A stretch of 34,497 bases of DNA from Terriglobales bacterium (GTDB lineage: Bacteria > Acidobacteriota > Terriglobia > Terriglobales > Acidobacteriaceae). The notes beneath the pieces were generated by a model, which saw only the letters and a program-made list of their open reading frames with translations, did not search any database and had not been told where the DNA came from. Below, piece by piece: positions 1 to 34,497 of the stretch. A program made the translations under genes and the position numbers. Where the stretch lies: positions 1 through 34,497 of the forward strand of contig JAMXLI010000278.1 of NCBI GenBank assembly GCA_024281115.1, written 5' to 3'. Positions within the stretch are counted from its first letter, which is position 1. Each line of letters starts with the position of its first letter.

Positions 1-504
1 TTTGAATACGTCACGGCCAACCGCGTGATGTTGAGCTACGAACTGCCCCTCAACGAGATTGTGCTCGACTTCTATGACCGGCTGAAGTCCGTTTCCCGCG
101 GCTACGCCTCCCTGGACTACCACCTGGCAGGGTACTGGGAGTCGCCCATGGTCAAGCTCGACATCCTCGTGGCCGGCGACCCTGTGGACGCGCTCTCCAC
201 CATCGTTCACCGCGACTTAGCCTACGAGCGCGGCCGGGCCCTGGCCGCCAAGATGAAGGAACTTATCCCCCGGCAGATGTTCGAAGTGGCTATCCAGGCC
301 TCCGTGGGCGCAAAAATTATCGCCCGCGAAACCGTGCCTGCCATGCGTAAGAACGTTTTAGCGAAATGCTATGGAGGCGACATCACGCGCAAGCGCAAAC
401 TGCTGGAGAAGCAGAAGGAAGGCAAGAAGCGCATGAAGCGCATCGGGCGCGTCGATATCCCACAGGAAGCCTTCCTGGCCGTGCTCCGGGTTACCGAAGA
501 GTAA
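1..504 (+). CDS. lepA: Elongation factor 4 (LepA), C-terminal fragment; 5' end outside window
   Basis: Frame is open from base 1 ([45 protein letters not shown]...). LepA C-terminal signature ...[41 protein letters not shown]. Confidence 0.95.
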
Positions 505-737
505 GCGCCGCCGGGGTGCCGGAGAAGCCGGGTTACCCCAGCGGTGCACAGCCGGAGCTGGGTGTTTCCTTGTAACAAGCTTTACATATGTGCAAAAGTG
601 CCGGATCGGGGATGGTTTCACCCCGCGTCCCGTGTTAACCAGATGGGCAGCAGAGCTTTCCAGCTAAGGCCAACCAAACAGACATCTTAGAGTGCCCCAT
701 CTGCGCTGCAATCTGCCCCGCAAAACGCACCCGGCAG

Positions 738-761
738 GCCGCCCGAAAAGGGGCGGCTTTT
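738..761 (+). terminator. Intrinsic terminator-like hairpin downstream of lepA
   Basis: GCCGCCC-gaaaag-GGGCGGC perfect 7-bp stem followed by TTTT on the + strand. Confidence 0.6.
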
Positions 762-817
762 CCTTCCACAAACTTTTCCACAGTGTGACCCGGGGGCACG
801 GCAGCGTCTGCCGAAAG

Positions 818-2185
818 CTAAATCCAATCAGCACGGTCCAGGGTTTCAAAGCGGGTTGAAGACTTCAGGAAGGCAAGCTGGACAGTATCCGTGGGCCCGT
901 TACGCTGCTTGGCAATAATGAGCTTGGCCTTGCCTTGGAGGTCTGGATTTTCATGGTCATACACCTCCGGGCGGTAGATGAAGGCCACCACGTCGGCGTC
1001 CTGTTCAATGGCGCCGGACTCCCTCAGGTCGGAGAGCTTGGGCTCATTGTCCTTGCCGCCGCGGTTCTCCGGGGCGCGGCTCAATTGCGAAAGCGCGATG
1101 ACAGGCAATTGCAGCTCCTTGGCCAGCCCTTTCAGGCCCCGTGAGATGGCCGAAACCTCTTGCGTGCGGTTCTCAAACTTGCGTCCGCCCAGCCCGCTGG
1201 CCGACATGAGCTGCAGGTAGTCCACCACGATCAGGTCCAACCGCCCCTGGGTCTGCTTCAGGCGCCGCGATTTGGCGCGCATTTCCGTTAATGAGATCCC
1301 GGGGGTGTCGTCGATAAAAATAGGAGCATCGCTCAGTTCGCCGAGCGCCCCGGTCAGCTTGCCGAAATCCTCCTTGCCCAGGAAGCCCGTCCGCATCTTG
1401 TGCGAATCCACGCGGGCTTGCGAGCACAGCAGCCGCAGCAGCAGCGACTCGCGCGACATTTCCAGCGAAAAAATTCCCACCACCTTTTTGTCCATCACCG
1501 CCGCGTTCTGCGCGATGTTGAGTGCAAAGGCGGTTTTGCCCATGGAAGGGCGCGCCGCCAGGATCACCAGGTCGGAGGGCTGCAGCCCGCTGGTGAGATC
1601 GTCGAAATCCTTGTAGTGCGTCTCCAGTCCGGTAATCCGTTGGCCGCGCTCGTAGAGCGCGTCGATGGAGCCGAAGGATTCCTTAACGATCTCCTTGACA
1701 TCCACGAAGCCGCGGCCCATGCGGTTTTCCGAAAGCTGAAAAATGGCCGATTCGGCGGCATCGAGGATTTCCTCGGCCGGGTCCGCCTGCTCGGCGGCGC
1801 GGGCGATGGCGGAGCTGGCAGTGTGAATCAGGCCGCGCAGCAGCGCCTTGTCGCGGACGATCCTGACGTAGTTCTCGATTGTGGGGCGGCGCGGCAGGCC
1901 GTCCGTGAGGGAGGAGATGTAGGCCACCCCGCCCACCGCTTCCACCTCGCGGCGGCGCGCCAGCTCCTCGGACAGGGTGATGATGTCAATCTGCTTGGCC
2001 GTCTCCGAGAGCTCGCACATGCGCGCGTAGATGCGGCGGTGTGCGTCCAGCGAGAAATCCTCGGCGCGCAGAGATTCTGCCGCCTGGTTGAAGGCAGAGT
2101 TGTCGAGTAGAACAGCGCCGAGAATAGCGCGCTCGGCGTCTACGCTGGCAGGAAGAGAATCAAGCGTGGGATCCGTGGTCGCCAA
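818..2185 (-). CDS. dnaB: Replicative DNA helicase DnaB
   Basis: 455 aa. DnaB N-terminal domain (PASVDAERAILGAVLLDNSAF), Walker A ARPSMGKTAFALNIA, Walker B LIVVDYLQLM, C-terminal LRESGAIEQDADVVAFIYRPE. Confidence 0.97.
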   Translation of the reverse strand: MATTDPTLDSLPASVDAERAILGAVLLDNSAFNQAAESLRAEDFSLDAHRRIYARMCELSETAKQIDIITLSEELARRREVEAVGGVAYISSLTDGLPRRPTIENYVRIVRDKALLRGLIHTASSAIARAAEQADPAEEILDAAESAIFQLSENRMGRGFVDVKEIVKESFGSIDALYERGQRITGLETHYKDFDDLTSGLQPSDLVILAARPSMGKTAFALNIAQNAAVMDKKVVGIFSLEMSRESLLLRLLCSQARVDSHKMRTGFLGKEDFGKLTGALGELSDAPIFIDDTPGISLTEMRAKSRRLKQTQGRLDLIVVDYLQLMSASGLGGRKFENRTQEVSAISRGLKGLAKELQLPVIALSQLSRAPENRGGKDNEPKLSDLRESGAIEQDADVVAFIYRPEVYDHENPDLQGKAKLIIAKQRNGPTDTVQLAFLKSSTRFETLDRADWI

Positions 2186-2409
2186 AGGGTCAACTCAAAA
2201 GGGTGAAAGTTGGGTGAGTGTACTCGCTAAACCCGCCCACGTGTGCTGTGAATCGAACCTCATGGTTTGAGGAAAAAAACGTCGCAAACGGAAGCTGCCG
2301 CCGACTCGCGCGCCTCGACGTGAAGTTCGAACCGGCAGCAACGCCAGCCTGATTGTGGAGCGAACAAATAGCGAAAGTCAATAGCGGCGGTAATCCGGCC
2401 GGACCGCCC

Positions 2410-2447
2410 AAAAAAAAATATGGCCCGGGCCAGCCACCCGGGCCATA
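2410..2447 (-). terminator. Strong minus-strand Rho-independent terminator
   Basis: Perfect 11-bp stem TATGGCCCGGG (2419-2429) / CCCGGGCCATA (2437-2447) with 7-nt loop. Followed on the minus strand by a run of 9 U (A9 at 2410-2418 on +). Confidence 0.85.
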
Positions 2448-2912
2448 CGTTTGACGGAGGCTGCTCTGATGCTGCGCCGCCGGCGTGGCCGTCACCGCGC
2501 CGCTCGCGCGTGTATCCTGCCGAGTCCGTTGTGCGGCCGCTTGCGCGGCCACCCTGCTTCCGTCGCCAGTCACGATGACCGCCGGCGGGAGCCCGGCTGC
2601 GGGTTACCAGCCCGCAGATCGCAGAACGACAGTTCTAGTTCTGCCCAGTGCAGAACTGTTCGGAGCCGCAACGCCCGGGCCCTTAACGGACCCACCGGTC
2701 ATTCAACCCTCGAGAATCACCGGGAACCGCCGTCTTTGTTTGCGACACTCTGCAGGACCCTCAGAACATCTCGCGTCTGCATTGAGGGCACTTTGCGGCA
2801 AGCGCCGCCGGCAGGCAACGGGAAACTAGCGCGCAGGTGTGAACAAGCTGTGGGATTGTTCAGATTGCTGTGGAAACGCGCGGAAAACCCGGATCGGCAG
2901 CGCTGCCTCGGC

Positions 2913-5291
2913 TCAGAAGCGCAACAGGTACGACACTTTCACGAACAACTGCCGGCCGTCATTGAGGAAGCGGGCAGAACGCAGCAGTTGCGGCGGGTCC
3001 GCGGGATCGGGCAGCAGCGAACGATCCAGGTTGGCCACATCGCTGTTGTAGCCCACATAGACGGCGGTGCCGGGATGCACCAGGTAGGTGAACAGCACGT
3101 CGCCGTTGAAGCTCTTGGCGTGCTGCAGCGACGTCAAGGCGGTGTTGGTGAGGTTCGCGTTGTACTGCCCGATGACGCGCAGCGAAAACTGCCGTGTGAA
3201 CTGGTAGTTCCACTTGCTGCGCAGGATGTGGCTGTTGAACATGTTGAGGTCGGTGTGCACGTCGCGCAGCGAGGTGTACAGATACGTGTTCTCGACGGTG
3301 AGCCCGCGCAGCGCCCGCACCGTCACCCCCGCCTGCGCGAAGCGCGACTTTCCCAGCACCGGCGGCCCCACCGCCGGTTGATAGTTCGTATCCTGGCCGC
3401 GGTTGAACTCCAGGTTCAGAGCGATCAAGTTGAAGTAGCGGCTGGCGAAGGTGAAGCCCGTCTGGTAGTGCGGGTAGTCTTGGTCCGCGACCAGGGAAGA
3501 AAAGTCTACCGGGCGCAGGCGCTCATGTCCGTAGCTGCCATACAGGGAGAGATCGGTACGGCCAATGAACGCCCACTGGTAGCGCGCCGTGCTGGTGTAT
3601 TCGATGCGCCGGCCCTGGTGGTCCCAGATGTTGCGCGTGTACAGGCTGGGGCCGTGAAACAGTAAATGCTTGCCCTCGACGTAGAAGCGGCGCTGCAAGA
3701 AGTTGCTGAACCAGCGGATATCGGGCCGCTGGAAGAAGCCGGTCTTGGTCTCGAACCCCGGCGCGTTGTCTTGGTACAGCGAGTTGAACTCCAGGTTGCG
3801 GCTGCTGCGCTCCAGGTACAGGTGGTAGCCGGGCCCGGCGCTGTAGCTGCCGTCGTTCAACCGGGTCTGGCTGGTGACTGCCTGCCCATCCAATTGCCAG
3901 TTCGGGGTGAACTTCAGGTGGGTGTCGAAACCGCCCACGCGGTTCATGCTGGTAATGCAGGGATCCGTTTGGTCAATGCTGGAGGCCAGCGCGGTGTCGG
4001 CGCAGGTGGTATGCGCGGAAGTGTGCAGCTCGCGGTCGGTGTAAATAAAGCCGAAATTGCTGCCGTGCTGCCCGAACTCGCGGCTCACGCGGACCACGCC
4101 GAAGTAGGCGTGCCGCCCGAAGAGGGGATCGCCCGGAAGCACGCTCTCGCCCGGAGACTGGTCGTCGGCGAACAACGTGCCTAGCGACCATCGCCCCAGC
4201 TTTCCCGTCAAGCGCACGCCGTAAAGCGGATCCACAATGCGCCGCGTAAAAACCAGGTTGATGGGCGTTTTGAAGAAATTGGTGTTTTCCTGGAAGAAGG
4301 GACGCTTCTCCGGGAAGAACACCTCGAAACGCTGGTTGACCGTCACCTGCGGGTCGTCGGATTCCACCTGCCCGAAGTCCGGATTGATGGTGGCGTCGAG
4401 CACCAGGCTGTCTTTAATCACGGCCTTGGCATCCAGCCCGGCGTTGATGTCGGCGGGCTTGGAAACGAAGACGCCGTGGGCGGGATTGCGCAGGTCGAGA
4501 TCACGGGCTGACCGGAACGATGCGTAGGGAACAAACTGCAGGTTGCGTCCGGGGGAAATGCCTTCTATGCCCGACAGCGCGCCTTCCTGGGCAAGCAGCC
4601 CCTGCTTGTTGGGCGAGTTGCGCGGATAGAAAGAGTGCTCGCCGCCATTATGCTGGATGTCGCGCTCCAGGATGAAGCCCCAGTCCTGCATTCCGGCGGA
4701 GCGGGGGAAACGCAGCGACTTGAAGGGAATGGCGATGTAGCCGATCCAGCCCTGCGGAAAGATGCGGGTCTCGCTGTCCCATACCGTGTCCCACGACAAG
4801 TCGAAATCTGCGCCCTCCAGCATGGTGCCTTCCTGCTGAATGCCGAGAGGATTGATAAAGAAAAACACGCCGTGGCGCTGATCGTGAAATGTGTCGAGCC
4901 AGATGCCGATCTGGTCCTCATCGTTGATCTGCTCGCGGCGCACCATGTGCGAGCGCAAGGCGTCCATGCGCCGATCGAAGGCGAGCACCACCAGGTAAAG
5001 AGTGGTGCCGGTGTAGCCCAGGTAAGCCTCGGTGCGCTCGGAGATCGGCTGGCCGTCGTAGGGATCGCGCTGCCAAAAGCGGTCCACCTTCAACATGGTG
5101 TGGGCAATGGCAGCCGATGCCTGCATGCCGGCAAAGTCCGCGAGGGTAGGCGGGCGCGGCAGGCGCGGAATGCGCAGAGGCGAGAAATGGCTGGGCGCAG
5201 GCGTGGCGGGTTGCGAAGAATCGGCACCGCGGGTGCCGGCGTGCGCGGCGGCGCCGGCAAGCGCCAGCGCCGACAGCAGCATGCAGGCCAT
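2913..5291 (-). CDS. DUF5916-type protein: N-terminal carbohydrate-binding-like domain plus outer-membrane barrel-like C-terminus
   Basis: 792 aa with signal peptide-like start (MACMLLSALALAGAAAHA). Family-like motifs QINDEDQIGIWLDTFHDQRHGVFFFINPLGIQQEG, GWIGYIAIPFKSLRF, FGQVESDDPQVTVNQRFEVFFPEKRPFFQENTNFF. C-terminal F.VKVSYLLRF barrel end. Confidence 0.85.
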   Translation of the reverse strand: MACMLLSALALAGAAAHAGTRGADSSQPATPAPSHFSPLRIPRLPRPPTLADFAGMQASAAIAHTMLKVDRFWQRDPYDGQPISERTEAYLGYTGTTLYLVVLAFDRRMDALRSHMVRREQINDEDQIGIWLDTFHDQRHGVFFFINPLGIQQEGTMLEGADFDLSWDTVWDSETRIFPQGWIGYIAIPFKSLRFPRSAGMQDWGFILERDIQHNGGEHSFYPRNSPNKQGLLAQEGALSGIEGISPGRNLQFVPYASFRSARDLDLRNPAHGVFVSKPADINAGLDAKAVIKDSLVLDATINPDFGQVESDDPQVTVNQRFEVFFPEKRPFFQENTNFFKTPINLVFTRRIVDPLYGVRLTGKLGRWSLGTLFADDQSPGESVLPGDPLFGRHAYFGVVRVSREFGQHGSNFGFIYTDRELHTSAHTTCADTALASSIDQTDPCITSMNRVGGFDTHLKFTPNWQLDGQAVTSQTRLNDGSYSAGPGYHLYLERSSRNLEFNSLYQDNAPGFETKTGFFQRPDIRWFSNFLQRRFYVEGKHLLFHGPSLYTRNIWDHQGRRIEYTSTARYQWAFIGRTDLSLYGSYGHERLRPVDFSSLVADQDYPHYQTGFTFASRYFNLIALNLEFNRGQDTNYQPAVGPPVLGKSRFAQAGVTVRALRGLTVENTYLYTSLRDVHTDLNMFNSHILRSKWNYQFTRQFSLRVIGQYNANLTNTALTSLQHAKSFNGDVLFTYLVHPGTAVYVGYNSDVANLDRSLLPDPADPPQLLRSARFLNDGRQLFVKVSYLLRF

Positions 5292-5637
5292 GCGTGAGAG
5301 CTGTCGCCTCAGCCAGTTTCTCCTGTACTTCCTGGACCCTGCTTAGACGGCGCCGCGCCTGGTTGGAAAGCGAACACGCCGTGACCGGCATTCATGTAGC
5401 TCTCGCGCCAGTTTCAGCCGCGATCCGGCGATTGTATGGCGCGTTACGTTGAAGCCCCCTAATAGCCGCTGCGCGCCAAAAATGGTGCGAGGCGTCATTC
5501 TGGCGCAACCACCTGTGCATCAACCTAATAGACGCAATTGGGCGGTTGAAGTCTTTCACCTTTTCGTCCTCATAGTGAGGAGCCGGTCTTGCCTCTATAA
5601 CCAGAGCGGGTGTAAAACGTTGGTCCTCGGAGCGCTG

Positions 5638-6135
5638 ATGGCTTTGCGCAAAAAGGACCTGGGAGCGTCACCGGAACCCGCGCAGGAACCCGCTGCAAAT
5701 TGGGAGCCGTTCCGCGGCCTAGCGACGCGCGAGAACGCCGCCGCGCATTCTCGAACCATCATGCGCAACGCCGCGCTCTGGTTCTTGGTAGTAATTCTTG
5801 CCACCCTCGTCACCGTGATCACGGTGAAGTTGGGCCGGCGCATCCCTTCGCTGTACTCGAGCGCGCGTGCCGAAGTTGTGGCCCTCGCGTCGCGGTTCCA
5901 TTCCGAGCCGCCCGCCCAGCGGGTGGCCGATCCCGAGCCTCCGGCCCGGAGTCTACGTCGCGCGTCTCGGCATGCGGCCAGCCGTGCCCGGTTTGCGACA
6001 GCTTCTCGCGACCGCATGCCCCGTCCCTTCGACGCCTACCTGGTGGAAAACGGCCGCGAGGTGTTGATTGGCTCCATGGGGCAGGTCGTAATCGTAGACA
6101 TGACCACAGGCAACTTCTCCTGGGTCCGCAATTAG
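5638..6135 (+). CDS. Hypothetical protein with one predicted TM helix
   Basis: In-frame ATG at 5638 within ORF 5449..6135. TM segment NAALWFLVVILATLVTVITVKL, basic region, then a short folded C-terminus. Confidence 0.5.
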   Translation: MALRKKDLGASPEPAQEPAANWEPFRGLATRENAAAHSRTIMRNAALWFLVVILATLVTVITVKLGRRIPSLYSSARAEVVALASRFHSEPPAQRVADPEPPARSLRRASRHAASRARFATASRDRMPRPFDAYLVENGREVLIGSMGQVVIVDMTTGNFSWVRN

Positions 6136-6200
6136 GCGTGCCCCGCTCCAGCCCCGGTTTTGAGTGCGGCCCCCACGACTCCTCCGCGAGTGCCTCCGCC

Positions 6201-6740
6201 GTGAAGCAAAATTCCGCCCTCGTGGAGATTGCCAGCGCGCGCCTCAACCTGCGGCGATTCACGCCTGACGATCTTGCCGAGTTGTGCCGGTTGTTTTCCG
6301 ATCCCGCCGTCACGCGTCACTATGACGTGAACCTCGGCAGCATGGCCGAAGTCGAGGAGTATGCGCGGGCATGGCTGGACCGCAGGTTGCGAGCGTACGC
6401 CGACCACGGCCATGCGCTGTGGGCCGCGGAACTCAAGATGGGCGGAGCGTTCGTGGGCGCGGTCGGATTAACCGAGCAAACCGTGGAAGGCCGCGCGGAC
6501 ACCGAAATTGGTTACCACCTGAAAAGCGAGCACTGGGAACGGGGCCTCGCCACCGAGGCCGCTATCGCCTGCCGCGATTATGGGTTTGCGCGCCTGCAGC
6601 GTTCCCGGCTGATTTCGCTGATCGCTCCCGGCAATCATCCTTCGATGGCCGTGGCCCGCAGGGTGGGGATGTCGCGCGAGCGCGACGTAACCTGGCGCGG
6701 CCGCGCTTTCGTCCTGTTCTCGATGGCGTCCCCGCGCTAA
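6201..6740 (+). CDS. GNAT family N-acetyltransferase (RimJ/RimL-like)
   Basis: IASARLNLRRFTPDDLAELCRLFSDPAVTRHY...GAVGLTEQTVEGRADTEIGYHLKSEHWERGLATEAAIACRDYGF...NHPSMAVARRVGM. GTG start at 6201 is a guess; the annotated ORF extends upstream. Confidence 0.85.
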   Translation: MKQNSALVEIASARLNLRRFTPDDLAELCRLFSDPAVTRHYDVNLGSMAEVEEYARAWLDRRLRAYADHGHALWAAELKMGGAFVGAVGLTEQTVEGRADTEIGYHLKSEHWERGLATEAAIACRDYGFARLQRSRLISLIAPGNHPSMAVARRVGMSRERDVTWRGRAFVLFSMASPR

Positions 6741-6818
6741 GTCTCTGCGGTTCGGCCCCTCGTCCGCCGCGTCCCTCCCCCCGGCAACCTCGGTCCAGCG
6801 CACGGCGTCGTACCCAGA

Positions 6819-7187
6819 GTGGATCTCGCCGCGCTGGTCCCCGTCGTTGCTAATGTGCTGGTCATCGTTGGCCTGCTGCTCTATGCCTTCGGCCTGTTCG
6901 CCGAGTATCACTCGCGCGGGCGCTGGGCAAAAAATATCACTACCCTGGTGGCCAGTATCGGCATGATGGTGCTTGCCATCTCGCTGCTGCTGACGCCGGC
7001 CAATGCCCGCGTCATGCTGCGCGTCGCCCAAAGCGGGGTTTCGGAGGTCCTGATGTGGATCAGTAGCGGCCTGCTGCTGGCCGCCATCTCTGCCTATGGC
7101 GCCATCACCTACTGGAGGCCGCTGCGGCTCTGGCACGAGCGGCGTATCGCGCGTCACCTGAGCCGCGAACTGCCGCGCATCTATTGA
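6819..7187 (+). CDS. Small hypothetical membrane protein
   Basis: 122 aa, GTG start, three hydrophobic segments (VVANVLVIVGLLLYAFGLF; TTLVASIGMMVLAISLLL; SSGLLLAAISAYGAITY). Confidence 0.55.
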   Translation: MDLAALVPVVANVLVIVGLLLYAFGLFAEYHSRGRWAKNITTLVASIGMMVLAISLLLTPANARVMLRVAQSGVSEVLMWISSGLLLAAISAYGAITYWRPLRLWHERRIARHLSRELPRIY

Positions 7188-7339
7188 TCCCAGCTGTGGC
7201 CACGAAGTCGGGGCTGGCCCGAGTTTCCGGAATTTTGTCCGCCCCGGAAACATTCTGCCGTCGCGCCGGCATCCCACGTTAAAGGCAGCCGATCGTAGCT
7301 GCCGTGACTTGCGGCTGCCGCCGCCAGGAGACTTTTGTC

Positions 7340-7810
7340 GTGATCGGCGAAACGAATGCAAGTCGGGAAGGCAGCGTCTCTGCTGCCGTGGTGCAAATCG
7401 TCAACGAGGTGAAGGAATTCGCGCGAACCCGCTATCGCATGTTGCGCGAGGAGATGAAGGAGAACATGGCTACCTGGCGCCGCGTAGCCGTTCTGGGAGC
7501 GCTGGCCCTGGTGCTGCTGGTCACCACCTGGCTGCTGTTCTCGCTGGCCTTGGTGGCAGTAATCGCCGCCGCCTTCTATCCCAATCCCTACGCCTGGTTC
7601 TTGGGATTCATCATCATGACGGTGGTGTGGGGTACGGGCGCGGCCATCGTGGTGCTGCTCGCCCGGCACGAGATGAAGGCGCAAGCCATGTACCCGAAGC
7701 AGACGGTGGAAACCTTGAAGGAAGATCAGGTGTGGATACAGAACGAACTGGGGAACGATGCGCATGGGAACATCAACGACGTTGAGGATCACAGCGGCCG
7801 AGCAGCGTAA
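7340..7810 (+). CDS. Phage holin family protein (YqjE / Phage_holin_3_6-like membrane protein)
   Basis: GTG at 7340 preceded by AGGAG. Two TM helices (VAVLGALALVLLVTTWLLFSLALVAVIAAAF; WFLGFIIMTVVWGTGAAIVVLLA) with amphipathic flanks. Confidence 0.65.
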   Translation: MIGETNASREGSVSAAVVQIVNEVKEFARTRYRMLREEMKENMATWRRVAVLGALALVLLVTTWLLFSLALVAVIAAAFYPNPYAWFLGFIIMTVVWGTGAAIVVLLARHEMKAQAMYPKQTVETLKEDQVWIQNELGNDAHGNINDVEDHSGRAA

Positions 7811-7973
7811 GCGGCTGCACGACAGTGCCGAAGTTTTGAGGAACCGGGTGCGGCGGACGGCGCCCACGTACCTGGTGCGGGGCATTGTCGCCATTACCGC
7901 GCTGGTAGGACTGGTAGTTGGCTACAAGCTGATCTCCGGGCGGGGCCAGAAGAAATTGCGACGGCGCAGGTAG
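7758..7973 (+). CDS. Small TM protein overlapping the holin-like gene
   Basis: 71 aa with a single TM (LVRGIVAITALVGLVVGYKLI) and basic C-terminus. Overlaps the preceding gene by 53 nt in another frame. Confidence 0.5.
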   Translation: MRMGTSTTLRITAAEQRKRLHDSAEVLRNRVRRTAPTYLVRGIVAITALVGLVVGYKLISGRGQKKLRRRR

Positions 7974-8024
7974 ATTTCCGCTCCTCGCCGACCCGCCGCT
8001 GCAGCCGGCGGCCAGAACGTTTCC

Positions 8025-9089
8025 TTAGGCGGCGCCCGGATCCAGCCGTCGCGCGGGTTCCTGGTTGAACTCGCGTGCCGCCTCCCGACCCAGCTTCGTT
8101 AAGAAAGAGCGTGTCAACGCGGTCTCACTTTCCGCCCCGGGATGGCGCGCGGCGGCATCCCCCGGTTGGGGGAGCAGTCGGTTTACCCATCCGAGAAGGT
8201 CGGAAGTGAGTCCCGGCGCCAGCCCGTGCGCCAGCACGGCCAACTTGGCTTGCGGCGTAAGAACGATTTCCGCCTGCCCGCGCAATACGGCCGCCACGAT
8301 ACGGCGCGCGGCCCGGTTAGCGTTCATGGCGACGCCCGGTAGCGTCGCGCCCAGGCTGAACCAGGTGAATTCCTGGCGGTGATTCCCCTTGAAGTAGGCG
8401 TTCAGATGCGAACCGGTGCGCATCAGGCCAGGCACCGCGGTGGTCACGCGGATGTTGTAGCGCGCCAGCTCGGCGCGCAGTCCCTCGGAGAACCCGACGG
8501 CAGCAAACTTGGCGCAGCCGTACGGGACCAGGTGGGGAACAGCAATTTTCCCCCCGATGGAGGTGACGTTCCCAATGTGTCCTCCGCCGCGCCGAATCAT
8601 CTGCGGCAGCACGGCCAGGGTGGGATACACCATGCCCCAGAACATAACGTCCATGGCTTCGTGGTAGTCCACCAGGGTTTGCGAAGCTACGGGCCCCACC
8701 GCGATGATCCCGGCATTGTTAATGAGGACGTCAATGCCGCCGAACCGGGCGCTGGCCTCGTTCACCATGCGCACCACGTCCTCCTGCACGGTGACGTCGC
8801 AGGGGACGGCCAAGACTTCGGAGCCGCCGTCGGTCAACTCCGCGGCGGCGGCATCCAGTTCCCGCTCGTCGCGCGCGCACAGGACCAGTCGCGCTCCCTG
8901 CGCGGCAAATTCGCGTGCCATGGCTAGTCCCAGCCCGCGCGAGCCGCCGGTGATCAGAACCACCTTGCCGGCGGCGCTGGTCCGTGGACGCAGACGCGAA
9001 TACACCTCGTAGGCGGCCATCCCGGCGCCCACCCCCGCCGCTGCTATGCCCAAACCCGCCGCAGCGCCCAGCAAACCAGATCGCCGCAT
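8025..9089 (-). CDS. SDR family oxidoreductase with N-terminal hydrophobic segment
   Basis: TGGSRGLGLAMAREFA, NNAGI, YGCAKFA catalytic motifs. Start ATG at 9089 (MRRSGLLGAAAGLGIAAAGVGAG) chosen over the 9260 ORF start. Confidence 0.88.
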   Translation of the reverse strand: MRRSGLLGAAAGLGIAAAGVGAGMAAYEVYSRLRPRTSAAGKVVLITGGSRGLGLAMAREFAAQGARLVLCARDERELDAAAAELTDGGSEVLAVPCDVTVQEDVVRMVNEASARFGGIDVLINNAGIIAVGPVASQTLVDYHEAMDVMFWGMVYPTLAVLPQMIRRGGGHIGNVTSIGGKIAVPHLVPYGCAKFAAVGFSEGLRAELARYNIRVTTAVPGLMRTGSHLNAYFKGNHRQEFTWFSLGATLPGVAMNANRAARRIVAAVLRGQAEIVLTPQAKLAVLAHGLAPGLTSDLLGWVNRLLPQPGDAAARHPGAESETALTRSFLTKLGREAAREFNQEPARRLDPGAA

Positions 9090-9352
9090 GGTGCACCTTC
9101 TTCTATCGCAAATTGATATTTCTGAAGTGGTTGAGATGCGCTTGCCCGCCGGCGAGGATAGCTTCTCCCCGGTTTGTATTCCCAGGACGGCACCGGCATG
9201 AGCAGAAGTTTGCATCTTCGTCTCGCGCGCGGGAGTGGCACCTCGAAGAACCGACGGCATTTAGCAATGGATGGGGCTGGAAGCTAAATTGCGTGTTCGA
9301 ACGTCTTGCCCCTGGGTCCGCGCTCCCCGGACTCCAGGCTTTCGCAACCTTT

Positions 9353-12100
9353 ATGAGACAGATTGCCCTTCGTCGCGCGGTTCTAGGTAGCCTTGCGCTG
9401 CTGCTGACTCTCGCCCCATGCGGTTTTGTCCAGGCCCAGACCCTCACCGCGTCGCCCACGAGCTTGAGTTTCGGTGTGCACATGGTGGGCACCACCAGCG
9501 GTACGGGAACAGTGACTGTAACCAATCACTCCACTTCGGCGGTTCCCATCACCGGTGTGTCCGCCACTGGCGATTTCCACGTCGCCAGCAACGGATGCGG
9601 GGCGAGCCTGGCGGCCAGCGGCGCGTGCGCGGTGGGCGTGAACTTCCAGGCCACAGCCACCGGAACCCGGACGGGCACGCTGACAATCGCTTATTCCGCC
9701 AGCGGCAGCCCCGCTACCGTCAGCCTGAGCGGCACCGGGACCGACGTGGGAATGAGTCCCAACTCGCTGAATTTCGGCAGCCGCACGGTGGGCACCACCA
9801 CCGGTCCCTGGTCCACGACGGTGACCAATGGACTGAGCACGACTCTGACCATCAACTCCATGACGGTGGCCGGCGACTACAAGATTGCTTCCACCACTTG
9901 CGGAGGCACGCTCGCTTCCAAGGCGTCGTGCACCATCAGCGTGACCTTCACCCCGACCAACACGGGAACACGCAATGGCAGCGTGACCCTCAGCGACAGC
10001 GCACCCGACAGTCCGCACATTCTTTCGCTCTACGGCAGCGGAACGGCATCGGGGGTGACCGTGGTGCTATCCCCGACATCGGCGTCTTTGGGCGTATCTC
10101 AGAACCAGCAGTTCACGGCCACAGTGACCGGCAGCACCAACACGGCCGTCACCTGGTCGGTGGATGGTGTGGCGGCACCCGGCAATTCAACCGTGGGCAC
10201 GATCACCACCGCCGGGCTTTACACGGCGCCGGCTTCCGCGGGCACCCACACGGTGAAGGCCACCAGCCAGGCCGATAACAGCAAGAGCGCGAGCGCGGTT
10301 GTCACCGTGACCAATGGCGTGGCAGTGTCCATCGCGCCTGCGTCGGTCACGCTTGCGCCTTCCGCGCAGCAGCAGTTCACGGACACGGTATCGGGCACGT
10401 CGAACACGGCTGTGACCTGGTCGGTGGATGGCACGGTGGGCGGCAGCTCCGCCGCCGGCACGATTTCGAGCAGCGGCTTATACCTGGCCCCGGCCACGAC
10501 CGGCACGCACACGGTCACGGTCACCAGCCAGGCGGATACGACCAAGTCGGCGAGCGCGTCGGTCAACGTCACCACGACCCCACCCCCGCTGACCGGCGTG
10601 TTTACCTTCCACTACGACAACGGGCGCACCGGACTCAATCCGAACGAAACCGTTCTGACTCCCGCCAACGTGAACGCAACAAAGTTTGGGAAGCTTTTTA
10701 CTTACAACCTGGACGGGTACGTCTTCGGCCAGCCCCTCTACGTCGCCAACCTGACCTTTGCCAGCGGCGTGCACAACGTCATATACGTGGCCACGGAAAA
10801 TGACACCGTCTACGCGCTCGATGCCAATGGCAGGACGAGCACTCCCCTGTGGAAGGATACCTTCACCAACGCAGCGGCCGGGATCACGACCGTACCCTGC
10901 GCTGACGTTTCCGGCTGTTACATCGGGCCGAACATCGGGATTACGGCCACGCCGGTCATCGATCCGGCGAGCAGTACGCTATGGGTGATGGCCCGCACGA
11001 AGGAGAACGGAGCGTACTTCCACAAGCTGCACGCGCTCGACCTCGTGACTGGGGCGGAGAAATTCGGCGGCCCGGTTACGGTGAGCGCTTCGGTGGCGGG
11101 CAGCGGCCTGGGCACGGTCAATGGCCAGGTGGCGTTCAATCCGCTGAAGGAGCACAACCGCCCGGCGCTGATCCTGGTGAATGGCGTCGTGTACGCTGCC
11201 TTCGCCTCGCTCGACGACCAGAATCCTTATCATGGCTGGGTCATCGGGTACGCCGCCAACGCAGGCAGCAACACGATTTCGCGCGTGGCGGCCTATAACA
11301 CCAGCGCCAACGGCGGCCAAGGCGGCATCTGGAGCGTGGGCGGCGTGGCGGCCGATTCCAGCGGGAATCTCTACTTCGAGACCGGAAACGGCTCGTTCAA
11401 CGGCGGCAGCGATCTGGGCGACAGCTTCGTCAAGCTCTCCACCGCGGGAGGCGTGCTGCAGGTGGCCGACTACTTCACCCCGCACGACCAGGGCAACATG
11501 AACACGCAGGACCTTGACCTGGGCTCGGGAGGCCCCATGCTCTTGCCCAACCTGGGTGCGGTGGCGCATCCCGACGTGCTGGTGGGCGCAGGGAAAACCG
11601 GGACCATGTACCTGGTGGACCTGGGAAACATGGGTCATTACAGCTCGACCAGCGACGCGCAGATCGTGCAGTCCGTCGCCGGACAGTTGGGGCAGGTGTT
11701 CTCCACCCCAACTTACTGGAACAACACCATCTATTACTCCTCCACCAATGCCTACCTGAAGGCATTCACGCTGAGCAATGGGCTGCTCTCGACCACGCCG
11801 TCATCGCAGTCGAAGGTGTACTACGGCTACCCGGAAAGTCCCCTGATCACGGCCAATGGCAATACGAATGGAATCCTGTGGATCGAGCAACACATTGCCG
11901 GCTCCAACGGCGTGCTGCGCGCCTACGATGCCACCAACCTGGCCAACGAGATCTACAACAGCAACACCAATGCCACCCGCGACGGAATTACCAGCGTGCC
12001 CGGATTTGGGACGGTCCTGGCCTTCAACGGCAAGGTCTACGTACCCACCAAGAACCTGAATAACTCGCAGTCGCAACTCTTCATCTTCGGGCTGCTGTAG
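9353..12100 (+). CDS. Secreted multidomain protein: two choice-of-anchor D domains, two Ig-like repeats, PQQ-type beta-propeller-like C-terminus
   Basis: ATG at 9353 gives a signal peptide (MRQIALRRAVLGSLALLLTLAPCGFVQAQ). Duplicated SP.SL.FG...VGTT...VTN modules, duplicated NTAVTWSVDG...GLY.AP...GTHTV..TSQAD modules, then propeller-like repeats (VIYVATENDTVYALDANG). Confidence 0.8.
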   Translation: MRQIALRRAVLGSLALLLTLAPCGFVQAQTLTASPTSLSFGVHMVGTTSGTGTVTVTNHSTSAVPITGVSATGDFHVASNGCGASLAASGACAVGVNFQATATGTRTGTLTIAYSASGSPATVSLSGTGTDVGMSPNSLNFGSRTVGTTTGPWSTTVTNGLSTTLTINSMTVAGDYKIASTTCGGTLASKASCTISVTFTPTNTGTRNGSVTLSDSAPDSPHILSLYGSGTASGVTVVLSPTSASLGVSQNQQFTATVTGSTNTAVTWSVDGVAAPGNSTVGTITTAGLYTAPASAGTHTVKATSQADNSKSASAVVTVTNGVAVSIAPASVTLAPSAQQQFTDTVSGTSNTAVTWSVDGTVGGSSAAGTISSSGLYLAPATTGTHTVTVTSQADTTKSASASVNVTTTPPPLTGVFTFHYDNGRTGLNPNETVLTPANVNATKFGKLFTYNLDGYVFGQPLYVANLTFASGVHNVIYVATENDTVYALDANGRTSTPLWKDTFTNAAAGITTVPCADVSGCYIGPNIGITATPVIDPASSTLWVMARTKENGAYFHKLHALDLVTGAEKFGGPVTVSASVAGSGLGTVNGQVAFNPLKEHNRPALILVNGVVYAAFASLDDQNPYHGWVIGYAANAGSNTISRVAAYNTSANGGQGGIWSVGGVAADSSGNLYFETGNGSFNGGSDLGDSFVKLSTAGGVLQVADYFTPHDQGNMNTQDLDLGSGGPMLLPNLGAVAHPDVLVGAGKTGTMYLVDLGNMGHYSSTSDAQIVQSVAGQLGQVFSTPTYWNNTIYYSSTNAYLKAFTLSNGLLSTTPSSQSKVYYGYPESPLITANGNTNGILWIEQHIAGSNGVLRAYDATNLANEIYNSNTNATRDGITSVPGFGTVLAFNGKVYVPTKNLNNSQSQLFIFGLL
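10061..10581 (+). repeat. Tandem intragenic duplication encoding two Ig-like modules (approximate bounds)
   Basis: Modules VVLSPTSASLGVSQNQQFTATVTGSTNTAVTWSVDG...TSQADNSKSASAVVTVT and VSIAPASVTLAPSAQQQFTDTVSGTSNTAVTWSVDG...TSQADTTKSASASVNVT; the DNA shares acctggtcggtggatgg. Confidence 0.8.
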
Positions 12101-12197
12101 GCGTCGCGCTCCACAGGGCTCGGCGCCTGAAGGTCCCCGCGGTCTCCAGGGGAAGCTTGTGATAGCTTCTTCCGTGCGCGTTCGCCGCGCGTTTCCC

Positions 12198-12899
12198 ATG
12201 GCCAACGAAAACGAAAAAGAAGCCGCCGCCCGCGACAGCTTGCGCTTCGTGCAGGATGGCAACGTGGTCGGGTTGGGCACGGGCAGCACCGCGATCTTCC
12301 TGATCCGGTTGCTGGCCGAGCGCGTCCAAGCCGGGCTGAAGATTCGTGGCATTCCCACCTCGGCCCGCACGCGCGAGAGCGCGCTCGCCGCCGGTATTGC
12401 GCTCACCACGTTCGAGCGTGACCCGGTGATCGACGTGGCCATCGATGGCGCGGACGAGATAGGCCCGGGGCTCGCCCTCATCAAGGGTGGAGGAGGCGCG
12501 CTGCTGCGCGAGAAGATCGTGGCCTCGGCGGCGCGCAAATTCGTGGTGATTGCCGACTCCAGCAAGCAGGTTCCGGTTCTGGGCAAATTCCCTCTGCCGG
12601 TTGAAGTTATTCCCTTCGCCGAGGCGCTGATTGCGCACCGCATCGCGGCGCTGGGCGCCTCGGTCAGCTTGCGGAAGGACCCGGCGGGCAAAGTCTTTGT
12701 CACGGACGAGGGCCATCACATTCTCGACTGCCACTTCGGGCAGATTCCTGACCCAGGGGGCCTGGCGCAGGAGCTCAACCGCATGCCCGGCATCGTCGAG
12801 CATGGGCTGTTCCTCGACATGGCTGACGTGGCGCTGATCGGCAAGGGCAGCCAGGTCCTCGAGGTCCCCCGCGTGCCCGCGCGTGCGAGCTCGGTATGA
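12198..12899 (+). CDS. rpiA: Ribose-5-phosphate isomerase A
   Basis: VVGLGTGSTAIFLI, DVAIDGADEI, ALIKGGGGALLREKIVA, FVVIADSSKQV motifs. Start ATG at 12198 (in-frame GTG at 12159 is an alternative). Confidence 0.95.
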   Translation: MANENEKEAAARDSLRFVQDGNVVGLGTGSTAIFLIRLLAERVQAGLKIRGIPTSARTRESALAAGIALTTFERDPVIDVAIDGADEIGPGLALIKGGGGALLREKIVASAARKFVVIADSSKQVPVLGKFPLPVEVIPFAEALIAHRIAALGASVSLRKDPAGKVFVTDEGHHILDCHFGQIPDPGGLAQELNRMPGIVEHGLFLDMADVALIGKGSQVLEVPRVPARASSV

Positions 12900-13669
12900 G
12901 TCCGGGCATGCGCCTGGCCGGCAAAACAGCACTGATTACGGGCGGGAACTCCGGGATTGGCCGCGCCACCGCCCTGCTGTTCGCCGCCGAAGGCGCCGCG
13001 GTCACCCTGACCGGACGCGACCGGGAGCGCGGCGAGGGTGTGCGCGCCGAGATCGAGCGCTCCGGCGGCAAGGCCTTGTTTATTTCCTGCGACGTGAGCG
13101 TGGCACAACAATGCCGGCAAGCGGTGGAAGAGACGGTGCGCGCTTTTGGCCGCCTCGATATTCTCTTCAACAATGCCGGAGTGTTTTATCCCCACACCGC
13201 GCTCGATTGCAGCGAAGAAGAGTGGGACCGCCAGCTGGACATCAACCTGAAGGGCACCTTCCTGATGAGCAAGTACGCGCTGCCCCACATGATTGCGCAA
13301 GGCGGCGGGGTCATCGTCAACAACAGCTCGGGCTGGGGCGTGGTGGGCGGAGACGCAGCCGTGGCCTACTGCGCTTCCAAAGGCGGAGTCGTGTTGCTGA
13401 CCAAAGCCATGGCCATCGATCATGGGCGGCAGGGAATTCGCGTCAATTGCATTTGTCCCGGCGACGTCGAGACTCCCATGCTGCCTGACGACGCGCGGCA
13501 GCGAGGCATGAAGTGGGAAGACTACCTGGCCGGGGCCGCCAATCGGCCCATGGGCAGGGTGGGCACGGCGGAGGAGATCGCCAAGTCAGTCCTCTTCCTG
13601 GCCTGCGACGAGTCCTCGTTTATGACCGGGGCCGCCCTGGTGGTAGACGGGGGCGGAACGGCGGACTGA
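12896..13669 (+). CDS. SDR family oxidoreductase (glucose 1-dehydrogenase/FabG-like)
   Basis: TGGNSGIGRATALLFA, NNAGVFYP, YCASKGG, C-terminal MTGAALVVDGGGTAD. ATGA overlap with the rpiA stop. Confidence 0.92.
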   Translation: MSPGMRLAGKTALITGGNSGIGRATALLFAAEGAAVTLTGRDRERGEGVRAEIERSGGKALFISCDVSVAQQCRQAVEETVRAFGRLDILFNNAGVFYPHTALDCSEEEWDRQLDINLKGTFLMSKYALPHMIAQGGGVIVNNSSGWGVVGGDAAVAYCASKGGVVLLTKAMAIDHGRQGIRVNCICPGDVETPMLPDDARQRGMKWEDYLAGAANRPMGRVGTAEEIAKSVLFLACDESSFMTGAALVVDGGGTAD

Positions 13670-13714
13670 CATCGGGCCCTCACCTGGCCCATTCCGCATT
13701 ACCTAAGTTGTACA

Positions 13715-13760
13715 TTTCCGGAAACTTGCTTCCGGAGGCTTACATCAAACCCGGTATAAT
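13715..13760 (+). promoter_or_regulatory. Promoter region with perfect -10 and two TTCCGGA palindromes upstream
   Basis: TATAAT at 13755-13760. TTTCCGGAAA palindrome at 13715-13724 and GCTTCCGGAGGC near-palindrome at 13728-13739, centres 14 bp apart. No good -35 hexamer at 17 bp. Confidence 0.5.
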
Positions 13761-13810
13761 GGAGCTACTTCCGCCGAAAGGTGCCGTTCAGTCCAGTTTC
13801 CGAGCCATCC

Positions 13811-15028
13811 ATGTCTAAAGCCATCAAGTGGTCTGTGATCATGCTTTCGCTGGCGGCCGTGCTGTTTGTCGCGGCCGGCAGCCTGGTTGTGCGCGCCTCC
13901 AGCAACGACGGCGCCTATCGCCAGATCGGGGTGTACAGCGAGGTGCTCTCGCGCATCCGCAGCGAATACGTCGAAGAACCCAACATGGCTTCGGTGACCG
14001 ACGGCGCGCTGCATGGGCTGCTGGAATCGCTGGACGCCAACTCCAGCTACCTGTCGCCCGAGCAGTACAAGGCCTTCAAGGCCCATCCCAAGACGGGCAA
14101 GGCGGACATCGGGGCCGCCGTCTCCAAGCGCTTCGGCTACGCGGCGGTGATCGCCGTCATTCCGGGCGGGCCGGCCGAGAAAGCCGGCGTGCAGAATTCC
14201 GACATCATCGAGGCCATCGAGAGCAAGAGCACGCGCGACATGTCGCTGGCTGAAATTCACGAAATGCTGGCCGGGCAGCAGGGCTCGACCGTCAGCGTCT
14301 CCGTAGTGCGGGCGCGCCGCGCCGAGCCGCAGAAGATCAGCATCACCCGCGATGTGGTGCCCATCCCGGCGGTGACCGAGCGGGAGATGCCCGACGGCAT
14401 CGGCTATCTCAAGACCGACACCCTGGTGAAGGGCAAGAGCCAGGAGATTGCGAACAAAATCAAGGCTCTGGAGAAGCAGGGCGCCAAGAAGCTGCTGCTC
14501 GATCTGCGGAATTGCGCGGAGGGCGACGAAGACGAGGGCGTTGCCGTGGCCAACCTCTTCCTCAACCACGGCACGATCGGCTACGTGCAGGGACAAAAGT
14601 ATCCCCGCAAGGTCTTCAACGCTGACCCGCAGAAGGCCATCACCCGCCTGCCGCTGGTGGTGCTGGTGAACCGGGGCACGGCCGGGCCGGCCGAAGTTGT
14701 GGCCGCCGCCATCCAGGACAACGGCCGCGGCGATCTGGTGGGCGATAAGACGTTCGGTGTGGGCTCGATTTCCAAGGTCATCGAGGTCCCTGACGGGTCC
14801 GCGCTCATTCTGTCGGTGGCCAAGTACTACACGCCCGCGGGCAAGGCCATTGCAGACGCCGCGGTCACTCCCAACATCGTGGTTGCCGATAACGACGATG
14901 ACTCGGCGCTGCCGGATGACGAGGACAATGCCGCACCCAGCGACCAGGAAAAGAAGGTCGAGCAGCCCAAGGAAGATCAGCAACTGCACAAGGGCATTGA
15001 GGTCCTGGAAAATCGCAAACCCGCCTAG
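13811..15028 (+). CDS. Membrane-anchored S41-family PDZ protein (CtpA-like), predicted catalytically inactive
   Basis: ATG at 13811. N-terminal TM (WSVIMLSLAAVLFVAAGSLVV), PDZ (ADIGAAVSKRFGYAAVIAVIPGGPAEKAGVQNSDIIEAI), S41 core VVLVNRGTAGPAEVVAAAIQDNGRGDLVGDKTFGVGSISKVIEVPDGSALILSVAKYYTPAGKAI. Confidence 0.9.
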   Translation: MSKAIKWSVIMLSLAAVLFVAAGSLVVRASSNDGAYRQIGVYSEVLSRIRSEYVEEPNMASVTDGALHGLLESLDANSSYLSPEQYKAFKAHPKTGKADIGAAVSKRFGYAAVIAVIPGGPAEKAGVQNSDIIEAIESKSTRDMSLAEIHEMLAGQQGSTVSVSVVRARRAEPQKISITRDVVPIPAVTEREMPDGIGYLKTDTLVKGKSQEIANKIKALEKQGAKKLLLDLRNCAEGDEDEGVAVANLFLNHGTIGYVQGQKYPRKVFNADPQKAITRLPLVVLVNRGTAGPAEVVAAAIQDNGRGDLVGDKTFGVGSISKVIEVPDGSALILSVAKYYTPAGKAIADAAVTPNIVVADNDDDSALPDDEDNAAPSDQEKKVEQPKEDQQLHKGIEVLENRKPA

Positions 15029-15048
15029 CAGCCGGCTTTGAAGACCCG

Positions 15049-15079
15049 GAGACGCAGCGCGCTGCGTCTCTTTTCTTTT
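15049..15079 (+). terminator. Intrinsic terminator of the S41 gene
   Basis: Perfect palindrome GAGACGCAGCG|CGCTGCGTCTC (15049-15070) followed by TTTTCTTTT. Confidence 0.85.
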
Positions 15080-15164
15080 GGGGAACCATGCTCCACGAGC
15101 ACAGGGCTTGCCCTCGCGCGTTAGCTGACGACCGGTGATAGGTTTTCGGGGGCTGCGGCTGGCT

Positions 15165-15533
15165 TCAGTTAGGCTTGCGCGATTTGGACGTAAGCCGGTG
15201 CAGCTCGAAAAGCTCTTCGCTCGCGGCGCTCATGCGCTCCAGAAACGAGCGTGCTTCATCGTCCTCGCTAGAGTTCGACCGGCGCTGCAGCGCATCGCGG
15301 AGCTTCTGACCAAAATCCGAGTCGTTGTCCACCACCTTGAAGTAGAACCATAGGAAGTGGCGCATCTGGTCGAGCGCTGCCCGCAAGGTCTGCAGGGATT
15401 CGAGCGTGACCACTTCCGCCAGGCGGTCGAGCTCAGGGTCTTGCTGCGGCTGGATGGCCGCCCAATTCAACTCCTGCTGGATGGCGCGCAGGTCTTCGGT
15501 GACGCGTTGAATCCGGGCATTCATGTCGTCCAT
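15165..15533 (-). CDS. Conserved-looking hypothetical protein, helical
   Basis: 122 aa, intact ORF with charged helical composition (MDDMNARIQRVTEDLRAIQQELNW...LRAALDQMRHFLWFYFKVVDND...). No family recognised. Confidence 0.6.
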   Translation of the reverse strand: MDDMNARIQRVTEDLRAIQQELNWAAIQPQQDPELDRLAEVVTLESLQTLRAALDQMRHFLWFYFKVVDNDSDFGQKLRDALQRRSNSSEDDEARSFLERMSAASEELFELHRLTSKSRKPN

Positions 15534-15851
15534 GGTTGCGGGGCCCTCGTTTCGGCAAGCCGAATCTGTACCTTCTCACCCGGCTGGGGCGGCAGCCAGA
15601 TGTCCCTCGGACATGCCTCTTGGGTACTCTGGGAACGGGTAACCCACGCGGGATGACTAACGTGCGCGCGCATCGCAGTCGCGGAGAGGCTGGGGCTCGC
15701 AGGCGCGTTTTTACCGGAATCACCGCGAACGCGAGCCCAGGCACGATCGAACTCGATCTCCCCACCCCCGCGTTACAACCAATCCGCGTAGGAAAGTCGC
15801 GGCACCCGTGCCCGCCGCGCAGGCGCCAGCGGCTTGCCCTGCGGGGCGCTC

Positions 15852-17177
15852 ATGCTACAACTAGCCATGGCTTCCGCCGCGCCACGCGCGCCGTCTCTAG
15901 CCCGCAGCATCGGGCGATGGAGCGTTGCCGCTTTGATGATCAACTCCATCATCGGCAGCGGCATCTTCGGACTTCCCTCGATCATTGCACGCGAACTGGG
16001 TCCCGCGGCCGTGCCGGCGTGGATTGCGGCCGCCGCCTTTGTCGCAATTATCATCGGCTGTTTCGCAGAGGCCGCGTCGCGCTTCACCCAGCCTGGCGGG
16101 CCCTACCTGTACGCGCGCGCGGCCTTCGGCCGCCTGCTCGGCATCTGGACAGGATGGCTGACCTGGGCCGTGCGCTTGGCCGCCGGCGCCGCGGCCGCCA
16201 ACCTGTTTGTCATCTATCTGGGAGAATTCTGGCCGCAAGCCACCGCCTTCCCCGAGCGCATTGTGGTGCTCGCCCTGCTGATTGGGACGGTCACCGTGGT
16301 CAACTACCGCGGGGTCCACGGAGGAACGCAGCTCAACAATGTTTTTACCGTGGCCAAGCTCCTGCCCTTGCTGCTCTTCATCGTGGTGGGCGGGGTGTAC
16401 ATCGTAGCCAGGCATCGTTCTGTTCCCATCGGCTTCGCGCACGCCCCGGCAGCCTCCTGGGTTGACGCCTTTCTCCTGCTGGTCTTCGCCTATGGGGGAT
16501 TCGAGGGCGGCCTGCTGCCCATGGGCGAGGCCAAAGACCCGCGGCGCGACGCTCCCTTCGGCCTGGGCGCCGCGCTGGTCACCTGCGCGCTGGTTTACAC
16601 GCTGGTGCAGGGAGTGGTGATGGGAGTGCTGCCGCAGGCATCCCTGAGCGATCGTCCCCTGGCCGCGGCAGCGCGGCTGCTGCTGGGAGGCGCGGGCGCG
16701 AGTTTCATGAGCGTGGGCGCGCTCCTCTCGGTGTACGGCTATGAGACCTCGATGATGCTCAACACGCCAAGACTGACCTTCGCGCTGGCGGAGCAGGGCG
16801 ATTTTCCTCGTGTCCTTGCCGCCGTGCACCCGCGCTTTCGCACTCCTTACGTTTCCATCATCGCTTTCGCGGTTCTTCTGTTTCTGCTGGCGGTGAGCGG
16901 AAGCTTCCAATGGAATGCGATCCTCTCGGCGATCGCTCGTATCTTCTACTACGCGATCGTGTGCGCGGCGGTGCTCGAATTGCGCCGGCGCGACCCCGCT
17001 GAAGCGCGCTTTCGCCTGCCCGGCGGCCCGGTCCTGCCGGTGCTGGGCGTGCTCCTCTCGCTGGTGCTGGTAGTGGGCATCCGCCGCGCCTCGTTCCTGG
17101 TGCTGGCGCTGGTGTTTGCGGTATCGCTGCTGAATTGGTGGTGGGTACGCGGCCGCGTGGCGGGCGAACTCGATTGA
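15852..17177 (+). CDS. APC family amino acid permease
   Basis: About 12 hydrophobic segments. MINSIIGSGIFGLPSIIAREL and PGGPYLYARAAFGRLLGIWTGWLTW are APC superfamily signatures. Confidence 0.9.
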   Translation: MLQLAMASAAPRAPSLARSIGRWSVAALMINSIIGSGIFGLPSIIARELGPAAVPAWIAAAAFVAIIIGCFAEAASRFTQPGGPYLYARAAFGRLLGIWTGWLTWAVRLAAGAAAANLFVIYLGEFWPQATAFPERIVVLALLIGTVTVVNYRGVHGGTQLNNVFTVAKLLPLLLFIVVGGVYIVARHRSVPIGFAHAPAASWVDAFLLLVFAYGGFEGGLLPMGEAKDPRRDAPFGLGAALVTCALVYTLVQGVVMGVLPQASLSDRPLAAAARLLLGGAGASFMSVGALLSVYGYETSMMLNTPRLTFALAEQGDFPRVLAAVHPRFRTPYVSIIAFAVLLFLLAVSGSFQWNAILSAIARIFYYAIVCAAVLELRRRDPAEARFRLPGGPVLPVLGVLLSLVLVVGIRRASFLVLALVFAVSLLNWWWVRGRVAGELD

Positions 17178-17221
17178 TTTCTTGTTTCGCGCGGAAGAGC
17201 GATGTTAGCCTACCTTCCCTT

Positions 17222-19006
17222 ATGACGTGGCGGCTCCCCTGGTTGGTCCTCCTCCTGGCCGCCGGACCCTTGTTGGCCCAGGTCCCGGCTCCCGCAAACG
17301 GCAGCAACGACGGCAACAATGGCGCAGTTCTCGTGGAGAAAAACGTGGCAGTGCCCATGCGCGACGGAGTGGTGTTGCGCGCAGACGTGCTGCGCCCGCG
17401 AGGCCAGGGACGCTTCCCCACGCTCGTCTACCGCACACCCTACGGCAAGCACAATGCGCTCGGCGAATTTGTTATCTTCCGCCGCGCCGCCGAACGCGGC
17501 TATGCGGTCGTCGCCCAGGACGTGCGCGGCCGCTACGCTTCCGCCGGCGAGTTCTCTGCCTACCACCAGGAAGGCGCGGATGGATACGACACCATCGAGT
17601 GGGCGGCGCGCCAGCCCTGGTCCGACGGCAACATCGGAACCTTCGGCCTGTCCTATCCCGGCGCGGTGCAGTGGCTGGCCGCGGTCGAGGCGCCGCCCCA
17701 CCTCAAAGCCATGGTGCCGGCCATGACGTTGTCCACGCCGCGCCAGTTCTTCTATTCCAGCGGCGCCTGGGACATGTCGTGGATCGAGTGGATCTGGAAC
17801 AACATCGCGCCGGACGCGCGCGTGAAGAAAAATCTCCCCGGCCCGCGCACCGAGCCCGAGGCCCTCGCGCAATGGGAGCAGAAGCACGAAAGCTTCGAGC
17901 GCGCGTTGCCCCTGCAATCGCTCGAGCCCTTGCGCCAGGTCGCTCCCTATTACTTCCAGTGGCTGGATCATCCACCGGACGATTCCTGGTGGAATTGGGC
18001 CGAACTGCGCGACAAGTATGACCGCGTCAGTGCTGCTGTGCTGAACCTCTCCGGCTGGTACGACGAAGATTATGGGCCTGAGGGCGCAACCACCAATTTT
18101 CTGGGGCTGCTGGCGTCACGCCGGAGCGCCGGCGATCCACGCACGCAGTTGCTGATCGGGCCATGGATCCACGGGGTGGAAGAGACCGGGATCACGCACT
18201 CCGGAGAGCGCGAGTTTGGCCCGGCCGCCCGCCTGGATTACGACCAGGTTGTTCTCGCCTGGATGGACCACTACCTGCGCGGGGCCGCCAATGGCGTGGA
18301 GCGCCAGGCCGCGGTGCGCCTGTTCGTCATGGGCGATAACCGCTGGCGCGACGAGCCGTCCTGGCCTCCCCCTGCCGCTCGCGGCACTTCGTTTTACCTG
18401 GCCGGCGGTGGGAAGAGCGTGCGCGGCAAGCTCCAGCCGGTGGCGCCCGCGGACGAGCAGGTGAGCGTGTTCACTTCCGATCCCGCCGACCCGGTTATCG
18501 ATCCTTATGCCGGACGCCTGGGCGCGCACGATTATCGCGACCTGGCACGCCGCTCCGACGTGCTGCTTTTTGACAGCGAGCCCTTGGCCAAAGATCTCGA
18601 GGCGCTGGGGCCGGTCACCGCTGAAATCTATACGGCGTGCGACTGCCCCGATTTCGACCTGTGGGTTCGCCTGCTGGACGTAGGGCCGGACGGCACGGCT
18701 TTCAACCTGATGAGCCCCGGGTCGGACGTGCTGCGCGCCAGTTACCGCGACCCGGCGCACCGTGCCCTGCTCACTCCGGGTGAGGTGTACAAGCTGGTGC
18801 TGCCCAACATGCGCACCGGGAATGTGTTCAAGGCCGGACACCGCATTCGCGTGCAGCTCTCGGCGTCGTTTTTCCCGGCTTTTTCGCGAAACCTGCAGAG
18901 CGGGGAGCTGGAGTCTACGTCGGCCAAAATGCGCGCGGCCAGCATTCGCATCTACCACGACACGGAGCACGCCTCGCGCCTGGTGTTGCCGGTGATTCCC
19001 CGATGA
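17222..19006 (+). CDS. CocE/NonD family hydrolase (X-Pro dipeptidyl-peptidase S15-like), secreted
   Basis: Signal peptide MTWRLPWLVLLLAAGPLLAQ. VPMRDGVVLRADVLRP, GTFGLSYPGAVQWLAA nucleophile elbow, LLIGPWIHG, CDCPDFDLWVRLLDV. Confidence 0.9.
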   Translation: MTWRLPWLVLLLAAGPLLAQVPAPANGSNDGNNGAVLVEKNVAVPMRDGVVLRADVLRPRGQGRFPTLVYRTPYGKHNALGEFVIFRRAAERGYAVVAQDVRGRYASAGEFSAYHQEGADGYDTIEWAARQPWSDGNIGTFGLSYPGAVQWLAAVEAPPHLKAMVPAMTLSTPRQFFYSSGAWDMSWIEWIWNNIAPDARVKKNLPGPRTEPEALAQWEQKHESFERALPLQSLEPLRQVAPYYFQWLDHPPDDSWWNWAELRDKYDRVSAAVLNLSGWYDEDYGPEGATTNFLGLLASRRSAGDPRTQLLIGPWIHGVEETGITHSGEREFGPAARLDYDQVVLAWMDHYLRGAANGVERQAAVRLFVMGDNRWRDEPSWPPPAARGTSFYLAGGGKSVRGKLQPVAPADEQVSVFTSDPADPVIDPYAGRLGAHDYRDLARRSDVLLFDSEPLAKDLEALGPVTAEIYTACDCPDFDLWVRLLDVGPDGTAFNLMSPGSDVLRASYRDPAHRALLTPGEVYKLVLPNMRTGNVFKAGHRIRVQLSASFFPAFSRNLQSGELESTSAKMRAASIRIYHDTEHASRLVLPVIPR

Positions 19007-21651
19007 AAAACCCACTAGCGGTGAACGCGATGCGAGCGCTCCTTTGTGCCTCGGCAGCATGCTTTCTGGTTGTTCCGGCCGGGGCGCAACGCAAGCCCGT
19101 GCTCGGGCAGATCCAGCTTCCGCACCCGTACTACTACCGCGAGATGTACCTGCCGCAACTCACCACCGGGCCGAGCGCCGCCGCCTGGTCGCCTGATTCG
19201 AAGTCGCTCATTTATTCCATGGCGGGCTCGCTCTGGCGACAGGCCCTGGGAACTCACTCTGCGCAACAGCTTACCGCCGGTCCCGGCTACGACTACCAGC
19301 CCGATTGGTCGCGCGACGGGCGCTGGGTGGCGTACGTCTCCTATCGCGGCAATGCCATGGAACTGCATGCGCTCGACCTGCAATCGGGGCGCTCGACGCA
19401 GCTCACCAGCGGCGGCAACGTGAACCTGGAGCCGCGCTTTTCGCCCGATGGCAAGCGCATCGTCTTCGTCTCCACCGCCTACAACGGCCGCTTCCACATC
19501 TTTACCGGGGACTTCCACGAGGGCGCCCTGGCCAATTTGCAGCGCATCACCGGTGAGACCCGCAGCACGCTGCCGCGTTACTACTACAGCGCCTTTGATA
19601 CCGAGATCAGCCCAACGTGGTCGCCCGACGGAAGGGAAATCGTCTTCGTCGGTAACCGCGGGCACATTTACGGCAGCGGCGGCTTGTGGCGGATGAAAGC
19701 GGAGCCCGGCGCGCCCGCCCGCGAACTGCATTACGAAGAGACCACCTGGAAGGCGCGCCCCGACTGGTCGCCCGACGGGAGGCGGTTGGTGTACGCATCC
19801 TACCTGGGGCAGCAATGGCACCAGTTGTGGTCCCTGCCTGCCGAGGGCGGTTTCGCGATTCCACTTTCGTATGACTCGCTGTCGGAATTTGGACATCCGG
19901 CTAACCAACTGCGGCGCGGTTACGACAACATCAATCCGCGGTGGTCGCCGGACGGGAAATACATCGCCTTTATCTCCAATCGCGAAGGCAACACGGCGCT
20001 CTGGGTGCAGGAAGTAGCCGGCGGTTACCAGTGGCCGGTCACCGTCCCCGATTCATCTCCGCCCGGCGCCAGCAAAATGCCCCACGAACGCCGTTATCTC
20101 AATCCGATGGGGCAATTGTCGATCCACGTTGTCGGCCCTGACGGCGGGCCCACCCCGGCCAGGATTGCCGTGCGCGGCAGCGATGGCCGTGCCTATGCGC
20201 CCGACAGACTCTGGATGCACGCTGATGACAGCTTCGATCCCGGCCAGCCGGAGTTCGAGGCGCACTACTTCCACGCTCCCGGCCAGGCGCAGTTGGCGCT
20301 GCCCGCCGGCGAAGCCACAGTCGAAGTGACCAAGGGCCTGGAGTACGCGGTACGCGTCAGTAAAGTGCGGATTGCGGCCGGCGAAACCACGGAATTGAAT
20401 GTCCGCCTGGAACCGCTGGAGGGAGTGGCAGCGGCTGCCGGCGGCTTCACTCGCGGGGAGGCGCGTTGGGCTTCAGCCGACCTGCACGTGCACATGAACT
20501 ACGCCGGCACGTACCGCAACACGCCCACGCACCTGGCGGAACAAGGCGAAGCCGAGAACCTGGCCTTGATTGAGGACCTTGTGGTCAACAAGGAACTCCG
20601 CTTCCCCGACATCGCCTACTTTCGCACGGATCCGGATCCTGCCTCCAACGCGCGCATCACCCTCACCCACAACCAGGAGTTCCACACCAGCTATTGGGGC
20701 CACCTCGGGCTGCTGCACCTCGCGCGCAATTTCCTGCTGCCCGGCTACGCCGGATATCCCGATACTTTCGCGGCCAGCCTGGTTCCAACCAACGTCGATG
20801 TTGCCGACCTGGCGCACGCGCAGCAAGGCGTGGTCGGCTACGTCCATCCTTTCGAAAGCGTTCCCGATCCCAGGGGTACTGATCCGCTGACCAACGAGCT
20901 GCCGGTGGATGTCGCGCTGGGCAAGGTGGATTACATCGAGGTGTTGGGCTTCAGCGACCACAAGAGCACGGCGGAGGTCTGGTACAAGCTGCTGAATTGC
21001 GGGTTCCACCTTCCCACGGGCGCGGGCACAGACGCGATGGCGAATTTCGCTTCGTTGCGCGGGCCCGTAGGACTCAACCGCGTCTATGCGGAACTTACGC
21101 CCGGTCCCTTCAGCCACGAAAAATTCCTCGAGGCCTTGCGGAGCGGCCGCACTTTCGCCAGCAATGGCCCCCTGCTGGGATTTTCCATGGCCGGGGAGGG
21201 GATTGGAGGCGAACTGAAGCTTGCCCAACCGCAGCCGGCGGTGAAATTCACGGCCTGGCTTCGTTCCATTGCGCCGGTAGACCACCTGCAGGTAGTTTGC
21301 GATGGCGAAGTAGTGCGCGACTTGCCGCTCACGGGAGACCGCACGCGCGCCGATGTCTCCTCGACTCTGCCCATCAACCGCAGCGGCTGGTGCGTCCTGC
21401 GCGCCTGGAGTGAGCGACCCGAGCACCCCGTTCTCGACCTCTATCCCTACGCCACTACCAGCCCGATTTATGTCAGCGTTGCCGGCGCGCCTGCACGCTC
21501 GCCACGCGACGCGGACTATTTCGTCGCCTGGATTGATCGCCTGGTCCAGGCCGCAAACGGGTTTACGGATTGGAACACGCCCGCGGAAAAGCAGTTGGTC
21601 CAGAAACAACTCTCGGACGCGCGCGCGGTGTTCGCGGCGCTGTTGCATTGA
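19003..21651 (+). CDS. TolB-like beta-propeller (PD40) fused to CehA/McbA-type PHP metallohydrolase domain
   Basis: Repeated WSPDG/FSPDG blades (residues ~60-340). C-terminal DLHVHMNYAGTY, NQEFHTSYWGHLGLL, VGYVHPFE, GAGTDAM, EALRSGRTFASNGP. ATGA overlap with the CocE gene. Confidence 0.85.
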   Translation: MKNPLAVNAMRALLCASAACFLVVPAGAQRKPVLGQIQLPHPYYYREMYLPQLTTGPSAAAWSPDSKSLIYSMAGSLWRQALGTHSAQQLTAGPGYDYQPDWSRDGRWVAYVSYRGNAMELHALDLQSGRSTQLTSGGNVNLEPRFSPDGKRIVFVSTAYNGRFHIFTGDFHEGALANLQRITGETRSTLPRYYYSAFDTEISPTWSPDGREIVFVGNRGHIYGSGGLWRMKAEPGAPARELHYEETTWKARPDWSPDGRRLVYASYLGQQWHQLWSLPAEGGFAIPLSYDSLSEFGHPANQLRRGYDNINPRWSPDGKYIAFISNREGNTALWVQEVAGGYQWPVTVPDSSPPGASKMPHERRYLNPMGQLSIHVVGPDGGPTPARIAVRGSDGRAYAPDRLWMHADDSFDPGQPEFEAHYFHAPGQAQLALPAGEATVEVTKGLEYAVRVSKVRIAAGETTELNVRLEPLEGVAAAAGGFTRGEARWASADLHVHMNYAGTYRNTPTHLAEQGEAENLALIEDLVVNKELRFPDIAYFRTDPDPASNARITLTHNQEFHTSYWGHLGLLHLARNFLLPGYAGYPDTFAASLVPTNVDVADLAHAQQGVVGYVHPFESVPDPRGTDPLTNELPVDVALGKVDYIEVLGFSDHKSTAEVWYKLLNCGFHLPTGAGTDAMANFASLRGPVGLNRVYAELTPGPFSHEKFLEALRSGRTFASNGPLLGFSMAGEGIGGELKLAQPQPAVKFTAWLRSIAPVDHLQVVCDGEVVRDLPLTGDRTRADVSSTLPINRSGWCVLRAWSERPEHPVLDLYPYATTSPIYVSVAGAPARSPRDADYFVAWIDRLVQAANGFTDWNTPAEKQLVQKQLSDARAVFAALLH

Positions 21652-21690
21652 TCCGGGAAGCGCTCTCAAGCCCGCCGAGGGGGCGGCCCT

Positions 21691-22299
21691 TCAGTGGGTG
21701 TAAGGCCTCATCGTGCTCATGAAAAGAGCCAGCCCGGCGCGTTGGCGGAGCTCGTTGAGGATTGCCTGGGCCGCATTCTGATACGTGCGGGTGGGGTCGG
21801 GGGGCGAAGGGTCGGCCCAGACTGCGTCGTAAATGATCTGCGCCGCCTCTCGCGTCTCGATGGACAAGGCCGCTTCAATTCGTTCCAGCCGCTGTTTCAA
21901 CTCGCTGTAGCAGCTGCGGCATACGGCGGCGGGCTCGGCTTCATCGTCGTGCTGCCCGATGACGCAGCGCACGACCGGAGCGGTGTAAATCTCCCCTACC
22001 TTGGAGAGAGCACTCTCGGCGAACAACGGCTCGTCCTCGTCGGAGCCGGGCAGGATCTCGGCATGAGGAAGCTCTGCGCGGTGCGCGATTTCCTCTTTGA
22101 GCACGCTCGACGGCCGCATGATTTCCTGCTCGCCGGCAGCCACTCGGTCCGGGCACTGGCAGTACGGGCACACATTCAGGTCGGCAGCGTAATAGGCCTG
22201 GCAGCGGGCGCAAGGCAGGCCGTACCCCACTCGCTTTGGTTCGGCAACAGTCTGGTGGTCGGCCGCAGTTGGAGGTGGCGTAATGCGGTTTTGATCCAT
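21691..22299 (-). CDS. Zinc-ribbon hypothetical protein
   Basis: 202 aa with CARCQAYYAADLNVCPYC (CxxC...CxxC) and a second CRSCYSEL segment. Confidence 0.65.
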   Translation of the reverse strand: MDQNRITPPPTAADHQTVAEPKRVGYGLPCARCQAYYAADLNVCPYCQCPDRVAAGEQEIMRPSSVLKEEIAHRAELPHAEILPGSDEDEPLFAESALSKVGEIYTAPVVRCVIGQHDDEAEPAAVCRSCYSELKQRLERIEAALSIETREAAQIIYDAVWADPSPPDPTRTYQNAAQAILNELRQRAGLALFMSTMRPYTH

Positions 22300-22413
22300 A
22301 GTGCCCTTCCTGGAACGAGGCGCCTAGCCGATTGTTGGCTGCATTACTGCATTCCCTACACCAAAGCGAGCTGCTGAAAATAAAGGATTTGCCGAAGAAC
22401 CAAGGCAGTTAAT

Positions 22414-22437
22414 CGTCTCAGCATGAGACGTGAGACC
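22414..22437. promoter_or_regulatory. Inverted repeat plus abutting direct copy upstream of the CDO gene
   Basis: CGTCTCA-gca-TGAGACG immediately followed by TGAGACC; another GTCTCA at 22465-22470. Confidence 0.4.
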
Positions 22438-22537
22438 GGCTTTTGTGCCCGGCCGGCCGCTGCTGTCTCAAATTGCCTCTCACCCCAGTACCGGGATTTT
22501 CAGCAGTACAATACTGGACTTACGTTGCGGGAGTGTT

Positions 22538-23116
22538 ATGGGAGTTGCTGCATCGTTGGTGCCGATCGAAGCCCTGGTAGAGGGGCTGCAAAGTCTGGAA
22601 GAGTCTGCTTTCAATGAGCTGGACCGGGTGCGAACTTTGCTGCGCGACCGCCCGGTGGAACCAGCTTCTCTGGAAGCGTATCTGTTCTGGGACAGCCAAC
22701 ACTACACCCGTAACCTGATTGATAAAACACCGCTTTACGAGCTGCTGGCCATCTGCTGGGAGGTGGGGCAGGTCAGCGCCATTCACAATCATCGCGGCCA
22801 GAATTGCTGGATGGCGGCTCCCGTGGGCAAGCTCCAGGTGCAGAACTATCGCGTTCTGCAGCAAGATCTGCGGGCGGGCACCTGCAAGGTGGTGAAGTCG
22901 GACCTCCTCGTCATGGACCGGGAGCACCCTTGCGCCGTGGATCCGGGCGAGCCCGTGCATCGAGTGCAGAATCCCAGAGAATGGCGGCAGCGGGCGGTCA
23001 GTTTGCATGTCTATTCCCGCCCCTTTGACACCTGCGACGTGTACTCCGAGGAGCAGCAGAGCTGCGGGACGATAGGCCTGAGCTACACGTCCATCCGGGG
23101 CACGGTTGTCGCCTGA
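22538..23116 (+). CDS. Cysteine dioxygenase (type I CDO-like cupin)
   Basis: YTRNLIDKTPLYELLAICWEVGQVSAIHNHRGQNCWMAAPVGKL...HRVQNPREWRQRAVSLHVYSRPFDTCDVYS; cupin His residues plus the CDO SLHxYSxPFDTC motif. Confidence 0.92.
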   Translation: MGVAASLVPIEALVEGLQSLEESAFNELDRVRTLLRDRPVEPASLEAYLFWDSQHYTRNLIDKTPLYELLAICWEVGQVSAIHNHRGQNCWMAAPVGKLQVQNYRVLQQDLRAGTCKVVKSDLLVMDREHPCAVDPGEPVHRVQNPREWRQRAVSLHVYSRPFDTCDVYSEEQQSCGTIGLSYTSIRGTVVA

Positions 23117-23170
23117 GCTTCAGCGAAGCAACTCCCTTTTCGCTGCTGATTGCAGCGGGGCAAGGCGCCA

Positions 23171-23200
23171 TTGACTAGCTGGTACACGTTCTATAACGTG
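23171..23200 (+). promoter_or_regulatory. Putative tatA promoter with palindrome over the -10
   Basis: TTGACT (23171-23176), 15-nt spacer, TATAAC (23192-23197). CACGTT-CTAT-AACGTG inverted repeat at 23185-23200. Confidence 0.45.
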
Positions 23201-23225
23201 GGAGAGAACACACGCGGAGGTACTC

Positions 23226-23426
23226 ATGTTTGAAGGTTTATTCCAGCCCATGCACCTGCTGGTTATTTTCTTTATTGCGCTGCTGGTGTTCGGTCCCAGA
23301 AAACTGCCCGAGTTGGGCAAGGGCATCGGCGAAGGGCTGCGCGCTCTGAAAGAGGGGATGCGGGACTCCCAGCCGAACTCCGCCGCCAACACGACCAGCA
23401 GCACGGATCAGCAGACCAAGAGTTAG
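23226..23426 (+). CDS. tatA: Twin-arginine translocase TatA/TatE family subunit
   Basis: 66 aa: HLLVIFFIALLVFGPRKLPELGKGIGEGLRALKEGM; preceded by GGAGG. Confidence 0.93.
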   Translation: MFEGLFQPMHLLVIFFIALLVFGPRKLPELGKGIGEGLRALKEGMRDSQPNSAANTTSSTDQQTKS

Positions 23427-23525
23427 CGGCTCGCCGGAGCCCGCTTCAGCCCGGGGATGGCCTCGTCTCTCGCGCCCTCGGCTGCATTTCAATCTCTCCC
23501 CGGTTCAGATATCTTGTCGCACGCC

Positions 23526-24974
23526 ATGACTCGGCCCACCCGCGACGGTTCTCTCCAGCTTTCTTCGACGGAAACGGAACAGCTGGGACGCGAAGTGCTT
23601 GACATGCTCCTGGCCCACGTCCGTGACGTGCGGCAACGTCCCGTGACCACCACGCTCCCCGGATCGCAGCTTGCGGAGCGTTTTGACCTTGGGCTGCCGG
23701 AAGAGCCCACGCCTATTCCCGCGGTAATGGAGCAGGTGCGCAACGACGTCTTCGGCACGATCATGCACCAGGACCATCCCCGCTGCTTCTCGTTTATTCC
23801 CGGTCCGAGCAACTTCGTCAGTGTTCTGGCTGACGCCCTCGCGTCCGGCTTCAACGTTATTTGTTCAGACTGGCTGGAGGCGGCGGGGCCAGGGCAGGTG
23901 GAACTGGTCACGCTGGATTGGCTGCGCCAGTTGTGCGGCCTGCCGGCAGGCGCGGGCGGCCTGTTTGTCAGCGGCGGTTCCATGGCCAACCTCACGGCGA
24001 TGGGGGTGGCGCGGCACCGTAAACTCCAGGACGACGTCAGCCGGGCAGTGATCTATTGCTCCGACCAGACCCATTCTTCAGTGTCGCGAGGGCTGCGGGT
24101 GCTGGGGTTTGCGCCGGAGCAGACCAGGGTCATTCCTTCGGACGAGGAGTACCGCCTGCCGTTGTCGGGGCTGGAGGCCGAAGTTGCCCGCGATCGCGCC
24201 GCGGGAAGGCGTCCTTTTTGCGTAATCGCCAACGTCGGCACCACTAACACCGGCGCGGTGGACCCGCTCGACGATTTGGCCGTTTTTTGCCGCGCCCAGG
24301 ATCTTTGGCTGCACGCCGATGGCGCCTACGGCGCTGCCGCGGTACTTTGCCCACAAGCACTTGACGCGCTACGCGGGCTGGGCGAGGTTGACTCTCTAAC
24401 CATTGATCCGCACAAGTGGCTGTTTCAGCCCTATGAGATGGGTTGCGTGCTGGTGCGCAACCTGGACTGGTTACGCGAGGCTTACCACGTGCGCGCCGAG
24501 TACCTGAATGAAGTGCACGATATGTCGCAGGAGGTACATTTTTGCGATTATGTTATTCAACTTACCCGTGGCTTCAGGGCGTTCAAGCTCTGGATGTCGC
24601 TGAAGATTTTCGGTTTGCGGGCTTTTCGCGAGGCGGTGGAGCGCGGCATCCGGCTGGCGGAGTTTGCCGAGTCGCAGTTGCGCGCCTCCTCCTGCTGGCA
24701 GGTAACCACGCCGGCGCAGTTGGGCATTGTGACCTTCCGCCTGCGGGCAGGCGGGGCTCCTGCGGAGGACGATCACCTTACTCACAAGCTGGTTCGAGCG
24801 CTATTGCAGGATGGTTACGCGTCCATCACCTCGACGCGCTTGCGCGGAAGGTTTGTACTGCGCCTGTGTACGATCAACCCGCGCACCACTGAGGCCGACA
24901 TTCGCGGCACTCTTGCACGCCTCGAGGAACTGGCGGCTCGGCTTGCGCCGCTTCCGCGTAGGGATTTGGCCTGA
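23526..24974 (+). CDS. Group II pyridoxal-phosphate-dependent decarboxylase (aromatic-L-amino-acid decarboxylase-like)
   Basis: GGLFVSGGSMANLTAM, DQTHSSVSRGLRVLGF, HADGAYGAAAVLCP, SLTIDPHKWLFQPYEMGCVLVRN (PLP lysine). Confidence 0.92.
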   Translation: MTRPTRDGSLQLSSTETEQLGREVLDMLLAHVRDVRQRPVTTTLPGSQLAERFDLGLPEEPTPIPAVMEQVRNDVFGTIMHQDHPRCFSFIPGPSNFVSVLADALASGFNVICSDWLEAAGPGQVELVTLDWLRQLCGLPAGAGGLFVSGGSMANLTAMGVARHRKLQDDVSRAVIYCSDQTHSSVSRGLRVLGFAPEQTRVIPSDEEYRLPLSGLEAEVARDRAAGRRPFCVIANVGTTNTGAVDPLDDLAVFCRAQDLWLHADGAYGAAAVLCPQALDALRGLGEVDSLTIDPHKWLFQPYEMGCVLVRNLDWLREAYHVRAEYLNEVHDMSQEVHFCDYVIQLTRGFRAFKLWMSLKIFGLRAFREAVERGIRLAEFAESQLRASSCWQVTTPAQLGIVTFRLRAGGAPAEDDHLTHKLVRALLQDGYASITSTRLRGRFVLRLCTINPRTTEADIRGTLARLEELAARLAPLPRRDLA

Positions 24975-25080
24975 CGCCCCCGCAATGCCTGCAGGCGACC
25001 GCGTTCCTTCCTTAGAACCCGCTGTTCAGTGCTTTGTCGGGAACTTCGTCTTTCATTAGTCAGCGTGGTACCCGACGGTT

Positions 25081-25118
25081 GCAAATTTGCTTGCACGAAA
25101 CCAGAAACAACATACAAT
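25081..25118 (+). promoter_or_regulatory. Near-consensus promoter with adjacent palindrome
   Basis: GCAAATTTGC palindrome (25081-25090), TTGCAC (25091-25096), 16-nt spacer, TACAAT (25113-25118). Confidence 0.55.
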
Positions 25119-25124
25119 CGGCGC

Positions 25125-25316
25125 GTGCGTACCCAACACAACAGCAAACCAGTTAGTCGCCAGCGCCTCTGGCAGAAACAACAAGTTGCTTTGGGACGTT
25201 GCGCCATCTGCGGCAACAAGCGTCCGTCCGACCTCAAGATTCTGTGCCGCCGCTGCCAGGACAAGGCCAACGAACTGCACATGCGGCTGTACTACGCGTC
25301 CAAAGAACGCCGCTAG
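25125..25316 (+). CDS. Small zinc-ribbon protein, 63 aa
   Basis: GTG at 25125. CAICGNKRPSDLKILCRRC (CxxC-N12-CxxC) in a basic protein. Upstream in-frame extension (25029) looks non-coding and contains the promoter. Confidence 0.6.
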   Translation: MRTQHNSKPVSRQRLWQKQQVALGRCAICGNKRPSDLKILCRRCQDKANELHMRLYYASKERR

Positions 25317-25383
25317 CGAAGGAGCGCGGCGGCCTTTGCATTTCTTTCCGCGTACCCCCTGACGCGCATTTCCCAACCCACGA

Positions 25384-26559
25384 TTATTGCGGCTGTGCTG
25401 CCAGCTGCGGATCCACCACCGTTGGAGGATTGAGTTCGCGCTGCCGTTGCCGTCGCTCCTGCTCCATGATCCGGGTGGAAGCCTGCAATTCCTGTTTCGC
25501 CTCCGGCAAGCGCCCTAAACGGCGCAACGCCTGTCCTTTCATGTAATGAAGGTTGGCGCTGTCCTGAATGCGGCCGGCCGCCTCCAGCGCCTCAATCTCC
25601 GCGCGGTAATCCTCCTTCTTCTGGTACAGCTTCGCGAGCCCCAGGTAGGAACTCACCAGGTGCGGGTCGCGCCTGACGGCCTCGCGGTAGCTGCGCTGGG
25701 CTTGAAGATCGTCGCCCAGGTATTCATAGGTATCGCCGAGCTGATCGTAGTTGTAGGCCAGGTCGGGCTCGATGGCGATGTCTTTGAGAAATTCGTCGCG
25801 CGCCAGTTGATACTGCTGCTGTTTCAGGTAAGCCGAGCCCAGGGTGAAGTGCAGGAAGGGCAAGCGTGGGTTTTGTGAGGCCGCGCGCTGGAGCTCCTGC
25901 ACAGCGCGGGCATATTCCTCGCGGTTCAGGTAGGCCTTACCCATCAGTAGGTGAAATTCGGGCGCGTCATTGCCGATTGCCACCAACCTTCCCAGGGCGC
26001 GTTCCTCGACGGCGGGGAGCTTCGCTTTATGCGCAGCAATACCGAGAACATACAGGTAGTTGAGATCATAGGACTCCTGCTCGAAGGCCGGCTCCAGGGC
26101 CTGCACCACCCGCGCGTAGTCGGCGGTGAAGAGGTAGCAGAGGCCGAGGAGATAACGGGCCTGCACTGCATCAGGCTGGTCGCGCACGACGGAGGCCAGG
26201 GGCGGAATGGCTGAGCGAAAGTCGTTCTGGTGGTAATAGGCCAGCCCAATGTTCAAGCGGATGCCGGGCACCTTGGGAGCGAGCTTCTCCGCGGCATGCA
26301 GCTGCCGCAGGGCCGCCGGCCACTGTTTCCGCCGCATGTACACCACCCCCAGGTTGGCAAGAGCGCCGGGATCGCGAGGATTGTGGGCCAGCACTTCCCG
26401 AAACGCCCGCTCCGCCGTGCTGAGATTGCCGCTCGCCAGGGCCGCTTCTCCCTCCTGGTACGCTTGCCGCACGCTTCGCTGGGGTGCGGCCGTCGGCGCT
26501 GTCCCGGCTGCCCCGGCGCCCACGGCCAGGAGCAAGATCAATATCCAAAGCAGAGGCAT
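25384..26559 (-). CDS. TPR repeat protein, exported
   Basis: Signal peptide MPLLWILILLLAVGAGAAGTAP. Many TPR helices (ALANLGVVYMRRKQWPAALRQLHAAEKLAPKVPGIRLNIGLAYYHQNDF...). Confidence 0.9.
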   Translation of the reverse strand: MPLLWILILLLAVGAGAAGTAPTAAPQRSVRQAYQEGEAALASGNLSTAERAFREVLAHNPRDPGALANLGVVYMRRKQWPAALRQLHAAEKLAPKVPGIRLNIGLAYYHQNDFRSAIPPLASVVRDQPDAVQARYLLGLCYLFTADYARVVQALEPAFEQESYDLNYLYVLGIAAHKAKLPAVEERALGRLVAIGNDAPEFHLLMGKAYLNREEYARAVQELQRAASQNPRLPFLHFTLGSAYLKQQQYQLARDEFLKDIAIEPDLAYNYDQLGDTYEYLGDDLQAQRSYREAVRRDPHLVSSYLGLAKLYQKKEDYRAEIEALEAAGRIQDSANLHYMKGQALRRLGRLPEAKQELQASTRIMEQERRQRQRELNPPTVVDPQLAAQPQ

Positions 26560-26602
26560 CGTTTCATCCTATTCCTCGCCGTTAACCGCGGCGCTACTCC
26601 CA

Positions 26603-26630
26603 TTGAAGCGATTTAATAAATCGTTTATCT
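26603..26630 (+). promoter_or_regulatory. Candidate LacI operator (op1) and promoter upstream of the SIS gene
   Basis: AAGCGATTTAATAAATCGTTT (26606-26626), 21-bp palindrome with one mismatched pair; lies between TTGAAG (26603-26608) and TTATCT (26625-26630). Confidence 0.6.
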
Positions 26631-26652
26631 TAGGCGCATTTTTGGGGTAACT

Positions 26653-27804
26653 GTGTCCGCTCAACCGCCGCTTTCCGGGGAAGCAGTCCTGGGACCGTTT
26701 CGCCACCTGATGCAGAAGGAGATCTACGAGCAGCCGGCGGCGATTCTGGAAACCATCCAGCGCCACGTGCAGGGCGACCTTATTTTTCCCGCGGAACTAC
26801 ATCCGGTGGAGAACGCCCTGCTGGGGTTCAAGAAAATCATCATTGCTGCCAGTGGCTCGAGCCGGCACGCCGGGCTGGCCGGCGAGATCATGATTGAGGA
26901 CCTCTCCGGCGCCGCCGTGGACGTAGAGTACGCCAGCGAATACTGCTACCGGTCCACGCACTCCACCGGGGATCCCATCGTGCTGGTGATCACGCAGTCG
27001 GGAGAGACTGCCGACACGGTAGCGGCGCAGCGCGAGGCGCAGGCCCGCGGGGCCAAAACCATCGCGATTGCCAACGTGGCGGATTCCACCATTGCGCGCG
27101 AAGCCAGCGCCGGCCTGCTCACCTTCGCCGCTCCCGAAGTTGCCGTGCCTGCCACGAAGAGCTTTACCACGCAACTGGTAGTGCTGTATCTGCTGGCTCT
27201 GTTTCTGGCGCGCAAGCGCGGCCGCATGACCTCCGAAGTGATCCGTTCACATCTCCAGCGTCTGCTCCAGGTTCCCGGCATGCTGGAACAGGCGCTTCCG
27301 CAATGGGACCAGCAGGCGGCTGCTTTCGCGGGGCGCTGCCATGAGGCGAAAACATTTCTCTACCTCGGTCGCAGCGTGCACTACGCCATTGCCCGCGAGG
27401 GCGCTCTCAAGCTGAAGGAGATTTCCTATACCCACGCCGAAGGGTACCCCGTGGGCGAGTTGCGGCACGGTCCCAACGCACTGGTGGACGAGCGCGTACC
27501 GCTGGTGGTGCTGGCGACATGCGACCGCAGCGATCCGGATTCGCTGCTGCGCTACCACAAGACGGTGTCGCTGCTGCGCGACCTGAAATCGCAGGGCGCC
27601 AAGTTGTTAGTGCTGGCCAGTGAGGGCGACCTGGAAGCCGAACTCCTGGCCGACCACGTCTTTTTCGTGCCGGCAGCGTCGGAACTGGTTCTGCCCGTGC
27701 TGGAGGTGGTCCCGCTGCAGCTGTTTGCTTATCACGTGGCCGTGCTGAATGGCTGCGACGTGGACCATCCCAGGAACCTGGTGAAATCGGTGGTGCGGGA
27801 GTGA
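26653..27804 (+). CDS. Stand-alone SIS sugar isomerase, GlmS isomerase-half-like (no glutaminase domain)
   Basis: [70 protein letters not shown] (AIAREGALK...), C-terminal [15 protein letters not shown]. GTG start at 26653. Confidence 0.88.
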   Translation: [383 protein letters not shown]

Positions 27805-27907
27805 AATCCGCCGCAGAGGCGGGCAGCGGGGTTATCATCGCCTGAACCGGAATCTGCAAAATTCGCGCCCTTTGCCCGCCGCCGCGCGGGACTACGAACC
27901 CGTCGCC

Positions 27908-28954
27908 ATGGTCACCATTCGCGATGTTGCCAAAAAAAGCGGATTCTCCCCGACGACGGTGTCTATCGTCCTCAGCAATGCGCCCCTGGCGCGCTATATT
28001 CCAGCCGAGACCAAGCAGCGCATCGAAAAGGTAGCCAAGCGCCTGGGCTACCGGCCCAACTCGTTCGCGCGCGCGCTGCGCAGCCGCCGTAGCCATGCCG
28101 TGGGGGTGATGGTCTTCGATATGACGGATCCCTACTGCACGCTCATCCTGCGCGGGATCGAGAGTTCGCTGTACCAGGCTTCCTACCTCCCTATTCTCAC
28201 GGACGTGCATAACGAGCGCAGTCGCTTCGAGCGCTACCTGGAAATGCTGCTCGACCGCCGCGTCGAAGCGTTGATCGTGCTGGCCAATTGGCTGTTTCTC
28301 GACATTAACCTGCTGGCCGACCTGGAAAAGAGCCGCATTCCCACCGTGATGATTGGCCGCGAGCTGCGGGCCGAGGCCATCAGTTCGGTGGTGGTGGATA
28401 ACGAGCTGGGCGCGCGCACCGCCCTCGACCACTTGTACTCGCTCGGCCACCGCAAAATTGCTTTCATCCGCGGGCCCAAGATGCTCACCGACAGCGCCCC
28501 GCGCTGGAAAGGGATCCGCAGCTTCGCCCACTCGGCCGGGCTCGAGCTGGATGCCGAGCTGATCGTGGACCTGCCTGAATCGCCCCAGGCCCTCTCCAGT
28601 TTCGAGGCCGGCTACCAGCTCACGGAGGAGCTGCTGTTGCGCAAACGGCCTTTTACCGCGCTGCTGGCGTTCGACGACATGACCGCGTTCGGCGCCATTC
28701 GCGCGCTGTCGAAAGCCGGAATTCGCGTGCCGGAACAGTGCTCGGTCATCGGCTTCGACGATGTCGGACCGGCGGCGCTCTATACCCCATCTCTCACCAC
28801 CGTCCGGCAGCCCATGGAGGCAATGGGCTCGATGGGGGTAAGCGTGATCCTGGATGGGATCAACCGGGCCCTGGAGAAAAAGGAGTTTGACACGGTGCAC
28901 CACAAGCTGGCGCCGGAGTTGGTCGTCCGGGAGTCCACCCGCGCGCAGCAGTGA
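27908..28954 (+). CDS. LacI family transcriptional regulator
   Basis: MVTIRDVAKKSGFSPTTVSIVLSN...RIEKVAKRLGYRPNSFARALRSRRS HTH and hinge; periplasmic-binding-like core with GFDDVGPAALYTPSLTTVRQP. Confidence 0.95.
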   Translation: MVTIRDVAKKSGFSPTTVSIVLSNAPLARYIPAETKQRIEKVAKRLGYRPNSFARALRSRRSHAVGVMVFDMTDPYCTLILRGIESSLYQASYLPILTDVHNERSRFERYLEMLLDRRVEALIVLANWLFLDINLLADLEKSRIPTVMIGRELRAEAISSVVVDNELGARTALDHLYSLGHRKIAFIRGPKMLTDSAPRWKGIRSFAHSAGLELDAELIVDLPESPQALSSFEAGYQLTEELLLRKRPFTALLAFDDMTAFGAIRALSKAGIRVPEQCSVIGFDDVGPAALYTPSLTTVRQPMEAMGSMGVSVILDGINRALEKKEFDTVHHKLAPELVVRESTRAQQ

Positions 28955-28983
28955 GAAAACAGTGGCGGCGGGCCGGCGGGGGC

Positions 28984-29034
28984 TTGACAGGCACATGGGA
29001 GCCGAGCATATTAATTCGATTTAATAAAAGGTTT
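28984..29034 (+). promoter_or_regulatory. Promoter and candidate LacI operator (op2) upstream of the TonB-dependent receptor
   Basis: TTGACA (28984-28989), 17-nt spacer, CATATT (29007-29012), then ATTCGATTTAATAAAAGGTTT (29014-29034), 17/21 identical to op1. Confidence 0.65.
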
Positions 29035-29062
29035 CACCGGAACTCCCAGTGGGGGGGGAGCT

Positions 29063-29080
29063 CTCCGCGGGATCGCGGAG
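29063..29080 (+). promoter_or_regulatory. Leader hairpin upstream of the TonB-dependent receptor
   Basis: CTCCGCG-GGAT-CGCGGAG perfect 7-bp stem in the long 5' leader. Confidence 0.4.
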
Positions 29081-29195
29081 CCGCTTGCGGGAGAGTAGAA
29101 GGCGTGGGGACAGAAAATCGTTTGAAATCGCGGGGGGCCAGAAGCTCGTCCGCACGGACCTGAGTACGACGCCAGTTCACAAAGGAGTCGGGGTG

Positions 29196-32100
29196 ATGAA
29201 ATCCGCAATGGGTTGGGGCGCTGCTTGCCTCTCTGTTCTGCTTGTGAGTCTTCCTCTGATGGCGCAGGATACGGCCTCGCTGACGGGAACGGTCCGGGAC
29301 CCCAGCGGCGCCAACGTGGCCAATGCCCAGGTTAAGGTGTCGAGCCCCGAGCGCGGTATCCAGCGCGCCACCGTCAGCAACGATACGGGCGACTGGCTGG
29401 TGCCCGCGCTGCCGCCCGGCTCCTACAATCTGGACATCTCCGCCCCCGGGTTCAAGGAATATCACGCCGCCGGAATTGTTCTACGCGTCGCCCAGAAGGC
29501 GCGCGCCGACGCCGCGCTGCAGGTGGGCTCCACCGCCACGGAGGTAACGGTGCAGGGCACCAACGTGGCGCAGGTGGAGACCCAGTCGTCCGAGCTCGCC
29601 GGCACGGTGACCGGAAAAGAAATCACCCAGCTGCAGCTGAACGGCCGCTCCTTTACTCAGCTGGTCACCTTGACGCCCGGCGTCAGCAACCAGACCGGTC
29701 AGCTGGAAGGCCAAGTGGGGATCACCGCGAACGTTTCCTTCAGCGTGAATGGCGGCCGCACCGAGTACAACAACTGGGAACTGGACGGCGGCGACAACAT
29801 GGACAACGGCAGCAACACCTCGCTGAACGTCTATCCCAGTGTGGATGCCATCTCCGAGTTCCGCGTTCTGACCTCGAATTACGGCGCCCAGTACGGACGC
29901 AACGGCTCCGGCACGGTCGAGACTGAGATCAAGTCGGGCACCAGCCGCTTTCACGGCAGCGCGTATGAATTCGTGCGCAACGACGCCTTCAACGCGCGCA
30001 ACTTCTTCCAGTCCGAGGTCCCGCCCTACAAGAAGAACGACTGGGGATACACCGTGGGCGGACCGGTGTACATACCCGGGGTTTACAACACCGACAAGCA
30101 GAAGACTTTCTTCTTTTTCTCGGAAGAGTGGCGTCGCGACCGCGTTCCCGGGCAGACGTTCAGCCAGCCCGTGCCGTCCGTAGCGGAGCGCAGCGGCAAT
30201 TTCAGCGACCTGTGCCCCAATCCAACCACCGGGTCGTTCCTTGATTGCCCCATCAACCCGGCCACGAATACTTTCTTTCCCGGAAACCAGGTGCCGGTGG
30301 ACCCGGCGGCGGGCGCGCTGCTCGGCATGATCCCGGAGCCGAACTCGGGCGTGCCCGGCAACGAGGTGTACAACGCCGCCCCTCCGCAGCCGACCAACTG
30401 GCGGGAGGAGCTTTTCCGCATTGACCATAACTTCAACTCGCGGTTCCGCGGGATGTTCCATTACATTCACGATTCCTGGGACACGGTTACCGCCACCCCG
30501 CTGTGGACCAATGCCGGCAGCTTTCCCTCGGTGCAGACCAATTTCATTGGACCGGCGGTGAGCATGGTGGCTCGTCTTACCGCCACGGCTTCGCCCACCC
30601 TGCTGAACGAATTCGTGATGAGCTACACCACCGACCACATCACCCTGCAGAGCACGGGCACGCCCGATCCCAATGCCTGGAAGCGTCCCGCCGGATTGCC
30701 CATGGGCGCGCTCTTTAATAACGGCTTTGGCGGAAAACTGCCCGGGTTCAGCGTTGGCGGCAATGCCGTGTATGGCAGCGGCGGCTTCGGCCAGGACCCC
30801 GGCTACATTCCCAACGGGCTTTACAATTCCAACCCGACTTACACCCTGCGCGACAACGTTAGCAAGAGCCTGGGCCGGCACAATCTTCAGTTCGGCGCCT
30901 ATGCCGTGTTCGCGCAGAAAAATGAGCTGAGCGGCAACGATCCCAGCATCAACGGTTTCCTGACCTTCGATACCGGCTCGACGGTCAGCACCGGTAATGC
31001 CTTCGCGGACCTGCTCACCGGCCGTATCTCGTCGTTCCAGCAGCAGAGCTCGCAGCCCAAGTATTACAACCGCTACAAGATCGTCGAGCCCTACTTTCAG
31101 GACGACTGGCGGGTGAACGATCGCCTCACCCTGAACCTGGGCTTACGGCTGAGCCTTTTCGGCACCTACCGGGAACGCTACCACCAGGCCTTCAACTTCG
31201 ATCCGCGGGCCTGGGACCCGGCGCGAGCGCCGCTGGTCGATGCGGATGGCTCGGTCACGGGGGTGGAGGGCGCCCTGATCCCAGGCACGGGGGCGCAATT
31301 CAACGGCATCGTGCAGTGCGGGGTGAACGGCGTCCCCGCCGGCTGCATGACCGGGCACTTGTTTAATCCCGCGCCGCGCGTGGGATTCGCCTTCGATCCC
31401 AAGGGCAACGGCAAAACGGCGATTCGCGGCGGCTATGGAATCTTTTTCGAGCACACCAACGGCAACGAGGCAAACTCCGAGGCGCTGGAGAACTCGCCGC
31501 CGCTGGTGCAGTCTCCGACCCAGTTCAACATTCTCGGCTACGCCAACATTGGCGGAAGCGCGTCGGGACAGCCGCTGGCCTTCCCCGCCAACATCATTTC
31601 CATTCCCACCAAGGCGATCTGGCCGTACTACCAGCAGTGGCACCTCGACCTGCAGCATGAGCTGGTACGCAATACCGTGCTCACGCTCTCGTACGTAGGC
31701 AGCAAGGGAACGCACCTGGGCAGGCAAGTGGACATGAACCAGATACCGCTGGTGCCGCTGTCAGCCAATCCTTACAAACCCGGCGAGCCCATCGGGGGCA
31801 ATATTGATCCCACTACCGGCAGTCCTTCGCACGACGACTGTGGGACGGGCATGACGCCGAGCGGGGTTCTGGTGCCCGGCTACAATCCCACAGGTCTGCC
31901 GACGCCCGGTACTCCCGGCATGAATCTGTTCATTGCGTGCGGCAATGATCCCAACCCGTTCCGGCCGTTCCGCGGCTATGGTGACATCCGGCGGCTGGAC
32001 GATGCGGCGTCCTCCACCTACCAGGCATTCCAGGCTTCGGCCCGGCACAACGTAGGCGGACTGCAGCTGAGCGTCGCCTACTCCTACAGCCATGCCATTG

Positions 32101-32837
32101 ACGACTCCTCTTCCGGCGGCCAGTTCGGCGACGCTGGAATCCTGGACGCTTATCACCCTTCGGCGTTCCGGGCCTCCTCCAATTTCGATCAGCGGCATTT
32201 GCTCAACATCAGCTACGTCTACGACCTGCCCTTCTTCCGCAGCCCGGGCCTGGCGCACACCCTGCTGGGCGGCTGGCAGTACTCCGGCATCACCACCTGG
32301 CAGACGGGCGCGCCGTTCAGCGTGTACAACAACACACAATTTGCCGACAATGCCGGGTTGGGCAACGGCGTTGCCTCGGCGGCGGGGCAGTCCTACGCCG
32401 ACCTGATCGGCGACCCGCGCGCCAACATTACGCAGGTCCCGGTCGAGGGCGCCGGCCCGCTGGTCTATAACCCGGCGGCCTTTGCGGCTCCGCGCGGCCT
32501 CACGCTCGGCGATTCCGGTCGCAATATACTGCGCAACCCCAGGCACACGAACTTCGACATGGCGCTGTTCAAGCATTTCGCCATCCGCGAGAGTGCGGGC
32601 CTGGAGTTCCGCGCCGAGGCCTTCAACATCTTCAATCACACGTCGTTCGGCCCCTTGGCCGGCGATGCCGGTTCAGCCGCGGGCAACGGATTCTCCTCGG
32701 GCACTGCGACCTTCAGCTGCTACGGCGGTCCGGCCAACTCCTCTGGAGACCCATCGTGCCTCTCCAACAACTTCCTGCACACAGCGACGGCCTACAATGC
32801 GCGTATTCTGCAATTGGGCCTGAAACTGCTGTTCTAG
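29196..32837 (+). CDS. Oar-like TonB-dependent receptor with N-terminal carboxypeptidase-regulatory-like domain
   Basis: AAAGGAG RBS then ATG 29196. Signal peptide; ASLTGTVRDPSGANVANAQVKV; plug LNGRSFTQLVTLTPGVSNQ...YGAQYGRNGSGTVETEIKSGTSRFHGSAYEFVRND; terminal ILQLGLKLLF. Confidence 0.93.
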   Translation: MKSAMGWGAACLSVLLVSLPLMAQDTASLTGTVRDPSGANVANAQVKVSSPERGIQRATVSNDTGDWLVPALPPGSYNLDISAPGFKEYHAAGIVLRVAQKARADAALQVGSTATEVTVQGTNVAQVETQSSELAGTVTGKEITQLQLNGRSFTQLVTLTPGVSNQTGQLEGQVGITANVSFSVNGGRTEYNNWELDGGDNMDNGSNTSLNVYPSVDAISEFRVLTSNYGAQYGRNGSGTVETEIKSGTSRFHGSAYEFVRNDAFNARNFFQSEVPPYKKNDWGYTVGGPVYIPGVYNTDKQKTFFFFSEEWRRDRVPGQTFSQPVPSVAERSGNFSDLCPNPTTGSFLDCPINPATNTFFPGNQVPVDPAAGALLGMIPEPNSGVPGNEVYNAAPPQPTNWREELFRIDHNFNSRFRGMFHYIHDSWDTVTATPLWTNAGSFPSVQTNFIGPAVSMVARLTATASPTLLNEFVMSYTTDHITLQSTGTPDPNAWKRPAGLPMGALFNNGFGGKLPGFSVGGNAVYGSGGFGQDPGYIPNGLYNSNPTYTLRDNVSKSLGRHNLQFGAYAVFAQKNELSGNDPSINGFLTFDTGSTVSTGNAFADLLTGRISSFQQQSSQPKYYNRYKIVEPYFQDDWRVNDRLTLNLGLRLSLFGTYRERYHQAFNFDPRAWDPARAPLVDADGSVTGVEGALIPGTGAQFNGIVQCGVNGVPAGCMTGHLFNPAPRVGFAFDPKGNGKTAIRGGYGIFFEHTNGNEANSEALENSPPLVQSPTQFNILGYANIGGSASGQPLAFPANIISIPTKAIWPYYQQWHLDLQHELVRNTVLTLSYVGSKGTHLGRQVDMNQIPLVPLSANPYKPGEPIGGNIDPTTGSPSHDDCGTGMTPSGVLVPGYNPTGLPTPGTPGMNLFIACGNDPNPFRPFRGYGDIRRLDDAASSTYQAFQASARHNVGGLQLSVAYSYSHAIDDSSSGGQFGDAGILDAYHPSAFRASSNFDQRHLLNISYVYDLPFFRSPGLAHTLLGGWQYSGITTWQTGAPFSVYNNTQFADNAGLGNGVASAAGQSYADLIGDPRANITQVPVEGAGPLVYNPAAFAAPRGLTLGDSGRNILRNPRHTNFDMALFKHFAIRESAGLEFRAEAFNIFNHTSFGPLAGDAGSAAGNGFSSGTATFSCYGGPANSSGDPSCLSNNFLHTATAYNARILQLGLKLLF

Positions 32838-32847
32838 AACCCACGAA

Positions 32848-32880
32848 GGCCCGGCCCGCATAGGCCGGGTCTTTTCTTTC
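32848..32880 (+). terminator. Intrinsic terminator of the TonB-dependent receptor gene
   Basis: GGCCCGGCC-cgcata-GGCCGGGTC stem (one G-T pair) followed by TTTTCTTT. Confidence 0.8.
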
Positions 32881-32922
32881 CTGAGCGCGGTTTCCATCCT
32901 TGCCGGGCTTCTTGCCATCTGA

Positions 32923-33351
32923 ATGACGGTGAGTCCAGGGCTGCAGATCGTCTGGCTGATGGTGATGGCCATTCCCATCGCCTGCATCAGCTGGACGGTC
33001 ACGCATGAAGACATTTTTCGCGAGCCCCGCGAGTACTGTGCCCAGCGCAGCCGCAGCGCGAGCAGCGTCTTCACCCGCAAGTGCTTTTACCTGTTTACCT
33101 GCGAATACTGTTTCAGCCACTACGTGACAGCGTTGTTTCTGGTGATCACTCGCTACAGGCTGCTCTACATGGATTGGCGTGGATACCTGATAGCGGGCTT
33201 TGCGCTCGTGTTCGTGGCGAACTTCTATATGGGTGTGTTCGGCAAGGTAAAGCTGGAGGTTCGGCGTGAGCGCGTCGAGCTCAAACAGGTGGAGCAGGAA
33301 GTGAAGCGCGAGCAGAACGGTCCCGGCGAGAACGTGCGCCCCGCGGCCTGA
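32923..33351 (+). CDS. Hypothetical membrane protein with Cys-rich segment
   Basis: 142 aa, hydrophobic segments at both ends, CAQRSRSASSVFTRKCFYLFTCEYCFSHYVTALFLV, charged C-terminal helix. Confidence 0.6.
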   Translation: MTVSPGLQIVWLMVMAIPIACISWTVTHEDIFREPREYCAQRSRSASSVFTRKCFYLFTCEYCFSHYVTALFLVITRYRLLYMDWRGYLIAGFALVFVANFYMGVFGKVKLEVRRERVELKQVEQEVKREQNGPGENVRPAA

Positions 33352-33492
33352 AGCCGCTCCCCGCCTAACGTGCTAACGGCAGCAGACTCAGCAGAATTTC
33401 TGACTAACCCTGTCCCCCCTCGGCTTGGCGCCGCTCAGAACCGCTACAATCGCATTCTCCGAATAAAGTCTGCTGCCCACCGGAGGAGCGCG

Positions 33493-34035
33493 ATGGACCA
33501 GGACCTGCAAACCACGATGTCGCTTCTCGCCCGCACCCCGGCCGCTCTCGCCGCCCTGCTGCGCGACCTGCCGGAAGCCTGGACCCACAGCAACGAGGGC
33601 GAGGGCACCTGGAGCGCCTTTGACATCATGGGCCACCTGATTCACGGTGAACGCACGGATTGGCTGCCACGGACAAAATGGGTGCTGCAAGTGGGCGAGA
33701 GCCGCCCTTTTGAACCTTTTGATCGCACCGCGCAGGCGAGGGCCAGCCAGGGTAAGTCGCTGGCCCAGCTCTTGGATGAATTCGCCGGCTTGCGGGCCGA
33801 AAACTTGGCTGCACTGCGGGCCATGAATCTGCGTCCATCCGACCTGGAGCGGCGCGGCCTGCATCCCGCCCTGGGTACCGTCACCCTGTCGCAACTGTTG
33901 GCCACCTGGGCAGCTCACGACCTGACCCATCTGCACCAGCTGGCCCGGGTAATGGCCCACCAATATCGTGGCGCGGTGGGTCCCTGGAGCGCGTATCTGG
34001 GAGTGCTGCAGTGCGCCGGGCACAGCTCCCCTTAA
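33493..34035 (+). CDS. DinB family protein
   Basis: GGAGGAG RBS then ATG 33493. LLARTPAALAALLRDLPEAWTHSNEGEGTWSAFDIMGHLIHGERTDW...TLSQLLATWAAHDLTHLHQLARVM with the DinB-type His pattern. Confidence 0.88.
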   Translation: MDQDLQTTMSLLARTPAALAALLRDLPEAWTHSNEGEGTWSAFDIMGHLIHGERTDWLPRTKWVLQVGESRPFEPFDRTAQARASQGKSLAQLLDEFAGLRAENLAALRAMNLRPSDLERRGLHPALGTVTLSQLLATWAAHDLTHLHQLARVMAHQYRGAVGPWSAYLGVLQCAGHSSP

Positions 34036-34104
34036 GGGATTCTCGTAACCGGCGCAGCGGCGCCGCCGCTCGGGCGTCAAGGTCCGCCGGGACTGAGCGC
34101 GGGC

Positions 34105-34497
34105 CTATAAGTTTTCGGCAAACGCGCGCAGGCGCTGTTTGAAGCTTGCCGCATCCTCCCAGAAGGCCGCGTGTCCCGCGTTCGCCATGCGGTGAACTTG
34201 AGCGTGCGGAAGGCCCCGTTTGTGCTGGTCCAGGGCGGAGATCTTGACGATCCGGTCATCCGCGCCGTGTGTAATCAGCATGGGCTTGCGCAGCCTGGGA
34301 AGCAGGTCGTCATTGTCGAAGGCGCGCGAGAACAGCGCCTGGCGGACATACGGTGGCACCCACAAGTTGTAGCCCAGCATCAGGTACAGGTCCGCGGCGG
34401 TGGGCTCCTGGACAAAGCACAGGCGCAGCAGCGCTTCCATCGCGCGCGTACTTTCTTCCACATCCGTGGCAAAGAAACCGGGCACCAGGCTCAGAAA
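34105..34497 (-). CDS. Alpha/beta hydrolase, C-terminal part; 5' end outside window
   Basis: Frame stays open to the window edge (FLSLVPGFFATDVEES...). PMLITHGADDRIVKISALDQHKRGLPHAQVHRMANAGHAAFWEDAASFKQRLRAF: Asp and His of the triad. Confidence 0.85.
   Translation of the reverse strand, partial: FLSLVPGFFATDVEESTRAMEALLRLCFVQEPTAADLYLMLGYNLWVPPYVRQALFSRAFDNDDLLPRLRKPMLITHGADDRIVKISALDQHKRGLPHAQVHRMANAGHAAFWEDAASFKQRLRAFAENL

Follow-up and report, generated by a model that had tools for sequence, protein, structure and literature searches.

An acidobacterial CtpA-like protein without its Ser-Lys dyad is a predicted pseudoprotease

Introduction

Proteases of the CtpA/Prc type are best known for destroying cell-wall enzymes. 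The active site of bacterial CTPs is described as a Ser-Lys dyad (PMC11021448), and a gene that encodes the CtpA body without this dyad raises the question of whether its product still cuts and, if not, what it has been kept for. We examined one such gene within a window of 34,497 nucleotides from a Terriglobales bacterium. It corresponds to contig C278 of a draft genome in 349 contigs; the relatives of this genome among public data belong to Acidobacteriaceae and other Terriglobia. A first reading of these letters (the original prediction) had placed Gly, Val and Ser under the catalytic Ser, Lys and Gln and proposed a pseudoprotease with a non-proteolytic role.

Results

The window protein retains the architecture of CtpA

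The start codon of the gene is best taken as the ATG at 13811, over a longer GTG frame, because the MSK...K N-terminal start is conserved in relatives. The protein that follows (Table 1) exceeds the NCBIfam cut-off for TIGR00225 and, consistent with the expectation of an intact PDZ domain and surrounding fold, its open frame matches PF17820, PF13180 and PF03572 (the last at 131.6 bits). An AF2 model built from 34 sequences (mean pLDDT 79.7), which is evidence on fold and not on binding, found its best Foldseek matches in the CtpAs of Helicobacter pylori and Pseudomonas aeruginosa (E about 1e-33). These matches include the solved H. pylori triple mutant S300A/K325A/Q329A (9ku3) – a structure that retains the CtpA fold, so that a CtpA without its triad evidently keeps its fold.

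Both ends of the protein resemble oligomerisation regions of solved CtpAs. Within the region that aligns with the CtpA N-terminal dimerisation region (NDR; PMC11021448), Y53, V54, P57 and G69 are invariant in the alignment of relatives, and the family's C-terminal motif aligns with that of H. pylori CtpA (a weak second match in the profile comparison). The fold and PDZ domain of CtpA are retained in the window protein, along with conserved residues of the dimerisation region and the C-terminal helix. Its family thus shares fold, domain order, similar length and N- and C-terminal oligomerisation regions with the CtpAs of P. aeruginosa (7rpq/8sxe) and H. pylori (9jr1/9ku3), but lacks their catalytic Ser, Lys and oxyanion loop.

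The gene had also been credited with its own promoter and terminator. A scan of the upstream plus strand found no consensus promoter; a terminator-like hairpin is indeed present downstream, though a single such site is no excess over shuffled sequence (1 against 1.3).

Table 1. Features of the window gene and its product (window coordinates)
Feature	Position	Strand	Basis
Dead CtpA-type S41/PDZ protein, 405 aa	13811..15028	+	PF03572 + PDZ; TIGR00225 prc 224.8 bits
N-terminal membrane anchor/signal helix, residues 3-25	13817..13885	+	AF2 secondary structure; hydrophobic
N-terminal helical region resembling CtpA dimerisation region, residues 37-74	13919..14032	+	Alignment, AF2
PDZ domain, residues 98-170	14102..14320	+	Pfam PF17820/PF13180
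Peptidase_S41 core, residues 197-358	14399..14884	+	Pfam; fold match to CtpA
Degenerate oxyanion-hole loop DLRNCAEGDEDE replacing DLRxNPGGLL	14501..14536	+	Alignment
Gly292, catalytic Ser position	14684..14686	+	Alignment
Val317, catalytic Lys position	14759..14761	+	Alignment
Ser321, Gln position; private change	14771..14773	+	Alignment
C-terminal helix, residues 390-401, resembling H. pylori CtpA C-terminal motif	14978..15013	+	AF2, profile
Terminator-like hairpin + T tail	15048..15071	+	Hairpin scan; weak alone

Loss of the Ser and Lys is shared across Acidobacteriota

Aligned position by position with the CtpAs of H. pylori and P. aeruginosa, the window protein shows the predicted Gly, Val and Ser replacements, and the codon positions assigned to them were exact. 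To place these changes within the phylum, we searched 61 genomes, all of which gave at least one S41/PDZ match. Nearly all carry two kinds – a form of ~400 aa like the query and a longer one, with an open frame of about 540-600 aa and ~35% identity to the query. With a strict cut-off for the small family (E <= 1e-75), 131 of 247 sampled Acidobacteriota genomes gave a match, nearly always to the small form. Many of the genomes analysed are metagenome assemblies.

Active-site columns were read in 174 distinct sequences, with 140 members making up the dead-family table and 28 long paralogues serving as the active comparison. At the Ser position the dead family has Gly in 129 members, Asn in five, Ser in three, Gln in two and Ala in one. 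The Lys column appears unconstrained, with 15 different residues (E30, D21, R20, V14, A11, I9, L9, S6, Q6, N4, M4, T3, F1, H1, K1), and at the Gln position 120 members have Gln, 13 Arg and three Leu, with four singletons. The long paralogues read Ser in 28, Lys in 28 and Gln in 27, and S-K-Q is found in all eight CtpAs checked from other phyla (six plasmid-borne S41 genes and two PDB chains). The window genome's own paralogue (L002, on C306; a 562-aa open frame) has S-K-Q and NPGG intact. A third S41-domain reading frame in that genome (C195:388-852, L188) scores 60 bits.

Ser and Lys are thus lost across the family, and Gln is mostly retained for some non-catalytic reason; the Gln-to-Ser change is private to the window genome. 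Replacement of the whole triad, as originally described, holds for this genome and not for the clade. Common to ~140 family members, the loss of Ser and Lys is far beyond chance. Partial losses were also seen, with Lys kept and Ser lost in L144, and Ser kept and Lys lost in L173, L104 and L047.

The oxyanion loop has degenerated along with the dyad. NPGG is strongly conserved in active forms (N 0.96, P 0.86, G 1.00, G 1.00), whereas the dead family keeps only the last G, the N, P and first G not being conserved. The window protein reads NCAEGD here, and in many members of its family the loop has turned acidic, with a G-[DE]-x-x-E-[GA] pattern that is not conserved outside Terriglobia. Alternative catalytic residues nearby, which would have argued against a pseudoprotease, were sought by column analysis: no Ser/Thr/Lys/His/Cys pair near the site shows conservation restricted to the dead family. 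Judged against MEROPS S41A/CtpA, the window protein has the overall sequence and fold and lacks the Ser-Lys dyad, the auxiliary Gln and the NPGG loop. From these residues, its inactivity as a protease is strongly supported, and we regard it as very probably not an S41 protease.

The active site was probably lost more than once

The small family is monophyletic with 100/100 support relative to the long paralogue and outside CtpAs, and it contains two lineages that keep S-K-Q (L132/L136/L137 and L172). Because these few members retain the full set, several independent losses of the active site are the probable history. A single loss, with all dead forms in one clade free of S-K-Q members, was rejected by the AU test (p 8e-12, to be taken with care as the group was named after the tree was seen). 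With the root of the S41 tree not fixed, six losses of the Ser and Lys pair are needed if no regain is allowed and three changes under ordinary parsimony; the active site may have been regained through single-base changes. The four S-K-Q members offer ready-made active counterparts with which to compare the dead family.

Purifying selection maintains the dead form

Between closely related dead forms dN/dS is mostly 0.03-0.2, similar to the 0.06-0.18 of active paralogues. The pairs behind two higher values (0.36 and 0.41) have stop-to-stop frames that extend well beyond the ~400-aa protein, so these comparisons may take in non-coding sequence. None of the copies that the genome searches listed contains an internal stop. 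Purifying selection acts on the dead form, and the phylum-wide clade, the shared loss of the dyad and the low dN/dS rule out decay in a single genome – the other outcome that would have contradicted the original prediction.

The window protein thus combines a homologous fold, lost catalytic residues and a gene under selection, as expected of an S41 pseudoenzyme. The proposal of a pseudoprotease with a non-proteolytic role is supported by the clade-wide loss of Ser and Lys, the degenerate oxyanion loop and purifying selection, and is further backed by the lack of a conserved replacement dyad and by the active paralogue in the same genome.

Peptidoglycan genes adjoin many members of the small family

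We examined the genomic context of the small family for clues to its role. A peptidoglycan gene lies beside the dead S41 gene in 99 of 140 loci (about 70%), whereas EnvC, YibQ, PBP1a or MltG lies beside the long active paralogue in none of 29 loci; these counts treat loci as independent despite common ancestry, and some flanks span only 1.5 kb. In the window's family the neighbor is PBP1a: at 45 loci it follows downstream, encoded on the strand of the S41 gene. In other lineages MltG adjoins 34 small-family loci, a YibQ-like deacetylase lies downstream in five dead and two active small loci, and a gene for an EnvC-like coiled-coil/M23 protein immediately precedes the S41 gene, in the same orientation, at 24 dead and three active small loci. 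The EnvC-like neighbors, whose best NCBIfam match is EnvC at a score below the cut-off, were seen in lineages outside the window's family.

These arrangements recall a known system. EnvC is itself a wall-enzyme fold turned non-catalytic regulator, of the M23/LytM fold and unrelated to S41. The ctpA gene of P. aeruginosa, which controls cell-wall endopeptidases, is the middle gene of envC-ctpA-PA5135 (PMC12569750), and other-lineage loci of the small family match this gene order. Some members match the envC-ctpA-yibQ context described in that study: the gene lies between envC and yibQ in L112, L132, L133 and L137, and the S-K-Q members L132, L136 and L137 all adjoin EnvC, with a YibQ-like gene at two of the three. 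In the EnvC homologue at L112, YLYFE stands in place of the HxH of M23 enzymes. EnvC offers a precedent, within the same operon, for a catalytic fold becoming a non-catalytic regulator.

The window's family differs from the CtpA of the envC operon in adjoining PBP1a or nothing, and not EnvC. Because full-length EnvC was not found in the nine genomes of this family searched, the partner cannot be EnvC everywhere, and EnvC as a universal partner is not supported. At L036 a terminator-like hairpin separates the S41 gene from PBP1a, so we read this pair as adjacent and not as an operon. HU and thrS-infC-rplT-pheS, often found downstream of the dead gene in other lineages (the L084-L149 set), form a long conserved chromosomal neighborhood, and their adjacency is likely plain synteny.

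At the window's own locus the gene is flanked by an SDR gene and a permease gene rather than by envC and yibQ, with rpiA also present, and has no peptidoglycan neighbor. PBP1a does not adjoin it; the best match in this genome is on C144. Elsewhere in the window we observed a 122-aa open frame downstream on the opposite strand (15165-15533, minus), a possible small protein for which no Pfam or NCBIfam match was found; an 882-aa protein (19003-21651, plus) with PD40/TolB-like propeller repeats and a CehA/McbA metallohydrolase domain; and a 1038-aa open frame (8984-12100, plus) with repeated Ig-like stretches in its translation and an uncertain start codon.

Discussion

What, then, might a dead CtpA be kept for? 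Given the family's neighbors (EnvC, YibQ, PBP1a and MltG), a peptidoglycan-related role for the window protein is reasonably likely. We lean toward a membrane-anchored periplasmic pseudoprotease, related to the envC-operon CtpA, that scaffolds or sequesters peptidoglycan enzymes without degrading them; scaffolding or sequestration as the mode of action is an even call. As the PDZ domain and fold are retained, both this domain and the dead groove would serve to bind partners. Candidates are cell-wall hydrolases or synthases, recognised by their C-termini or by extended segments, or else an adaptor. Bound wall enzymes would be scaffolded or sequestered instead of degraded, with proteolysis left to the separate long CtpA paralogue – which, in the window genome, belongs to the same S41/PDZ family but differs in its intact site and length, its separate clade and its lack of peptidoglycan neighbors.

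That paralogue also suggests an unlikely alternative, in which the dead protein is a regulatory subunit of the long S-K-Q CtpA – joining it as the inactive partner in a mixed dimer or hexamer and activating, restraining or aiming it. A long active-type homologue accompanies the dead form in nearly every relative searched, and those read are S-K-Q. The dead family also conserves residues of the dimerisation region. In the P. aeruginosa CtpA-LbcA complex, moreover, one protomer per dimer is inactive and its PDZ domain aids assembly (PMC11021448). However, the dead and long proteins are only ~35% identical and differ in length and C-terminus, and their genes were not seen as neighbors at the loci surveyed.

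It is less probable still that the dead groove has been reused for a lipid, a wall fragment or another small ligand. Interphotoreceptor retinoid-binding protein (IRBP, or retinol-binding protein 3), an animal protein that binds retinoids, provides a precedent for an S41-type fold without a protease role, and the family profile matches IRBP in the PDB at 3.4e-15. The acidic stretch in the oxyanion loop of many window-family members would fit such a binder, but its lack of conservation outside Terriglobia does not, and the dead family retains a PDZ domain whereas IRBP modules have none.

The last two readings are poorly supported. Continued proteolysis with a different nucleophile or base is very improbable: Thr290, two residues before the Ser position, is 93% conserved, Gln is mostly retained and three of the members without Lys keep Ser, but Thr at this position is also common in active enzymes, the NPGG loop is gone, and the unconstrained Lys position has gained no conserved basic residue in its vicinity. 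A gene decaying on its way to loss is scarcely credible, since the private Gln-to-Ser change that might suggest it is set against the gene's presence across the phylum, the intact frames of all listed copies and a dN/dS that in close pairs mostly stays well under 0.25.

Returning to a non-degrading binder of wall enzymes, we raise one broader idea tentatively, thinking it rather doubtful: that repeated independent loss of the dyad turned an envC-operon CtpA into a PDZ scaffold coupling PBP1a synthesis with EnvC/MltG-type hydrolysis in Acidobacteriota. We found no earlier description of a bacterial S41 pseudoprotease in the open-access literature searched. The family also warns that the annotation 'C-terminal processing peptidase' misleads for many acidobacterial genes; the dead window protein passes the NCBIfam TIGR00225 cut-off. 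If our reading is correct, the body of a protease was kept among wall genes while its active site was dropped, probably more than once, and binding – not cutting – would be what has been selected in Acidobacteriota.
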